Translations under genes and position numbers: made by a program
Part shown: positions 1 to 64,000 of the stretch, piece by piece
Layout of the letters: every line of letters begins with the position of its first letter
Position numbering within the stretch: position 1 is the stretch's first letter
Origin: Lysobacterales bacterium
Lineage (GTDB): Bacteria > Pseudomonadota > Gammaproteobacteria > Xanthomonadales > Rhodanobacteraceae
Length of the DNA stretch: 64,000 nucleotides
Assembly: GCA_021324945.1 (NCBI GenBank)
Contig: JAJPID010000039.1
Coordinates: 40,892-104,891, forward strand
Direction: 5' to 3'
The notes under the pieces: generated by a model
What the model was told of the DNA's origin: nothing
The model's database searches: none
Seen by the model: only the letters and a program-made list of their open reading frames with translations

Positions 1-482
1 GCTCGGCTGATGGTGAACTTCGCGCCCGAGAGTCCGAGGTCGATGCCCTGGCCCACGCCCGCCAGCGCCAACGATACCGTGCCCTTGGTCAGCACCTGCG
101 CGGTGCCGGCCTTGCCGGCCGCGGCGCTGGCTTCGCCTTGCGCGTAAGAGCCGAGCACTTCGCTGATGCGATGCACGTCGGTGAAAGTGCCCGTGCCTTG
201 GTCGATCTGCCATTTGCCGGCAGTGAGGCCGCCACCGATCACCTCCAGATTCACCGGCATCGATTCGCCATTGCCGCAGGTGACGGTGCCGTGGCCTTGC
301 GCTTTCTTGACGATGGCCGACCAGCCTTTCATCGAAAACGAGAGCTTGCATTCCAGATCGGCCGGCGATGCCGCGATGGCAGGGCGGTTGACGGCGAGCG
401 ATCCGGCGCACAGCAGCGCCGCACCTGCGATGGCTGCGAGCGGACGCAACTTGAGGTGCGCGATGACGTTTCCTTTCATCAT
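1..482 (-). CDS. Secreted protein of unknown function, partial (C-terminus beyond window)
   Basis: This reading frame runs off the left edge, so it is missing from the ORF track. About 160 N-terminal residues are visible. It starts at tandem ATG codons (482 or 479) behind a GGAGA ribosome-binding site six bases upstream. The first ~35 residues form a signal peptide (a basic stretch, then an Ala/Leu-rich core), so export is likely. The mature part has a Cys pair (LECKLS and VTCGNG) and a Gly/Ala-rich end (VSLALAGVGQGIDLGLSG), which suggests a beta-rich periplasmic or outer-membrane-associated protein. I do not recognise a named family. Confidence 0.7.
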   Translation of the reverse strand, partial: MMKGNVIAHLKLRPLAAIAGAALLCAGSLAVNRPAIAASPADLECKLSFSMKGWSAIVKKAQGHGTVTCGNGESMPVNLEVIGGGLTAGKWQIDQGTGTFTDVHRISEVLGSYAQGEASAAAGKAGTAQVLTKGTVSLALAGVGQGIDLGLSGAKFTISR

Positions 483-665
483 GGGGTGTCTCCTGTGGTT
501 GAAAAAAGCGATGCGTGTTGCGCGCCTAGTTTGCCATCGAAAGCTGAACGCCGCGCTATGGCGGCATGTTCTTTCCGACTCGCCGCTGAACTGCCGCTCG
601 CATGGATTTGACAGCTCGCGCCGGGCATTGCAAGGTCGAAGTGGGCATTTGGAGGAGCCAACGAC

Positions 666-1010
666 ATGCGTACTGCCATGATTTCCGGCGCCGCGCTGCT
701 GCTCGCCGCAATGGCGTCTTTCAACACCGCGCCCGCGGCCGCGCGCGTTGTCTGCCGCGACGTACAGGTGGTGCATCAGGTCCCGCACAAGGACAAGCAC
801 CGCATCGCTGGCACCGCGATCGGCGCGGTGGCGGGCGGTCTGCTCGGCCACCAAATCGGTGGCGGCAAGGGCAAGACGCTGGCGACTGCCGGCGGCGCCG
901 TGGCCGGCGGCGTGATCGGCAATCAGATCCAGAAACAACATCAGGAAAGCCAGACTTACACGACCACCGAGCGCCGCTGCGACGAAGTGCCGGACGACGG
1001 TGGCGGCTGA
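666..1010 (+). CDS. Glycine-zipper 2TM domain envelope protein
   Basis: A 114-residue protein with an N-terminal signal peptide (about residues 1-26) and two glycine-zipper hydrophobic segments (about 47-64 and 74-88: AIGAVAGGLLG and GGAVAGGVIG). This pattern is typical of Rickettsia 17-kDa-antigen/SlyB-like outer-membrane proteins. The start has a strong GGAGGAG ribosome-binding site. Cys30 lies just after the signal region but without a clear lipobox, so lipidation is uncertain. Members of the family are linked to envelope integrity, but the precise role is unknown. It is convergent with the TPR regulator, with four bases between the stops. Confidence 0.85.
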   Translation: MRTAMISGAALLLAAMASFNTAPAAARVVCRDVQVVHQVPHKDKHRIAGTAIGAVAGGLLGHQIGGGKGKTLATAGGAVAGGVIGNQIQKQHQESQTYTTTERRCDEVPDDGGG

Positions 1011-1014
1011 GCGT

Positions 1015-3153
1015 TCAACGCACCGGCAAGCTCATCTCCCGCAGCAGTTGCAGGAAACGCGGATCGCCGCGCCAGTCGGCGAAACGCGCGGCCACCACTG
1101 GCAGCATCAGATGGTCGTGATCGTGGACCGCGCGTTCTAGATTGGCGAACGCGCGGTCCTTTTCGCCGAACTCCCATTCCAGCAGCGCCAGCGACACGCC
1201 TGACACGTATTGCCGTTGCGCGCGCGCTTCCAGTTCATCGAGTTGCGCGCGCGCGCCGGCGCGATCGCCGGTCGCATCCAACGCCAAGCCGAGCACCGCC
1301 AGATAACTCGCCGGATGCGGTGTGGATGTCAACGCCAAAGCGTTGCGCATCTCGGCTAGCGCCTCCGCATTGCGGTTTTTCGTCATCAGGCCTTCAGCCA
1401 GAAAAAGATGCGCCAAGGCGAAGCGCGGCTCCAGCGCGATCGCAGCGCGGCATTGCGCCAGTGCGCCGTCGACATCGCCGACATAGATCAGCGCACGGCC
1501 CAGGTCCGCATTGACGATCGGCGAGAGGGGATCGAGATCCCGCGCGCGGCGCATCTCCCTCAACGCTCCGCGCATGTCGCCGCGAAACCACAGGTACATC
1601 GCGTACCACTGTCGCGCGGTGGCATCGCTGGGATCGAGTTGCAGGGCGCGCAGGAATTCGCGCTCGGCTTCGCCCCATTGCCAGTGCATCTCGTACAGCA
1701 AACCGAGCACGGCGTGCGCGCGCGATTGCTGCGGATCGAGCTGTACCGCCTTGCGCGCGGCGACCAATGCGTCATCGTAATGAGTGTCCGGCGGCGCATC
1801 GTTGTTGTAATCGCGCAGGATCGCGTAAGCCATGGCCACGCCGCTCCAGGCCTGTGCGTCATCCGGGTCGGCCTGGATGGCGCGACGGAAGTAGGTGATC
1901 GCCTGGTCGATGTCCTCGGGCGTGCGGCGGTTGAGATACTGCAAGCCCACCAGATAGAAGTCGTATGCCGCCGGATCGGGCGCGGCGCGCGGGCGCAGCG
2001 CTTCCAGTCCCGCGGTGTTGAGCCGGGGCTGTAACTGCTCAATGACCCGTTTGGAGATTTCGTCCTCGACGATGAGCAGATCGCGCGCGGCGGGATCGAA
2101 TTCGGACGCCCACAATTCATAGCCGTTGTCGGCGCTGACCAGCGCGACGCGCACGCGCACGCGATCGGCGGAACGCTGCACACTGCCTTCCAGCACGTTG
2201 GCCACGCCCAGCGCACGCGCAGCCTCGCGCACGTCCACCGCCTTGTTGCGGAACACGAATGCGGAAGTGCGCGCGGCCACGCGCAAGTTCGGGAAACGGC
2301 CGAGCCGGTTGATCAGCTCTTCGGTCAAGCCATCGGCCAGATATTGCTGCGACGGATCGGCATCCATGTTGAGGAACGGCAGCACCGCGAGCGTGATTTC
2401 GCGGTTCGCGGGCAATGGCTTTGGCGTTGAAGATGTCGTTGCGCGACCCGCGTCTGCTGGCGTATGCGCATCTCGCCACCACAACCGGCCGGAGATCGCA
2501 ACGGCGATCAAGAGCAGTGCGCTGGCGGCGATTCGCCAGCGCGCCGGTTTGCGCGGCGCGACCGCCGATTCTGGAACGAAAGTCACCGGCGCTGACACAT
2601 CCGCCGCCGACCGAACTTCGCTCCGCGATTGCGATACCGTCGTCGCCGGGCCTCGATCCATCGCCGGCGCGGATTCTTGCGCCGGCACGATCTGCCGTGG
2701 CGGCATTTTTTCCGCGCTCTCGGTGCGTGCCAGCGCGCACTCGGCCTCCCACAAGTGCGCGGTCAACAACTGCGTCGCATCGGCGAGGCGACGGCGATAA
2801 GTGCTCCAGGAAAGGTGCAGGTTTTCCGCTGCGGCTTGCTGGCTGCGCACCGGCGTCAGCCAGGTGAGTTCCAGCACTCGCTGCAGGGGCGCCAGTTTGG
2901 GCGCGTCGCCGATGCGCTCGACTTGCGCGCGCAATACGTCCTTCAGCGCCTGCACCGGCGTCAATGGTGTCGGCGCCGAATGCAACGTTGCCGCGACCAG
3001 GCGCGAGTGCAGCAGCGGATTGTCCCGCAGCAGATCGGTGCGCAGGTACTGCCGCAACGCCGCGCGCACGGCTTGCGCGAATTCTTCTTCCGTCTGCGGC
3101 GCACGCGCGGCCGCGCGCTGCCCACCCGCTTCCGGCGTGTCTGCCTGTGCCAT
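1015..3153 (-). CDS. Membrane-anchored regulator with FlgO-like and TPR domains
   Basis: The track ORF (914 aa) is too long. The ATG at 3153 follows a GGGGAAGAG site and gives 712 aa (MAQADTPEAGG). Residues ~20-140 are helical and include a helix-turn-helix-like stretch (ENLHLSWSTYRRRLADA). One transmembrane helix follows at about 205-226. A FlgO/TolB-N-like module comes next (TLAVLPFLNMDAD...QQYLADGLTEELINRL), then at least five tetratricopeptide repeats to the C-terminus. The layout resembles one-component regulators of the CadC/adenylate-cyclase-TPR type, in which a cytoplasmic DNA-binding part is joined to a periplasmic TPR sensor. The ligand and target genes are unknown. The TPR and FlgO parts are clear; the DNA-binding role is inferred. 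Confidence 0.8.
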   Translation of the reverse strand: MAQADTPEAGGQRAAARAPQTEEEFAQAVRAALRQYLRTDLLRDNPLLHSRLVAATLHSAPTPLTPVQALKDVLRAQVERIGDAPKLAPLQRVLELTWLTPVRSQQAAAENLHLSWSTYRRRLADATQLLTAHLWEAECALARTESAEKMPPRQIVPAQESAPAMDRGPATTVSQSRSEVRSAADVSAPVTFVPESAVAPRKPARWRIAASALLLIAVAISGRLWWRDAHTPADAGRATTSSTPKPLPANREITLAVLPFLNMDADPSQQYLADGLTEELINRLGRFPNLRVAARTSAFVFRNKAVDVREAARALGVANVLEGSVQRSADRVRVRVALVSADNGYELWASEFDPAARDLLIVEDEISKRVIEQLQPRLNTAGLEALRPRAAPDPAAYDFYLVGLQYLNRRTPEDIDQAITYFRRAIQADPDDAQAWSGVAMAYAILRDYNNDAPPDTHYDDALVAARKAVQLDPQQSRAHAVLGLLYEMHWQWGEAEREFLRALQLDPSDATARQWYAMYLWFRGDMRGALREMRRARDLDPLSPIVNADLGRALIYVGDVDGALAQCRAAIALEPRFALAHLFLAEGLMTKNRNAEALAEMRNALALTSTPHPASYLAVLGLALDATGDRAGARAQLDELEARAQRQYVSGVSLALLEWEFGEKDRAFANLERAVHDHDHLMLPVVAARFADWRGDPRFLQLLREMSLPVR

Positions 3154-3333
3154 GCCGTTACCGCTCTTCCCCTGCCGGCCGTAAGAAATTCTAGCAGCCC
3201 GGAAAAATGCTTCCCTCATTCGTCGCCGTTGCCACACGCGCAGTGAACCGGAATTGAGCATCACTTGGCATAGAAAGCGGACAGCAGCGGGCGCTGAAAT
3301 GCGCATCGTCGTCAGTGCATCCCGGAGAAGCCG

Positions 3334-3762
3334 ATGAAACGAGCCTTGCCGCTGCTGCTCGCCCTCGCCGCGCTGCCCACGCTGGCAGGCGATCGCACCG
3401 CCAGCCCCGGGTTGTGGGAAAGCTCGGTGCAGATGCAGATGGCGGGCATGCCGTACCCCATGCCGCCGCATACCTCGCGCCGCTGCATCACGCAGGAGAT
3501 GATCGACCGCAACGAAGACATCCCGCGGGCACAGACGAGGACGGGGGAGGAATGCCAGATCGGCGATGTGCATCGCGCCGGCAACACCGCGAGCTGGACG
3601 CTGCGTTGCAGCGGCAGCCACCCGATGCAGGGCTCCGGCATGGTCACCTACGACTCGGCCACCGCCTATCACGCGCAATTGCGCATGACGATGCAAATGG
3701 ACGGCCGCCAGATGCAGATGACGCAGTCGATCGAGTCGCACCGCGTCGGCGACTGTCATTGA
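3334..3762 (+). CDS. DUF3617-type secreted protein
   Basis: A 142-residue exported protein with a signal peptide of about 19 residues (ALPLLLALAALPTLAG). The mature part has the DUF3617 pattern: an early PGLWE motif, several spaced cysteines (RRCIT, EECQI, LRCSG, GDCH) likely to form disulfides, and a Met/Gln-rich C-terminal half (QMDGRQMQMTQ). Such proteins are periplasmic and of unknown role, and are common in Xanthomonadales. The next gene begins 21 bases downstream on the same strand, so the two may be cotranscribed. The upstream TPR regulator is divergent. Confidence 0.8.
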   Translation: MKRALPLLLALAALPTLAGDRTASPGLWESSVQMQMAGMPYPMPPHTSRRCITQEMIDRNEDIPRAQTRTGEECQIGDVHRAGNTASWTLRCSGSHPMQGSGMVTYDSATAYHAQLRMTMQMDGRQMQMTQSIESHRVGDCH

Positions 3763-3783
3763 TCACACCGGAGGGCTTTTCGC

Positions 3784-4278
3784 ATGATCCGTTTCAGACA
3801 TGTCGCGCTCTGCCTGATCGCCTGTGCCCTGGCATCGGTTTCGCTGCACGCGCCGGCTGCCGCGCGCGACGCCACTGATCCCGACATGCAGCGGATAGCG
3901 AACTTCCGCCTGACCGAACCTGTGGTGGACAAGTACATTCAGGTGCAGACCGCGCTGATGCAGGCGGTCAAGGCGCATCCGGAATTGCAGCAGCAGGCGA
4001 TGGCGCAGGGCAATGCGAAATCCCTGGACGAGGCCATCGCGCGTGTCGAGCGCCAGCCGGTCATTCACGCTATCCTCGCAAGGAACGGAATGAGCGCCTC
4101 GGATTACGTGCTATGCACTTTCGCGTTGCTGCAGGGCGGCATCTATGCGGCTAGTGTGAAGCTTAAGGGCGACAAGGCCTGGACACAGATTCCGCCCGGC
4201 ATTCCCACCGAAAACACCCGATACGTGTTGGCGCACAAGCCGCAGATGGACAAGCTGCGCGCAGCCGGCGGGGGATGA
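3784..4278 (+). CDS. Exported protein of unknown function
   Basis: A 164-residue protein with an N-terminal signal peptide (about residues 1-27, ending in the APAAA region). The mature part is mainly helical and rich in Ala, Gln and Val, with a conserved-looking middle section (NGMSASDYVLCTFALLQGG). I recognise no family and no catalytic motif. The gene lies 21 bases after the DUF3617 gene, and a strong intrinsic terminator follows about 50 bases after its stop. The two therefore probably form a small operon of exported proteins. The start is supported by GGAGGGC a few bases upstream of the ATG. Confidence 0.7.
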   Translation: MIRFRHVALCLIACALASVSLHAPAAARDATDPDMQRIANFRLTEPVVDKYIQVQTALMQAVKAHPELQQQAMAQGNAKSLDEAIARVERQPVIHAILARNGMSASDYVLCTFALLQGGIYAASVKLKGDKAWTQIPPGIPTENTRYVLAHKPQMDKLRAAGGG

Positions 4279-4329
4279 GGCGGCGACAACGGCAACTGAT
4301 TCCCGTCGAGCCGGGAAGCAGGGGGAGCC

Positions 4330-4361
4330 GCGCGGCCGTCGCAAGGCGGCCGCGCTTTTTT
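4330..4361 (+). terminator. Rho-independent terminator
   Basis: A perfect 9-bp stem (GCGCGGCCG / CGGCCGCGC) with an 8-base loop is followed by six T residues. It sits just downstream of the two exported-protein genes on the plus strand and ends about 15 bases before the ATP-grasp gene, so it likely insulates that gene. Confidence 0.9.
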
Positions 4362-4375
4362 GGCCGGGGACTGCG

Positions 4376-5227
4376 ATGAGGATTCTGTTCTCGAAACGTC
4401 AGGATTGGGAGCCGGTGCTGCGGGAGGCGTTGCGCCCGTCGCCGCACATTCCGGTGTTCGCCGATTTCGCAGACGCGACGCTCGAGGCTTGCGACGTCCT
4501 GGTGCCGCTGACGATCGCCGATCTGGAATTTCTGGATGCGGCGCGGCGACGGGTATCGTGCAATCCGCTGCCGATCCCCAGCCTCGCCAGTGTGCGGCTT
4601 TGCAACGACAAGCTGCTGTTCGCCGAAACCCTGCTTGATCACGGCTTCGGCGATTTCATCCCGGCGATCGGCGAACAGCTTGCCTTTCCACGCGTGCTGA
4701 AAAAACGTGTGGACGAAGCCGGCGCGCACTCGCATGTCGTCGCCGGCGTGGCAGAGGAGCAGGCGCTGCTCGCCGGCGCGCGCGATGCAGACTATTTTCG
4801 CCAGCGACTGGTGCGCGGCGAATGCGAATACACCACGCATCTGTTGATCGCCGAAGGCCGCGTGCTTTACGCGCTGCACATCGAAACGGCGTTCGGGGAC
4901 GAGGTTTGCATCAAGGGCCGCGATGCCTGTTCGGGGTCACGCGCGGTGCCCGCACCGTGCAACGTAGGCATCTTCGCATCGATGCTCGCATGCATCGGCT
5001 TTGAGGGTTTGTGCTGCGTCAACTACAAACTCGAAGACGGACGGCCGCAGGTGTTCGAAATCAATCCACGCTGCGGCTGGAGCTTGTGCGCGCACTTCGC
5101 CGAACTGATCCCGCTGCTGGAGCGGCGTTCACTGGGAAACCTGCGTTATTTCATCGGACGCGCGCTGCACGAACTGTCCGATGCCTCGCGCTCGGATGCG
5201 GCGGCTTTCCATCCACTGTCGCTGTAA
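4376..5227 (+). CDS. Orphan ATP-grasp fold protein
   Basis: A 283-residue protein with the marks of an ATP-grasp carboxylate-amine ligase. After an N-terminal ~60-residue preATP-grasp part (DVLVPLTIADLEFLDAARRR) there is a segment with an ATP-contacting lysine (RLCNDKLLFAETL, about 74-86). The C-terminal metal/ATP site follows (VNYKLEDGRPQVFEINPRCGWS, about 215-236), in which Glu228, Asn230 and Arg232 match the usual E-x-N-x-R pattern. No partner gene for a peptide or natural-product pathway is nearby, so the substrate is unknown. It lies directly after a terminator and is convergent with the next gene. The Cys-rich end (FEGLCCVNY, RCGWSLC) is unusual. Confidence 0.75.
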   Translation: MRILFSKRQDWEPVLREALRPSPHIPVFADFADATLEACDVLVPLTIADLEFLDAARRRVSCNPLPIPSLASVRLCNDKLLFAETLLDHGFGDFIPAIGEQLAFPRVLKKRVDEAGAHSHVVAGVAEEQALLAGARDADYFRQRLVRGECEYTTHLLIAEGRVLYALHIETAFGDEVCIKGRDACSGSRAVPAPCNVGIFASMLACIGFEGLCCVNYKLEDGRPQVFEINPRCGWSLCAHFAELIPLLERRSLGNLRYFIGRALHELSDASRSDAAAFHPLSL

Positions 5228-5233
5228 TCGCCT

Positions 5234-6034
5234 TCACTTCGAAAGCTTGTCGATCAGCTTCACCACGATCGTGCCGCCGGGCAGCACCAGCCCCGCGAAA
5301 TCCGCGCCGAGGTCGAACAGCGCGTCGCGCGAACCGAGCTTGCGCACCGCGTTACCGAGCATGTTGCCTTCCTTGTTGACGCGGCCGGAAAGCCCGTCGA
5401 TCTCGATCACGCCCTGCTTGTCCTTCCAAGTAAACTGAAACGCGTACACTGGGCGATAGATCAGATTCAGCGCCTGAATGTCGATCTCGTCGGAGACGAT
5501 TTCATCGGCTTCGATCGGCGTGGTGAGGCGCGCCTTCACCTGCTGCACCACCGAAGCCGCGGTGACGGTGGGCGCGATGAAGTGCGGATCGCCGATGTCG
5601 GTGAACTCGCGCGAGGTGTAATTGCCCGCGAAGTCGGCCAGCATCTTCTCCGGCGATTGCCGATGCAGACCATCGAAATATTCCGACAGCGCCATCACGC
5701 GCTCGCAATCCTCCAGCGCGGACAGGCTCAATTCGCGCGACGGGCCGATCTTCAGTTGCTGGCCGAGCAGCTCCACAGAAATCGCGTGCGCATGCTCGAT
5801 GCGCACCTTGTAGGCGACTTTGCGCTTGTATAGCGTGCGGCGCGTGGCTTTCGCCAGCCAGAACGGTTCGTAGCGTTTTTCGGTGGCCGCGAGCGCGATG
5901 TCAGCCTCTTTCGGCCTATCCCACAATTTCAACTTCGCCAGCATGCCGAACGCCGCGGTCTTCTCATGTTCGGCTTGCGCTCGCGCGGACGTCTCGTTGT
6001 AGACGTCGTCGAAAACCAGGATCTTCTCTTCCAT
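5234..6034 (-). CDS. Conserved hypothetical cytoplasmic protein
   Basis: The ATG at 6034 (MEEKILVFDDVYNE) has a GAGGGGA ribosome-binding site, giving 266 aa; the track ORF is extended upstream. There is no signal peptide. The sequence is charged and mixed alpha/beta, with many Lys/Arg near residues 45-75. One hydrophobic stretch at the C-terminus (FAGLVLPGGTIVVKLID) could associate with membranes. I do not recognise the family. The gene is convergent with the ATP-grasp gene, six bases apart, and lies downstream of a lipoprotein gene on the same strand. No function can be assigned from sequence. Confidence 0.65.
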   Translation of the reverse strand: MEEKILVFDDVYNETSARAQAEHEKTAAFGMLAKLKLWDRPKEADIALAATEKRYEPFWLAKATRRTLYKRKVAYKVRIEHAHAISVELLGQQLKIGPSRELSLSALEDCERVMALSEYFDGLHRQSPEKMLADFAGNYTSREFTDIGDPHFIAPTVTAASVVQQVKARLTTPIEADEIVSDEIDIQALNLIYRPVYAFQFTWKDKQGVIEIDGLSGRVNKEGNMLGNAVRKLGSRDALFDLGADFAGLVLPGGTIVVKLIDKLSK

Positions 6035-6153
6035 GGCGAGTCCCCTCAGGAAAGCTCTGAACAAATCCATCCGGGATTTGTCAGAGCACGACGCGATGGG
6101 CGGATGCGCCGCGCAGCATGCGCGCAAGCGCGCGCCGGTTCAATGCCGCGCGG

Positions 6154-6861
6154 TCATTTCTTCAATTCCGGAAACTTTGCCGGATCGTAACCGCCAACCT
6201 CGAAGACCAGCGTCTCCCTGCCCTGATCCTTCGTCGTTACGTCCATCTCGACGGTTTTCGCATTGCTCATCGCCCTGATGAAGCGCGCATCGTCCTTGAT
6301 GAAGAGCGCGGGTTCGCCGGTCTTCGGCAGATACGCTTTCCAGGTTTCCGGCTTGCCGTTGAAACGCATCGGCACGCTGCATTGATCCTTGCAGACGAAT
6401 CCGTGCCCGCTGCCGAACAGATAGACGCTCTGCCCCCATTTCGAATGCCGGCGCAGGATCAGCCGCACCGTGGCATCGCCCGTGGGCTTGCTGCTGCTGA
6501 TGCTGGCGGAGATCTGTTTGCCTCCGGATTGCACGCCGGTCTGATAACTCCACAGCGCCGTCAATCGATCATGCTCGGCTTGTGCCTTGGCTTGGCGCTC
6601 GATGCCGGGCAGCGTCTTGCGCACTTCCGCCGCGGCAGGCGTGTCGCCGAAGTCGTTGACGACCTCCTCGCCGATCGGCGCGGCCAGATCGTCGCGATGG
6701 CTGCCCAGCATCTGCTGATACAGCGCGAGTTTCTGGGCCGCTTCCTGTGCGTGCGCGTTCTGCTGGTCGGCAGCCGGATTCTGCGCGGAAGAACTGCCAT
6801 CTTGCGAACATGCTGCCAATGCCAGGCACGCAACGGCAAACAGGGTCGATCGCATTTTCAT
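6154..6861 (-). CDS. Predicted lipoprotein of unknown function
   Basis: A 235-residue protein with a type II signal peptide: a basic start (MKMR), a hydrophobic core and the lipobox L-A-A-C with Cys18 as the lipidation site. An Ala/Gln/Ser-rich linker follows, then a helical region (~30-105) and a beta-rich C-terminal half (TVRLILRRHSKWGQSVYLFGSG...FVCKDQCSVPMRF). The C-x3-C pair may form a disulfide. It should be anchored in the outer or inner membrane facing the periplasm. No named family is recognised. Confidence 0.75.
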   Translation of the reverse strand: MKMRSTLFAVACLALAACSQDGSSSAQNPAADQQNAHAQEAAQKLALYQQMLGSHRDDLAAPIGEEVVNDFGDTPAAAEVRKTLPGIERQAKAQAEHDRLTALWSYQTGVQSGGKQISASISSSKPTGDATVRLILRRHSKWGQSVYLFGSGHGFVCKDQCSVPMRFNGKPETWKAYLPKTGEPALFIKDDARFIRAMSNAKTVEMDVTTKDQGRETLVFEVGGYDPAKFPELKK

Positions 6862-6969
6862 GTGACCAGTTTACGCGTCGTACTTGATCGCTGCATCCGG
6901 AGTATCTCCGGGTGCTCCTGCTGGCCAAAGGTCAGCCGGACATCCCTGTCCGCACTTTCGGAGAATTCG

Positions 6970-8046
6970 TCAGGCCGCGCCACAGTCCGCGCACTGTCGC
7001 GCGCGTGTGGCGTGCACCGGCATGAGGCGCGGGGTTCTGCGCTGCGCCTCACGCTGGCCGAAGATCATGCCGCCCAAGATCAATGCGCCGCCCAGCGCCA
7101 TGCTGAGCGTCAATGCTTCACCGAGGAACAACCAGCCCCAAGTCACGCCGAATGCCGGCACGAGGTAAACCACCATTGCCGCGCGCGTGGCGCCGATGCG
7201 GCGGATCAGATCGAAATAGATGGCATAGGCGATGCCAGTACACAGCACGCCCAGCGTGATCACGCTGCTCCAGTCGCCTGCGGAGAGCGCATGCTGTGGC
7301 CACGCCAGCCATGCGAACGGCGCGAGCAGCACGGCGCCGCTGGCCAATGTCGCCGCCGCCAGCGCCGCAGATGGCAGATCGGATAAATAACGCTTCAGCA
7401 GATTCGCGGAGATGCCGTACATCAGCGCGGCCAGCGTGCCGGCGCCGACAGCGGCGCCAATGTTTGCGCCAGCTACATGGCCGCTGGCGAGCACGATCAC
7501 GCCGACCAGCCCGGCCAGCAGCGCGGTGGCGCGACGCCTGCCGATGCGCTCGCCGAACAATGCGAATGCGGCCAGTGCAGCGAACGGCACCGCCATACTG
7601 TTGGAGATCGCGCCGATACCGGCCGGCGCGCGTTCGGCGCCCCAAGCGAACAGCAGGAATGGCAGCGTGGTGTTGATCGCACCGATGCCGATGATCGGCA
7701 GCCAGCGCGAGCGCGTGAACCGTGCGCGTGCGCGCAGCAGGAACGGCAGCAGGATCAGCGCGCCCAGCGCCAGGCGCACTTCCACCAGCGGCAAAGGGCC
7801 GAAATCCTTCGCCGCCACGCGCTGGAACAGGAACGAGCCGCCCCAGATTGCCGCCAGCGTCACCAGTACCGCGGCGCTGCGCCAGTCGCGCGGCTCGCCG
7901 CTGGCCTTCACGCGGCGACCACCGCGCCGACTGCGCGGAATGTGTCCGGCGTTAGCGCGTTCCAGCAGGCGTGCGGTTTCCGGGCTCATGACGTGGCCAT
8001 GCAGGAACATCATCCCGCCGGCGATTCTTGCAAATTCGTTCAACAT
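6970..8046 (-). CDS. EamA/DMT-family transporter with N-terminal extension
   Basis: The core (from about residue 50) is a ten-helix drug/metabolite transporter with two EamA repeats (LAAIWGGSFLFQRVAA...; LMYGISANLLKRYLSD...), probably an inner-membrane exporter of amino acids or other small metabolites. The ATG at 8046 has a good GGGAG site eight bases upstream and adds a soluble 45-residue segment (NEFARIAGGMMFLHGHVMSPETARLLERA) rarely seen in this family. A GTG at 7911 would give a normal 313-aa transporter but has a poor ribosome-binding site. The gene is divergent from a LysR regulator across 108 bp, a classic regulator/target pair. Substrate unknown. Confidence 0.85.
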   Translation of the reverse strand: MLNEFARIAGGMMFLHGHVMSPETARLLERANAGHIPRSRRGGRRVKASGEPRDWRSAAVLVTLAAIWGGSFLFQRVAAKDFGPLPLVEVRLALGALILLPFLLRARARFTRSRWLPIIGIGAINTTLPFLLFAWGAERAPAGIGAISNSMAVPFAALAAFALFGERIGRRRATALLAGLVGVIVLASGHVAGANIGAAVGAGTLAALMYGISANLLKRYLSDLPSAALAAATLASGAVLLAPFAWLAWPQHALSAGDWSSVITLGVLCTGIAYAIYFDLIRRIGATRAAMVVYLVPAFGVTWGWLFLGEALTLSMALGGALILGGMIFGQREAQRRTPRLMPVHATRARQCADCGAA

Positions 8047-8154
8047 GACTGCCGCTCCCGTGTTGTGTATCCCATGCGACAGGCCACACAATATGCACGC
8101 TTCGGGCGCGGCGGTAGCGACTAATTTTCCAACCTGACTTGAGGAATTTCGAAT

Positions 8155-9090
8155 ATGGCGCGAGCACCCCTGAACGCCTTGCAGGACTTCGTGGCGGTGG
8201 CCCGCGCGCAAAACCTGACGCGCGCGGCGCAGCGCCAGAACCTCACCGTCAGCGCGCTCAGCCATCAAATGCGCGGACTTGAAGAGCGCGTCGGTTGCAA
8301 GCTGTTCGTGCGCGGCCCGCGCGGTTTGAAACTCACCGCTGAAGGCCAGATGCTGCTTGACAACGTGGCGCCGCACATCGAGGCGATCGAGCAAGCCATG
8401 CGTCCGCTGTGCGCGCGACGCACCAATGTGCTGAATCTTTCCGCCGTGCCGTCGATGGCATCGAGCTGGCTGCTGCCGCGGCTGCCACGCTTCGTCTCGC
8501 GGCACCCGGAAATGGAGTTGAATCTGGATTCCTCAATCGAGTTGGTCGATTTCGCGGATGGCCGTTTCGATGCGGGCCTGCGCTACGGTCCCGGGCAATG
8601 GCCCGGGCTGGTTTCCGAACCACTGTTCGACGAATGGCTGACGCCGGTGGCGAGCCCGTCATTGTTGAAAGGACGCAAACCGCCGCGGCTGGATCAACTG
8701 GGCGAGTGGCCGCTGCTGTGTCCGGAAGACCCGTGGTTGGATTGGTTCACGGCTTTCGGCGGCAAACCGCCCAGGCGCTATGCGGCTTCCTTCAGCGATT
8801 CGGAAACACGCCAGCGTGCGGCGGTGGAAGGCATCGGCATCGCATTGGGACGCACGGCGATGATCCGTCCGTTGGTCGAAGCCGGTTTGCTGGTGGTGCT
8901 GTTCCCACAGGTGCTGAAGGCGCGCTACGGACACTATCTCGTCTATCCGCAACGTTCGCGCGAGCACGCAGGCTTCGTCACGTTTCGCGAGTGGCTGATG
9001 GAAGAAGCGGCCGCGTTTCGCGCGCATCCGCACACGGCCCTGCACGCGAAATCGTTTACGCGCAATCGCAAACGACGGTTGGCGGCGTGA
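8155..9090 (+). CDS. LysR-family transcriptional regulator (GcvA-like)
   Basis: A 311-residue protein with an N-terminal winged helix-turn-helix (about residues 4-63: LNALQDFVAVARAQNLTRAAQRQNLTVSALSHQM) and a periplasmic-binding-like effector domain (~90-290). The opening resembles the GcvA/AmpR branch. The ATG follows a TTGAGGAA site. It is transcribed divergently from the EamA transporter, so it most likely controls that gene and itself from the 108-bp intergenic region. The effector is unknown. The C-terminal tail is unusually basic (KSFTRNRKRRLAA). Confidence 0.9.
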   Translation: MARAPLNALQDFVAVARAQNLTRAAQRQNLTVSALSHQMRGLEERVGCKLFVRGPRGLKLTAEGQMLLDNVAPHIEAIEQAMRPLCARRTNVLNLSAVPSMASSWLLPRLPRFVSRHPEMELNLDSSIELVDFADGRFDAGLRYGPGQWPGLVSEPLFDEWLTPVASPSLLKGRKPPRLDQLGEWPLLCPEDPWLDWFTAFGGKPPRRYAASFSDSETRQRAAVEGIGIALGRTAMIRPLVEAGLLVVLFPQVLKARYGHYLVYPQRSREHAGFVTFREWLMEEAAAFRAHPHTALHAKSFTRNRKRRLAA

Positions 9091-9123
9091 ATCACGCCGC
9101 GGTACGCACCGCGCGTTACCACA

Positions 9124-9783
9124 TCAATAGCCGCTGCACGGATCGCGTCCGACGTTGTGTTCATAGACGGAAACCTGCTCGTCGCGCGCATGGCCGTCAC
9201 GGCCACTCGCCGCCGTCGCATTGATCGCGCGGCACGCCTCATCGCGAGAAATCTTGCGCGCGCTGACCGGCACTGGGGCCCAGGCGCCACCGTGCGAGCG
9301 CCGTCCGCCATGGCGCGTACCCACGCCGGAGGGCTCGACACCGAACCGCGCGATGCCATCGCCTGGAATCGAACCCGGGCAACGTGCGTGCCGATAGAAC
9401 ACCTCGCCGTCGGCCGCGCGGCATTCGTATGACACCGGCTGCTCGCTGTTGGATTTGGCAGTGCTGTGTCGGATGCGTCCGTTCGCGCGTGCACCCGCAA
9501 ATGCATGATCGCGTCCCCGGCCAGTGGACGACTTCGATAATGAGACCGACGCGAAGTTCGGCGCATTCGGATCGATCGGCGGCTGCTCGCGGATGTCGAT
9601 GGATGTCTGCTGCGTACCGGCCGTGCAAGGCGTCGCCTGGAATGCAATTGCACCGTCAGCGCCGACACATTTGAACACCGCACTCGCATGCGCCGAACCC
9701 GCCAGTAAAGACGACAACGCAACCGCGCAGAGAACGCCATAAGCAAGAGCGGCCCGAATCCGGTATTGAGCGTGATTGCGCAT
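9124..9783 (-). CDS. DUF4124-domain exported protein
   Basis: The start is ATG 9783 (MRNHAQ), because GGAGG lies seven bases before it; the track start at 9789 would put the site against the ATG. A signal peptide spans about residues 1-33. The DUF4124 motif follows (AVFKCVGADGAIAFQATPC), a small Cys-containing domain found in many periplasmic proteobacterial proteins. The C-terminal half is basic, with more cysteines (SYECRAADGEVFYRHARCPG), and looks like a second degenerate copy of the domain. Function unknown. A second DUF4124 gene lies at 23.7 kb. Confidence 0.8.
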   Translation of the reverse strand: MRNHAQYRIRAALAYGVLCAVALSSLLAGSAHASAVFKCVGADGAIAFQATPCTAGTQQTSIDIREQPPIDPNAPNFASVSLSKSSTGRGRDHAFAGARANGRIRHSTAKSNSEQPVSYECRAADGEVFYRHARCPGSIPGDGIARFGVEPSGVGTRHGGRRSHGGAWAPVPVSARKISRDEACRAINATAASGRDGHARDEQVSVYEHNVGRDPCSGY

Positions 9784-9889
9784 GAGCATGCCTCCGTACA
9801 GATGCGCATGCTCGAAGCCGCGAATGCGGCTCGCCAGCGGTGGATTGCTCGGATGCGTGTAGGAGAATTCCGATGATCCTGCGTGCTGC

Positions 9890-10357
9890 TTAGACCCCCT
9901 CGATCAGCGCGGCGTAACAGACGGGTTTGGCGAAGTGCGCGTGGATGTATGCAACGGCCGGATCAATGAATAGCCGCTCGATTAGGGTTTCTACTTCGAG
10001 GCCGTCGACCCCGTCCGCATCTAGCAACATGCCGTCTTGGTCGAATGCGCGCAGCGAGAGCAGCCGCGAGCGCAGCATTTGGGGCACTACAGCCACTTCG
10101 GCGAAGTGCCGCTCGTCTTCCCACACGTAGATCGCGTCACTCGAACGGAACGACGAATCCACCTTGTGATGTTCGTGGTGGGTAAGGATCACTTCTTCGC
10201 CGACTTGCGCATCGCCGAGACTGATGCGGCAGGGGAAACCGTGCGACTTGTCGGCAATGACGCGCATCGCGCCGCGCGCGGCGAGCGCTTCATACGGGAG
10301 CGAGAACAATTCGGCGAACGGTTGCGGCGACAGCCCTCGTTGAATGCGAAAGCTCAG
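9890..10357 (-). CDS. DUF1203 family protein, probable CTG start
   Basis: The core matches DUF1203: ALAARGAMRV, then GFPCRISLGDAQVGEEVILTHHEHH, then a C-terminal IHAHFAKPVCYAAL. The track starts the ORF at a TTG inside the domain. The frame stays open upstream, and the extra residues (SFRIQRGLSPQPFAELF) look like the normal family N-terminus. No ATG, GTG or TTG lies there. A CTG at 10357 sits seven bases after GGAG, exactly where the start should be, giving about 155 aa. Either CTG is used or the ATG was recently lost. The family's function is unknown. Confidence 0.7.
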   Translation of the reverse strand: MSFRIQRGLSPQPFAELFSLPYEALAARGAMRVIADKSHGFPCRISLGDAQVGEEVILTHHEHHKVDSSFRSSDAIYVWEDERHFAEVAVVPQMLRSRLLSLRAFDQDGMLLDADGVDGLEVETLIERLFIDPAVAYIHAHFAKPVCYAALIEGV

Positions 10358-10372
10358 GCTGCGACTCCGTCA

Positions 10373-10723
10373 AAAACCTGCCGCAAGCATGGCAATTCGT
10401 GCACCCTGCCGCCATCCGATTCTTGCGTATCAAGAAATCGACGCGAAAAAAACGGCGCCCGCAGAGGGTTCAACCCACCTTGCTGGCACCAGCCACGGAG
10501 GGTGTGACACGGATCATGCGCTGCACGCGCTTGACCCGCCGAAGCCGAGTCCGGGCGTGCACCGGACTCGGCGTGTCAAAGTGCAGCGTCTGCCCCGAGC
10601 TTGATCCGGGGAGACCACTTTCTCAATGGTCTGTCGGACACGTGCCGGTCTCCGCCAAAAGACGCGGCCATCGTCCCTGATGCGGCCGTCCATTGGCCGC
10701 GCTCCAACTGCATGTTCCCGCCC
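10373..10723. other. Gene-free intergenic region with inverted repeats
   Basis: About 350 bases lie between the DUF1203 and PepSY-like genes. The short ORFs listed here have no start signals or family features and I reject them. The stretch contains several perfect inverted repeats: one at 10544-10572 (listed separately), GCGGCC(7)GGCCGC at 10682-10700, and a CCCCGAGCTTGATCCGGGG block near 10591-10609. None carries a T-tract. It looks like repeat-rich spacer DNA. Confidence 0.6.
10544..10572. repeat. Perfect 11-bp inverted repeat
   Basis: GCCGAGTCCGG and CCGGACTCGGC are separated by seven bases. The hairpin would be very stable but lacks a T-run on either strand, so it is more likely a palindromic intergenic repeat than an intrinsic terminator. 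Confidence 0.7.
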
Positions 10724-11250
10724 TCAGTCCTGCGACTTGGCGACTACGCTGCCATCGTCGGGATCGACCAGCACGTCCAGCGCCTTGCCGCTCTTGTCTT
10801 GGACGTCGGCGCTCCACAAGCCATTGTCGAATTTCACGTGGCCGATGTTGGTGTAGCCCTGCGCGGTGAGCTTGGCCTTGACTTCGTCCTCGTTGAGTTT
10901 GGACGGCGCATCCGCCTGATACACCTTGCCCGTGACCGGCGCCACCTTGATCTTCACCACTTCTTGTTGCCGCCGCGCGCCTTGGCCTGCCACACGCCGT
11001 CCTTGAACTCCAGCCCCTTCACTTCCTTGTAGCCCGCCTGCGCAATGTCGCCTTTGATGGCGTCCTCACTGAGCGCGCCGGAGGGCGGCACCGTACCCCA
11101 CGTCTTCGTCGTGGTCGTGGTGGTGGTGATGGAATCGGCCGGCGTCGCGGCCGAGGCAGTGGTCTGCGTGGTTTGCGAAGTCGTGGTCTGCGCCATCGCG
11201 ACGCCGCCGATGCACAGTCCGATCAGCAAGGGAAGAACCTGCTTGTTCAT
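10724..11250 (-). pseudogene. PepSY-like secreted protein gene broken by a frameshift
   Basis: Two overlapping frames make one protein. The first (from ATG 11250, with GGAG five bases upstream) has a signal peptide, a Thr-rich linker and a PepSY-like unit (IAQAGYKEVKGLEFKDGVWQAKARGG), then hits TGA at 10954. The second frame continues with VVKIKVAPVTGKVYQAD and a second PepSY-like unit (LTAQGYTNIGHVKFDNGLWSADV). Adding one base near 10957-10966 (AAGAAGTGG to AAGAAGGTGG) restores a single ORF of about 175 aa. PepSY domains are small periplasmic modules. Either a genuine single-base deletion or an assembly error explains this. Confidence 0.8.
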
Positions 11251-11405
11251 GATCACTCCTTGTGTGCCTGCGGAAAATCTGCGGCCACTCTGCGCAGACG
11301 CAATTCAACGTCCGGTGAATCCGCCGCGCGCGCCTCAGCCGGTGTTCATTGAAACTTTTTCCCGATTCGATGCTGTTACGCTTGGCGGGTTTCCGGCGCG
11401 CATCG

Positions 11406-13019
11406 ATGATGAAATCCGACGGCATCGCCTTCCACCATCCGCTGGCATTCTGGTTCGGCTGCCTCGCAGTCGCGGCCGGCGTGTGTCTGCACATGCCGAT
11501 GTACATCATGGCCGCGCCGATGCACTACCACTTGGCCGGCATGGCGATGGACACACCGATGTCGATCGGCATGGGGCTGATTCCCTGCGGCGTGTTGCTC
11601 GCTGCCTACGGGCTGATGCCGCATCTTGCGCAACTGCATCAAAGCCTGCACGGCCACGGCAATCATCTTTATTTTCACGTCGCCGATGGCGTGCCGCTCA
11701 ATGGCGAGCATTGGAAACTGGTGATCGTGCTGGCGGTCGCTTTGACGGTCGACGTGATGAAGCCCGCTTCGATCGCCTTCGTGATGCCCGGCATGGTGCA
11801 CGAGTATTCGATCACGCAATCCACCGCCGGCTATCTCGCGCTGTCCGCGTTGACGGGCACCGCGGTGGGCTCGGTGATCTGGGGACGCATCGCCGATCTG
11901 TTCGGACGGCGCGCGGCGATCCTGCTCTCGGCCATCCTGTTCATGGGCACCGCGATCTGCGGCACCATGCCTTCGTTCGGCTGGAATCTGGTGATGTGTT
12001 TCCTGATGGGCGCGGCGGCCGGGGGCATGCTGCCGATCGCGTTCACGCTGATGGCCGAGACCATTCCGACCGCGCATCGCGGCTGGCTGCTGGTGGCGCT
12101 GGGCGGCATCGGCACGTCGGCCGGTTATCTCGCCGCATCCGGCGCAGCGACGCTGCTTGAACCGACGTTCTCCTGGCGCGTGCTGTGGCTGCTCAATTTG
12201 CCGACCGGCGCGCTGATCGTGTTCCTCAATCGCTACATTCCAGAATCGCCGCGGTTTCTCTCCAACAACGGATTGCAGCGCGAAGCGCGCGCGGTGCTGA
12301 TGCGCTTCGCGGGATCGAAAAATGATCTGGTGGCGGACGTAACCGATCCGTCGGAAGACACCCACATCCTCGAAATCGTGCATCCGGTGGCGGAAGTGCG
12401 CGAATTGCTGCGCGGCCGCTACGCGCGCATCAGCGCGGGCTTGGCGGTGTGCGGCCTGGCATGGGGCCTGGCGAATTTCGGATTTTTATTGTGGCTGCCT
12501 GGAAATCTGGAACGGATGGGGTTGAACGCGCATGCGGCCAGTACACTGATGGCGAAGTCGGCGTTGCTGGCGGTTCCCGGCATCGCGGTGGTGGTGTGCA
12601 TGTATCAATACTGGAGCAGCGTGCGCACGCTGGTGCTGTTCATCGCGCTCTCGACGGTTTCATTGCTGGCCTTTCTGCTGATCGAGATGCTGCACTTGCG
12701 ATCCGCAGTGTTCACCATCGCCGCGACCGTTGCGCTGCTGATCGGCATCAGCGGCGTGATCGCAACGATGATTCCGTATTCGGCTGAAATCTATCCTGTG
12801 CACCTTCGCGGCACCGGCTCCGGCGTGATCGCGGCCAGTTCCAAAGCCGGCGGCATCCTCGGCGCAGGCCTGGGTGTACTCGACTTGTTCCGCAACTTCA
12901 CGCTGTCCGCCATCGTCATCGCCGTACCGATGGCGATCGCCGGAATCATGGTCGCCCGCGCCGGCATCGAAACCCGCGGTCACGCGCTGGAAGCGATCCA
13001 GCGCGCCATGGCTGAGTGA
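11406..13019 (+). CDS. MFS transporter, sugar-porter-like
   Basis: An inner-membrane major facilitator with at least twelve hydrophobic segments. Typical loop motifs are present: GRIADLFGRRAAIL between helices 2 and 3 of the core, a YIPESPRFL-type PESPR motif after helix 6, and EIYPVHLRGTGSGV in the second half. These mark the sugar-porter/organic-ion branch. It has an extra N-terminal part of about 110 residues with two hydrophobic segments and a His/Met-rich loop (MYIMAAPMHYHLAGMAMD; HQSLHGHGNHLYFH). The start is uncertain: ATG 11406 (537 aa) is chosen, but ATG 11370 or TTG 11349 are possible. Substrate unknown. Confidence 0.85.
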   Translation: MMKSDGIAFHHPLAFWFGCLAVAAGVCLHMPMYIMAAPMHYHLAGMAMDTPMSIGMGLIPCGVLLAAYGLMPHLAQLHQSLHGHGNHLYFHVADGVPLNGEHWKLVIVLAVALTVDVMKPASIAFVMPGMVHEYSITQSTAGYLALSALTGTAVGSVIWGRIADLFGRRAAILLSAILFMGTAICGTMPSFGWNLVMCFLMGAAAGGMLPIAFTLMAETIPTAHRGWLLVALGGIGTSAGYLAASGAATLLEPTFSWRVLWLLNLPTGALIVFLNRYIPESPRFLSNNGLQREARAVLMRFAGSKNDLVADVTDPSEDTHILEIVHPVAEVRELLRGRYARISAGLAVCGLAWGLANFGFLLWLPGNLERMGLNAHAASTLMAKSALLAVPGIAVVVCMYQYWSSVRTLVLFIALSTVSLLAFLLIEMLHLRSAVFTIAATVALLIGISGVIATMIPYSAEIYPVHLRGTGSGVIAASSKAGGILGAGLGVLDLFRNFTLSAIVIAVPMAIAGIMVARAGIETRGHALEAIQRAMAE

Positions 13020-13078
13020 TGCAGGGCGGGCTCTGCCCGCCGCATCATGGGTGGCGTTAGCGGACGAAGTCCGCCCGA

Positions 13079-15952
13079 CTACACCGTCACCGGATTCGGC
13101 TTGTCCGGATCGAGCTTCCAGAGTTTCATGGCGCGTGCCACTTCCTTGCGGTCGATCGCGCCGTCGTCGGCCAGCGCGGTCAGCGCGGCGTGCGCGATCC
13201 AGTGGCGATCCACTTCGAAGAACGCGCGCAGGTGTTCGCGCGTGTCGCTGCGGCCGTAACCGTCGGTGCCGAGCGCGATGTAGCGTTTACCCTGGGGCAT
13301 GAAAGCGCGGATCTGGTCGGCGTACTCGCGCACATAATCGGTGGCCGCGATCGCAGGGCCTTCGCGATCAGACAGGCATTGCATCACATAGGGCACGCGC
13401 TGCTCCTTCGCTTCCGGATGCAAGCGGTTCCAACGCTCGCAATCGAATCCGTCGCGGCGCAGTTCGCTGAAACTCGGGCACGACCAGATGTCCGCCGCCA
13501 CGCCGAATTCCTTTTCCAGCAAGTCCGCCGCGGCGATGGCCTCGCGCAGGATCGTGCCCGAGCCCAGCAATTGCACGCGCAACTTCTTGGCTTTGTTTTT
13601 CTCCGTCTCCCGTTTCCCGTCTGCCGTCTTGCGACTCTTCGATACCACCGCTTTCGCGTGCACCCTCGTCTCGCGCCGATGCGGCCCGTCGATTTCCGGC
13701 ACGCGCGACTCGCCGTGCTTGTCGAATTTGGCTTCCGCGGTCGGTGCGCCTACGGGCAGCGGATGATCGGCGTCGCGGAACAGATACATGCCGCGCACGA
13801 TGCCTTCTTCGCAACCTTGTGGCATGTCCGGATGCGCGTAGTTCTCGTTCATCACGGTGACGTAGTAATAGACGTCTTCCTGGCTCTCCAGCATGCGGCG
13901 CACGCCATCCTGCAGGATTACCGCAACTTCGTAGGAGAAGGTCGGATCGTACGCGCGGCAATTCGGGATGGCGCCGGCGAACAAGTGCGATGAGCCGTCT
14001 TCATGTTGCAGACCCTCGCCGTTCAGCGTGGTGCGGCCCGACGTGCCGCCGATCAGAAATCCACGCGCACGCGAATCGCCTGCGGCCCAGGCGAGATCGC
14101 CGATGCGCTGGAAGCCGAACATCGAGTAATAGATGAAGAACGGCAGCATCGGCAGATCGGATACCGAATAGCTGGTCGCGCCGGCGATCCATGCCGACAT
14201 GCCCCCGGCCTCGCTGATGCCTTCCTGCAACACTTGGCCCTTGGTGTCTTCGCGGTAATACAGCAGTTGATCGGCATCCTGCGGTTTGTACTTCTGCCCG
14301 AACGGCGCGTAGATGCCAATCTGGCGGAACATGCCTTCCATACCGAAGGTGCGCGCCTCATCGGCGACGATCGGCACCACCCGCGGGCCGATCTGCTTGT
14401 CGCGCAGCAAGAGGTTCATGGCGCGCACCAGCGCCATGGTGGTGGAAATCTCACGGTCGCCGGTGCCCTTGGTGATCTGCTCGAAGGCTTTCAATTCCGG
14501 CGCGAGCAGCGGTTGCGAAGCCTTGCGCCGGCGCTGTGGCAGGTAACCGCCGAGCGCCTTGCGGCGTTCGTGCAGGTACTCGACTTCCGGCGAATTCTTG
14601 CCAGGGTGGAAGTACGGCACCGATTCGACTTCCTCGCCCTTCAATTTCTCGTCGGGAATCGGAATATTGAAACGATCACGGAAGGCGACGATCGCTTCCT
14701 CGTGCATCTTCTTCTGCTGGTGCGTGATGTTCTGCGACTCGCCCGCTGCGCCCATGCCGTAGCCCTTGACGGTTTTCGCCAGGATTACCGTCGGCATGCC
14801 TTGGGTGTTCACCGCCGCGTGGTACGCGGCATAGACCTTGTGCGGATCGTGACCGCCGCGGTTCAACCGCCACACGTCGTCGTCCGACAATGACGCCACC
14901 ATCGCCGCGGTTTCCGGATATTTGCCGAAGAAATGTTCGCGCGTGTACGCCCCCCCGAACGCCTTGCAAGCCTGGTATTCACCGTCCACCGTTTCCATCA
15001 TCAGCTTGCGCAACACGCCCTTGGTGTCGCGCGCCAGCAGCGGATCCCAGTACGACCCCCAGATCAGCTTGATCACGTTCCACTCGGCGCCGCGGAACAC
15101 ACCTTCCAGTTCCTGGATGATCTTGCCGTTGCCGCGCACGGGGCCGTCCAGCCGCTGCAGGTTGCAGTTGATCACGAAGATCAGGTTGTCGAGTTTCTCG
15201 CGCCCGGCCAGCGAAATCGCGCCCAAGGTTTCCGGTTCATCGGTTTCGCCGTCGCCGATGAAGCACCACACCTTGCGGTCGGTCTTGGGGCAAAGGCCGC
15301 GGCTTTCCAGATATTTCCAGAACTGCGCCTGATAGATCGCCTGGATCGGGCCTAGACCCATCGACACCGTCGGCGTCTGCCAGTAGTCGGGCATCAGCCA
15401 CGGATGGGGATAGGAAGACAGACCCTTGCCGCCGACTTCCATGCGAAAGTGATCAAGCTGGTCTTCGGTGAGCCGGCCTTCCAGATACGAACGCGCGTAG
15501 ATGCCGGGCGACGAATGGCCCTGATAGAAAATCAGGTCGCCGGGATGTTCTGGCGAAGGCGCGCGCCAGAAATGATTGAAGCCCACGTCGTACAGCGTGG
15601 CGCTGGAGGCGAAGCTCGCGATGTGACCGCCAAGTTCTCCCGGCCTGCGATTAGCGCGTACCACCATCGCCATCGCATTCCAGCGGATGATCGAACGGAT
15701 GCGCCATTCCATCGCCGCATCGCCCGGCGACTTCGCTTCCAGATGCGGCGGAATGGTGTTGATGTATTCGGTGGTGGGGTCGAACGGCAGGTGCCCGCCG
15801 GCGCGGCGCGTCTCGTCCACCATCTTTTCCAGCAACTGATGCGCGCGCTCCGTGCCTTCGGCCTGGATCACCGCCTCGATGGATTCGATCCATTCGCGGG
15901 TTTCGATGGGGTCCGGATCGGCGTCCAGCAGTTCGCGGGTGAGATCATTCAT
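13079..15952 (-). CDS. aceE: Pyruvate dehydrogenase E1 component (homodimeric)
   Basis: This is the thiamine-diphosphate-dependent E1 of the pyruvate dehydrogenase complex, which decarboxylates pyruvate and passes acetyl groups to E2 lipoyl domains in the cytosol. The ThDP motif is present (GDGETDEPETLGAISLAGREKLDNLIFVINCNLQ), as are HSSPGIYARS, AGEGLQHEDG-type (NGEGLQHEDGSSH) and VQLLGSGTILRE. At 957 aa it is about 70 residues longer than E. coli AceE. The excess lies between GMYLFRDADH (~725) and LRVQLLGSG (~790), in a charged Lys/Arg/Glu-rich stretch partly encoded by tandem heptamers. No aceF or lpd is adjacent; maeB lies upstream on the same strand. Confidence 0.97.
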   Translation of the reverse strand: MNDLTRELLDADPDPIETREWIESIEAVIQAEGTERAHQLLEKMVDETRRAGGHLPFDPTTEYINTIPPHLEAKSPGDAAMEWRIRSIIRWNAMAMVVRANRRPGELGGHIASFASSATLYDVGFNHFWRAPSPEHPGDLIFYQGHSSPGIYARSYLEGRLTEDQLDHFRMEVGGKGLSSYPHPWLMPDYWQTPTVSMGLGPIQAIYQAQFWKYLESRGLCPKTDRKVWCFIGDGETDEPETLGAISLAGREKLDNLIFVINCNLQRLDGPVRGNGKIIQELEGVFRGAEWNVIKLIWGSYWDPLLARDTKGVLRKLMMETVDGEYQACKAFGGAYTREHFFGKYPETAAMVASLSDDDVWRLNRGGHDPHKVYAAYHAAVNTQGMPTVILAKTVKGYGMGAAGESQNITHQQKKMHEEAIVAFRDRFNIPIPDEKLKGEEVESVPYFHPGKNSPEVEYLHERRKALGGYLPQRRRKASQPLLAPELKAFEQITKGTGDREISTTMALVRAMNLLLRDKQIGPRVVPIVADEARTFGMEGMFRQIGIYAPFGQKYKPQDADQLLYYREDTKGQVLQEGISEAGGMSAWIAGATSYSVSDLPMLPFFIYYSMFGFQRIGDLAWAAGDSRARGFLIGGTSGRTTLNGEGLQHEDGSSHLFAGAIPNCRAYDPTFSYEVAVILQDGVRRMLESQEDVYYYVTVMNENYAHPDMPQGCEEGIVRGMYLFRDADHPLPVGAPTAEAKFDKHGESRVPEIDGPHRRETRVHAKAVVSKSRKTADGKRETEKNKAKKLRVQLLGSGTILREAIAAADLLEKEFGVAADIWSCPSFSELRRDGFDCERWNRLHPEAKEQRVPYVMQCLSDREGPAIAATDYVREYADQIRAFMPQGKRYIALGTDGYGRSDTREHLRAFFEVDRHWIAHAALTALADDGAIDRKEVARAMKLWKLDPDKPNPVTV
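13601..13630 (-). repeat. Tandem 7-bp repeat inside aceE
   Basis: On the coding strand four degenerate heptamers follow one another, including GACGGGAAACGGGAGACGG. They encode part of KTADGKRETEKNK in the extra loop of AceE. The same unit type occurs in the gap before the LOG gene (41836-41856), and related arrays follow the stops of rho and rpoH. Confidence 0.75.
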
Positions 15953-15997
15953 TGCACTTTCCTTGCGCGCATCGAAACGCGCGCCTTGCAGTTGGAT

Positions 15998-18322
15998 TCA
16001 TTCGCGCCGCGCGCGTTCCGCTTCCGCGCGATCGTATTCGCGTTGCGTCGCCGCGCGAATCTGCGCCTCCACGCAGGCGATCGCGGTCATGTTGACTACG
16101 CGCCGCACCGTCGCCTGCGGCGTCAGCACGTGCGCGGGTTTGGCCACGCCCATCAGGATCGGCCCGATCACCACGCCATCGGCCAGCACACGCGTCATGT
16201 TGAAGGCGGTGTTGGCGGCATCCAGATTCGGAAACACGAACACATTGGCACGGCCATTCAAGCGCGAATTGGGAAACACGCGCTCGCGCAAGGCGGCATC
16301 CAGCGCCAGATCGGCCTGCATCTCGCCTTCCACCTCGAGTTTCGGCACGCGCTGGCGGATCAGCCGCAGCGCTTCCTGCATCTTGCGCGCCGACGGGTTG
16401 TCGCGGCTGCCGAAGTTCGAGGCGGCCAGCAACGCGACCTTCGGTTCGATGCCGAACAATTTCAGGCGCAACGATGCCTGCAGGGTGGCGGTCGCGATCT
16501 GCTCGGCGTCCGGCTCGTCCTGCACGTGCGTGTCGACGAAGAAGTACGTGCCCGATTCGTTGGCGATCGCCGTCATCGAGGCCGGAGCGCCGAGGCCGCG
16601 ATCCAGCCCGATCACGTCCAGCAAATAAGCGAGCTTCTTTTGATAGCGGCCGACCGTGCCGCAGATCATCGCATCGGCCTCACCGCGTTCCACCATCAGC
16701 GCGGCTATCACGGTTGAGCGCGAGCGCACGATCGATTTCGCCAACGCCGGCGTGATGCCCCGCCGCTGCATCAAGTCGTAATAGTGCCGCCAATACGCGT
16801 CGAAGCGAGGATCGGAATGAATGTTGCACAGCTCAAAATCGCGGCCGGCTTCCAGCCGCAGGCCGATACGTTCGATGCGCCGCGCGATCACTTCGGGACG
16901 GCCGATCAGAATCGGTTGTGCGATTTTCTCGTCCACCACCGTCTGCACGGCGCGCAGCACGGTTTCCTCTTCACCTTCCGCGTACACCACGCGCTTGGGA
17001 TCGTTTTTCGCGCGTTCGAACACCGGCTTCATGACCAGCCCGGTGCGGAACACGAACTGCATCAGCTTGTCGGTGTAGGCGTGCAAATCCGCGATCGGGC
17101 GCGTGGCAACGCCCGATTCCATCGCGGCCTTCGCCACCGCCGGCGCGAGTTGCACCAACAGCCGTGGATCGAACGGCTGCGGAATCAGGTAATCCGGCCC
17201 GAAATGCGGCGGCTTGCCCCCGTAGGCACGCGCGGCGATATCGGACCCCTCACGCCGCGCCAGTTCCGCGATCGCGCGCACGCAGGCGACCTTCATCGCC
17301 TCGTTGATCGCCGTCGCGCCCACATCCAGCGCGCCGCGGAAGATGTACGGAAAACACAGCGCGTTGTTGACCTGGTTGGGAAAATCCGAGCGCCCGGTCG
17401 CGATCACGCAATCCGGGCGCACGCGCAGCGCCTCGTCGGGCATGATCTCGGGTGTGGGATTGGCCAGCGCCAGCACGATGGGTTTGTCCGCCATCATCGC
17501 CAGCATTTCGGGTTTGAGTACGCCGCCGGCGGAAAGGCCGAGAAATACGTCCGCGCCACGCACGATTTCCGCCAGCGTGCGGGCGTTGGTGTCGCGCGCG
17601 TAGCGCGCACGATCGGCATCCATGCCTGCGCGCCCTTTGTAGAGCACACCATCGCGATCGATCGCCAGAATGTTTTCCGGCTTCACCCCCAGCGCGACCA
17701 GCATGTCGAGGCATGCGATGCCCGCCGCGCCCGCGCCGGCGTGCGCGATGCGCACGTCCTCGATTTTCTTGCCGACCACGCGCAGCGCGTTGATCAGCGC
17801 CGCGCCGACGATGATCGCCGTGCCATGCTGGTCGTCGTGGAACACCGGAATCTTCATCCGTTCGCGCAACTTGCGCTCGACGATGAAGCACTCCGGCGCT
17901 TTGATGTCCTCCAGATTGATGCCGCCAAAGGTCGGCTCGAGTGAAGCGATGATGTCGACCAGCTTGTTCGGATCCTTCTCCGAAATCTCGATGTCGAACA
18001 CATCGATGCCGGCGAACTTGCGGAACAGCACGCCCTTGCCTTCCATCACCGGCTTGCCGGCCAGCGGTCCGATGTCGCCCAAGCCCAGCACCGCGGTACC
18101 GTTGGTGACCACGCCCACCAGATTGCCGCGCGCGGTGAGTTCGGAAGCTGCGCGCGGATCCTCGACGATGGCTTCGCAGGCGTAGGCCACGCCCGGCGAA
18201 TACGCCAGCGACAACTCGCGCGCGTTCAACAGGGATTTCGTCGGCGTGACGCGAATCTTGCCCGCCGGTGCGTGCCGGTGGTATTCGAGCGCAGCTTGTT
18301 TGAGTTCCTCGGGCAGGGGCAT
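15998..18322 (-). CDS. maeB: NADP-dependent malic enzyme, MaeB type
   Basis: A 774-residue fusion typical of proteobacterial MaeB. An N-terminal malic enzyme (malic domain ~20-150, with [15 protein letters not shown] and [13 protein letters not shown]) is followed by a Rossmann NAD(P) domain ([15 protein letters not shown]). The C-terminal phosphotransacetylase-like domain starts at ~430 ([20 protein letters not shown]). It oxidatively decarboxylates malate to pyruvate, producing NADPH. The PTA-like part is usually regulatory, binding acetyl-CoA. It lies upstream of aceE on the same strand with 45 bases between, which links pyruvate supply to acetyl-CoA formation. Length and motifs look intact. 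Confidence 0.96.
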
Positions 18323-18443
18323 GCGTGCAGCAAACGCGAAGCGGTTTGCGAATATACCACGTGCCCCGCAAAGCCTTGCGGGGAAAGGCTCTCCGCGCTC
18401 AACGTTCCGTCAAGGGCGTCGGTGACCTGATGAAAAATGGACC

Positions 18444-18720
18444 TCACCCCTTTTTTGGATTGAGCGCATCGTCACTCAGCGTCTGCGTCATGGTGGTCGC
18501 AGTGGCCGCGTTCGAGTTGTTCGCGCCCCACCGTCAACGCCACTTGCGAAATGGAGCCGGAGGTATACGAGTAACTCGCCTTGTTGCCGTCGGGATAGTT
18601 GGAAGACCGTCAGTTGTCCGGTGTTGGTATAGCTGTAACCGAGCGAATACGTCGTACCATCGACGGTGAAACCACGGCCTTGAATCCACTTTGGTCGCTT
18701 GATCCGCGCCGGCAATCTTC
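18444..18720 (-). pseudogene. RHS/YD-repeat gene remnant with two frameshifts
   Basis: On the minus strand the translation reads GFTVDGTTYSLGYSYTNTGQLT. After a one-base shift it reads YPDGNKASYSYTSGSISQVALTVG, and after a second one-base shift ANNSNAATATTMTQTLSDD, ending at TGA 18446. The T-Y-x-x-x-Y-x-Y-T-x-x-G-x-L-x-x-x-x-Y-P-D-G pattern is characteristic of RHS/YD repeats from large secreted or toxin-delivering proteins. Only ~90 residues remain, with no start or toxin tip, so this is debris of a much larger gene. It fills the 410-base gap between maeB and the QEGLA gene. Confidence 0.8.
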
Positions 18721-18732
18721 ACGTCAAGCGAT

Positions 18733-19989
18733 TCATGCGCTGTCCCAATCTCCGATCCGTCCCATCCTGATCCGATTCGCGAACAGCGAGAACGCCAGCT
18801 TGCCCGCCAGCCCGTGCGACTGCTGCAACCACGGTGGCACATATTTCGGCGCGATGATCGAACCGTCGGCGAAGCAGGGCTTCAAGGCGATCACGTCTTC
18901 CAGTGCGAACTTGCCGGCGAACAGGTTGCGCAGCAGATCCAGCCGCCGGCGCTTGAATGCCCAGCGGAAGAACGTGTGTACGGTCAGCAATCCGGCGAGA
19001 TACACATTGTCCTTGGTGAATGCCGCGCCGCCGCCCGGCGGCACCCCGCGGAACACGCGCTGCGTGGAAGTGAAGCTGTCATTCTCGCTTTGTCCGTGCT
19101 CGCGGAAATAGCGGAACACTTCGATGAAATCCGCGCCCTGCAACGCCATCTCGATCGCGAGGATGCGCAAGCTGATGCGTTTCAAGCGCGCGATGTCGAT
19201 CGAGCCCGACATCAGTTCGGCAAATACGGCCAGCCCTTCCTGGGTCGCGGTGACCCGGGGCGAAGTTCGCGAGAGCGACTGCAACACCGGCTGCGCGCGG
19301 CCATTCAACGCGGTCAGGCTGTGCACAAAAGCTTCGTGAGCCAGCAACTGGTTGCGGTCGTATTCGTTGAAGGAGGTCGAGGCGCGGATGCGAATGCGCG
19401 CGGCACCGGCCGCGGCCTTGGCGGTCAACTGATCGTCCAGTTCCACCTTGACCACGCCGGCACCGAAGAAAGCGTCGACTTCGCGCTGTACTTCATCGCG
19501 CAAGCGCGGCGCGGAGATCGCGCGATCGTCGGCATCCGCGCCCAAACCATCGCCTAGCTTCTCTGCGATCGACAGGAAATATTTCGCGGCATCCAGATTG
19601 GTGTGCGAACCGCCCGGCAGTGCGTCATCCGGCTTGCCGTAAAGCGCGATCGAGCACGCGGTGAACGCCGGCCTGCCGATCGCTTCCAGCATCGATGCGG
19701 CGAGGTTCCACGACTGCGCGCTGCGTTGCAGATACGCGCCGAGCGGATGCGCGGCATCGGCAAGATTCGCGATCTGATCCAGCTCCGCGCGCTGCGCGGA
19801 AAAATCAGGGCACGCGTATTCGATCTTCGGCAGCGCCTCGCGCCCGTTGCCGAGGTTCTCTAGGAACTTCCTCTCCACGCGCGCCGGCCACGCCACCGCG
19901 CCCAGCACGTGCATGCCGCGCACCGCTTCGACAAGCCGCTTGTCCAGTGCGGCGTAGTGCGCGAGTTCCGCGGAGGACGCGGCGCTCAT
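18733..19989 (-). CDS. QEGLA-motif protein (DUF1704 family)
   Basis: The ATG at 19989 overlaps the rsgA stop by four bases (ATGA), giving 418 aa by translational coupling; the longer track ORF is not needed. The protein has the metallopeptidase-like signature of the family (LLAHEAFVHSLT with His/Glu spacing, then VTATQEGLAVFAE). Database naming often calls these 'flavohemoglobin expression-modulating QEGLA motif protein', but the enzymatic activity is uncertain. Residues after the motif (SFTSTQRVFRGVPPGGGAAFTKDNVYL) are strongly family-like. An RHS remnant lies just downstream. Confidence 0.85.
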   Translation of the reverse strand: MSAASSAELAHYAALDKRLVEAVRGMHVLGAVAWPARVERKFLENLGNGREALPKIEYACPDFSAQRAELDQIANLADAAHPLGAYLQRSAQSWNLAASMLEAIGRPAFTACSIALYGKPDDALPGGSHTNLDAAKYFLSIAEKLGDGLGADADDRAISAPRLRDEVQREVDAFFGAGVVKVELDDQLTAKAAAGAARIRIRASTSFNEYDRNQLLAHEAFVHSLTALNGRAQPVLQSLSRTSPRVTATQEGLAVFAELMSGSIDIARLKRISLRILAIEMALQGADFIEVFRYFREHGQSENDSFTSTQRVFRGVPPGGGAAFTKDNVYLAGLLTVHTFFRWAFKRRRLDLLRNLFAGKFALEDVIALKPCFADGSIIAPKYVPPWLQQSHGLAGKLAFSLFANRIRMGRIGDWDSA

Positions 19990-21047
19990 TTGCGCTCGCG
20001 GTCGCGGTAAAGCTGCCGCAGTCCTTTCGACAGCGCCTTGGATTCGCCCTTGCGTTGCAGACGCGCTTCCAGCGCGTCGGATTGCGCTTCGCGCTCGTCG
20101 CGCAGTTTCAGGTAATTGCGGAAGCGGCCTGCATCGAGCTCGCCGGATTCGATCGCGGCGCGCACTGCGCAGCCGGGTTCGTTGCCGTGATTGCAATCGG
20201 TGAAGCGGCAGCGCGCGGCCAATGCGTCGATGTCGGCGAACACGTCCAGCTCTTCCTCGCCGGTGAGTTTCAGTTCGCGCATGCCGGGCGTGTCGATCAG
20301 GCAGGCGCCGCAGGACAGCAGCAGCAGCGCGCGATGCGTGGTGGTGTGACGGCCGCGGTCATCGCTGGCGCGCACTTCGCGCGTGGTCATACGCGATTCG
20401 CCCAGCAATGTGTTCGTCAACGTCGATTTGCCGGCGCCCGAAGAGCCGACCAGCACTGCCGTGATGCCGGGTTGCAGGTATCGATCCAGCACTGTAACGC
20501 TCGCTGCGTCCTTGCCGTTGATCGCGTGCAATGGCACGCCGGGCAAACGCGCGGCGAGTTGCGCAGACGCCTCCCCCGCGTGCGCGGCTTCGACCTTGTC
20601 GAGCTTAGTCAGCACGATCACCGGTTGCGCGCCGCTGCCTTCAGTCAGCGCGAGATAGCGCTCTGCGCGCGCGGGATTGAAGTCGCCGTCCAGGCCCATC
20701 AACACGAACACGATGTCGATATTCGCGGCGATGATCTGGCGCGTATAGCGTTCGCCCGCGGCCGCGCGCGTCAGTGCCCCGCGGCGCGGCAGCACTTCTA
20801 CGATATGCGGCGGCGATCCGCTTTCGACGATCACGAAATCGCCCACTGCCGGACGCTCAGCCGGATCGAGGCCGCGTTTCAGGAAACGCGGCGCGGGCTG
20901 AGCGTTGAACGTTCGTGTACCGTCGTGCACTTCGTAACCGGCGCGATGCTGCGCGGTCACGCGCGCGAGACAGTGCGCTCCGGCGAGCGCGGGCAACTCG
21001 CCGCGCCAACCGAAGCGGCCGGGATCGGGCTGCAATTCATTCTGCAT
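19986..21047 (-). CDS. rsgA: Small ribosomal subunit-dependent GTPase A
   Basis: RsgA (YjeQ) is a circularly permuted GTPase that checks late 30S subunit maturation. The 353-aa product from ATG 21047 has the expected order: an OB-fold region (~40-105), G4 TKLD (147-150), G1 GSSGAGKST (201-209), G3 DTPG (252-255) and a zinc knuckle (CRFTDCNHGNEPGC, 280-293). The catalytic-loop region is present (DDRGRHTTTHRALLLL). Its stop overlaps the QEGLA gene start. The aminotransferase gene is divergent, its ATG 72 bases away. Confidence 0.95.
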   Translation of the reverse strand: MQNELQPDPGRFGWRGELPALAGAHCLARVTAQHRAGYEVHDGTRTFNAQPAPRFLKRGLDPAERPAVGDFVIVESGSPPHIVEVLPRRGALTRAAAGERYTRQIIAANIDIVFVLMGLDGDFNPARAERYLALTEGSGAQPVIVLTKLDKVEAAHAGEASAQLAARLPGVPLHAINGKDAASVTVLDRYLQPGITAVLVGSSGAGKSTLTNTLLGESRMTTREVRASDDRGRHTTTHRALLLLSCGACLIDTPGMRELKLTGEEELDVFADIDALAARCRFTDCNHGNEPGCAVRAAIESGELDAGRFRNYLKLRDEREAQSDALEARLQRKGESKALSKGLRQLYRDRERK

Positions 21048-21119
21048 CGGAGCGGATGTTATGCGAATCCGCGGCCGCAAGGCTGCTACGATGCCGGTCT
21101 TTTCCTCGCGGTGCCTTCG

Positions 21120-22358
21120 ATGCAAGCTCCGATTTTGCCCAGTTCCCGGCTGGCGCAGGTGCGCTACGAAATCCGCGGCGCACTGGCGCAGCGCGCGCGA
21201 GAGATCGAGGCGGCCGGCCACGTGGTGCTGAAACTCAACATCGGCAATCCCGGACGCTTCGGCTTTCGCGCACCCGCGCATCTACTCGATGCGTTTTCTT
21301 CGCGTCTGCCGGACAGCGACGGCTACTGCCACGAGCAGGGGCTGGAGGAAGCGCGCGAGGCGATCGCCGCGCAGCAGCGCGCGCGTGGCGCGCACGTTGT
21401 GGACATCGAGCGCGTGTTCGTGGGCAACGGCGTCAGCGAACTGATCGACCTTTCGCTGCGCTCGGTGCTGGAGCCCGGCGACGAAGTGCTACTGCCTTCA
21501 CCGGATTATCCGTTGTGGAGTGCGGCGACGATCTTGAACGGCGGCGTACCGCGTTACTACGCCTGCCCCGCCGCGCGTTCGCACCTGCCGGATGCGGACG
21601 AGATCGACACGCTGTGCAACTCACGTACGCGCGCAATCGTGCTGATCAATCCGAACAATCCGACCGGCGCGGTGTATCCGCGCGAATTGCTCGCGGCGAT
21701 CGTCGAAGTCGCCGCACGCCGCAATCTGCTGCTGTTCTGCGACGAGATCTACCACGGCATCCTCTACGACGATGCGCGCTTCACGCCCTTGGCGAGTTTG
21801 ACGGGCGAGTTGCCGTGCCTGTCGTTCGGCGGATTGTCAAAGGTGCACCGCGTCTGCGGCTGGCGCGCCGGCTGGTTGTCGCTGTCGGGATCTATCAAAC
21901 GCGTCGCGCCGCTGCAACACGCACTGCAATTGCTGGCGGCGCTGCGGCTGTGCGCCAACGTGCCGGCACAGTGGGCGATCGCGCCTGCGTTGAATGGCCC
22001 TGACACGATTTCCGCATTGATCGCGCCGGGCGGCCGTCTGCACGCATCGCGGCAGGCCGCGATCGCAAGCGTGGCGCGCAGCGAATTCCTGGAAATGGTC
22101 GCGCCGCGCGGCGCGCTGTATGCGTTTCCCGCCGTGCGCTCAGATGCGTTGCCCGATTTCGACGACACGGAATTCGCGTTGCGCCTGCTGGAAGAAGAGC
22201 ACGCGCTGGTGGTGCCGGGATCCAGTTTCAACCTGCACAACAGCCGGCATTTCCGCATCACGCTGCTGCCGCAAGCCGATGTTATTTCTGACGTGTTCGC
22301 TCGTATCGAGCGCATGCTCGCGCGTACGGCGCAAATCCGCGCACGGCGGGTGGCCTGA
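21120..22358 (+). CDS. PLP-dependent aminotransferase, AlaA-like
   Basis: A 412-residue class I/II (fold type I) aminotransferase. Visible motifs are NIGNPGRFGF, YCHEQGLEEARE, VGNGVSELIDLS, INPNNPTGAVYP, CDEIYHGILYDD and the PLP-lysine segment SFGGLSKVHRVCGWRAGW, with Lys241 as the Schiff-base residue. The overall pattern resembles E. coli AlaA/YfbQ glutamate-pyruvate transaminase, so alanine synthesis is the best guess; valine or related substrates are possible. The huge track ORF (887 aa) is an upstream read-through over rsgA. The ATG at 21120 has no strong ribosome-binding site. Confidence 0.88.
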   Translation: MQAPILPSSRLAQVRYEIRGALAQRAREIEAAGHVVLKLNIGNPGRFGFRAPAHLLDAFSSRLPDSDGYCHEQGLEEAREAIAAQQRARGAHVVDIERVFVGNGVSELIDLSLRSVLEPGDEVLLPSPDYPLWSAATILNGGVPRYYACPAARSHLPDADEIDTLCNSRTRAIVLINPNNPTGAVYPRELLAAIVEVAARRNLLLFCDEIYHGILYDDARFTPLASLTGELPCLSFGGLSKVHRVCGWRAGWLSLSGSIKRVAPLQHALQLLAALRLCANVPAQWAIAPALNGPDTISALIAPGGRLHASRQAAIASVARSEFLEMVAPRGALYAFPAVRSDALPDFDDTEFALRLLEEEHALVVPGSSFNLHNSRHFRITLLPQADVISDVFARIERMLARTAQIRARRVA

Positions 22359-22360
22359 AC

Positions 22361-22987
22361 GTGTCCGCCCGGTTTTTGGCGTTGGGCGATTCCTACACCA
22401 TCGGCGAAGGTGTGGGCTTGAACGAACGCTGGCCAATGCAACTGGCCGCGCGCTTGCGCGATGGTGGAATCGACATCGACGAGCTGCAGATCATTGCACG
22501 CACCGGCTGGACGACTGACGAATTGTCGGGGGCGATGGATGCGGCGCAGTTCGAACCGCCCTATGCACTGGTTACGCTGCTGATTGGCGTCAACAATCAG
22601 TATCGCGAACGTGCTCTGGATGAATATCGCAAGCAATTTCGCGGGCTGCTGAATCGCGCAGTCGCGCTGGCGGGCGGTGAGCCCGGGCACGCGATCGCGA
22701 TTTCAATTCCCGACTGGGGCGTCACGCCGTTCGCGCGCGGCGAAGGCCGCGATGCGCAAGCGGTCGCGGCGCAGATCGATGCATTCAACGCGATTGCACA
22801 AACGGAAGCGGCTGCGCGCGGCGCGCACTGGGTCGATGTCACCGGCATCTCTCGCGACCCGCAGATACGCAGCCTGCTGGTCGCGGATGGGCTACATCCT
22901 TCCGGCGCGCAATATTCGCGCTGGGTGGATGCGATCGCGCCTGTGGCTGCGGAAATTCTGCGGCGCCAAAACGCGACACGCGCGTAG
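22361..22987 (+). CDS. SGNH/GDSL-type hydrolase
   Basis: A 208-residue hydrolase that starts with GTG two bases after the aminotransferase stop, so the two genes are probably cotranslated. Block I is FLALGDSYTIGEG with Ser11 as nucleophile. Block III is TLLIGVNNQY (Gly and Asn of the oxyanion hole). Block V is VADGLHPSGAQY with the Asp/His pair. These are the catalytic features of the SGNH esterase/lipase superfamily. No signal peptide is present, so it should be cytoplasmic. Substrate unknown. Confidence 0.88.
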   Translation: MSARFLALGDSYTIGEGVGLNERWPMQLAARLRDGGIDIDELQIIARTGWTTDELSGAMDAAQFEPPYALVTLLIGVNNQYRERALDEYRKQFRGLLNRAVALAGGEPGHAIAISIPDWGVTPFARGEGRDAQAVAAQIDAFNAIAQTEAAARGAHWVDVTGISRDPQIRSLLVADGLHPSGAQYSRWVDAIAPVAAEILRRQNATRA

Positions 22988-23040
22988 GGCGGATTTCGGC
23001 CGCCGCAATCGACGCCGAATCGGCGGGCAAAGCCCCTGCA

Positions 23041-23583
23041 TCATCCGGCAAAACCACCGCTTTCCAGAAACGCCTGTTCGTCCGGCGTTGTCTCTCGGCC
23101 CAGCGCGGCATTGCGATGCGGAAATCGGCCGAAGCGGTGGATGATGTCGTAGTGGATGCGCGCCCAGCGATCGGCGTTTTCGCCGGGTATGCCACGGTAC
23201 AACGCCAGTGCGCGTTCCTGATCCGCCAGATCTTCGGAATGTTCGAATGGCAGATAAAAGAAAGTGCGCAGCTCGGGCTCGACCGACTTGTCGAAACCCG
23301 CTTCGATCGCCCTTCGCGCGTAGTGCCGGGCCAGCGGATCGGTCGCGTACGCATGCGCGCTGTTGCGAAATATGTTGCGTGGAATCTGATCCAGCAGGAT
23401 CAGCAGCGCCAGCGCGCCTTGCTCATCACCCATCCAGTGTTCGAATTCGCGCCGGGCAGCGGCGTAATGCGCTTGCAGAAATCGTTCCGCACACTGGGCA
23501 TCGAACGCATCGTCGCGCGCAAACCAGCGCTGCGCGCCGGCGGCCCGCCAGAAATCCAGCACGCCTTGTGGATCGATCGGCAT
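23041..23583 (-). CDS. DUF924 family protein
   Basis: A 180-residue protein (ATG 23583, preceded by AAAGGA) with the DUF924 pattern: an early VLDFWR, then W-F-x-x-D (QRWFARDDAFD), LLILLDQIPRNIFR, and FFYLPFEHSEDLADQERAL. The family adopts a TPR-like helical fold and its role is unknown. It is cytoplasmic, with no signal peptide. It is convergent with the GDSL hydrolase and divergent from a DUF4124 gene. Confidence 0.85.
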   Translation of the reverse strand: MPIDPQGVLDFWRAAGAQRWFARDDAFDAQCAERFLQAHYAAARREFEHWMGDEQGALALLILLDQIPRNIFRNSAHAYATDPLARHYARRAIEAGFDKSVEPELRTFFYLPFEHSEDLADQERALALYRGIPGENADRWARIHYDIIHRFGRFPHRNAALGRETTPDEQAFLESGGFAG

Positions 23584-23675
23584 AAGTCCTTTCCAGTTGG
23601 GAATCGCGAGTGTAAAACGCACGACGATGGCTGCGCGGCCTTGTGCGGCGTATCGTTATGCCACGGAGTCGGATC

Positions 23676-24311
23676 ATGCTGCGTGCCGCGCTTGTCCTTG
23701 TGTTGTTGCTGCCCGTCATGGCACACGCCGTGCAGGTGTACCGCTGCACCGCGCGCGATGGCGAGGTGAGTTATCAGGACACGCCGTGCCCAGCACCCCA
23801 GAAACAAAGTACGGTGTCCTTGCAGGACGCGCCGGAGGTGTCGTCGCTGCCGGAACCCGCCGCATCCAGTCCCGCGCCTGCAGCCGCTGCGAGCGTCGCG
23901 CCAGTTGCCGCGCCGGCGCCCGCCGCACTGCCGGTCATGTATGCGTGCACGCGCTACGACGGTCAGCGCAAATATCTCAGCGACACGCCGACTGCGCCGT
24001 ACGCGGTGCCACTGGGCGCGATGGGTTATCCGGGCCAGAGTCTCGATCGCGCGTATGGCTATTCCGATCGATTGGGCATGTCCGCGCCGGAGGAAGCGCG
24101 CAAACCGCCCGTGCGCGGCGGACCGTTGATCGCCGGCGCCTATATCGAAGTGCAGGATCATTGCGTGCCAGCGCCGCGCGCGCAGGTGTGCGAGGAATTG
24201 CGCCACCGGTATGACGCCAATCACGAGAAACTTCGCATGGCGTTTCCGAGCGAGAAGGCGCCGTTTCAGCAGCGCGAGGATGAGTTGAAGGCGCAGTTGC
24301 AGGGATGTTGA
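23676..24311 (+). CDS. DUF4124-domain exported protein
   Basis: The ATG at 23676 (MLRAALVLVLLLPVMAHA) has GGAG seven bases upstream, giving 211 aa; the track start is 33 bases too early. After a signal peptide comes DUF4124 (VQVYRCTARDGEVSYQDTPCP). An Ala/Pro-rich linker follows (~55-85), then a second unit (VMYACTRYDGQRKYLSDTP) and a Cys-containing helical tail. The repeat of a C-T-x-x-D-G core suggests two tandem modules. The protein is periplasmic and of unknown function. Confidence 0.8.
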   Translation: MLRAALVLVLLLPVMAHAVQVYRCTARDGEVSYQDTPCPAPQKQSTVSLQDAPEVSSLPEPAASSPAPAAAASVAPVAAPAPAALPVMYACTRYDGQRKYLSDTPTAPYAVPLGAMGYPGQSLDRAYGYSDRLGMSAPEEARKPPVRGGPLIAGAYIEVQDHCVPAPRAQVCEELRHRYDANHEKLRMAFPSEKAPFQQREDELKAQLQGC

Positions 24312-24410
24312 GCTTTGCAGGAGCCGCTTGCAGGCCACCGATGGCCGGTCAAGGCTTTGAACTCTTTTGTCGCGAACACGCTCGCTCCAGCAGTAACAGG
24401 CCGGCGCGCT

Positions 24411-24911
24411 TCAAGGCTCCAAAACCAGCGTCGCGCGCGGCGCGTGCGTACGTTCATGCGCCAGCAGCCATCGTTTGGCCGGCAGGCCGCCGCCATAGCC
24501 GGTGAGATCGCCATCCGAGCCGATCACGCGATGGCATGGCACGATGATCGACAGCGGATTGGCGCCGTTGGCCGCGCCGACCGCGCGTACTGCGCTCGGC
24601 CGCCGGATGCGTTGGGCGATCTGCGCGTAGCTCGCCGTTTCGCCATAGGGAATCGTCAGAAGCGCGCCCCAGACTTCCAGTTGAAACGATGTGCCGTGCG
24701 GATGCAGAGGCAGATCGAACGTGCGCCGTGTGCCGGCGAAATATTCCTCGAACTGTCTTTGCGCGGTACGCAATTTCGCCGGCTTGTGCTGCGCATCCGG
24801 CGGCGGTTCTTGCGCCAGGCCGCGGCGCGGCAAGCCGATGTAGGTCAACCCTTGTCCATCCGCGACCAACAGCAGCGGGCCGATCGGCGAATCGAAATGA
24901 TCGAAAAACAT
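24411..24911 (-). CDS. ogt: Methylated-DNA--protein-cysteine methyltransferase
   Basis: A 166-residue O6-alkylguanine-DNA alkyltransferase from ATG 24911. It has the acceptor-cysteine motif PCHRVIG and the helix-turn-helix DNA-binding segment (IPYGETASYAQIAQRIRRPSAVRAVGAANGANPLSIIVPCHRV). It repairs O6-alkylguanine by irreversible transfer of the alkyl group to its cysteine. There is no Ada-type N-terminal regulatory domain, so it is the Ogt form. The ORF track shows it fused to an upstream antisense reading; that part is not real. Confidence 0.93.
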   Translation of the reverse strand: MFFDHFDSPIGPLLLVADGQGLTYIGLPRRGLAQEPPPDAQHKPAKLRTAQRQFEEYFAGTRRTFDLPLHPHGTSFQLEVWGALLTIPYGETASYAQIAQRIRRPSAVRAVGAANGANPLSIIVPCHRVIGSDGDLTGYGGGLPAKRWLLAHERTHAPRATLVLEP

Positions 24912-24932
24912 TATTGCCGGCCCTGACACTGG

Positions 24933-24957
24933 ATCCCGGTCAATCCGGGGCCGGGAT
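24933..24957. repeat. REP-like palindromic element
   Basis: ATCCCGG and CCGGGAT are separated by 11 bases, with outer TGGATCCCGG and GGGATGATG context. It fills the 68-base gap between the SDR and ogt genes. It looks like a small intergenic palindromic repeat. Confidence 0.6.
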
Positions 24958-24979
24958 GATGTTTGAAGGTCATGACACT

Positions 24980-25762
24980 CTAAAAACCGTAATGCAGGAA
25001 TCCGCCATCCACCGCGATCACGCTGCCGGTGATGTAGCTCGACGCGGGCAGGCACAAAAAGGCCACCGCGCCTGCGACTTCTTCGGGCTCGCCGATGCGG
25101 CCCATCGGCGTGCGCTGCAACACCTCGTCCAGGTAATCCGGATCGCTCAAGGCCGGCCCCGTGCGCTGCGTGCGGATGTACCACGGCGCGACCGCGTTGA
25201 CGCGGATGCCGTCCTCGGCCCAGTCGCATGCGAGATTCACCGTCATCTGGTGCAGCGCGGCCTTGGAAATGCCGTAAGGCGCGCCGGTGCGCACGTGCGT
25301 GGCGCCGGAAACCGAACCGATGTTGACGATCGCGGCGTTGGCGTGCTGGGCCAGTTGCGGATGCGCGAGTCTGCACAGTTCGAATGCGGCGACGAGATTC
25401 AGTTCGAACAATTGATGCAGGTCTTCGCCGCTGTAGTCGAGCGTCGGCTTCTTGATATTGCCGCCGGCGTTGTTGACCAGCAGCGACAGCGGCGCGCCGA
25501 GATCGGCGACCCAGTCGAACACCGCGAGGCGTTCCTCGCTCTCGGAAAGATCGGCGGCGAAGAAACGCGGTTCGCTCTCGGGAAAGTCTTCGGCAATTTC
25601 CTCGCATGCGGCGTTCAATTGCGCCTCGTCGCGCGCGACCAGCAACGGGCTGGCGCCGAGCGCCGCCAGCTCGCGCGCGCAGGCCAAGCCGATGCCGCGG
25701 CTGGCGCCGGTGATCAGCGCGCTCTGGCCGTCCAACCGCCAGCGGGAAAGATGCGCGTTCAT
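24980..25762 (-). CDS. SDR-family oxidoreductase (tropinone-reductase-like)
   Basis: A 260-residue classical short-chain dehydrogenase/reductase. The cofactor motif is TGASRGIG (about 18-25), followed by NNAG (about 92-95), a catalytic Ser in IGSVSGATH, and YGISK with the catalytic Tyr and Lys. The C-terminal motif is [11 protein letters not shown]. The sequence resembles the tropinone-reductase-like group of plant and bacterial SDRs, whose members are often named by homology only. The substrate cannot be inferred from its neighbours. ogt lies downstream on the same strand. Confidence 0.9.
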
Positions 25763-25830
25763 GCGCGTGAGCTTAGCGCAGCTTGCGCGCAGGTGCGCCG
25801 CGCGCGAGACTCGACCTCGAGGTGAATGCC

Positions 25831-26064
25831 ATGCGCATCCCGATCGCCCTCATCGTCGTTGCCGCCCTCTGTGCCTGCTCGCCGCACAATCCGCAGGCAC
25901 CGCAGCCGGACAATGCGCCCAAGCCGCAATCGGAATCCAGCGTGGTGATGAACTCACCGCTCGGCCCGTTGCTGAAAGACCGCGACCGCGCCAAGGCGGT
26001 GCAGAAGACGGTCCTCGATCAGGCGGCGAAGCAAAGCTCGACGATCGATGATCAGTCGCATTGA
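25831..26064 (+). CDS. Small predicted lipoprotein
   Basis: A 77-residue protein from ATG 25831, preceded by CGAGGTGA. The lipobox is A-L-C-A-C within [14 protein letters not shown] Pro/Gln-rich linker follows, then a helical charged tail ([22 protein letters not shown]). The track version is extended 16 codons upstream. It is probably an envelope lipoprotein of unknown function. An intergenic inverted repeat begins eight bases after its stop. Confidence 0.75.
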
Positions 26065-26071
26065 CTCCCAT

Positions 26072-26173
26072 CGTCATTCCGGACGCCGCGCAGCGGCGAT
26101 CCTGAATCTGCTTTTATCGAGAGCAGAGTCCGGGTTCCGCCGCGATGAAGCTGCGGTGGCCCCGGAATGACGG
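26072..26173. repeat. About 100-bp palindromic intergenic element
   Basis: The element begins with CGTCATTCCGG and ends with CCGGAATGACGG, so the outer ~11 bases are exact inverted repeats. The inside holds further partial pairings. It occupies the gap between the lipoprotein stop and the sppA stop. The same end sequence occurs at 41804-41815 and 51361-51372, so it is a dispersed REP-like family. Confidence 0.75.
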
Positions 26174-26181
26174 TATGACCA

Positions 26182-28023
26182 TCAACGCACCGAGCAGAAA
26201 CAATACGCATAAACCTGCGGTTTGCCCGCCTGCGCGTGTTGCAGCAGTTGTAGTTCCGGCGCGAGCTTCGGCAGTTGCGCGACGAAATCGGGCAGGCGGA
26301 TGCCAAGCGCGGAGAGCACGCGCGCGCCGTTGCCTTCGCCAAGATTAAGCAGAAAACGCTGGAACGGCGTGAGCGGTTTCTCGACGTAACGCACGCCGTA
26401 GTTCTCGCCGAGTCTGGCCTGCGCCGCGGCCAGCTTGATCGCATCGTGCAGACCGCCGAGCTGATCGACCAATCCGCGTTGCAGCGCCTGCGCACCGCTC
26501 CACACGCGGCCCTGCGCGATCGCATCGATGTCGGCGAAACTCCTGCCACGCGCTTGCGCCACGCCGCCGACGAAATCGCGATAGCCTTTTTCGATCACGC
26601 TCTGGATCATCGCGCCGACGTTGGGATCGAGCGGCCGGCGCACGTCGAACGCGCCGGCGATGGGCGTGGTGCCGACGCCATCGGTGTGGATGCCGAGTTT
26701 CGCCAGACCGTCCGGCGCGGTGAAGAACAGGCCGAAGATGCCGATCGAACCGGTGATGGTGTCGGGCTCGGCGAGAATGCGGTCGGCATTCATCGAAATC
26801 CAGTAACCGCCGCTGGCGGCGACGTCGCCCATCGACACGATCACCGGCTTGCCGGCTTCGCGGGAGAGTTGCACTTCGCGGCGAATTTCCTCGGCGGCAT
26901 ACACTTCGCCGCCGGGTGAGTTCACGCGCAGCACGATCGCGCGCACGTTGCGGTCGGCGCGCGCGGCGCGGATGAGCGCGGCAGTCGATTCGCCGCCAAT
27001 GGTGCCGGGCGGCTGCTTGCCGGCGACGATGTCGCCCTCGGCCACCACTACCGCGACCAGCGGCTTGCCGAATTCGAGCGATTGCGTGCGCGGCAGATAG
27101 CCGTCCATGTCGATGCCGCGGAAGCCGGTGCCGCTGTCGTCGGGCGCTCCGAGCTTCTGCATCAGCTTGACCATTTGTTCGCGCGTGGCGAGCGCATCGA
27201 CCAGATGCAGCTTCAATGCGAGTTGCGCGGTGTCGCCGCTGGAAGCTTCGATTTCCGCTGGGAAATTGTCGATGTCGCTGCGCAGCGCATTCGGGTCAAT
27301 GCCACGCAGCTTGCCGACTTCGGCAAGCCACGTATCCCACAGACCACCGAGCCAGAATTTGTCCGCTTCGATCGACGCGGGCGAGGGTGCGTCCTGGATG
27401 AAGGGCTCGGCCGCGGATTTGAACTGGCCGACGCGGAACAGGTGTGCCTGCACGCCGAGCTTGTCCAGTAGATCCTTATAGTAGCTGCGGTAGTTGGACA
27501 AGCCGGTGATCAGCAGCGAACCTTGCGGGTCGAGCAGGATCCTGTCCGCGTGCGCGGCCAGCAGATACTGGCCCTGATCCATGCCCGCGCTCCACACGAA
27601 CACCTGCTTACCGGCGGCACGGAAACGGTCCAGCGCGGCGCCGACTTCTTCCAGCGCGCCGAAGCCGCCGGGTTGCAACTGATCCGGCTCCAGCAGGATG
27701 CGTTTGATGTTGTTATCGCGCGCGGCTGCGTCGATCACGCCGACCAGATCGCGCACCTGCACCTGTCCGGTTTCCTGACCCGACATGCGCGCCAGCGCGC
27801 GACTGGCCGGATCGATGCTGTATTGCTCCACCAGTTGCCCGTCTGGCTTCAGCAGGAGTGCGCTGTCGGGCGACACCTCCGGCGTGCTGCGGCCAATTGC
27901 GATCAGGATCAGCGCGAGGATGAAAAAGAAGACGAGGTTGATGATCACCAGCCGCGCGATGTTGATGCCGCGGCCGACGGCGCGCAGGCCGTTCCAGAAG
28001 CCGCCGGAGGATTGCGTCGTCAT
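26182..28023 (-). CDS. sppA: Signal peptide peptidase SppA, 67-kDa type
   Basis: A 613-residue inner-membrane protease from ATG 28023, with AAGGA eight bases upstream. An N-terminal transmembrane anchor (about 23-44) is followed by the tandem S49 domains of the long E. coli-type SppA. The catalytic lysine is Lys202 in VGQFKSAAEPF and the serine is Ser404 in GDVAASGGYWIS. Both are present, so the enzyme should be active. It degrades cleaved signal peptides in the membrane. The C-terminus (AYCFCSVR) is slightly unusual. The gene is convergent with the small lipoprotein gene. Confidence 0.95.
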   Translation of the reverse strand: MTTQSSGGFWNGLRAVGRGINIARLVIINLVFFFILALILIAIGRSTPEVSPDSALLLKPDGQLVEQYSIDPASRALARMSGQETGQVQVRDLVGVIDAAARDNNIKRILLEPDQLQPGGFGALEEVGAALDRFRAAGKQVFVWSAGMDQGQYLLAAHADRILLDPQGSLLITGLSNYRSYYKDLLDKLGVQAHLFRVGQFKSAAEPFIQDAPSPASIEADKFWLGGLWDTWLAEVGKLRGIDPNALRSDIDNFPAEIEASSGDTAQLALKLHLVDALATREQMVKLMQKLGAPDDSGTGFRGIDMDGYLPRTQSLEFGKPLVAVVVAEGDIVAGKQPPGTIGGESTAALIRAARADRNVRAIVLRVNSPGGEVYAAEEIRREVQLSREAGKPVIVSMGDVAASGGYWISMNADRILAEPDTITGSIGIFGLFFTAPDGLAKLGIHTDGVGTTPIAGAFDVRRPLDPNVGAMIQSVIEKGYRDFVGGVAQARGRSFADIDAIAQGRVWSGAQALQRGLVDQLGGLHDAIKLAAAQARLGENYGVRYVEKPLTPFQRFLLNLGEGNGARVLSALGIRLPDFVAQLPKLAPELQLLQHAQAGKPQVYAYCFCSVR

Positions 28024-28075
28024 GGTGAACGTCCTTCGATGCGAATCATCAGCGTAACGCAGCTTGGGTTCGGCG

Positions 28076-29461
28076 TCACGAAGCCGCGGATGCGGCTTGC
28101 GCACGCTTCCACGTTTCCTTTCTCGCTAACCGCGCGAACCGCATCAGCAGCAGGATGGCCGCGACGTACAGACCCGCGCTCAATCCGACCCACATACCCG
28201 GCGTGCGCCAGCCGGCGTGGAAGGCCAATGCATATCCAACCGGCATGCCGATGCCCCAGTACGCCAGCACGGTAATGAACATCGGCACGCGCGTGTCCTT
28301 CAATCCGCGCAGCGCGCCGTTCGATGCGACTTGAATTCCATCTGCAAATTGGAACGCGCCGGCCAGCCTCAGCAATTGCGCGGCCAGCACCAGCACCGCC
28401 GGCACATCGGTGTAGGCACGGGCGATCAGGTGCGGAAGGCCGAGCATCATTCCCGAGGCGACGCATTGCGTCGCCAGGGTCAATGAAATCCCACCGAATC
28501 CCGCGTAGCGCACGCCGTGTGGATCGTGGCGTCCGACTGCATTGCCCACGCGCACGGTGATCGCCAAAGCCAATCCAAGCGGCACCATGAAGGTGATCGA
28601 GGCGACGTTGATCGCGATCTGGTGCGCGGCCACCGCCACGGTGCCGAGCCGGCTGATCAGCAGCGCCGCGATCGAGAACATGCCCGCTTCCATCAACAAC
28701 GTCACGCCCATCGGCACGCCGATGCGCAGCAGGCCGAAGATCGCGCGCGGATCGGGTTTCTCGAAACGCGCGAACAGCTGCAAGGGACGATAACGCGGCG
28801 ACAGCCGCAGATACGCGGTGAAGGCGATCACCTGCAGCCACAGCACGATCGCGTTGGCGATGCCGCTGCCTTGCGCACCCAGCGCTTGCAATCCAATCTT
28901 GCCGTAAATGAAGATCCAGCCCAGCGGGATCAGAGCACACAGGCCGGTGAAGCCGAAGAACATGGTCGGCCGCGTCCAGCTCATGCCCTCCGACAAGCCG
29001 CGCAATGAGTAGTAGAAACACACCGCCGGCGCGCCCCAACTCAAGGCATGCAGGAACTTCTGCACATCCGGCAGCAGTTCGACGTCGACTCCCAACAGGC
29101 GCAGCAGCGGACCGGTGTGCCGCACGCCGAACCACAACAACACGCCCAGTGTTCCCGCCAATATCAAGGCCTGCCGGAACAGCGGACCGATTTCGCCGCG
29201 CGTGCCGGCGCCGTCCAGATGCGCGACGGACGGCGGCAGCGCCATCATCACGCCGATTGCGCACACTAACGCCAGCAGCCACACGTTGGCGCCGACCGCC
29301 ACCGCCGCCAGCGTGTGCGCGTTGTAATGGCCGGCCAGTACCACGTCCACCGCGTTCATGCCGATCGAAGACAACTGCCCGGCGATCAGCGGCAGCGCGA
29401 GTTTCACGGTGGCGCGGGTTTCATGCGCGTAACGCGCGCGGTCGAAAGCTAGAATGCGCAT
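28076..29461 (-). CDS. MATE-family efflux transporter
   Basis: A 461-residue, twelve-helix multidrug and toxic compound extrusion protein. It has two homologous halves, with typical early motifs (LALPLIAGQLSSIGMNAVDVVLAGHY) and a second-half motif (LLMEAGMFSIAALLISRLGTVAVAAHQIAINVASI). It resembles the NorM branch, which exports cationic drugs in exchange for Na+ or H+. The start chosen is MRILAF at 29461. Upstream in-frame codons are possible, but they would overlap the divergent DUF3667 gene. sppA lies downstream on the same strand. Confidence 0.92.
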   Translation of the reverse strand: MRILAFDRARYAHETRATVKLALPLIAGQLSSIGMNAVDVVLAGHYNAHTLAAVAVGANVWLLALVCAIGVMMALPPSVAHLDGAGTRGEIGPLFRQALILAGTLGVLLWFGVRHTGPLLRLLGVDVELLPDVQKFLHALSWGAPAVCFYYSLRGLSEGMSWTRPTMFFGFTGLCALIPLGWIFIYGKIGLQALGAQGSGIANAIVLWLQVIAFTAYLRLSPRYRPLQLFARFEKPDPRAIFGLLRIGVPMGVTLLMEAGMFSIAALLISRLGTVAVAAHQIAINVASITFMVPLGLALAITVRVGNAVGRHDPHGVRYAGFGGISLTLATQCVASGMMLGLPHLIARAYTDVPAVLVLAAQLLRLAGAFQFADGIQVASNGALRGLKDTRVPMFITVLAYWGIGMPVGYALAFHAGWRTPGMWVGLSAGLYVAAILLLMRFARLARKETWKRAQAASAAS

Positions 29462-29486
29462 CGGAATCCATCGGGCCGGACAGGGC

Positions 29487-30692
29487 ATGGTAACCAAACC
29501 GGAATCCGTTACGCCGCCATCAGGCGCGGTCTGCGCCAACTGTGGCGCGCCTCTGTACGGCGAGTACTGCTATCAATGCGGTCAGCCGGTAAAAGGTTTG
29601 ATCCGGCATCTCTCCGGCGTGCTGGGCGACGTGTTCGACACGCTGCTCAACATCGATTCGCGCGTGGTGCGCACGCTGCCCGCGTTGTATTTCAGGCCCG
29701 GTTTCCTGACGCGCGAGTACTTCGCCGGCCGCCGCGTGCGTTACGTCACGCCATTCCGCCTGATGTTCTTCCTGTGCCTGGCTGCGTTCTTCGTGATGCA
29801 GCTTGCTTTCGACAACGCGACTTCCAATTTCGGCAGCAGCAGGAACAGCGGAACGTCGTTCGACTCCGCACACACGCCTGCGCAGGTCCGCGCGGACGAG
29901 CAGAAAGCCCTCGCGGAGATCGACCGCGCCGCGTCAAAACCGGAGCTGCCGGCCACCGCGCGCGCGGCGCTGATCGCCGCGAAGCAGCGCGTGCAGAGCG
30001 AAGCGGCGGATCGGCTGGTCGAAATGAAGCGCGAAGGCGCGCCCGCCGCGGGCGGTTCGACACCGGCGGTTTCCGGCTCCATCGGACTGACCGACGATGA
30101 GGCCCGACACAGCACCGATCTCAATTTTCCCGGCGGCGATACCTGGGAATTGACGCGCAATCCGGTGCACATCGGCTGGCTGCCCGGCTTCGTCAACGAC
30201 TGGATCAATCAGGCCGGCCAGAACATGCACGACAACGTGCTGGCGCTGAAGAACTCCCGCTCGCGCAAGGCGGCGATCCAGCGCATGTTCGCCGGTTTGT
30301 TTTCGCTGCTGCCGCAGACGATGTTCGTGCTGCTGCCGCTGTTCGCGGTGATCCTGAAGGTGTTCTACATCTTCAAGCGCAGGCTGTACATGGAACACCT
30401 GATCGTGGCGCTGCACAGCCACGCCTTCATCTTTCTCTCGCTGCTGGTGCTATTCGCGCTTTCCGCGTTGAGCTCGCTCGCGCCCACCGCGTGGCTGAAG
30501 GCACCGCTGGCTCTGCTGAGTGCGGCGGCGTGGATCTGGTTGTTCGTGTATTTGTACCTGATGCAGAAACGCGTTTACACGCAGGGCTGGTTCTTCACCA
30601 CCACCAAGTATCTGTGCGTTGGCATCTGCTACACCCTGTTGCTCAGCGTCGCAATAGCCTGCGCTTTCGTCTTGAGCATGGCGCGCGCATGA
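29487..30692 (+). CDS. DUF3667 membrane protein with N-terminal zinc ribbon
   Basis: A 401-residue protein from ATG 29487. A zinc ribbon comes first (CANCGAPLYGEYCYQCGQ: C-x2-C...C-x2-C). The conserved membrane-proximal block follows (FRPGFLTREYFAGRRVRYVTPFRLMFFLC), which is diagnostic for DUF3667. There are about five predicted transmembrane helices: one near 100 and four in the C-terminal third. The central ~110 residues are a soluble Ala/Glu-rich insertion. Function unknown. Its stop overlaps the DUF4286 start (ATGA), so the pair is translationally coupled. Confidence 0.85.
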   Translation: MVTKPESVTPPSGAVCANCGAPLYGEYCYQCGQPVKGLIRHLSGVLGDVFDTLLNIDSRVVRTLPALYFRPGFLTREYFAGRRVRYVTPFRLMFFLCLAAFFVMQLAFDNATSNFGSSRNSGTSFDSAHTPAQVRADEQKALAEIDRAASKPELPATARAALIAAKQRVQSEAADRLVEMKREGAPAAGGSTPAVSGSIGLTDDEARHSTDLNFPGGDTWELTRNPVHIGWLPGFVNDWINQAGQNMHDNVLALKNSRSRKAAIQRMFAGLFSLLPQTMFVLLPLFAVILKVFYIFKRRLYMEHLIVALHSHAFIFLSLLVLFALSALSSLAPTAWLKAPLALLSAAAWIWLFVYLYLMQKRVYTQGWFFTTTKYLCVGICYTLLLSVAIACAFVLSMARA

Positions 30693-30991
30693 TTCTCTAC
30701 GTCGTGGATCTGGATGTGGACGCGGACCTCGCGGAAGAATACCTGCTCTGGTTGCGCGCGCACATGCGGGAAATGCTCAAGCTGCCGGGTTTCATCGATG
30801 CGGAGTTGGTCAAGCGACTCGAACCGCCGTCGCCCGAGGGACGGGTGAATCTCGGCGTGCGGTATCGCCTGCGCGAACGCGCCGCATTCGACGATTACCT
30901 GCGCGAGTATGCGCCGCGCATGCGGGCCGCAGGCGCGCGCTTTGGCGAACGGGTGCGCGCATCGCGGCAACTCATGCAAACACTGGAATGA
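30689..30991 (+). CDS. DUF4286 family small protein
   Basis: A 100-residue cytoplasmic protein whose ATG overlaps the stop of the DUF3667 gene by four bases. The sequence pattern (ILYVVDLDVDADLAEEYLLWLRAHMREMLKLPGF, then VRYRLRERAAFDDYLREYAPRMR) fits DUF4286, a ferredoxin-like alpha/beta domain related to dimeric alpha-beta barrel proteins. No catalytic motif is visible. The coupling suggests that it works with, or is dosed with, the DUF3667 protein. Confidence 0.8.
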   Translation: MILYVVDLDVDADLAEEYLLWLRAHMREMLKLPGFIDAELVKRLEPPSPEGRVNLGVRYRLRERAAFDDYLREYAPRMRAAGARFGERVRASRQLMQTLE

Positions 30992-31325
30992 AGACGGGAC
31001 GCGGTCCGCCGCCATGCGGTTGTGCACAGCGGCAAAAAGCGCTTGTTCTCTGGGCCGCAACGGCGCACATTCGCACTCGACGCCGCGGCAACGAAACACT
31101 ATCTGCTTGATCGGAAAAGCCCATTTCAGTTTGGTGAAAATTTCGCCACGCCGTCGCGGGGCGCGCGCCGACGCCCGTTCCGTGCGCTTGTGCGCACACA
31201 CTTCCACAGCGTTATCCACACGCTCTGTGGATAAGCTGGAAACTTTCGCACCCGTGAGCACTTGCACTGCGTTCCTGCCGAACTCACCAACAAGTGCGCG
31301 CAAGTCGCATGCGTGAGCGCCGCGC
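30992..31325. other. Gene-free region upstream of priA
   Basis: About 330 bases without a credible gene; the short ORFs here lack start signals. The last 120 bases hold a consensus DnaA-box pair (listed separately), and a looser box TTGTGCACA lies at 31020-31028. The priA promoter presumably lies here, but I see no clear -35/-10 pair. Confidence 0.6.
31212..31234. promoter_or_regulatory. Inverted pair of consensus DnaA boxes
   Basis: TTATCCACA (31212-31220) and its exact complement TGTGGATAA (31226-31234) face each other across five bases, about 90 bases before the priA start. Both match the strict 9-mer recognised by DnaA. The sites could control priA or titrate or reload DnaA. The region lacks the AT-rich element and box cluster of an origin. 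Confidence 0.75.
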
Positions 31326-33533
31326 ATGAGCGACGCGCGAGAAATCCTACGCGTGGCGCTGCCGGTGCCGTTGCCGCGTACATTCGATTATCTGATGCCG
31401 CAGAACGGCACAAAGCCGTTGCCCGGGGCACGCGTGGAAGTGCCGTTCGGGCGTGCGCGGCGCATCGGCATCATGCTCGATGCAGCCGAACACTCCGACT
31501 GGCCGCGCGAGCAGTTGAAGCCCGTGCTCCGCGTGCTGGACGAAACGCCACTGTTCACACCGGAATTGTTGAGCAGCCTGCTGCGCGCGGCCGATTACTG
31601 GTGCGGCGCGGCCGGCGAAGTGCTGTTCGGCGCGTTGCCGTCGCGGTTGCGCGAGGACAAACCTTTCCCGCGCGATGAAGACGAAGCGTGGTCTTTGACG
31701 ATCGCGGGCCGCAGCGCGCTGGATGCACGCAGCCGGTGCGGTTCGTCGCTCGCGCTGCTTGCCGCGCTCGCCGAAACGCCGCTGCGCGCGGATGAACTAG
31801 ACGCATTGCTTCCCGAGTGGCGCACCGCGGCGCGGCGCGTGCGCGATGCCGGCCTGATCGAAACGATCGTGCTGTCGGTACGAAATGAATGGCACTCCAA
31901 ACCGCGTTCGCAATCGTTGACGGAAGCACAGCGCAAGGTGCTGGATCAAATTCTCGCCTTGGGCGAAGGTTTTCGTCCCGTATTGCTGGAAGGTGTGACC
32001 GGCAGCGGCAAGACCGAGATCTACCTGGAGCTGATCGAACGCGCGCTGCGGGCGGAAAAGCAAAGCCTCGTGCTCGTACCCGAGATCGGTCTGATTCCGC
32101 AGATGCTGCGGCGCCTGCGTGCGCGTTTCGATGCACCGGTCGCGGTGCTGCATTCGAACCTCGCCGACGGCGACCGCTCGCGCGCGTGGCTCGCCGCCTT
32201 GCGCGGTGAGGCCGCAATCGTGCTGGGCACCCGCTCAGCCGCCTTCGCGCCGCTGCCGGAAGTGGGCCTGATCGTGATCGACGAGGAACACGACACCTCG
32301 TACAAACAACAGGAAGGCAGTTTTCGTTACCACGCGCGCGATTTCGCGCTGATGCGTGCGCAGGCGCTCGACATTCCGATCGTGCTGGGCTCGGCCACCC
32401 CTTCGCTGGAAACGCTCGCCAACGTGCAGGCCGGACGCTACATGCATGCATGCTTGCGCGCGCGTGTACACGCGCGGACGGCCTCGCCAGTGCACGTGCT
32501 GGATTTGCGCGGCTTGAAATTGCACCACGGTCTTTCGCCGGCGTTGCTCGCCGCACTGGACGATTGCATCGCGCGCGGCGAGCAGGCGCTGGTTTTCAAG
32601 AACCGTCGCGGCTACGCGCCGGTGCTGTTGTGTCACGCCTGCGGCTGGCACGCGCGCTGTCCACGCTGCGAACGGCCGCTGACCGTGCATCGCGGCCGCG
32701 CGCGTCTGCTTTGCCATCACTGCGGCTACGCGCAGCCATGGCCGCGGCAATGCCCCGACTGCGGCACGCAGGCGCTCGCTCCGCAGGGCCACGGCACCGA
32801 GCGTCTGGAAGAAGCGCTGCAAGCGCGCTATCCGGCCATACCCGTGCTGCGCGTGGATCGCGAGAGCACGCGACGGCGCGACGCGTTCGAAACATTGCTG
32901 GACAAACTTGCCGAGGGCAAGCCGGCGATTCTGGTGGGCACGCAGATGCTGGCGAAAGGCCACGATTTGCCGAATCTCACCACCGTCGCGATCGTCGGCG
33001 TGGATGAAGGCTTGCACAGCGTGGATTTCCGCGCGGGCGAAAAACTGGCGCAACTGATCGTGCAGGTCGCCGGCCGTGCCGGCCGTGCCGACAAGCCCGG
33101 CCAAGTTTGGTTGCAAACGCACGAACCGCAACATCCATTGCTGACGACGCTGCTGCAAGGTGGCTATCCCGCCGCCGCCACGGAGCTGCTGGACGAACGC
33201 CGCGCATCGGAATTACCGCCCTTCTCGCATCTCGCCTTGCTGCGCGCGGACGCGAAGGATCGCGCTGCGCTCGATGCGTTCATGGATGCGGCGAAAGCCG
33301 CGATGCAAAACGTGCTGGCAACCTCGCCCGTGCTTGAAATACAACTCAATGGCCCGCTGCCCGCGCCGATGCCGCTGCGCGCCGGCCGTCATCGCGCGCA
33401 GTTGTGGGTCGAATCGAACCTGCGCCCGCCCCTGCGCCATGTGCTTTCGACATGGCTGCGGCGCTTGCACGAACTGCCCCAAACGCGCGGACTGCGCTGG
33501 TCGATCGATGTCGATCCGGTGGACGTGTATTGA
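31326..33533 (+). CDS. priA: Primosomal replication protein N' (PriA helicase)
   Basis: A 735-residue superfamily 2 helicase that restarts stalled replication forks by binding fork DNA and loading DnaB. The N-terminal 3'-DNA-binding domain (~1-110) is followed by Walker A (GVTGSGKTE), the Walker B box DEEH, motif III (GSATPS) and two zinc-binding Cys sets (CHACGWHARCPRC; CHHCG...CPDCG). Motif VI is QVAGRAGRADKPG. All parts are present and in order. Its length is normal. It is convergent with rpoH, sharing a bidirectional terminator. Confidence 0.97.
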   Translation: MSDAREILRVALPVPLPRTFDYLMPQNGTKPLPGARVEVPFGRARRIGIMLDAAEHSDWPREQLKPVLRVLDETPLFTPELLSSLLRAADYWCGAAGEVLFGALPSRLREDKPFPRDEDEAWSLTIAGRSALDARSRCGSSLALLAALAETPLRADELDALLPEWRTAARRVRDAGLIETIVLSVRNEWHSKPRSQSLTEAQRKVLDQILALGEGFRPVLLEGVTGSGKTEIYLELIERALRAEKQSLVLVPEIGLIPQMLRRLRARFDAPVAVLHSNLADGDRSRAWLAALRGEAAIVLGTRSAAFAPLPEVGLIVIDEEHDTSYKQQEGSFRYHARDFALMRAQALDIPIVLGSATPSLETLANVQAGRYMHACLRARVHARTASPVHVLDLRGLKLHHGLSPALLAALDDCIARGEQALVFKNRRGYAPVLLCHACGWHARCPRCERPLTVHRGRARLLCHHCGYAQPWPRQCPDCGTQALAPQGHGTERLEEALQARYPAIPVLRVDRESTRRRDAFETLLDKLAEGKPAILVGTQMLAKGHDLPNLTTVAIVGVDEGLHSVDFRAGEKLAQLIVQVAGRAGRADKPGQVWLQTHEPQHPLLTTLLQGGYPAAATELLDERRASELPPFSHLALLRADAKDRAALDAFMDAAKAAMQNVLATSPVLEIQLNGPLPAPMPLRAGRHRAQLWVESNLRPPLRHVLSTWLRRLHELPQTRGLRWSIDVDPVDVY

Positions 33534-33551
33534 GAACCGGAGCAGGAATAA

Positions 33552-33577
33552 AAAGAGCCGCGTTTCCGCGGCTCTTT
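33552..33577. terminator. Bidirectional intrinsic terminator between priA and rpoH
   Basis: A perfect 11-bp stem, AAAGAGCCGCG / CGCGGCTCTTT, encloses the tetraloop TTTC. It sits between the convergent priA and rpoH stops. The A-run on one side and T-run on the other allow function in both directions. Confidence 0.85.
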
Positions 33578-33611
33578 CGATTTTCGATTTCCTGTTTCCG
33601 ATTTCCTGCTC
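33578..33611 (-). repeat. Degenerate 7-bp tandem array after rpoH
   Basis: Five consecutive heptamers (plus strand: CGATTTT, CGATTTC, CTGTTTC, CGATTTC, CTGCTCT) run from the terminator to the rpoH stop codon without a gap. On the rpoH strand the unit reads like GAAATCG/GAAACAG. Similar arrays follow rho and the NDUFA9-like gene. Confidence 0.7.
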
Positions 33612-34469
<858 letters not shown>

Positions 34470-34557
34470 TCTGCCCTCCGAAAAGATTTTGTTTGGCGCT
34501 CATCACTTGGTGCGCCAAAACAGACTCGAGGTTCAATCAAGGCCATCAATGCGAATA

Positions 34558-34585
34558 ATTATACCGATTCGTACAGAAAAGGCAA
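34558..34585 (-). promoter_or_regulatory. Sigma-70 promoter of rpoH
   Basis: On the minus strand TTGCCT is separated by 16 bases from a perfect TATAAT. Transcription would begin near 34551, giving an rpoH leader of about 80 nt. Confidence 0.75.
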
Positions 34586-34632
34586 GGCGGGGCAGGCCTT
34601 GATCGCCCTCGAGTGACGGGTGGGTACCCGCC

Positions 34633-35337
34633 CTACAGTACCAACGCGGCCTTGGGCGGCAACCTCCAGTCCACCGGTCTGCGACCTTCGCCTTCCAGAT
34701 ACCGGTTCGCGGTAGAGAAATGCCCGCAGCCCAGAAACCCGCGATGCGCTGACAGAGGCGAGGGATGGGGCGCTTTCAGCACCAGATGCCGCTCTCGGTC
34801 GATCAGCCGCCCTTTGGCCTGCGCGTACGAACCCCACAACAGAAAGACCAGGCCTTGCCGGTCGCGGTTCAATTCATCGATCACCCGGTCGGTGAACCCT
34901 TCCCAACCCCTGCCTTGATGCGAATTCGGTTGCCCGGCTTCCACCGTGAGCACGGCGTTCAGCAGCAGCACGCCGCGCTGCGCCCAAGGAAGCAGGCAGC
35001 CATGATCGGGCGGCGGAATGCCGAGATCGCGTTCGATCTCGGCAAAAATATTCACCAGCGATGGCGGCACCGGCACCCCCGGCAGCACCGAAAAACATAA
35101 CCCGTGCGCCTGCCCGGGACCGTGATACGGGTCTTGGCCGAGGATCACCACCTTGACCTGCTCGAACGGCGTGGTGTTCAGGGCGTTGAAGATGTCGGGA
35201 CCCGCCGGATAGATGCGTTTGCCCGCACGCTTTTCCGCCAGGAGGAATTCACGCAGCGCTTTCATCTCCGGGCGATCGAAATGATCGCCAACTCGCGCTT
35301 TCCATGACGTTTCGAGTTTCAGGCGCTCCTCGCTCAT
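34633..35337 (-). CDS. ung: Uracil-DNA glycosylase, family 1
   Basis: A 234-residue UDG that removes uracil from DNA as the first step of base excision repair. The catalytic water-activating motif is [13 protein letters not shown] and the leucine-intercalation loop is [11 protein letters not shown]. Other family blocks are present ([27 protein letters not shown]). Its ATG overlaps the stop of the response-regulator gene by four bases (ATGA), so it is translated as the last gene of the ftsE-ftsX-regulator-ung string. That context is unusual for ung. Confidence 0.96.
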
Positions 35338-36176
35338 GCCGATGCAGGACTCTGCTCGCGCAGCCTCTGGGCGACGCGCAACTGGAACAGCAGCTTTGTT
35401 ACCAGCAGGCGTTCCTCGATCGGCTTCTGCACTAGATCATTCGCGCCTGCCCGCAGCAGTGCCGCCTGATTGACGGGATTGTCGTCGCCGGTCATCACCA
35501 GCACTGGCAATGCGCCCTTGCCATAACCGTAATGCTCGCGGATACGCGCCAGCAAATCGCCGCCGGAGAGTTCGCCTTTCAGATTGACATCGGTCAGCAC
35601 CAGATCGGTGCCAATCTCGCCGCGTTCGCGCGCGCCATCCAGCAAGGCGACTGCGTCCTCGGCGCTGATCACATGGGTAACGACCAGTCCGTATTTCTCA
35701 AGCATCCTGCGCGTGGCCAGCGCGACGACTCGGCTGTCTTCGACATACAGCACATTGCCAGAGCCTTTCATTTCCGCGCGAACGTAGCCGCGGATGAATT
35801 CCGCCAGCGCGCCGATCCCTTGCGCCTTGTCGAAATAATCGGTGATGTCGCCACCGATCTCGCGCTTGACCAGCCGTTCCTGAACATCGCCCGAGACGGC
35901 GACGATGGGAATGTAAGCCTGCGGCGCGTGCTCCCGCACGTAGTGCGCCAGCTCCAGGCCGTCCATGTCCGGCAACCGCAGCGCGGTAGTGACCAGATCG
36001 ACCACGCCCGCCTGCAATTCGCGTTGCGCCTCGGCGCCGGTTTCGCATGCGATCACGGTGACGCCCGGCAATTCCTTTTCCAGTAGTTGCGCGATCAGCT
36101 TGCGCGCGACTTTCGAACCGTCCACCACCATCACGCGCGGGTTGTCGCTGGAAATGTGGCGGGTGATGTTGGTCAT
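35334..36176 (-). CDS. Double-receiver response regulator with one degenerate REC domain
   Basis: A 280-residue protein from ATG 36176, five bases after the ftsX stop. It consists of two CheY-like receiver domains (about 12-130 and 140-275) and no output domain. REC2 is complete: EDS acidic pocket, phospho-acceptor Asp196 in LVLTDVNL, and Lys251 in VQKPIE. In REC1 the matching position is Ala65 ([13 protein letters not shown]), although Asp19, Ser95 and Lys117 remain, so it cannot be phosphorylated in the normal way. It may relay signals by protein contact to division or repair partners. No histidine kinase is nearby. Confidence 0.88.
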
Positions 36177-36181
36177 GCGGA

Positions 36182-37147
36182 TCAGACGAAGGACGAACGA
36201 AGCAGATAACGCGTGCTGGCGAGGAATGCACCCATCCAGCCCAGCAACGCAGCCGCCAACGGTACCAGTGTCAACACTGCGGCGGACAGCCCGCCGAACA
36301 CGATGCGGCCTGAATAGCTCGCCGCCAGCGCGCGCGTCGGCGCGGCCACGCCGGCTTCCAAGGCCAGCAACAGCGCGACGGCGACCAGACCGGCGAGCAG
36401 GCCATAACACGCGCCTTCGTAAAGATACGGCCTGCGCACGAACGCCGCGCTGGCGCCGACCAGCCGCTGCACCGCGATCTCGTCCGCGCGTGCGCGAATG
36501 TCCAGCCGCACCGTATTGCCGACCACACCTAATGCGGCGATCGCGAGCAAGGCCGCCAGCAACAGCGTGATGCGCGCGCCGAGCGCGATCAATGCATCGA
36601 GCCGCACGCGCCAGGCGCCGTTGTCCTGCACCAGGTCGATTTGCGGCAGCGTGCGCAAGTCGGCGACCAATGCGTCGATTTGCGCGCGAGCCAACCCATT
36701 CTTCGGTTGCACCAGCAGCACGAACGGCAGTGGATTGTCCGGCAGCGCATGCAGCGCGTCACCGAAACCCTGCACCGCGCCGAGTTCCGACAGTCCTTGC
36801 GCAGGGGACTCCACCGTCACCTCCGCCACTTCGACACGCGAACGCAGTTGCGCCGCCAGCGCATCCGCCACGCGCGCATCCGCGTTCGACTTCAGGAACA
36901 CGCTTATCGATTGCGATTGGCTCAAGGCACCGCCTAGTCGCTGCACATTGGCGAGCAGCAGATAGAACGACAAGGGCAGCGCCAGCGCGAAGCCCAGCAC
37001 CAGCACGGTAAGCGCGGTGCCGAACGGCCGCGCGGCCAGCGCGCGCAATCCCGCGCGCAGACACCACGTGTGCTGCTCGCGCCACACCGCCACGCGCGGG
37101 CGCCGGTGCATACGCGGCGCGGCCGCTCTTCCTTCCGCAGTGCTCAC
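36182..37147 (-). CDS. ftsX: Cell-division ABC transporter permease-like protein FtsX
   Basis: A 321-residue inner-membrane protein with four transmembrane helices (about 43-65, then three in the C-terminal half). The periplasmic loop between helices 1 and 2 (SQSISVFLKSNADARVADALAAQLRSR...) is typical of FtsX. With FtsE it forms a complex at the septum that controls peptidoglycan hydrolases through coupling proteins such as EnvC. The ATG overlaps the ftsE stop by four bases. The N-terminus is a basic cytoplasmic tail of about 40 residues. Confidence 0.94.
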   Translation of the reverse strand: MSTAEGRAAAPRMHRRPRVAVWREQHTWCLRAGLRALAARPFGTALTVLVLGFALALPLSFYLLLANVQRLGGALSQSQSISVFLKSNADARVADALAAQLRSRVEVAEVTVESPAQGLSELGAVQGFGDALHALPDNPLPFVLLVQPKNGLARAQIDALVADLRTLPQIDLVQDNGAWRVRLDALIALGARITLLLAALLAIAALGVVGNTVRLDIRARADEIAVQRLVGASAAFVRRPYLYEGACYGLLAGLVAVALLLALEAGVAAPTRALAASYSGRIVFGGLSAAVLTLVPLAAALLGWMGAFLASTRYLLRSSFV

Positions 37148-37821
37148 GCGATTTCCTCAGCCGGGACGTCGGCGATCAGCCTGCCGTGCTCGAGCACCAG
37201 CGTGCGTTTCTTCAGGCGTTTCAGCAGAGGCAGGTCGTGACTGGCGATCAGCACGGTCGCGCCGAGCTGCTGAAATTGCGCAAACAATTGCATGATGTCG
37301 AACGACAACTGTGGGTCGAGATTGCCGGTGGGCTCGTCGGCGATGATCAGTGAAGGTTTCGCAACGATCGCGCGCGCGATGCCCACGCGCTGCTGCTCAC
37401 CGGTGGAAAGATGGATCGGCGGCTGCTTTTCGTAGGCGAGCAAACCGACCTTGTCCAGCGCCGCGCGCACGCGGCGCGCGCGTTCCTCTTTCGGCACGCC
37501 GGCGATCACCAGCGGCAATTCGACATTCGCGGCCACGCTGCGATCCATCAGCAGGCGGTGATCCTGGAACACCATACCGATGCCGCGCCGCAATCTCGCG
37601 ATGTGGCGGCCGCGCACCTTGCGCAGATCGTCGCCACCGACGTGGATTGAACCATTGCTTGGGCGTTCGATCAGCGTGATCAGTTTCAGAAGCGTGCTCT
37701 TGCCCGCGCCCGAATGCCCGGTGACGAACACCATCTCGCCCGCGCCGATGCGGAACGACAGCGCATCCAGCGCTTCATGGCCGTTCGCGTAGCGCTTGCT
37801 GACGGAGTCGAAGTGGATCAC
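37144..37821 (-). CDS. ftsE: Cell-division ABC transporter ATPase FtsE
   Basis: A 225-residue ABC ATPase. Walker A is GHSGAGKST, the Q-loop region is [13 protein letters not shown], the signature is LSTGEQQR, Walker B is LIIADEP, and the switch His is in ASHDLPLL. Length and sequence fit FtsE. The start is a GTG at 37821 ([11 protein letters not shown]); the track ORF reads over 100 residues further upstream into repeats. The gene leads the ftsE-ftsX-regulator-ung string, with stop/start overlaps at two of three junctions. No strong ribosome-binding site is visible. Confidence 0.94.
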
Positions 37822-37865
37822 GAGACGGGCGGAGAACAGAAAACAGGACAAGCGTAGCAACATAA

Positions 37866-37898
37866 CGCCATTCCGGCGCAGGCCGGAATCCAATGGCG
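37866..37898. repeat. REP-like palindrome
   Basis: TTCCGGC-GCAG-GCCGGAA forms a perfect stem flanked by CGCCA and a matching TGGCG, so the whole 33-base unit is nearly palindromic. It lies in the 178-base gap upstream of ftsE. It shares the ATTCCGG core with the elements at 26.1 and 41.8 kb. Confidence 0.65.
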
Positions 37899-37999
37899 AA
37901 CACGGGTGTTGTGCCGCATTGACACTCGGTCTCGGCATGCGCCAAGGTGGCAAGCTTTGTCCTCGCGCGCGCTGGTCGTGGTCAACACCAGCAAGTCGA

Positions 38000-39361
38000 T
38001 TATGCCTGCGCGTGCGGACTCGAGCGTTCGGCAGGTTTGCGGCGACGACGGCGCTTGCGCGGCGGGCGTCCAGATTTTTGCGCGTGCGCTGCATCCGCCT
38101 CGCTCGCGTTCGCGGATGAAACGGATCCGTCGCCGGCCTCATCATCGCCTTCATGCGCCGCTTGCAACGCCTTGCCGCGCGGCTTGGGCGAAATCAGTAA
38201 ATCCGCATCGATGCTGCGCACCGGGATCTTCTGGCCGATGTAGGCCTCGATGTCCGGCAGCGACATGGCGTAGAGATCACACGCGAAACTGATCGCGTCG
38301 CCCTCGGCGCCGAGCCGTGCGGTGCGGCCGATGCGGTGAACGTAATCCTCGCCGTCCTGTGGCAGGTCGTAATTGAACACGTGCGAGACGTCGGGAATGT
38401 GCAGTCCGCGCGCGGCGACATCGGTCGCCACCAGTAACTGCACTTCGCCTTTCTGGAAACGCTCCAGCAATTTCTGGCGTTTTTTTTGCGGCACGTCGCC
38501 CGACAATGCGCCGACCACGTAACCGTGCCGCGACAACCGCTGCGTTACGCGTTCTGCCGCGGCCTTGGTATTGACGAAGACGATACTGCGCGTGGGATCG
38601 GTGCGTTCCAGCAGGTTCAGAAGCAACGGGATTTTTTCTTCCTTCGACGGGAAGAACACCTGCTGGCGCACGCGATCCGCGGTGACGCTTTCGGTTTCCA
38701 CCGTCAGCTTCTGCGGCTGGTTCATGTGCTCGTAGGCCAGTTCCAGCACGCGATACGAAAGCGTGGCCGAGAACAGCAGACATTGCCGCTGTTCCCGCGG
38801 CGGCAGCCGCCGCAACAGGTAACGCACATCCTTGATGAAACCGAGATCGAACATGCGGTCGGCCTCGTCGATCACGAACGCCTCGACCGCCCGGAAAGAG
38901 AACACGTGCTGCTTGTAGTAATCCAGCAATCGGCCGGGCGTGGCGATGATCACGTCGCAACCTTCCTGCAGTTGCGTGCGCTGCTTGTCGTAGTCCACGC
39001 CGCCATAGATCAGGGCCGTGCGCAGGCCCGTGTGCCGACCGATCGCGCGCGCGTCCTTGTCGATCTGGATCGCCAACTCCCGCGTCGGCGCGATGATCAG
39101 CGCGCGCGGATCGTTGTCGCGCCGCTCGGGCATCGCCGGTTGCATCAACAAGCGGTTGAACACCGCGACCAGAAACGCGCAGGTCTTGCCGGTGCCGGTT
39201 TGCGCCTGGCCCGCGACATCGCGGCCTTGCAGCGCCACCGGCAGGGTCAGCGCCTGGATCGGCGTGCAGCGCGTGAAGCCGCAATCCGCCAGGCCTTGCG
39301 CCAGCAAAGGATGCAGCTCGAACTGCTCGAAAAAGGTGTCAGTGAGGACGTGTTCGGCCAT
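38000..39361 (-). CDS. rhlB: DEAD-box ATP-dependent RNA helicase RhlB
   Basis: A 453-residue DEAD-box helicase with all motifs: a Q motif ([10 protein letters not shown]), [38 protein letters not shown] and HRIGRTAR. The C-terminal ~80 residues are acidic, then strongly basic ([13 protein letters not shown]), probably for RNA or RNase E contact. It belongs to the RhlB group, which unwinds RNA for the degradosome. It is divergent from trxA and rho, the same arrangement as in E. coli, which supports the identification. Confidence 0.93.
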
Positions 39362-39389
39362 GTTTCAGCAAAGAGCTCTCGTAAAAAGT

Positions 39390-39411
39390 GCAGCTATGGA
39401 TGGCTGCTTTT
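39390..39411. other. Weak hairpin between rhlB and trxA
   Basis: GCAGC and GCTGC are separated by eight bases and followed by TTTT. The stem is only five base pairs and it lies between divergent genes, so a terminator role is doubtful. Confidence 0.3.
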
Positions 39412-39616
39412 AGAGCTTGAAGAGCAAATGATGATTTGCGGATAGGCAGTCTGCCGTGTGTTGCGGCGATCAGGGACGACCGCAAAGGCAATGCCGCGCC
39501 CTTCTGGCGGCATAACCTCGAAAGTGTAGCCTATCCGCGGGCTCGGCGCCGGCTCTTGCAATCGGCCACCGCGGCCCCATAGTTTTGGCCTTCCCATCTT
39601 GCCGCAGGACGCCGCG

Positions 39617-39970
39617 ATGAGCGAACACGTCACCCACGTCAGCGACGACGATTTCGACGCACAGGTGCTGAAATCGGAAACCCCGGTACTGGTGGATTTC
39701 TGGGCCGAGTGGTGCGGGCCGTGCAAGGCCATCGCGCCGATGCTGGATGACATCGCTCAGTCCTATCAGGGCAAGCTGAAGATCGCCAAGATCAACACCG
39801 ACGAGAACCAGAGGACGCCGCGTGCCTACGGCATCCGCGGCATTCCGACCTTGATGATCTTCAAGGGCGGCAAAGTCGAGGCCACGCAGATCGGCGCGAT
39901 CAGCAAAGGCCAGTTGACGCAACTCATCGACAAGACCATCGGGCAAGCCGGACGCGTCGCGAGCGCGTGA
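39617..39970 (+). CDS. trxA: Thioredoxin
   Basis: A 117-residue cytoplasmic thioredoxin from ATG 39617, with AGGA seven bases upstream; the track start adds six extra codons. The active site is WAEWCGPCK and the cis-proline motif is RGIPTLMIF. It reduces disulfides in ribonucleotide reductase, methionine sulfoxide reductases and other partners using electrons from thioredoxin reductase. It lies between rhlB and rho, as in E. coli. Confidence 0.96.
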   Translation: MSEHVTHVSDDDFDAQVLKSETPVLVDFWAEWCGPCKAIAPMLDDIAQSYQGKLKIAKINTDENQRTPRAYGIRGIPTLMIFKGGKVEATQIGAISKGQLTQLIDKTIGQAGRVASA

Positions 39971-40018
39971 GCCTGCGGTGCGACGACCGCTGATCACACG
40001 AGCGACTTGCGATTCCGC

Positions 40019-40047
40019 TTGTGGTCCCCCATTTCCAATGCTAGATT
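40019..40047 (+). promoter_or_regulatory. Putative rho promoter
   Basis: TTGTGG, a 17-base spacer, then TAGATT with an upstream TG (extended -10, TGCTAGATT). The predicted start near 40054 leaves an ~130-nt rho leader. Confidence 0.5.
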
Positions 40048-40108
40048 GATCCTGCCGGCTGCGTAACGCGCCGGCTCATCGCGACAGGGACTCTGGAAAC
40101 TTCAGCAG

Positions 40109-40133
40109 CCCCGCGGGCCGAAAGGGCCCCGCG
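40109..40133 (+). promoter_or_regulatory. GC-rich hairpin in the rho leader
   Basis: CGCGGGCC and GGGCCCCGCG pair around a GAAA tetraloop with two bulged bases. It lies in the leader before rho. Rho leaders are commonly autoregulated by Rho-dependent attenuation; that role is inferred from the family, not shown here. Confidence 0.4.
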
Positions 40134-40187
40134 ATCCTTTCCCACATCCTCTTCGTTTTTTCAACGGCGCCTCAAGAGGCGGAACCC

Positions 40188-41687
40188 GTGGCCGATACTC
40201 AAAACACTCCTCCAGGCGAAGACGCGCGCGCGTCCGCCAACGAAACCCCTGTCGAAACCCCCGAACGCAGCGATACGCCGCAGGCCCGTGAAAATGGCGG
40301 CGGCCGTCCCGACCGCGGCCGTCGCCGACGCGGACGACACGATCGCGGTCCGCGCAACGACACGCGCGGCAACGGCTTGCCGCAGGACAACGGCGACGAA
40401 GGCGATGCCGGCGACCCCAATCGCCTGATCAACCTCACCGAGCTGAAGCGCAAGAACGCGCCGCAACTGCTGGCGCTGGCCGAGGAGCTCGGCATCCAGG
40501 AAGGCGTGGCCCGCGCGCGCAAACAGGACGTGATCTTCGCGATCCTGAAAGCGCACGCGCGCAGCGGCGGCGGCATCTGGGCCGAAGGCGTGCTGGAAAT
40601 CCTGCAGGATGGTTTCGGTTTCCTGCGTTCGGCCGACGAGTCGTATCTCGCCGGCCCCGACGACATCTATGTTTCGCCTTCGCAGATCCGCCGTTTCAAC
40701 CTCCGCACCGGCGATTACTTGACAGGCCACGTGCGGCACCCGAAGGACGGCGAGCGCTACTTCGCGCTGCTGCGCGTCGAGACGATCAACAACGATCCGC
40801 CGGAAGCCTCCAAGAACAAGCTGCTGTTCGAAAACCTGACGCCGTTGTTCCCGCGCAAGGCCTTCCATCTGGAGCGCGGCAACGGTTCCAGCGAAGACAT
40901 CACCGGGCGCATTCTCGATCTGATCGCACCGGTCGGCCGCGGCCAGCGCGGACTGATCGTGTCGCAGCCCAAAGCCGGCAAGACCATGATGCTGCAGAAC
41001 GTCGCGCAGGCGATCGTGCACAACCATCCCGACGTGCATCTGATCATCCTGCTGATCGACGAACGTCCGGAAGAAGTCACCGAGATGCAGCGCAGCGTCA
41101 AGGCGGAAGTGGTTTCATCCACCTTCGATGAGCCCGCCGTGCGCCACGTGCAGGTCGCTGAAATGGTGATCGAGCGCGCCAAGCGTCTGGTGGAACACAA
41201 GCGCGACGTGGTGATCCTGCTCGATTCGATCACGCGCCTCGCACGCGCCTACAACACCGTGGTGCCGTCATCCGGCAAGGTGCTGACCGGCGGCGTGGAT
41301 GCGAATGCATTGCAACGCCCGAAGCGTTTCTTCGGCGCGGCGCGCAATGTCGAGGAAGGCGGTTCGCTGACCATCCTCGCGACCGCCCTGATCGACACCG
41401 GCAGCAAGATGGACGAGGTGATCTACGAGGAATTCAAGGGCACTGGCAACATGGAAGTGCATTTGGATCGTCGCATCAGCGAGAAGCGCGTGTATCCGGC
41501 CATCAATATCAACCGTTCCGGCACCCGCCGCGAGGAACTGCTGATCGCGCCGGACCTGTTGGCCAAGATCTGGATCCTGCGCAAGTTGCTGCATCCAATG
41601 GACGAGCTCGCCGCGATGGAATTCATGCTCGACAAGATGAAGAACACCAAGACCAACGACGAGTTCTTCAATTCGATGAAGCGGTAG
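40188..41687 (+). CDS. rho: Transcription termination factor Rho
   Basis: A 499-residue hexameric RNA-dependent ATPase that ends transcription. It starts with GTG, preceded by AGAGGCGGA. After an N-terminal Arg/Gly/Asp-rich extension of about 80 residues, absent in E. coli Rho, comes the RNA-binding cold-shock-like domain ([16 protein letters not shown]). The RecA-type ATPase follows with Walker [22 protein letters not shown] and the Q/R loops ([22 protein letters not shown]). The RG-rich extension may add RNA affinity. A perfect four-copy heptamer array begins at its stop codon. Confidence 0.97.
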
Positions 41688-41715
41688 CTCGGGACTCGGG
41701 ACTCGGGACTCGGGA
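41688..41715 (+). repeat. Four perfect 7-bp tandem repeats directly after rho
   Basis: CTCGGGA is repeated exactly four times, starting on the base after the rho stop codon; a fifth degenerate unit (CTCGAAG) follows. This is the cleanest example of the heptamer family in the window. Confidence 0.9.
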
Positions 41716-41736
41716 CTCGAAGAGCGTAAACAACGT

Positions 41737-41815
41737 CGTCATTCCAGACTTTTGCGCCGGGGTGATTCAGCAAGAGCGCGTTCGGGCGCAAGAAGTGAGA
41801 CGTCCGGAATGACGG
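41737..41815. repeat. Palindromic intergenic element
   Basis: CGTCATTCC at the left end and GGAATGACG at the right end are exact inverted repeats about 80 bases apart, with an inner GCGCCGGG...TTCGGGCGC pairing. The ends match the element at 26072-26173. Confidence 0.75.
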
Positions 41816-41835
41816 AACCGTTTTCCGGAGTTACG

Positions 41836-41856
41836 CTCCTCCCGTCTCCCGTTCCC
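41836..41856. repeat. Heptamer array upstream of the LOG gene
   Basis: CTCCTCC, CGTCTCC and CGTTCCC are consecutive 7-base units. Their complement, GGGAACGGGAGACGGGAG, closely matches the array translated inside aceE. Confidence 0.65.
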
Positions 41857-41864
41857 AATTTTTC

Positions 41865-42443
41865 ATGCGCATCTGCGTCTACGCCGCTTCCAGCGGGCAA
41901 ACCGATCCAGCGTATCGCGATGCGGCCTTCCGGCTGGGCGAATTGCTCGCTCAAGAGAAGTGCACGCTCGTCTACGGCGGCGGTTCAGCGGGGTCCATGG
42001 GCGCGGTGGCGGATGGCGCGCTGTCAAAAGGGGGTCAGGTCATCGGCATCCTGCCGAAGTTCATGGCCGATCTCGAATGGGGCCATCCCGGCCTGACGCA
42101 CCTCGAACTGGTTGAAGACATGCGTGAGCGTAAGCATCGGTTGCTCACGGATTCCGACGCGGTGGTCGCGCTGCCCGGCGGCTGCGGCACACTGGAAGAA
42201 CTGTTCGAGGCAATCACGCTGAAGCGGCTTGGTTTGTATTTCAAACCGATCGTGCTGTTGAACACACGCGGCTACTACGACACGCTGCAAACCTTCCTCG
42301 AGCGCATGATCGCGGAGCGTTTCATGAATCCCGAGCACGCAGCGATGTGGTCGATTGTCCCCCAGCCGGGGGACGTGCTGCCGGCGATCCGCCAAGCGCC
42401 GGCGTGGGATGCGAACGCGCGGGATTATGCCGTGGTACGTTGA
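41865..42443 (+). CDS. LOG-family protein (putative phosphoribohydrolase)
   Basis: A 192-residue member of the LOG/TIGR00730 family with the family signature PGGCGTLEE, plus an early VYAASSG and VYGGGSAGSMGAVADGAL. Characterised members hydrolyse cytokinin riboside or AMP 5'-monophosphates to release the base and ribose-5-phosphate. In bacteria the physiological substrate is often unclear. It is cytoplasmic. Its last 19 bases overlap the convergent msrC-like gene. Its promoter must lie in or before a repeat-rich 177-base gap. Confidence 0.92.
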   Translation: MRICVYAASSGQTDPAYRDAAFRLGELLAQEKCTLVYGGGSAGSMGAVADGALSKGGQVIGILPKFMADLEWGHPGLTHLELVEDMRERKHRLLTDSDAVVALPGGCGTLEELFEAITLKRLGLYFKPIVLLNTRGYYDTLQTFLERMIAERFMNPEHAAMWSIVPQPGDVLPAIRQAPAWDANARDYAVVR

Positions 42444-42928
42444 TCGACCGAGTTCATAAACACCTCGCACAACGCTTCCATCCCCGCGCGGTCTTCCCCA
42501 TCGAAGCGCGCCAGGCGCGGTGAATCGACATCCCACACGCCCAGCAGCGAGCCGTCGCGCTTGATCAGTGGCACCACGATTTCCGACTGCGAAGCGGCGT
42601 CGCAGGCGATGTGATCGGCGAATGCGTTGACGTCTCGCACTACTTGCGTCTGCCGTGACTGCGCGGCCAATCCACAGACGCCGCGCCCCATGGCGATGCG
42701 CACGCACGCCGGTTTGCCCTGGAACGGGCCGACCACCAATTCACTGCCGTCGTAAAAATAGAAGCCGCACCAGTTGAGGTCGGGCAACGCGTGCCAGACC
42801 AGTGATGCGAAATTGGCGGCATTGGCGATCAGATTGGTTTCGCCGTGCAGCAATCCGCGCGCCTGTTGCGCCAATTCGGCGTAGAGCTCCGATTTGTTGT
42901 CGGCAGTGATCGCGGCGGCGGTGAACAT
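42425..42928 (-). CDS. msrC: Free methionine-(R)-sulfoxide reductase (GAF domain)
   Basis: A 167-residue single GAF-domain protein from ATG 42928, with GGAG six bases upstream. The three catalytic cysteines of fRMsr are present at positions 75, 85 and 109 (ACVRI, GVCGL, IACDA). Their 10- and 24-residue spacing matches E. coli MsrC. It reduces free methionine-R-sulfoxide using thioredoxin. The longer track start lacks a ribosome-binding site. It overlaps the convergent LOG gene by 19 bases. Confidence 0.92.
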   Translation of the reverse strand: MFTAAAITADNKSELYAELAQQARGLLHGETNLIANAANFASLVWHALPDLNWCGFYFYDGSELVVGPFQGKPACVRIAMGRGVCGLAAQSRQTQVVRDVNAFADHIACDAASQSEIVVPLIKRDGSLLGVWDVDSPRLARFDGEDRAGMEALCEVFMNSVDQRTTA

Positions 42929-42991
42929 CGCGCGCTCCATCCATGAAACGAGCATTTTAGCGCCGCGCCACCGCTGGCATACTCTGCGGTC

Positions 42992-43171
42992 GTGCGCATA
43001 ACCGAATCCATTCGCCACGACGAAGCGGGTTTCCGCATCCGCGCCCAACAGCCGACACACTGGCCGTGGACCTCGCCCGGCCTCGCTTACGCATCGATTT
43101 CTCTGCTCTCGTTCGCGATCAGGCGGCACGAGCAGCGTCGTGTCGCCGCGTCCAGCCTCGCGCCCGCATGA
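42992..43171 (+). CDS. Small hydrophobic-segment protein coupled to bioD
   Basis: A 59-codon ORF too short for the track. It starts with GTG and encodes MRITESIRHDEAGFRIRAQQ, then a hydrophobic Trp/Pro-containing stretch (HWPWTSPGLAYASISLLSFAIRR) and a basic tail. Its stop TGA overlaps the bioD ATG (ATGA), so translation is probably coupled. A -10-like CATACT lies ~10 bases before the GTG, which would make it leaderless or nearly so. One membrane helix is plausible. Function unknown; it may simply drive bioD translation. Confidence 0.55.
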   Translation: MRITESIRHDEAGFRIRAQQPTHWPWTSPGLAYASISLLSFAIRRHEQRRVAASSLAPA

Positions 43172-43866
43172 ATGATTACCTGCGACCGGGCGTTTTCATC
43201 GCCGGCACCGACACCGGCGTCGGCAAGACGTTTGTTTCGTGCGCGCTGCTGCATGCCTTGCGCGCGGCCGGCATGCGTGCCATCGGCATGAAGCCGGTCG
43301 CCAGCGGTTGCGAGCGCACACCGCAAGGTTTGCGCAACGAGGATGCGCTCGCATTGATTGCAGCGAGCGATCCACAACCCGACTACGCGATGTGCAATCC
43401 CTACGCGTTCGAGCCGGCGATCGCACCGCACCTCGCCGCAGCGGATGCAAATAGCGACATCGATTTTTCGCGAATCGAATCGGCCTACACGCATTTGGCC
43501 ACGCGCGCCGATTGCGTGGTGGTGGAAGGTGTGGGCGGCTGGAGGGTGCCGCTCACCGATTCGCTGGAAGCCGCCGACATCCCGCGCCGCCTGAGCTTGC
43601 CAGTGATCTTGGTGGTCGGTCTGCGGCTGGGCTGTATCAACCACGCGCGGCTGTCAATGCAGGGGATCCTCGACGATGGTTGCGAACTGCTGGGCTGGAT
43701 CGGCAACGCCATCGATCCGGCGATGGAGCGACGCCAAGACAATATTGAAACCCTGCGCCGCCTGCTGCCCGAACCCTGCCTCGGCGTGCTGGGACACGGC
43801 GGCGATCCGGGTTCCGCATCCGTCAACCTGCGGGACGCCGTTCGCGCTATTCAACAACGACCATGA
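43168..43866 (+). CDS. bioD: Dethiobiotin synthetase
   Basis: A 232-residue P-loop enzyme (ATG 43168) that makes dethiobiotin from 7,8-diaminopelargonic acid, CO2 and ATP, the penultimate step of biotin synthesis. It has Walker A GTDTGVGKT, the substrate loop KPVASGC and the EGVGGWRVPL block. No other bio gene is in the window. The ATG overlaps the stop of a small upstream ORF. The longer track version is not supported. Confidence 0.95.
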   Translation: MNDYLRPGVFIAGTDTGVGKTFVSCALLHALRAAGMRAIGMKPVASGCERTPQGLRNEDALALIAASDPQPDYAMCNPYAFEPAIAPHLAAADANSDIDFSRIESAYTHLATRADCVVVEGVGGWRVPLTDSLEAADIPRRLSLPVILVVGLRLGCINHARLSMQGILDDGCELLGWIGNAIDPAMERRQDNIETLRRLLPEPCLGVLGHGGDPGSASVNLRDAVRAIQQRP

Positions 43867-43962
43867 CTTGCGGCACGGGATGGCGCACGCTGCGCATTCG
43901 CGGCATCATCTAGTCGTTTGCGCGGCACCCATCGAATCTTCTGTCGTCCGCATGGAGCACCA

Positions 43963-44310
43963 ATGAGCGCACAGCGCTATTACCTTACCGTCGACAATCT
44001 CGGCCAGGCGCGCGGTTCGGATCCCGAACTCGCCTTTCACGGATCCAGTCCGCAATCATTCGCGGATGCACTGCAATCCGCGCTGCGCACCAACGTGCTG
44101 TTCCAGCGCTGGCGCGCGCGCCAACCCGATCCGGACGAGGTCGATGAATCGCTGGCGCCGGTCGATCCGAATGCGAGCGTCACGGCGCATCAGGACGATC
44201 TGCACGCCGACGTCGAAGTCGTCACTTCGCTGCCCCATGCGATATTGCGCCATCGTTTGAATCTGTTGATCGGTCCAAGCTGGAAGCTGCGCGACGTGCG
44301 CGCAGCGTAA
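43963..44310 (+). CDS. Conserved hypothetical protein
   Basis: A 115-residue soluble protein from ATG 43963 (GGAG five bases upstream). The sequence (YYLTVDNLGQARGSDPELAFHGSSPQSFADALQSALR, then acidic DPDEVDESLAPVDPN, then VEVVTSLPHAILRHRLNLLIG) shows no motif I can name. It is acidic, with no membrane segment. It is followed after 44 bases by the dcp peptidase gene. Confidence 0.65.
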   Translation: MSAQRYYLTVDNLGQARGSDPELAFHGSSPQSFADALQSALRTNVLFQRWRARQPDPDEVDESLAPVDPNASVTAHQDDLHADVEVVTSLPHAILRHRLNLLIGPSWKLRDVRAA

Positions 44311-44354
44311 GACGTGCCTGCGCTTCTTTTTCCCTCCCGCAGAGGAATTCTCGA

Positions 44355-46559
44355 ATGTCCAACTTCCGCATCCGTCCGCTCGCGTTTGCCTGCTGCGTGC
44401 TGCTGGCAGGTTCCGCCGGTTTGAGCCCTTCCGTGGCAGCGGCCAGTCCCGCGGCGCACAAGGCCGCCGCGGCTTCGCACGCCGACATCAAGAGCAATCC
44501 GTTCTACAACGCGAGCACGCTGCCGTTCCAGGCGCCGGCGTTCGACAAGATCCACGATGCCGATTACCAGCCGGCGATCGAGGAAGGCATGCGCCAGCAG
44601 CAGGCTGAGATCGAGAAGATCGCGAACAACCCTGAGCCGCCCACCTTCGAGAACACCATCGTGGCGATGGAGAAGAGCGGGCAGATGCTCTATCGCGTGA
44701 TGAACACCTTCAGCGCAGTGGCGGGCGCCAACACCGACGATACGTTGCAGAAGGTGCAGGAAATCGAAGCACCGAAACTCGCCGCGCATCAGGATGCGAT
44801 CTATCTCAATCCGAAACTGTTCGCGCGCATACAGACGCTCTACGACAAACGCGACTCGCTGAAGCTCGATCCTGAATCGCAGCGGCTGCTGGAATGGGAT
44901 TACAAGGAATTCGTGCTCAACGGCGCGAAACTTTCCGACGCCGACAAGGCCAAGCTGAAACAGTGGAACGCGCAGGAAGCCACGCTCTCGGCGCAGTTCC
45001 AGAACAAGCTGCTGGGCGCGGCCAAGGCCGGCGCACTGGTGGTAAGCGACAAATCCAAACTGGCCGGCATGTCCGCGGAGGACGTCGATGCCGCGGCGCA
45101 GGCTGCGAAGGATCGCAAGCTCACAGGCCAGTGGGTGGTGCCGCTGCAGAACACCACGCAGCAGCCGGCGCTGACTTCGCTCACCGACCGAGACACGCGA
45201 CACGCGCTGTTCGAGGCTTCCTGGACGCGCGCGGAGAAGAACGACGCCAACGACACGCGCGCCACGATCGAGCAGATCGCCTGGATCCGCGCGCAGAAGG
45301 CCAAGCTGCTCGGCTTCGACACCTTCGCGCAATGGAAGCTGGAAGACCAGATGGCCAAGACGCCCGGCGCGGTGATGAACTTCATGGATGCGCTCGTGCC
45401 CGCCGCCACCTCGCGCGCAGAGGCCGAAGCAGCCGACATCCAGAAGGTGATCGACGCCGATCAGGCCAAGGCGCACCAGCCGACTTTCAAGCTCGAGCCG
45501 TGGGACTGGAATCTCTACGCCGAGCAGGTGCGCAAGGCCAAGTACGACCTCGATCAGGATCAGATCAAGCCGTATTTCGAATTGAACGACGTGCTGCAGA
45601 ACGGCGTGTTCTACGCCGCGAATCAGCTTTACGGGCTGACCTTCAAGGAACGCCACGACATTCCCGTGTGGCACCCGGATGTGCGCGTGTTCGAAGTGGA
45701 TGACAAGGACGGCTCGCAGGTGGGCCTGTTCTACTGCGACTACTTCAAGCGCGACAACAAGAGCGGCGGCGCGTGGATGAGCAACCTGGTCGGGCAATCG
45801 AAATTGCTCGGTACCAAACCTGTCATCTACAACGTCGCCAACTTCACCAAGCCCGCACCGGGCCAGCCCGCGCTGTTGAGTTTCGATGACGTGACCACGA
45901 TGTTCCACGAGTTCGGTCACGCGTTGAACGGCTTCTTCGCCGACACGGAATATCCCAGCCTCTCAGGCACCGTGCCGCAGCGCGACTTCGTGGAATTCCC
46001 CTCGCAGTTCAACGAACATTGGGCGCTGGACCCGAAGGTGTTCGCGCATTACGCGAAAAACTACAAGACGGGTGAGCCGATGCCGCAGGCGTTGGTGGAC
46101 AAGCTCAAGAATTCCCAGCTCTTCAACAAGGGCTACGACATGACCGAACTGCTGTCCGCCGCATTGCTCGACATGTCATGGCACACGCTGAAGGCAAGCG
46201 ATCCGAAGGTAACGGATGTGGACGCGTTCGAAGCGAAAGCCTTGAAGGACAACCACACCGATCTTTCATACGTGCCGCCGCGCTATCGCTCCAGCTATTT
46301 CCTGCACATCTGGGGCAACGGCTATGCCGCGGGCTACTATGCGTATCTATGGACGCAGATGCTAGCGGACGATGCCTTCGCTTGGTTCCAAGAACACGGC
46401 GGCCTGACCCGCGCCAACGGCGATCGCTTCCGCGAGATGGTGCTCTCGCGCGGCAATACTGAAGACCTCGCCGCGATGTACAAGGCGTGGCGCGGCCGCG
46501 ATCCCAACATCGACGCGATGAAGAAGGATCGTGGATTGGAGACCCCAAAGGGGAAATGA
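44355..46559 (+). CDS. dcp: M3-family peptidyl-dipeptidase (Dcp-like)
   Basis: A 734-residue zinc metallopeptidase of family M3. The active site HEFGHALNGFF supplies two zinc-binding His residues and the catalytic Glu. A signal peptide is visible (about 1-28), so the enzyme is periplasmic; a Ser/Lys-rich propeptide-like segment follows. Typical Dcp blocks are present (VTTMFHEFGHALN; EFPSQFNEHWALDP; YLWTQMLADDAFAWF). It removes C-terminal dipeptides from peptides. The start and length fit the periplasmic Dcp of Xanthomonadales. A hairpin follows the stop. Confidence 0.93.
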   Translation: MSNFRIRPLAFACCVLLAGSAGLSPSVAAASPAAHKAAAASHADIKSNPFYNASTLPFQAPAFDKIHDADYQPAIEEGMRQQQAEIEKIANNPEPPTFENTIVAMEKSGQMLYRVMNTFSAVAGANTDDTLQKVQEIEAPKLAAHQDAIYLNPKLFARIQTLYDKRDSLKLDPESQRLLEWDYKEFVLNGAKLSDADKAKLKQWNAQEATLSAQFQNKLLGAAKAGALVVSDKSKLAGMSAEDVDAAAQAAKDRKLTGQWVVPLQNTTQQPALTSLTDRDTRHALFEASWTRAEKNDANDTRATIEQIAWIRAQKAKLLGFDTFAQWKLEDQMAKTPGAVMNFMDALVPAATSRAEAEAADIQKVIDADQAKAHQPTFKLEPWDWNLYAEQVRKAKYDLDQDQIKPYFELNDVLQNGVFYAANQLYGLTFKERHDIPVWHPDVRVFEVDDKDGSQVGLFYCDYFKRDNKSGGAWMSNLVGQSKLLGTKPVIYNVANFTKPAPGQPALLSFDDVTTMFHEFGHALNGFFADTEYPSLSGTVPQRDFVEFPSQFNEHWALDPKVFAHYAKNYKTGEPMPQALVDKLKNSQLFNKGYDMTELLSAALLDMSWHTLKASDPKVTDVDAFEAKALKDNHTDLSYVPPRYRSSYFLHIWGNGYAAGYYAYLWTQMLADDAFAWFQEHGGLTRANGDRFREMVLSRGNTEDLAAMYKAWRGRDPNIDAMKKDRGLETPKGK

Positions 46560-46621
46560 CGAATGCAGGAGCCGGCGCGCGGCGCCGTCTCCTCCCCTCG
46601 CAGGCGATTGTTGCCAGAACA

Positions 46622-46641
46622 AGGCCCGCCTCGGCGGGCCT
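46622..46641 (+). terminator. Putative intrinsic terminator after dcp
   Basis: AGGCCCG and CGGGCCT pair around CCTCGG, followed by CATCCGTTTTC. The stem is strong, but the T-run begins seven bases later, so the termination role is moderate. Confidence 0.5.
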
Positions 46642-46665
46642 CATCCGTTTTCGATGGGATCTGCA

Positions 46666-47310
46666 ATGAACTTGCGCAGGCGTTTACTTTTCGGCCTGAT
46701 CGCCGCCGTCATTTTCGGATGCGGCGTAGGTCTGTTGCCGCTGATGTTGCCCGGCTACAACTCGATCACTCAAACCGTCAGCGAAATCGGGGAGTTCGGC
46801 TCGCCCGCCCGCCTGCCCTTCACGGCAATGCTTTGTGTCATTGCGGCCTGCATCCTGATTTTTGCATCCGCGCTGCGCGAGGTGTCGAACGGATTGGGGA
46901 GATCGAGCATCGCCGCATGGCTGACCGGATGCATGGCGATCTCCGTTGCCGGTGTGGGAATTTTCTCCTTTCCGCACCCGCTTCACAACGATTTCGGCCT
47001 GTCCGAACTCATCGGATATCAAGCTCCGTGGGTGCTTGCGTTGACATGGCGAGGGTTGCCGCAGATGCGCAGGACTGTCGCATTTTCCTGGTTGATGGCG
47101 ATCGTCGTGTGGTGCGCAATCATCGCGAACCTCGCCACGCTTGATCGCGGCGGCGCGCTGTGGCGCATGGAAGAACCCGTCTACGGGATCGTGCAGCGCC
47201 TGCTGTTCGTTTCCTGGTTCGCCTGGCTCGCGGGTACGGGCCTGCTGCTGCGACGCAACGCCCTTGCCATGGATCGCGGCGTGCGGAATCTCGGCACCGT
47301 GGGGCTGTAG
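46666..47310 (+). CDS. DUF998 family membrane protein
   Basis: A 214-residue integral membrane protein from ATG 46666; the track ORF adds 45 upstream codons over the hairpin. Six hydrophobic segments and the pattern of a short loop with an HxxH-like element (FSFPHPLHNDFGLSE) fit DUF998. The family's function is unknown; it may be related to seven-helix membrane enzymes. A long low-feature leader separates it from the next lipoprotein gene. Confidence 0.85.
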   Translation: MNLRRRLLFGLIAAVIFGCGVGLLPLMLPGYNSITQTVSEIGEFGSPARLPFTAMLCVIAACILIFASALREVSNGLGRSSIAAWLTGCMAISVAGVGIFSFPHPLHNDFGLSELIGYQAPWVLALTWRGLPQMRRTVAFSWLMAIVVWCAIIANLATLDRGGALWRMEEPVYGIVQRLLFVSWFAWLAGTGLLLRRNALAMDRGVRNLGTVGL

Positions 47311-47362
47311 AGGCGTTTTGGAGGGAGACCCGCTTCGGCGAACCTTTTTTCGACAGGGTTAT

Positions 47363-47389
47363 ACCTGATGGCAAAAGAACCGATCAGGT
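47363..47389. promoter_or_regulatory. Inverted repeat upstream of the lipoprotein gene
   Basis: ACCTGAT and ATCAGGT are separated by 13 bases, about 60 bases before the lipoprotein start. The spacing resembles an operator with half-sites on one helical face, but the binding factor is unknown. Confidence 0.4.
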
Positions 47390-47447
47390 GTACCTTGCGT
47401 GCTCGGGATTCCAACTAGAGAATCCATTCAAAGAGGGGGAAACAATC

Positions 47448-47738
47448 GTGTCCTTGCGTCTTGCAATTTGCGTGATGGTGCTCGCGTTGGCCGGCTGCGC
47501 AACAGAATCGTTCGTCACCCGCACGCGTGACGGCGCGTTTGTAATCACTGGCTCGTCCACCAGTTTGCACAGCGGCACCGACGAGAAGGCGCGCTTGGTC
47601 GAAGACGCCAACGACTACTGTCAGCGACACGGCAAATCCGCCGTCGTGATCGCGTCCAGCCAGAACGATGCCAAACCAGGCAATCTCGCGGCGCCCGGCA
47701 AACTCGCCCGCGCGACCATCGAATTCCGCTGCCAATGA
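47448..47738 (+). CDS. Predicted lipoprotein
   Basis: A 96-residue protein starting with GTG 47448 behind GAGGGGGA. The lipobox is A-L-A-G-C (LALAGCATESF), so Cys is lipidated. The mature domain (TRDGAFVITGSSTSLHSGTDEKARLVEDANDYCQRHGKSAVVIASS...GKLARATIEFRCQ) has one Cys near the middle and one at the end, likely a disulfide. I recognise no function. A dead hydrolase gene begins eight bases after its stop. Confidence 0.75.
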   Translation: MSLRLAICVMVLALAGCATESFVTRTRDGAFVITGSSTSLHSGTDEKARLVEDANDYCQRHGKSAVVIASSQNDAKPGNLAAPGKLARATIEFRCQ

Positions 47739-47745
47739 TGTCATC

Positions 47746-47995
47746 GTGAAAGCGGCGGCCGCGTTCCTGCCCCTGCTATTCGCGTGCATGATCGCGCATG
47801 CGCAAGTCTGGCAGCCATCCGCCGGCCATACGCAGATTCCAATCTGACCGGGCACGCCACCGGGTGCGCAGCCGCTGCCGGGGCCGGAGTACGGAAAACT
47901 CGATCCGAAATCGCAAACGGTCATCGGCGCTTACAACGTGTCGCAGCCCACGATGACGGTGTACGCGCCGAAAGGAAAGAACACCGGTGCAACGG
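47746..47995 (+). pseudogene. Truncated alpha/beta-hydrolase (esterase) gene
   Basis: A GTG start and signal peptide (FLPLLFACMIAHAQ) are followed by VWQPSAGHTQIPI, then an in-frame TGA (47845-47847) where related secreted esterases have Trp-Pro-Gly. Beyond it the frame resumes as PGTPPGAQPLPGPEYGKLDP...VIGAYNVSQPTMTVYAPKGKNTGA, the N-terminal part of a carbohydrate-esterase-like hydrolase. After residue ~83 the sequence no longer fits, so the whole catalytic domain is missing. The fragment sits between the lipoprotein gene and gshA. Confidence 0.75.
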
Positions 47996-48059
47996 CTGCT
48001 TCGTTTGCTTTCGCGTTGATCGGCTGTAGCTTGCGGTCGCCTGCACGCAGGCTCCTGCA

Positions 48060-49424
48060 TCAATACGCGAACTCCCGAAACACCGGATCCACACTTTCCT
48101 TCCATGGCCCATAAAACAGTTCCAGCTTGCGCTCGGCGGGCGTCTGATTGGCTTGAGCGAATTCGATCAGCGGTTGCAGGAACATCGTTTCGTCGGCGCC
48201 GCTGACGTTGGTGCGGGCGCGGCGCTTGAGTCCGTGGCCGGCGATTTCCAATGCCTGTAACGCCAGCTCGCGCACGGTTGCGCCGCGGAAGGGAAGTTTC
48301 AGCGCATGTTTCGGCACTCCGTCGCGCAGGGCGTGGCGCTCTGCCATCGTGAAATCCTTCACCAGATCCCACGCGGCATCCAGCGCGGTCTGATCGTAGA
48401 GCAGGCCGACCCAGAACGCCGGCAGCGCGCACAGCCGGTTCCACGGGCCGCCGTCGGCGCCGCGCATCTCCAGATATTTCTTCAAGCGCACTTCCGGAAA
48501 CGCAGTGGTCATGTGATCGGACCAGTCGCGCAGCGTCGGTTTCTCGCCCGGCAGCACGGATAATTTGCTATCGAGGAAATCGCGGAACGATAAACCGGCC
48601 GCATCGATGTATTCGCCCTTGCGGTAGACGAAATACATGGGCACATCCAGCAGATAATCGACGTAGCGCTCGAAGCCGAAACCTTCGTCGAACACGAAAT
48701 CCAGCATGCCGGTGCGATCCGGATCGGTGTCTTCCCAGATGTGCGAGCGATAGGAGAGATACCCGTTGGGCTTGCCATCTTTGAACGGCGAATCGGCGAA
48801 CAGCGCGGTGGCGACCGGTTGCAGCGCCAGCGAGACGCGGAACTTCTTCACCATGTCCGCCTCTGAGGCGAAATCGAGATTGACCTGCACCGTGCAGGTA
48901 CGCGTCATCATGTCGAGGCCCAAGCTTCCGACCTTCGGCATGTACTCGCGCATGATCTTGTAGCGGCCCTTCGGCATCCACGGCATTTCGTCGCGCCGCC
49001 ACTTGGGCTGGAAGCCCATGCCGAGGATGCCGAGGCCCAGTTGTTCCGACGCCTCGCGCACGTCTTCCAGGTGCTCGTGCACTTCGCAGCAGGTGTCGTG
49101 GATGGTTTCGACCGGCGCACCCGAAAGTTCCAGTTGGCCGGCCGGTTCCAGCGTCACGGAAGCCAGCCCGCGCGAGAGCGCGATCGGCAGATCGTGTTCG
49201 CGCACCAGCTCCCAGCCGCAATGCGCCATGCCTTCGAGTAGCGCGCGGATGCCGCGCTCGCCTTCGTACGGCGGCGGCCGTAGATCGTCGGTGCGGAACA
49301 CGAACTTCTCGTGCTCGGTGCCGATGCGCCATTGCTGCGCGGGCTTCGCGCCACTCGCCAGATAGTCCACGAGCTGCGAACGATGCTCGATCGGTGTCTT
49401 TTCGACGTGGCTGGGGCCGGACAT
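48060..49424 (-). CDS. gshA: Glutamate--cysteine ligase (plant/proteobacterial type)
   Basis: A 454-residue GCS2-family enzyme that joins glutamate and cysteine, the first step of glutathione synthesis. Visible blocks are [25 protein letters not shown] (substrate binding), [36 protein letters not shown] and [11 protein letters not shown]. The family is distinct from the E. coli GshA fold group. Length matches the proteobacterial/plant class. No gshB is in the window. Its 3' end faces the dead hydrolase fragment. Confidence 0.95.
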
Positions 49425-49483
49425 GCACAGGTCCTTGCGGCGGACAGACGTAGAACAATGGGGCTGACCGACGCGGTTTGCAA

Positions 49484-50122
49484 TCAGGCTTCCGGCACCC
49501 TAAGCAGCTCCACCACCGCCGCGCGCGCCTCTTCCACACCCGTGCCGGTTGTTGCGGAAAACAGGATCGCGCTGGCGTGCAACGCCGTCTTTTCTCCGCT
49601 CGATCCGATCTTCGCGATCTCGGTCTGCACCTTGCCCTGCGCGGCCAACGCCTGCGCGCGCGAGAGCTTGTCTGTTTTGCTCAGCAACACGATGCACGGC
49701 AATCCGATGTCAGCGCAGAAGCGCAGCATCTGCCTGTCGTACTCTTTCAGCGCGTGCCGCACATCGGCGATCAGCACCACTCCACGCAGGGATTTGCGCC
49801 TGTGCAGGTAGGTGTCGATCGCACCGCGCCAGTGTTCGCGCATGCTCGCCGGCACTTTTGCGTAGCCGTAACCAGGCAGATCGATCAGCCGCGAACCGTT
49901 CGAAAATTCGAACACCACGATCTGCTGCGTTCGGCCGGGCGTCTTCGAAGTGCGCGCCAGCGCGGCCTGCCCGACCAGTGCGTTCAGCGCGCTGGATTTG
50001 CCGGCGTTGGAAATGCCGGCGAAGGCGATCTCCGCACCGACATCCTTCGGTAACTGCCGCGGCTCATGCGCGGCCAGCACGAAGCGCGCGCCGCGCAGGG
50101 GATTGTCGGGTGCTTGTTGCAT
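49484..50122 (-). CDS. engB: Ribosome-biogenesis GTPase YihA/EngB
   Basis: A 212-residue TrmE-Era-EngA-like GTPase from ATG 50122. G1 is [10 protein letters not shown]2/G3 includes KTPGRTQQI and [11 protein letters not shown], and G4 is SKTDK (usually TKADK). It acts in late assembly of the large ribosomal subunit. It is divergent from the cytochrome c4 gene, an arrangement conserved in many proteobacteria. Confidence 0.94.
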
Positions 50123-50291
50123 CTGACTCCGGCAATGGACGTCACAACCCAATTGCTCTCACATCCCTGCGTCTGGCTCCCCGGCCAATCCACGGTCGGG
50201 ACAAGGTTTGACCGCCTTTCGGCGTGCAGGGATAATTCTGCAGTTTATGGCCGGCCGTGGCCGGTTCGCCATCTTTGCGGGAGTGAATAGT

Positions 50292-51278
50292 ATGCGTTTC
50301 CGGCAACCGCTTGCCTTTGTCGCCGTGCTCGCGCTCAGCGCCGCCGCGTCCGCGCAACTCACCACCGCGAAGAAGCAGGCTCCGCCGCAACCGGCCACGC
50401 CATCCCGCGCGGGTGCGACCACGCCCAACGTGCCCGAGAGTTCCAATCAGCACGCGAACACGCCGGCTACGACGCCGACGAGCGCCAGTTCCAGCACCCC
50501 GGCTGCGTCTTCCAGCAGCGCGCCGGCTTCCGCAGCAAGCACGGTAGCTACCGAAGAAATGGCGAAGATGGAAGCGATACCGGTGAAGCCGGGCGATGCC
50601 ACCGCCGGCCAAGGCAAGGCGGCAGCCTGTGGCGCCTGTCATGGCATGGATGGCAATTCCACCGACGCGCAATATCCCAAGCTCGCCGGGCAAAGCGAAC
50701 AATACATCGTGCACCAGTTGATGAGCTTCAAGAGCGGCACGCGGCAGAATTCGATCATGCAGGGCATGGCCGCACCGCTGTCGCCGCAGGACATGCACGA
50801 CATCGGCGCCTATTTCGCTTCCAAGGAATCCCTGCCGGGTGTCTCCGATCAGACGTTGGCGGTGGCCGGTGGCAAGTTGTATCGCGAAGGCGATCCGTCC
50901 CGCGGCATTCCCGCATGCATGGCCTGTCACGGGCCGGATGGTCATGGCAATCCGGGCGCGATGTATCCGCAGCTTGCGGGTCAGCACGCCGATTATGTGC
51001 AGAAGACGTTGCAGGCGTTCCACGATGGCACGGTGTGGGGCAACGAAGCGCACGCACAGATCATGCCGGACATCGCCAAGCGGTTGACGCAAGCCGACAT
51101 CGCCGCGGTGGCGAGTTACGTGGAGGGGCTGCACACCGCGCAACCCGGTGAGACGGTGACCGGGCCCGAAGCGGCGCCGGCGCCGGCGTCTTCTGTGCAA
51201 CCGGCGGCGGGCACGGCGGTCAAACAGGAAGCGGCGTCGACTGCGGCGCAGCCGGCAAGCGCCAGCAGCAAGCATTGA
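50292..51278 (+). CDS. Diheme cytochrome c4
   Basis: A 328-residue exported protein from ATG 50292 (GGGAGTGA site). A signal peptide (1-21) is followed by a long Ala/Pro/Ser/Thr-rich linker (~25-90). Then come two class I cytochrome c domains with heme sites CGACH (113-117) and CMACH. The C-terminal ~40 residues are again Ala/Pro/Ser-rich. It carries electrons in the periplasm, typically to terminal oxidases. The low-complexity tails are longer than usual for c4. It precedes two DsbA genes. Confidence 0.93.
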   Translation: MRFRQPLAFVAVLALSAAASAQLTTAKKQAPPQPATPSRAGATTPNVPESSNQHANTPATTPTSASSSTPAASSSSAPASAASTVATEEMAKMEAIPVKPGDATAGQGKAAACGACHGMDGNSTDAQYPKLAGQSEQYIVHQLMSFKSGTRQNSIMQGMAAPLSPQDMHDIGAYFASKESLPGVSDQTLAVAGGKLYREGDPSRGIPACMACHGPDGHGNPGAMYPQLAGQHADYVQKTLQAFHDGTVWGNEAHAQIMPDIAKRLTQADIAAVASYVEGLHTAQPGETVTGPEAAPAPASSVQPAAGTAVKQEAASTAAQPASASSKH

Positions 51279-51421
51279 AACTGCGTCGCACCGGCGGTGG
51301 CCGGGATCCTGTGACGAAGCGTTGCCATTCGCGTCTTCGCCGCCGGATTTTCGACCTGCGCCGGAATGACGGCGACACACCATGCTTCGAAAAAGGTTCA
51401 GCGGCACGCATTGAAACTGCG
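51272..51421. repeat. Repeat-bounded insertion between cytochrome c4 and dsbA
   Basis: GCATTGAAACTGCG occurs at 51272-51285 (overlapping the cytochrome stop) and again at 51408-51421. The ~120 bases between them include the CCGGAATGACGG end found in other intergenic elements. It looks like a REP-type unit bounded by a short duplication. Confidence 0.65.
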
Positions 51422-51457
51422 CGACTTGAGGTTTTCATTTCAACGAGGTCAGCCGTG

Positions 51458-52153
51458 ATGATCCGACGCGTGATTCTTCTCCTGTCCGCACTTGCGCTGA
51501 GTGGCGCCGCTCTCGCACAGACGCCCGGCTCGACCACGCAGTGGGTGGAAGGCAAGAATTATTTCCGCATCGACACGCCACAACCGCCGCCGGTGCCGGG
51601 CAAGATCGAAGTGACCGAAGTGTTTTCCTATGCGTGCCCCGTGTGCTGGCGCTTCCTGCCGTATGCCAACCGCATCAAAGCGTCGCTGCCCGCCGATGCG
51701 TACATGGACTATCTGCCGGTGTCGTTCAACCCGGTCGAGGATTTCCCGGTGTTCCAGCGCGCGTTCTACGCGGCGCAGGCATTGGGGGTGGAAGACAAGA
51801 CGCATGATGCGATGTTCAAGGCGATCCACTCGCCCGGCGGGGAATTGGCCACTTACGACGCCGCCACCAATCGCCTGAAGAATCCGCTGCCGAACATCAA
51901 CGACATCGCCAAGTGGTATGCGCAGTACGGTGTGAAACCGGCCGATTTCGTCGCGACCGCCAATTCGTTCGCAGTCAACACCAAGATGAAACGCGCCGAT
52001 GCGCTGGTGCAGGCCTACGGCGTGGACGGCACGCCGACGATGGTGGTCAACGGCAAGTGGCGCTACGACATGGGTTCGGCCGGCGGTCCCGAGCAAGTGG
52101 TCGAACTCACCAAGTATCTGGTAGCGCGCGAAGCGGCGGCCTTGAAGAAATGA
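51458..52153 (+). CDS. dsbA: Thiol:disulfide interchange protein DsbA-like (CPVC active site)
   Basis: A 231-residue periplasmic oxidoreductase with a signal peptide (1-20) and a thioredoxin fold with helical insertion. The active site is C60-P-V-C63 instead of the usual CPHC, and the cis-Pro loop is GTPTMVV. It introduces disulfides into exported proteins, reoxidised by DsbB. The start could be the adjacent GTG at 51455. Its stop overlaps the next DsbA gene's ATG by four bases, so two paralogues are cotranslated. Confidence 0.92.
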   Translation: MIRRVILLLSALALSGAALAQTPGSTTQWVEGKNYFRIDTPQPPPVPGKIEVTEVFSYACPVCWRFLPYANRIKASLPADAYMDYLPVSFNPVEDFPVFQRAFYAAQALGVEDKTHDAMFKAIHSPGGELATYDAATNRLKNPLPNINDIAKWYAQYGVKPADFVATANSFAVNTKMKRADALVQAYGVDGTPTMVVNGKWRYDMGSAGGPEQVVELTKYLVAREAAALKK

Positions 52154-52860
52154 ACGCGCGCCGTTTCGTTCCGGTGTTCTTGCTCGCCGCGGGTCTGCTG
52201 CTGACCGCGGCGTGCTCGGCGCACAACGACACCGACGGCGCTTCGCTCTCCACATCAAACGCCGCGAATGGAAGCTTCACCGAAGGCAAGCAGTACGTGC
52301 GCATCGCGCACGCCGGCCAGAAAGCCGCCGGCCCCGTGGTGATCGTAGAGGTGTTCTCCTACGCCTGTCCGCATTGCGCTGAGTTCGCGCCGTTCTTTGC
52401 CCGGCTGCGCGGCAAGTTGCCGTCGAACGTGCAGGTGCGCTACATGCCCGCGGTGTTCAACGAGTCGTGGGAGCCGTATGCGCGCGCGTTCTATGCGGCC
52501 AAAGAACTCGGTGTGCTGAAGAGCACGCACGACCAAGTGTTCAAGGCGATGATGGAGCACTATCCCTTGAACTCTCTGGACGACCTGGCGGATTTCTACG
52601 CCAGCCGCGGCGTCGACAGGCAGAAGTTCATGGATGCGGCCAAGTCGCCGCACACCGACGCGGCCATGGCGGCGGACACCAAGATCGAACAGGGCTGGGG
52701 CATCGACGCGACACCGATGCTGGTGGTCGGCCGTTTGCAGAACGATTCGCCCGACGCGCCGGTGGTCGCGGATTACCGCAGCAACGAAGTCGACAGCTAC
52801 GAGCAACTCGCGCAACTGGGCGGCTGGCTGATACAGCGCGAAGCGCAGCAGAAGGATTGA
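52150..52860 (+). CDS. dsbA: DsbA-family lipoprotein (CPHC active site)
   Basis: A 236-residue protein with a signal peptide that ends in TAAC (Cys22), a likely lipidation site, so it is membrane-anchored in the periplasm. The thioredoxin-fold domain has the classical DsbA motif SYACPHC and the cis-Pro loop ATPMLVV. It is the second of two coupled dsbA genes. One soluble and one anchored form with different active-site dipeptides suggests divided substrates. Confidence 0.92.
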   Translation: MNARRFVPVFLLAAGLLLTAACSAHNDTDGASLSTSNAANGSFTEGKQYVRIAHAGQKAAGPVVIVEVFSYACPHCAEFAPFFARLRGKLPSNVQVRYMPAVFNESWEPYARAFYAAKELGVLKSTHDQVFKAMMEHYPLNSLDDLADFYASRGVDRQKFMDAAKSPHTDAAMAADTKIEQGWGIDATPMLVVGRLQNDSPDAPVVADYRSNEVDSYEQLAQLGGWLIQREAQQKD

Positions 52861-52975
52861 GTCGCGGCCACGTCGTCCCGGGTGTGGAAAATCAACGACG
52901 CGATGACGGCGCGTGTCCTCGAATGCGAACGGCTCTCGCATTTGCATTCACCCGCATGATGCTACGCTTGCGCGA

Positions 52976-53788
52976 GTGACTACCGTTCCCTCATCCGAGC
53001 ACGCTGCCGTCCTTCGCCTGCTGAGCTGCAACATTCTGGCCGGCGCGCGTGTCAATCAGTACCACCATTACGTGACGCGCAGTTGGAGTGCGGTGCTGCC
53101 GGGCCGGCACAAGCGCAGCAATCTCGACAGACTCGCGCGCGAAATCGCGCAATTCGACGTGATAGGCCTGCAGGAAGCCGACGCCGGCAGCATGCGTTCG
53201 GGTTTTCTCAACCAGACGCAATATCTCGCCGAGGCTTCTGGGCTGCCGTATTGGAGCCATCAGCCCAACCGGCGCGTGTCGCGTGTGGCGCATTCGGCCA
53301 ATGGCCTGATCAGTCGCATGCAACCGACCGAGGTGCTGGATTATCCGCTGCCCGGCCGCATCGGCGGGCGCGGCGTGCTGATCGCGCGTTATGGCAGTGG
53401 CCCGGAAGCATTGACTGTGGCGGTGGCGCATCTCTCGCTCGGGCCACAAGCGCGCGCGCGGCAGCTGGCGTTCATCGCCGAGTTGTTGAGCAATCATCCG
53501 CACGCGGTGCTGATGGGCGATCTGAATTGCGATCCCGACAGCATCGAACTACGCATGCTGTTCGCGCGCACCACGCTGGCCGAACCGCTGCAAACCACGC
53601 CGACCTTCCCGAGTTGGCGGCCGCAGCGCGCGATCGATCACATTCTGGTTTCGCGCAGCATCACGATCGAACGCATGTGGACCTTGCCGGATGCATTTTC
53701 CGATCACCTGCCGCTGGCGGCCCAGCTCCGCCTGCCGCCCAGCGCCGCCGCGCTGCCGGGTTTGGCATCTCCGCTGTCGCGCGGCTGA
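52976..53788 (+). CDS. Endonuclease/exonuclease/phosphatase (EEP) family protein
   Basis: A 270-residue DNase I-fold protein starting at GTG 52976. It has the metal-dependent EEP motifs: LRLLSCNI, IGLQEAD (metal Glu), VAVAHLSLG, LMGDLNCDP (Asp/Asn), RAIDHILVS and SDHLPLAAQL (catalytic Asp-His). Members cleave DNA, RNA or phospholipid head groups; the target here is unknown. No signal peptide. A -10-like TACGCT just upstream would put the transcript start at the GTG. Confidence 0.88.
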   Translation: MTTVPSSEHAAVLRLLSCNILAGARVNQYHHYVTRSWSAVLPGRHKRSNLDRLAREIAQFDVIGLQEADAGSMRSGFLNQTQYLAEASGLPYWSHQPNRRVSRVAHSANGLISRMQPTEVLDYPLPGRIGGRGVLIARYGSGPEALTVAVAHLSLGPQARARQLAFIAELLSNHPHAVLMGDLNCDPDSIELRMLFARTTLAEPLQTTPTFPSWRPQRAIDHILVSRSITIERMWTLPDAFSDHLPLAAQLRLPPSAAALPGLASPLSRG

Positions 53789-53882
53789 ATGCGCCCAGCA
53801 AGCCGCGCGTCAACCGCGTTGCATGGTGTTGCGTTGTGTTGCGCACCCGGCGGCGATCGACCGCCGATCACAGGAGACTTCC

Positions 53883-54530
53883 ATGCAACGCATCATTCGT
53901 CCGCTGGCGCTGACCGCAGCGATCGCGCTCGCTTGTGGTTTCGCCGCCGCGGCGCAGGCGCAGACCGCGCCCACGACTTCCACTCAGGCTGTCAATCCGG
54001 GCGGCCCGATGCAAAAGCCGCACAACGCCGCCACCGAAACCGAGCGCGACGTCGATCAACAACAGCGCATCGAGCAGGGTCTGCAATCCGGGCAGCTGAC
54101 TTCCGCCGAGGCGCGCAAGCTGGAAGCCGGCGAATCGCGCATCGACCGCACCGAGGCGCGCGACATGCGCAATGGTTCGCTCTCGCCCGCCGAGAAGGCT
54201 CAAATCCAGCGCGAGCAGAACCGCGAGAGCGCCGCGATCTACAACCAGAAACACAACGCGCGGACCGGCAATCCGGATTCGCTGAAATCGAATCTCGAAC
54301 AGGCTGACGTGCAGCGCAACATCAATCAGGAGGAGCGTATCCATAACGGCGTCGTCAACGGTTCCTTGACCAACCGCGAGACCAGCCACCTCGAAGGTCG
54401 CGAGGCGCACGTGGACCGCATGGAATCGCGCCGCGACACGCTGGGGCAGACCGCCCGCATCCAGCACGCGGACAATCGCGACAGCCGCGCGATCTATCGG
54501 CAGAAACACGACCGTCAGCGGCGGCATTGA
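53883..54530 (+). CDS. Exported protein with two internal repeats
   Basis: A 215-residue protein from ATG 53883 with a CAGGAGA site. The signal peptide spans about 1-27. The mature part has two repeats of about 65 residues: QQRIEQGLQSGQLTSAEARKLE...ESAAIYNQKHN and EERIHNGVVNGSLTNRETSHLE...DSRAIYRQKHD. Each holds a helix-turn-helix-like pair of charged helices and the same ending. The protein is highly charged and Gln/Arg-rich. I recognise no named function; such repeats occur in Xanthomonadales exported proteins. Confidence 0.75.
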   Translation: MQRIIRPLALTAAIALACGFAAAAQAQTAPTTSTQAVNPGGPMQKPHNAATETERDVDQQQRIEQGLQSGQLTSAEARKLEAGESRIDRTEARDMRNGSLSPAEKAQIQREQNRESAAIYNQKHNARTGNPDSLKSNLEQADVQRNINQEERIHNGVVNGSLTNRETSHLEGREAHVDRMESRRDTLGQTARIQHADNRDSRAIYRQKHDRQRRH

Positions 54531-54672
54531 CGCCCTTCCTGCGCCGGCGCGAACGAGTCCCTGACAGGACGTTCGCGCTCGGCACAGCGAACGCAGCTGG
54601 GCGCTCGGTCTTTCCGGCTTCATTGCACGCCGGAGCAAATGACCGACGCAGCGCGCCTTGATGCGCGAACAC

Positions 54673-54691
54673 TGCTCTACAATGTAGAGCA
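54673..54691. promoter_or_regulatory. Perfect palindrome abutting the slt start
   Basis: TGCTCTACAATGTAGAGCA is a 9-bp inverted repeat with a one-base centre that ends directly before the slt ATG. It contains a -10-like TACAAT. It could be an operator; TACA/TGTA half-sites resemble those of BlaI/MecI-type repressors, but with different spacing. Confidence 0.55.
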
Positions 54692-56770
54692 ATGGACATC
54701 GCGACCGATTCCCACACGCCGCGCGCGATTAGCCGGCCGTCGTTCCGGATTACCTGTGCGGCGTTGTTCGCGATGTGCGGCCTCGCCTTCGCGCAGGAAC
54801 CCGCGAACCTGCAACAGCAGCGCGAGCAATTCCGCGCCGCCTACACCGCGGCCTACAACGGACAAAACTGGCGCGCGCTGGCGCGCGGGCTGGAGAGCTA
54901 TCCGCTGTATCCGTATCTCGAAGCCGCGGCGCTGGAGCACGATCTTGCGCACGCAGATCGCACACAGGTGCAGGCGTATCTTGTGCGGTATCCCGATCTG
55001 ATTCCCGCCGACGATCTGCGCCGCGACGAATTGCAATTGCTGGCGCAGCAACGCGACTGGAACGGCTTTCTCTCCTTCTACAAACCCGGCCTGGGCGACG
55101 CGTTGACGTGCGATGCGCTGCAAGCGCAACTGGCGCAGGGCGCGCGGCTGGATTTCCAGCGCGACCTCGCCTCGCTATGGAATCAATCCAAGCTGCCATC
55201 CGCGTGCGACCCGGTGCTGCAGGCCTCGGCCGCGCAAGGTCTGCTCACGACTGCGCACATCTGGGATCGCATCGACCGCGCCGCGAAAGCGGACGCGCCA
55301 TCCACCATCGAGCAATCGGCGGCGTGGCTGCCCGCGGATCAGCAAGCGATCGCGCGCCGGCTGGCCACCGCGTTGCGTGCTCCCGCAACGCTGCTCGCAC
55401 AAGCCGATTCGATGCCCGACGATGCGCGCACACGCCAGGCATTGACATTGGCTTTGGCGCACTACGCGCATCGTCACGCCGATCAGGCGCAAGCGGCGTG
55501 GAACAAGTTGTCCGCACGTTTCGCGTTCGACACTGAACAGCGCTATCGCATCCTCAATGCGCTCGCGCTCTACAGCGCCACGGATTATGCGCCCGATGCA
55601 CCGGCAAAACTCGCGGCGCTGCCGCCGGCCGCGCAGACCGACGCCACGCGCGAGTGGCGCGTGCGCGTGGCGATCGCCAATCGCGACTGGAAAACCGCGC
55701 AAGTGGCGATCGCCGCGTTGACGCCCAATGAAATGCAGCACGACGAATGGCGTTACTGGCGCGCGCGCATCGCGGAGAAACTTGGCCACGCAGATCAGGC
55801 ACACGCGGATTACGCGAAGCTGGCGCAACAGGCGACTTACTACGGGTTCCTCGCCGCCGACCGCGCGGGCGTGCCGTATCAAATCTGCCCCGAGCAACTG
55901 GTCGACGATCCCGCCGCCGACCAGCGCGTGCTCGCCATGCCCGGTTTCATGCGCGCATTCGAATTGTTCGCGCTCGGCATGCAGCAACTCGCCCGACGCG
56001 AATGGAGCCGAGCGTACGATGCCTTGCCGGATGCCGATCAACGCGCCGCCGCGGACCTGGCGTGGCAACGCGGCTGGTACGACCGCGCGGTGTTCGCCTT
56101 CGCAAACGACGACGACCTGCGTCTGTATGAACAGCGCTTCCCGCTGGCTTACAAGGACGATGTGATCGACGCTGCGCGCAACGCCGGCATCGATCCGGCT
56201 TGGGCCTTCGCGATCATCCGCGCCGAGAGCGCCTGGCAGACGGATGCGCGTTCGGACGCGGACGCCTACGGTCTGATGCAACTGCTGCCCGGCACCGCGG
56301 CAAAGGTCGCGAGCGAAAACGGGCTCGCCTATGACGCGGCGAACGATCTCTACGATCCGCGCATCAACATTCCGCTGGGCACGCGCTATCTCGCCACAAT
56401 GGCGATGCGCTTCGACGGCAGTCCGTGGCTGGCGAGCGCGGCCTACAACGCGGGCCCGGTGCCGGTGCAGCGGTGGGTCGACGCGCGCGGCGAGCTGGAA
56501 CCCGACGCGTTCATCGCCACGATTCCGTATCAGGAAACGCGCGAATACGTCGGCCGCGTACTGTCGTTCACCACGATGTACGATTGGCGCCTGCACGGCG
56601 ACGCGCTGCCGGTGTCGTCGCGCATGCCAGCGATCGGCAGCGCATATCAATTCGGCGGCGGCGCTCGCAAACAGGTGACGTGCCGTCTGGAAAATGACGA
56701 GACTTCTCGCACCGCGGCCACGGTGACGGGCCCGGGCGACACCGCCGCTACATCGCACAACCTGCATTGA
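54692..56770 (+). CDS. slt: Soluble lytic murein transglycosylase (Slt70-like)
   Basis: A 692-residue periplasmic lytic transglycosylase. After the signal segment (about 15-35) comes a long alpha-superhelical U/L domain (~40-480), then the lysozyme-like catalytic domain. The catalytic residue is Glu512 in FAIIRAESAW, followed by AYGLMQLLPGTA and AAYNAGPVPVQRWV. It cleaves peptidoglycan with 1,6-anhydro-muropeptide release. There is no ribosome-binding site before the ATG; a palindrome abuts it, so the mRNA may be leaderless. A short C-terminal Thr/Asp-rich tail is present. Confidence 0.94.
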   Translation: MDIATDSHTPRAISRPSFRITCAALFAMCGLAFAQEPANLQQQREQFRAAYTAAYNGQNWRALARGLESYPLYPYLEAAALEHDLAHADRTQVQAYLVRYPDLIPADDLRRDELQLLAQQRDWNGFLSFYKPGLGDALTCDALQAQLAQGARLDFQRDLASLWNQSKLPSACDPVLQASAAQGLLTTAHIWDRIDRAAKADAPSTIEQSAAWLPADQQAIARRLATALRAPATLLAQADSMPDDARTRQALTLALAHYAHRHADQAQAAWNKLSARFAFDTEQRYRILNALALYSATDYAPDAPAKLAALPPAAQTDATREWRVRVAIANRDWKTAQVAIAALTPNEMQHDEWRYWRARIAEKLGHADQAHADYAKLAQQATYYGFLAADRAGVPYQICPEQLVDDPAADQRVLAMPGFMRAFELFALGMQQLARREWSRAYDALPDADQRAAADLAWQRGWYDRAVFAFANDDDLRLYEQRFPLAYKDDVIDAARNAGIDPAWAFAIIRAESAWQTDARSDADAYGLMQLLPGTAAKVASENGLAYDAANDLYDPRINIPLGTRYLATMAMRFDGSPWLASAAYNAGPVPVQRWVDARGELEPDAFIATIPYQETREYVGRVLSFTTMYDWRLHGDALPVSSRMPAIGSAYQFGGGARKQVTCRLENDETSRTAATVTGPGDTAATSHNLH

Positions 56771-56777
56771 ATCGCAT

Positions 56778-57746
56778 ATGAAACTGCAACGCATCGCCAT
56801 CCTCGGCGGCACCGGTTTCATCGGCAGCCACCTGGTGCCCAAGCTCGCAGCCGCGGGTTGCCGCGTGACCGTGCTCTCGCGCAACCGCGAGAAACACCGC
56901 GCACTGTTCGTGCTTCCGTCGGTGCGGGTAGTCAGCGTCAACATGTACGAACGCGCGGCGCTAGCGCGCGAGTTCGCCGGTCACGATGCGGCGTTGAACC
57001 TGGTCGGCATCCTCAACGAAACAGGCGGCACGAAATTCTCTCGCGCGCATGTCGATCTCACCGCGACCGCGATCGCTGCCTGCCGCGAGGCCGGCATCGC
57101 GCGATTGCTGCAAATGAGTTCGATCAACGCTGGCAGCGACGCATCGAAATATCTGAAGACGCGCGGCGAAGCGGAAACGCTGGTGAAGAATTCCGGGCTG
57201 GACTGGACGATCTTCCGGCCGACCATCGTCTTCGGCGCGGGCGACGGGCTGGTGTCGCGTTTCCACAGGCTGCTGAAGCTCTCGCCGGTGCTGCCGCTCG
57301 CGCGACCCGAAGCGAAGATCGCGCCGGTGTACGTGGGCGATGTGTGTGGGGCGATCGTGCAGTGCTTGGCGGAACGACAGAGCCTCGGCCGGATCTACGA
57401 GCTGTACGGACCGGACACCTACACGCTGCTGCAAATCGTGCGCATGATCCGCGATGCCGCGCACCTGCGCCGCGCGGTGCTGCCGCTACCCGATGCGCTG
57501 GGCTGGCTGCAAGCCTGCGCGGCCGAACTCATTCCGGGCAAACCCTTTTCGCGCGACAACTTCAATTCGCTGAAGCTCGATGCGGTGGGCACACGCGATG
57601 GTCTGGCCGAACTGCGGATCGCACCGCGCCGTTTCGCGACGCTGCTGCCGGATTTGCTCTCGCCCGATCCGCGCGAGCGCCGCATGAACCAGGCGCGCGC
57701 CAGCCAGCGGGACATCGGCCGGCACGCGTATGAGGATGTGAACTGA
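56778..57746 (+). CDS. NDUFA9-like NAD(P)-binding Rossmann protein
   Basis: A 322-residue atypical short-chain dehydrogenase with the nucleotide motif [10 protein letters not shown] at the start and later [12 protein letters not shown] and [10 protein letters not shown]. It matches the complex I NDUFA9-subunit-like group. In bacteria these are lone proteins with a proposed nucleotide-sugar epimerase or reductase-like fold. It starts seven bases after the slt stop, so the two are probably one operon. Function unknown. Confidence 0.88.
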
Positions 57747-57767
57747 CGGGCTCGCGACTCGGGCGAG
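57747..57767 (+). repeat. Degenerate heptamer array after the NDUFA9-like gene
   Basis: ACGGGCT, CGCGACT and CGGGCGA follow the stop codon in 7-base steps. The units resemble CTCGGGA-type repeats after rho. Only three units are visible, so this is the weakest array. Confidence 0.5.
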
Positions 57768-57823
57768 CGCAACGGACAAGCCGCGATGAAGCGGCCACGC
57801 ATTTTCGCTGTCAGAATCGTCGC

Positions 57824-59050
57824 ATGAAGATCTACGAGGTCGGCGGCGTGGTGCGCGACGAGTTGCTCGGCCGCGCGCACGGCGACCGCGATTACGTGGT
57901 GGTCGGCGCGACGCCATCAGAGATGCTCGCGCTAGGCTATGCGCCGGTAGGCAAGGATTTTCCGGTTTTCCTGCATCCGCAGACGAAAGAGGAATACGCG
58001 CTGGCGCGCACCGAACGCAAGTCGGGCCGGGGCTATCACGGTTTCGAGATGCATGCCTCTCCCGACGTGACGCTGGAGCAGGATCTGGCGCGGCGCGATC
58101 TCACCATCAACGCGATGGCGCGCGACGAACACGGCGCGCTGGTCGATCCCTATCACGGCGAAGCGGATTTGCGCGCGCGCGTGTTGCGGCACGTCACGCC
58201 CGCGTTCGTCGAAGATCCGGTGCGCGTGCTGCGCGTGGCGCGCTTCATGGCGCGTTTCGCGCCGCTGGGTTTCCACGTCGCCGAGGAAACGCTGACGCTG
58301 ATGCGCGAGATGGTGGCCAACGGCGAAGTGGAACACCTGGTACCCGAGCGCGTGTGGGCCGAAACGCGCAAGGCGTTGACCGAGCCGCAACCTTCCGCAT
58401 TCCTGCAAACCTTGCGCGCATGCGGCGCGTTGGGCGCGTTGTTTCCGGAAATCGACGCGCTGTACGGCGTGCCGCAATCGCCGCAGCATCACCCCGAAGT
58501 CGATTGCGGCGTGCATCTGGAGCTGGTGCTAGATCAGGCCGCCAAGCTCGCGCCCGGCGACGATCTGGTCGGTTACTGCGCATTGACGCACGATCTCGGC
58601 AAGGCGCTGACGCCGAGCGAGGTGCTGCCGCGTCACATCGCGCATGAACACCGCGGCATCACGCCGGTGCGCACGTTGTCGGAACGCCTGCGCGTGCCCG
58701 GCGAACACGCACAACTGGCTGAACTCACCTGCCGCCATCACCTCGAAGCGCACCGCGCGCTGGAATTGAAACCGGAGACGGTGCTGGAACTGCTGCTGGC
58801 CTTCGATTCACTGCGCCGGCCTTCGCGTCTGGAACCGTTTCTGCTGACCTGCACTGCCGACAAGCGCGGGCGCTTGCAGCACGAAAACGATGCTTATCCT
58901 CAGGCCGATTATCTGCGCGCCGCACGCAACGCGGCCGTCGCGGTCACATCAACGCCGTTCGTCGAACAGGGCTTGCAGGGTACGCAGATCGGCGACGCAA
59001 TGCGGCGTGCGCGGATCGAGGCGATCGCGAAGGTATCGAAGCCGTTATAG
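57824..59050 (+). CDS. cca: Multifunctional CCA tRNA nucleotidyltransferase
   Basis: A 408-residue class II CCA-adding enzyme that builds or repairs the 3' CCA end of tRNA. The nucleotidyltransferase head has the metal Asp pair GDRDYVVVG and the NTP-binding [13 protein letters not shown]. The C-terminal HD domain ([14 protein letters not shown]...[12 protein letters not shown]) adds phosphohydrolase activity, as in E. coli. It overlaps the convergent midA-like gene by six bases. The ATG at 57824 is well placed, but the upstream region holds heptamer repeats rather than a clear promoter. Confidence 0.96.
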
Positions 59051-60274
59051 CCGCTCGCTGCGATCGATCTCGATCAACGGCGCGAACAATTCTTGCGCGT
59101 CGAGTCCGCGCGCGAACAACATCGTCTGAAAACGCTCGCCCATTTCGCCCGGCAAGGTCAACCGCTTCACCTCGTTCGCCAGCGCGTAGCGCGCTACTGC
59201 GTCATTCGACGCGGCATAAGCCTCGGCGAACGCGGTCTCCAGACCTGCGGCGATCAGGAACGCCGCCTGCGTGGCATAGCTGACACGCTCAAATCCGCAG
59301 GCATCGCCCGCCTCGGCCAGCGCAGTGAAATCCACGAACGCGGTGATGTCCTGCAAACCCGGATGCAACAGCGGATCGCCGTGCGCGCGATGGCGGTAAT
59401 GGCACACCAGCGTACCGTCGGATCGCTCGGGCAGATAGAACTCGCGACGCGGATAACCGTAATCGAGAAACAGCGCCGCGCCGCGCCTCATGCTCTGCGT
59501 GATCGCCTCGATCCACCACGGCAATTGCGGCAACGCCTCCGAACGATAACCATCGGAGAACCTGCCGAGCTGATCTTGCACATGCCGAACCGCGCCCGCG
59601 ACCAGCGCGTCGGCGGGCCGGTCGATGCGCGTGAAATTCTCCTGCGCATCCAGCACCACGTGTTCCTCGAAGATTTCGCCGTCGTCGATCGAAAAGCGTG
59701 TCACCGGCAACGCATCCAGCACTTCGTTGGCGAACAGCACGCCCGACCACTCTGTCTGTGGCGGACGATCCAGCCATTCGACGCGCACGAACAATTCGGG
59801 CGCAAGCGCATCGCGCAGGAATGCGCGCTGGCGTTCGCGCAAATCGGCGCTAGGTTCCAGCAGCCAATAGTGTTTTGGCAGCGCACCCAGCTTCTGCAAT
59901 TGCAATAGACAATCGCGCGCGAAAGTGCCGCTGCCGCCGCCGAGTTCAAAAAACGCCGCGTCTTCGCCGCAGGCGCGCAGCGCGGGCGCGAGCGCCTGCG
60001 CGTTACAGCGCGCGAACAGCGCACCCAGTTCCGGCGCGGTGACGAAATCCCCGGCCTTGCCGAATTTCAAACATCCCGCGCTGTAGTAGCCCAAGCCGGG
60101 CGCGTAGAGGCAACGCTCCATGAAACGTGAAAACGGCATCGGCCCGCTGCTCGCGATTTCCTCGCGGATCAGCGCGATGAGCCTTTGCGAATAGGCCAGT
60201 TCATCCGGCGACGGCGCGGGCAATTGCGTGTTCAAGATCGGGTGATTGCAGCAGGTGGGTGAATCCCGCAGCAT
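59045..60274 (-). CDS. SAM-dependent methyltransferase (MidA/NDUFAF7 family)
   Basis: A 409-residue protein of the MidA-like family. Key blocks are [21 protein letters not shown], the SAM loop [15 protein letters not shown] and [15 protein letters not shown]. Mitochondrial relatives methylate an arginine in complex I; the bacterial target is unknown. The start at 60274 leaves only 11 bases to the divergent pteridine reductase ATG, so a later start is possible (for example TTG 60235). It overlaps the cca stop by six bases. Confidence 0.9.
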
Positions 60275-60285
60275 AGCGCGCAGGC

Positions 60286-61032
60286 ATGCCCGCGCAATCG
60301 CAAAATTCCGTCGCGTTGATCACCGGTGCCGCGCGTCGCATCGGCGCGCAGATCGCACGCACGCTGCACGGCGCGGGCTACGACGTCGCGCTGCATTGCC
60401 GCCATTCGCGCGCGGAACTGGAGGCGCTGATCGCCGAACTGGAGTCGACGCGTGCGGGCTCGACGCTGGCATTGCAGGCCGATCTCACCGATAGCGCGTG
60501 TTTGCCGCAGTTGATCGAAAACGCGATCGCACGCTTCGGCAGGCTCGATGCACTGGTCAACAACGCCGCCACGTTTTCGCCGACCTCGTTCGGTTCGATC
60601 ACTTCGCAGCAGTGCGACGATTTCTTCGCGGTCAATGCACGCGCGCCCCTGCTGCTCTCGCAAGCCGCCGCCGCACACTTGCGACGATCGTGTGGCGCCA
60701 TCGTCAACATCATCGACATCTACGCGCAACATCCGCTGCCCCATTACATGGCCTATTGCATGAGCAAGGCCGCACTGGCGATGGCTACGCTCGCGCTGGC
60801 GCAGGAACTCGGGCCAGAGGTGCGGGTCAATGGCGTGTCGCCGGGCAACGTGCTGTGGTCGGAGCAGCCGATCAAGGCCGAGACGATGGTAACGCTCGTA
60901 GAACGCACCGCACTGAAGCGGCAGGGCTCGCCGCAGGACATTGCCGGCGCCGTCCTGTGGCTGCTGCGCGATGCGCCTTATGTCACCGGTCAGATTTTGC
61001 GCGTGGATGGCGGACGCGGATTGACGCTTTGA
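60286..61032 (+). CDS. folM: Pteridine reductase (FolM-like SDR)
   Basis: A 248-residue short-chain reductase with the pteridine-reductase signature: TGAARRIG (cofactor Arg), NNAATF, and a D-I-Y...Y-x3-K catalytic set (IDIYAQHPLPHYMAYCMSK). It reduces dihydrobiopterin or dihydrofolate and can support tetrahydropterin supply. folK and folB lie 0.8-1.6 kb away on the opposite strand, so the region is a folate cluster. The gene is divergent from the methyltransferase with an 11-base gap. Confidence 0.92.
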   Translation: MPAQSQNSVALITGAARRIGAQIARTLHGAGYDVALHCRHSRAELEALIAELESTRAGSTLALQADLTDSACLPQLIENAIARFGRLDALVNNAATFSPTSFGSITSQQCDDFFAVNARAPLLLSQAAAAHLRRSCGAIVNIIDIYAQHPLPHYMAYCMSKAALAMATLALAQELGPEVRVNGVSPGNVLWSEQPIKAETMVTLVERTALKRQGSPQDIAGAVLWLLRDAPYVTGQILRVDGGRGLTL

Positions 61033-61102
61033 TGCGGCGTTCATCTCTTCTTGAACTTGGCGCCGCCATTCTGCATTGCGATTCCCCCAGTGAAACAGCC
61101 TG

Positions 61103-61774
61103 ATGAATGCCGAATCGAACATCGCTTTGACGCCCACCGATACGCGCGGCATCGCGCACGCGATCCTGAATTTTCTCAGCGAGATCCCGCGCAGCGCCGA
61201 ACCGCCGTCCGTTTCGCCGCGCATGCGTTCTGAAGCGATCGCCGCTGCCGCGCGCCGGCGCGCGTTCATCGCTTCGGCTTCGCTGTCCCTGCCGCCGGGT
61301 CCGCTGGGCTGGGTGACCATGTTGCCGGAGCTGGTGGCGATCTGGAAAATCCAGGCGAAGATGGTGGCCGACATCGCCGCGGCGTACGGGCAATCCTCGA
61401 CGATCACGCGCGAGCAGATGCTCTACTGCCTGTTCAAGCATACCGCCGCACAGGCGGTGCGCGATCTGGTGGTGCGCGCGGGCGAGCGCTTCATCGTGCG
61501 GCACGCCACCGCACAGGCGTTGCGCGCCATCGCCGAGCGGATCGGTGTGAAACTCTCGCAACGCGCGTTGGGGGCGGGGCTCTCGCGCTTGTTGCCGCTG
61601 GTCGGCGCCGCGGGCGTGGGCGCGTACGCGTGGTTCGACACGCGGCAGGTCGCGCGCACCGCGATCTCAATGTTCTCGCAGGAAATCGAGTTCACGGAAA
61701 GCGCGCCGCGCAGTATGGAGATTCCCGCGCGGCGCGTGTCGCTGGACCAGAAGGCGCGGGAGGCGGGGTTGTAA
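61103..61774 (+). CDS. EcsC-like family protein
   Basis: A 223-residue protein that resembles EcsC-type proteins: a hydrophobic pair around SASLSLPPGPLGWVTMLPELVAIWKIQAKMVADIAAAYG, then an amphipathic helical region and a second hydrophobic segment (RLLPLVGAAGVGAYAWFDTRQVARTAI). It is probably membrane-associated. The family has no firm function. It is convergent with folK, whose end lies in a palindromic repeat 13 bases away. Confidence 0.65.
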   Translation: MNAESNIALTPTDTRGIAHAILNFLSEIPRSAEPPSVSPRMRSEAIAAAARRRAFIASASLSLPPGPLGWVTMLPELVAIWKIQAKMVADIAAAYGQSSTITREQMLYCLFKHTAAQAVRDLVVRAGERFIVRHATAQALRAIAERIGVKLSQRALGAGLSRLLPLVGAAGVGAYAWFDTRQVARTAISMFSQEIEFTESAPRSMEIPARRVSLDQKAREAGL

Positions 61775-61786
61775 GGCCCGTCATTG

Positions 61787-62287
61787 TCATTTCCGCGAAG
61801 GCGGAAATTCAGAATCTTCAAGCAACTCCATTGCAAGCTTCCTGATGGGCGCGCCTGGACGCGCGCGTTGAAGCCCAGCCCACAGCTCGCCGACTGTCGA
61901 ATTCTGCCGTTGCACACGAATCTCCGGCGCGATTTCACTGAGCGGCGCCAGCACGAACGCTTCACGCAATTCCGGCCGCTCCAGTGCGACGCCGTCGATC
62001 GCGACGATATCGAGATCCAGCGTGCGATCGGCGTAACGTGCGCCGCGCACGCGGCCTTCGCGCGCTTCCAGCGCGTGCAGCCAGTCGTTCAACGCTTCTA
62101 CACTGAAGTCCGTTCGCAAACTCACCGCGAGATTCCAGAACGGCGGCCCGTCGAATCCGACCGCGGCGGATTCGTATGCAGATGAAACCTGCAACTCGCC
62201 GAAGCGCGCGCGCAACTCGCGCAGCGCCGCGCGCAGATGTCTTTCCGGTTCGAGATTGGACCCCAGGCTGAGATAAAAGCGGTGCAT
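61787..62287 (-). CDS. folK: 2-amino-4-hydroxy-6-hydroxymethyldihydropteridine pyrophosphokinase (HPPK)
   Basis: A 166-residue HPPK that transfers pyrophosphate from ATP to 6-hydroxymethyl-dihydropterin in folate synthesis. The signature is GSNLEPERHLRAALREL, and the catalytic block is VRGARYADRTLDLDIVAIDG. The last eight residues (SEFPPSRK) and the stop codon are encoded by a small palindromic repeat, so the C-terminus appears to have been extended by it. It starts one base after the folB stop, forming a folB-folK operon. Confidence 0.94.
   Translation of the reverse strand: MHRFYLSLGSNLEPERHLRAALRELRARFGELQVSSAYESAAVGFDGPPFWNLAVSLRTDFSVEALNDWLHALEAREGRVRGARYADRTLDLDIVAIDGVALERPELREAFVLAPLSEIAPEIRVQRQNSTVGELWAGLQRARPGAPIRKLAMELLEDSEFPPSRK
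61789..61808. repeat. Palindromic repeat overlapping the folK stop codon
   Basis: ATTTCCGC and GCGGAAAT pair around GAAG. The folK stop codon starts within it and the last codons of folK are repeat sequence. Confidence 0.65.
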
Positions 62288-62288
62288 C

Positions 62289-62648
62289 TCAAGCCGGCCG
62301 CATCCCGCGTTCCAATATCACGCCCACCGATTTCGCGCCGCGCACCGCGCCGGGTTTGGACAATTTCAAGCGCAGCCACGCCACGCCGAATTCCTCGCGC
62401 AAGATTTGCGCGCAACGCTCGGCCAGCGTTTCGATCAACTGGAATTGCGAGGCTTCGACGAAAGCGATCAGGCGCTTGGATACTTGCTTGTAATCCAGCG
62501 CATGCTCGATCAGCTCGCTGGCGGCGGGTTGGGTGGTGTCGAACGCCATCTCGACGTCCAGCCTGACCGGTTGCCGCACGCGGCGCTCCCAGTCGTAGAT
62601 GCCGATGGTGGTTTCGATCTGCAAACCTTCGATGAAGACGATGTCCAT
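62289..62648 (-). CDS. folB: Dihydroneopterin aldolase
   Basis: A 119-residue enzyme from ATG 62648 that converts dihydroneopterin to 6-hydroxymethyl-dihydropterin, the substrate of FolK. Sequence features are IEGLQIETTIGIYDWERRVRQPV, LDYKQVSKRLIAFVE and ETLAERCAQIL, the usual FolB pattern with the catalytic Lys in the C-terminal half (LKLSKPGAVRGAKSVGV). It precedes folK with a one-base gap. The track ORF adds 22 unneeded codons. Confidence 0.95.
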   Translation of the reverse strand: MDIVFIEGLQIETTIGIYDWERRVRQPVRLDVEMAFDTTQPAASELIEHALDYKQVSKRLIAFVEASQFQLIETLAERCAQILREEFGVAWLRLKLSKPGAVRGAKSVGVILERGMRPA

Positions 62649-62798
62649 AAGAGCCGGGCCGGTCTGGTGGCGGGACGCAAAACTGATTGTCACCGCAATT
62701 GTCGAAGCTTCCAAACAAGGGCGATCTCTCGCACCGTTTCATCCTTGCGCAGTGGTGCGGCAGCGCACCCCATTACCTGCCCTCGATCCCCTTTTCAA

Positions 62799-63848
62799 TC
62801 AGATCGCCGCAAGACTCTCGAGATCCCACCGCGGCCTGACCCGAATCTCCGCGCTCTCGATCTGTCCCGCCTGTAAACGCAATGCACCAGCCAGCGCGAT
62901 CATCGCGCCGTTGTCGGTGCAGAACACCAGGCGCGGGAAATAAGTGCGGAAACCTTCGCGCCTTCCCGCTTCCGCCAATTGCGCACGCAGTTTCCGATTG
63001 GCGCCCACGCCGCCGGCGACCACCAACTTGTCGTAGCCGGTTTGCGCCAACGCGCGGCGGCATTTGATCGCCAGCGTTTCGACGATCGCGTCCTCGAACC
63101 CGCGCGCGATATCGGCGCGCGTCTGTTCGCTCTGGTCCGAATCGCGCCAGGCCAGCAGCACCTGCGTCTTGAGGCCGGAGAAACTGAAATCCAGTCCGGG
63201 TCGGTCGGTCATCGGCCGCGAGAATTGGTACACGTCGGGCCGGCCGGATTCGGCGGCTTTCGCCAGATGCGGACCGCCGGGATACGGCAGGCCCATTAAT
63301 TTCGCGGTCTTGTCGAAAGCTTCGCCGGCGGCGTCGTCCAGCGTGTCGCCCAAGATTTGGTAGCGACCAATCGCTTCCACGCCCACCAGCATCGAATGAC
63401 CGCCCGACACCAGCAACGCCACGAAGGGGGGCGACAAGGGCTCCGCCCCAGGCGCAGGTTCTTCGAGCAGCGGCGCCAGCAGATGCCCCTCCATGTGGTG
63501 CACGCCGATGGCAGGAATCTCCAAAGCCCACGCCAGTGCGCGCGCCAGCGAGGCGCCGACCAGCAGCGCACCGATCAAGCCCGGCCCGGAGGTGTAGGCC
63601 ACGCCGCCCAGATCGCCGACGTTCAAACCGGCTTCGTCCAGGGTCTGGTGCAGCAGCGGCAGCAGCTTGCGGACGTGATCACGGCTGGCCAGTTCCGGCA
63701 CCACGCCGCCGTATTCGGCGTGCAAGTCCACTTGTGAATACAAGGCGTGCGCCAGCAGCCCGCGGCGGGGCTCATAGACCGCCACTCCGGTCTCGTCGCA
63801 GGAGGACTCGATGCCCAGCACGGGCTTTGAAAATTCGCTTGTGGACAC
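62799..63848 (-). CDS. tsaD: tRNA N6-threonylcarbamoyladenosine transferase TsaD
   Basis: TsaD (YgjD/Gcp) transfers the threonylcarbamoyl group to A37 of ANN-reading tRNAs with TsaB and TsaE. ASKHA-fold motifs are present: [15 protein letters not shown], the metal His pair in [17 protein letters not shown], and the C-terminal [16 protein letters not shown]. The start is uncertain: GTG 63848 gives [16 protein letters not shown], and GTG 63821 gives MLGIESS with normal family length. Its N-terminal codons overlap the rpsU promoter. It is divergent from rpsU, as in many gammaproteobacteria. Confidence 0.95.
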
Positions 63849-63856
63849 GCTATACT
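63827..63856 (+). promoter_or_regulatory. Sigma-70 promoter of rpsU
   Basis: TTGAAA, an 18-base spacer and TATACT lie just upstream of rpsU and inside the start of tsaD. A perfect 7-bp hairpin (GCCGGGA-CGA-TCCCGGC, 63867-63883) lies in the predicted rpsU leader. Confidence 0.65.
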
Positions 63857-63904
63857 TCACGGCTCGGCCGGGACGATCCCGGCAGTTTAGCAAGTGGAGC
63901 CGAT

Positions 63905-64000
63905 ATGCCCAGCGTCAAGGTTCGCGAGAACGAACCCTTCGAAATCGCCCTGCGCCGCTTCAAGCGCACCTGCGAGAAGGCCGGCGTGCTCGCCGAAACC
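63905..64000 (+). CDS. rpsU: 30S ribosomal protein S21, partial
   Basis: The first 32 codons of S21 are visible ([22 protein letters not shown], then [10 protein letters not shown]) before the window ends. S21 binds the head-platform region of the small subunit near the anti-Shine-Dalgarno sequence. The ATG follows GTGGAG. In many relatives dnaG and rpoD would follow; here the gene runs off the right edge. Confidence 0.96.

Follow-up and report, generated by a model that had tools for sequence, protein, structure and literature searches.

A probable DARS2-type DnaA-reactivating element upstream of priA in Lysobacterales and its class-wide conservation

What is the role of two perfect DnaA boxes that face each other in front of a replication restart gene? 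The question is raised by a window of 64,000 nucleotides (the whole stretch of DNA that was analysed) from a Lysobacterales bacterium of the Rhodanobacteraceae, in which such a pair occupies the gap 30992–31325, between an ORF that ends at 30991 and priA (31326–33533, + strand), encoding primosomal protein N', the replication restart helicase (NF004067, 938 bits; TIGR00595, 569 bits). E. coli is the organism in which DnaA recharging by DARS was elucidated, and its DARS2 has been described as common to close relatives. A sequence-only reading of the window had offered three options for the boxes, namely autoregulation of priA, DnaA titration and DnaA reactivation. Comparative sequence analysis leads us to propose, with a probability of about 0.85, that 31100–31234 serves as a DnaA-reactivating locus of the DARS2 type, and no other was found in this genome; among the three options, architecture and conservation favour reactivation, autoregulation of priA is not favoured and titration is unlikely.

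The core of the locus comprises three DnaA boxes. Box II (31212–31220, + strand) and box I (31226–31234, − strand) both carry the perfect consensus TTATCCACA and stand head to head across a 5-bp spacer, CGCTC, which bears out the earlier description of the pair. Box III (31200–31208, + strand), the degenerate ACTTCCACA, lies 3 bp outside box II in the same direction; the sequence-only reading had missed it, along with the IHF- and Fis-like sites described below. The resulting series of box I, 5 bp, box II, 3 bp and box III is the core of DARS1 and DARS2 as taken from the E. coli genome sequence itself, including the spacing of the facing boxes and the degeneracy of box III. According to published accounts, the head-to-head pair is both a hallmark of DARS and indispensable to it, and box III has a stimulatory effect (PMC10380432, PMC8682772). 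Box III appears in aligned relatives as a degenerate NNATSCACA 3 bp outside box II. In a subset of 109 copies fetched without regard to box III (the other copies were partly fetched by the three-box pattern), 92 had CACA on one side of the pair at a distance of exactly 3 bp, none had it on both sides, and the other 17 mostly had a one-letter variant at box III, such as AACA.

Perfect boxes had been presumed rare by chance, and the counts agree: shuffled windows held TTATCCACA 0.07 times on average, with two matches in 0 of 100, and the genome (2.5 Mb, 67 contigs) holds only three, two of which form the pair at 31212–31234, against 11 for the reversed pattern. The third TTATCCACA lies upstream of argS and has CACA 3 bp away, which gives boxes II and III without box I, and TTATTCACA is located farther up from it (L007:7636–7644 and 7800–7808 in the window's own genome, C23). 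A full DARS-like core is present upstream of argS in other families of the order, and the argS-side boxes of this genome are possibly a decayed copy. A single weak box, TTTTCCACA, was seen in the dnaA–dnaN gap (L006:7258). Given this and the rarity of TTATCCACA, oriC must rely on different box variants or be located at another place.

Activation of E. coli DARS2 needs IHF and Fis (PMC4245941). The gap before priA also contains an IHF-like site, TATCTGCTTGATC (31100–31112, + strand; 7/9 to TAAnnnnTTGATW; offset −111 from the palindrome), and a Fis-like site, GGTGAAAATTTCGCC (31133–31147; only 4/6 to GnnYAnnnnnTRnnC; offset −78), and the weakness of these two sites in the window counts against a DARS2-type assignment. 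Consensus sequences from PMC4245941 were scored across 200 non-redundant copies at thresholds of at least 5/6 for Fis and at least 7/9 for IHF; the IHF and Fis sites were never used for selection, and copies with more than 70% identity were removed, although the sequences that remain are related and so not fully independent. On the side of box III, the IHF consensus was found at −111 to −107 in 161 of the 200 copies (80%; letter shuffles: mean 12.6 or 6%, maximum 22) and the Fis consensus at −78 to −76 in 146 (73%; letter shuffles: mean 8 or 4%, maximum 17), whereas the mirror side of the core gave only 10% for Fis and 0.5% for IHF. Both sites thus have fixed positions in most of the 200 copies, although the Fis site of the window itself is weak. 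The layout was the same in copies at priA in other orders (Fis 78%, IHF 96%) and in copies that are not at priA (Fis 72–75%, IHF 65–75%).

The sequence-only reading had named missing conservation in close relatives as a finding that would speak against it, and the opposite was found. The palindrome is present in 268 of 300 genomes of the order, usually once per genome, with 0 matches for a backward control of two boxes with any spacer of 0–12 bp; the spacer is 5 bp in every palindrome match listed for the 300 genomes, where 0–12 bp was allowed. With at most one mismatch allowed, the palindrome was recovered in 72 of 73 chosen genomes of the order. The sole exception was G136, where priA was recovered as its 3' part alone, at the start of a contig, so that the assembly probably lacks the site. 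One copy per genome is usual in the two main families. Among named relatives, the site is present in Xanthomonas, Lysobacter, Stenotrophomonas, Dyella, Luteibacter, Rhodanobacter and others. Near matches occur in Thioalkalivibrio, Leeia and Acidiferrobacterales. Class-wide, the three-box pattern (at most two mismatches) was detected in 302 of 370 genomes, against 0 for the backward control; outside the class, it is mostly absent, with a few families excepted. One family of the phylum sample outside the class (f195) often has one to several three-box matches. Two further blocks in the gap, 31260–31276 (ACTTGC-N5-GTTCCT in the window; ACTTA/GC...TTC.T in the alignment) and 31288–31303 (GCAA repeats), are conserved only in the Lysobacterales copies at priA, and their distance is fixed to the DnaA boxes and not to the priA start.

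The position before priA invites the explanation that the inverted boxes form an operator at which DnaA turns priA transcription down or up in the course of the replication cycle, which was the autoregulation originally suggested. The linkage is indeed considerable: the element lies within 300 bp upstream of priA in 47 of the 53 order genomes with both on one contig (measured to the first aligned PriA residue), mostly with the palindrome at 90–220 bp; priA is also the commonest neighbour class-wide (28 of 90 inspected loci, about 16 families), and all inspected copies upstream of priA have one orientation. However, the same element stands at unrelated genes. Within the order, its neighbours are sbcB (exonuclease I) and argS in families f8 and f10, and polA, folE2 and others in f9 (polA and folE2 being identified by their sequence); elsewhere it adjoins uvrB. 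It is found about 100 bp behind priA, with its core intact, in family f12, and in one genome (G012), three genes separate it from priA while its core, Fis and IHF sites are all intact. The element is hence neither confined to the priA promoter nor lost on separation from it. Moreover, its distance to the priA start varies while the inner spacings are constant, and the fixed geometry of IHF, Fis and three boxes is more than a simple operator would call for. The recurrence of the same layout away from priA, together with a core that is intact when separated from or behind the gene, argues that the element most likely acts on DnaA and not as a priA operator, and we consider the operator explanation unlikely. 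The copies away from priA support an action in trans rather than on priA, although most lineages keep the element at priA in a steady position and orientation, which could also reflect a role in cis.

Families f8, f9 and f10 (L019–L040, L149–L163) were observed to carry two or three DARS-like cores per genome, which often adjoin DNA repair or replication genes (sbcB, polA). The location of DARS-like sites beside such genes (sbcB and polA; uvrB and mutH in E. coli; priA here) may be a pattern.

Titration of DnaA, or a datA-like lowering of free or ATP-bound DnaA, is less probable still. The boxes have high affinity and are rare elsewhere in the genome, and E. coli datA likewise combines DnaA boxes with an IHF site; three boxes, however, offer little capacity. 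The effect of datA on DnaA is opposite and its box arrangement is different, and boxes I and II head to head at 5 bp with box III at 3 bp correspond to DARS and not to datA as described (PMC5742627). A secondary or main replication origin is hardly credible: oriC also has DnaA boxes with IHF and Fis sites, but in nine genomes of the order, each taken as one circle, the element and dnaA are separated by 2–24% of the chromosome, the window has no GC-skew switch, and the head-to-head boxes are unlike the head-to-tail arrays of oriC (PMC10380432), so that oriC itself is ruled out by distance from dnaA and by box orientation. Neither did other candidates survive: there was no Rfam match and the arms are sequence-invariant and not covarying, which speaks against a structured RNA, and a consensus scan found no simple promoter or terminator.

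The DARS2-type interpretation, in which the element most likely works on DnaA rather than as an operator of priA, implies the following sequence of events. ADP-DnaA would bind the two perfect consensus boxes, I and II, head to head, and, by analogy with the E. coli DARS, whose spacing is identical, the two ADP-DnaA molecules would make contact and ADP would be released. Box III, whose position is observed, could help by bringing in a neighbouring DnaA and stabilizing the complex, and IHF and Fis, whose consensus positions are fixed relative to the core on the side of box III, would bind there and bend the DNA. The apo-DnaA released would take up ATP to yield ATP-DnaA for the next initiation at oriC, and we infer the timing of this recharging in the cycle as well. 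The architecture, the exact spacing, the class-wide conservation and the independence from any one gene, in comparison, can be read from the sequences themselves. The DnaA of this genome keeps the E. coli residues K178, R227, D269, R285, L290, R334 and R399. Published work counts D269 (at DARS1) and L290 among the residues involved in the action of DARS (PMC5742627, PMC4245941). A Fis homologue is present in the genome, as in 23 of 23 genomes searched, and a second, DnaA-like protein appears to be of the Hda type, an assignment made by size and match only.

We do not claim the existence of DARS outside enterics as new: according to a 2023 review, many species of proteobacteria have conserved sequences that resemble DARS1 and DARS2 (PMC10380432, with reference to Fujimitsu 2009), and some of the present sites may have been listed in Fujimitsu 2009. 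In the literature that we searched, we found no DARS at priA or in Xanthomonas, and no earlier account of the priA home, the class-wide composite or the core-Fis-IHF geometry. A strongly conserved element with a shared IHF and Fis geometry in most Gammaproteobacteria provides a sequence rule for finding DARS elsewhere; the rule also predicts genomes that depend on one site, and it opens the DnaA cycle to direct tests in Lysobacter, Dyella and other organisms. As a tentative and rather doubtful extension, the priA-linked IHF-Fis-DnaA element, which has a core-Fis-IHF geometry of its own, might represent the ancestral DARS in Gammaproteobacteria, DARS1 and DARS2 of E. coli might have descended from it by relocation and re-arrangement, and persistence at priA might tie DnaA recharging to replication restart. 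The palindrome is absent at all enterobacterial priA loci fetched, and the E. coli priA–rpmE gap shows no remnant of the element (best match with 8 mismatches).

Comparison with known DnaA-control loci places the element closest to E. coli DARS2. The latter, in the rppH–mutH region, shares the box I-5-II-3-III core and, tens of bp from it on the side of box III, matches to the IHF and Fis consensus, but its core has 3 mismatches in 22 fixed pattern positions, whereas boxes I and II are perfect in the window. A second DARS-core-like arrangement (L122:2452–2481; 4 mismatches) was seen in the same E. coli gap, about 300 bp from the DARS2 core. E. coli DARS1, in the bioD–uvrB gap, matches the three-box core with 1 mismatch in 22 pattern positions, but shows no match to the Fis or IHF consensus at the offsets seen in the priA-linked element. 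The DARS-like sites of V. cholerae at uvrB and mutH are likewise DARS-like sites outside E. coli, but have other genomic homes than priA (PMC6090056). The genomic home also differs from that of E. coli DARS2 (priA versus mutH), as does the order of sites: core, Fis (−77) and IHF (about −110) in the window, compared with core, IHF (−98) and Fis (main match at −136, another at −54) in E. coli DARS2, so that the E. coli order and spacing are not those found here. Because of this order, we file the element as a DARS2 variant and not as an orthologue, and its activation geometry must differ from that of E. coli DARS2. The two geometries, core-Fis-IHF and core-IHF-Fis, thereby constitute a natural test of bending-driven nucleotide exchange.
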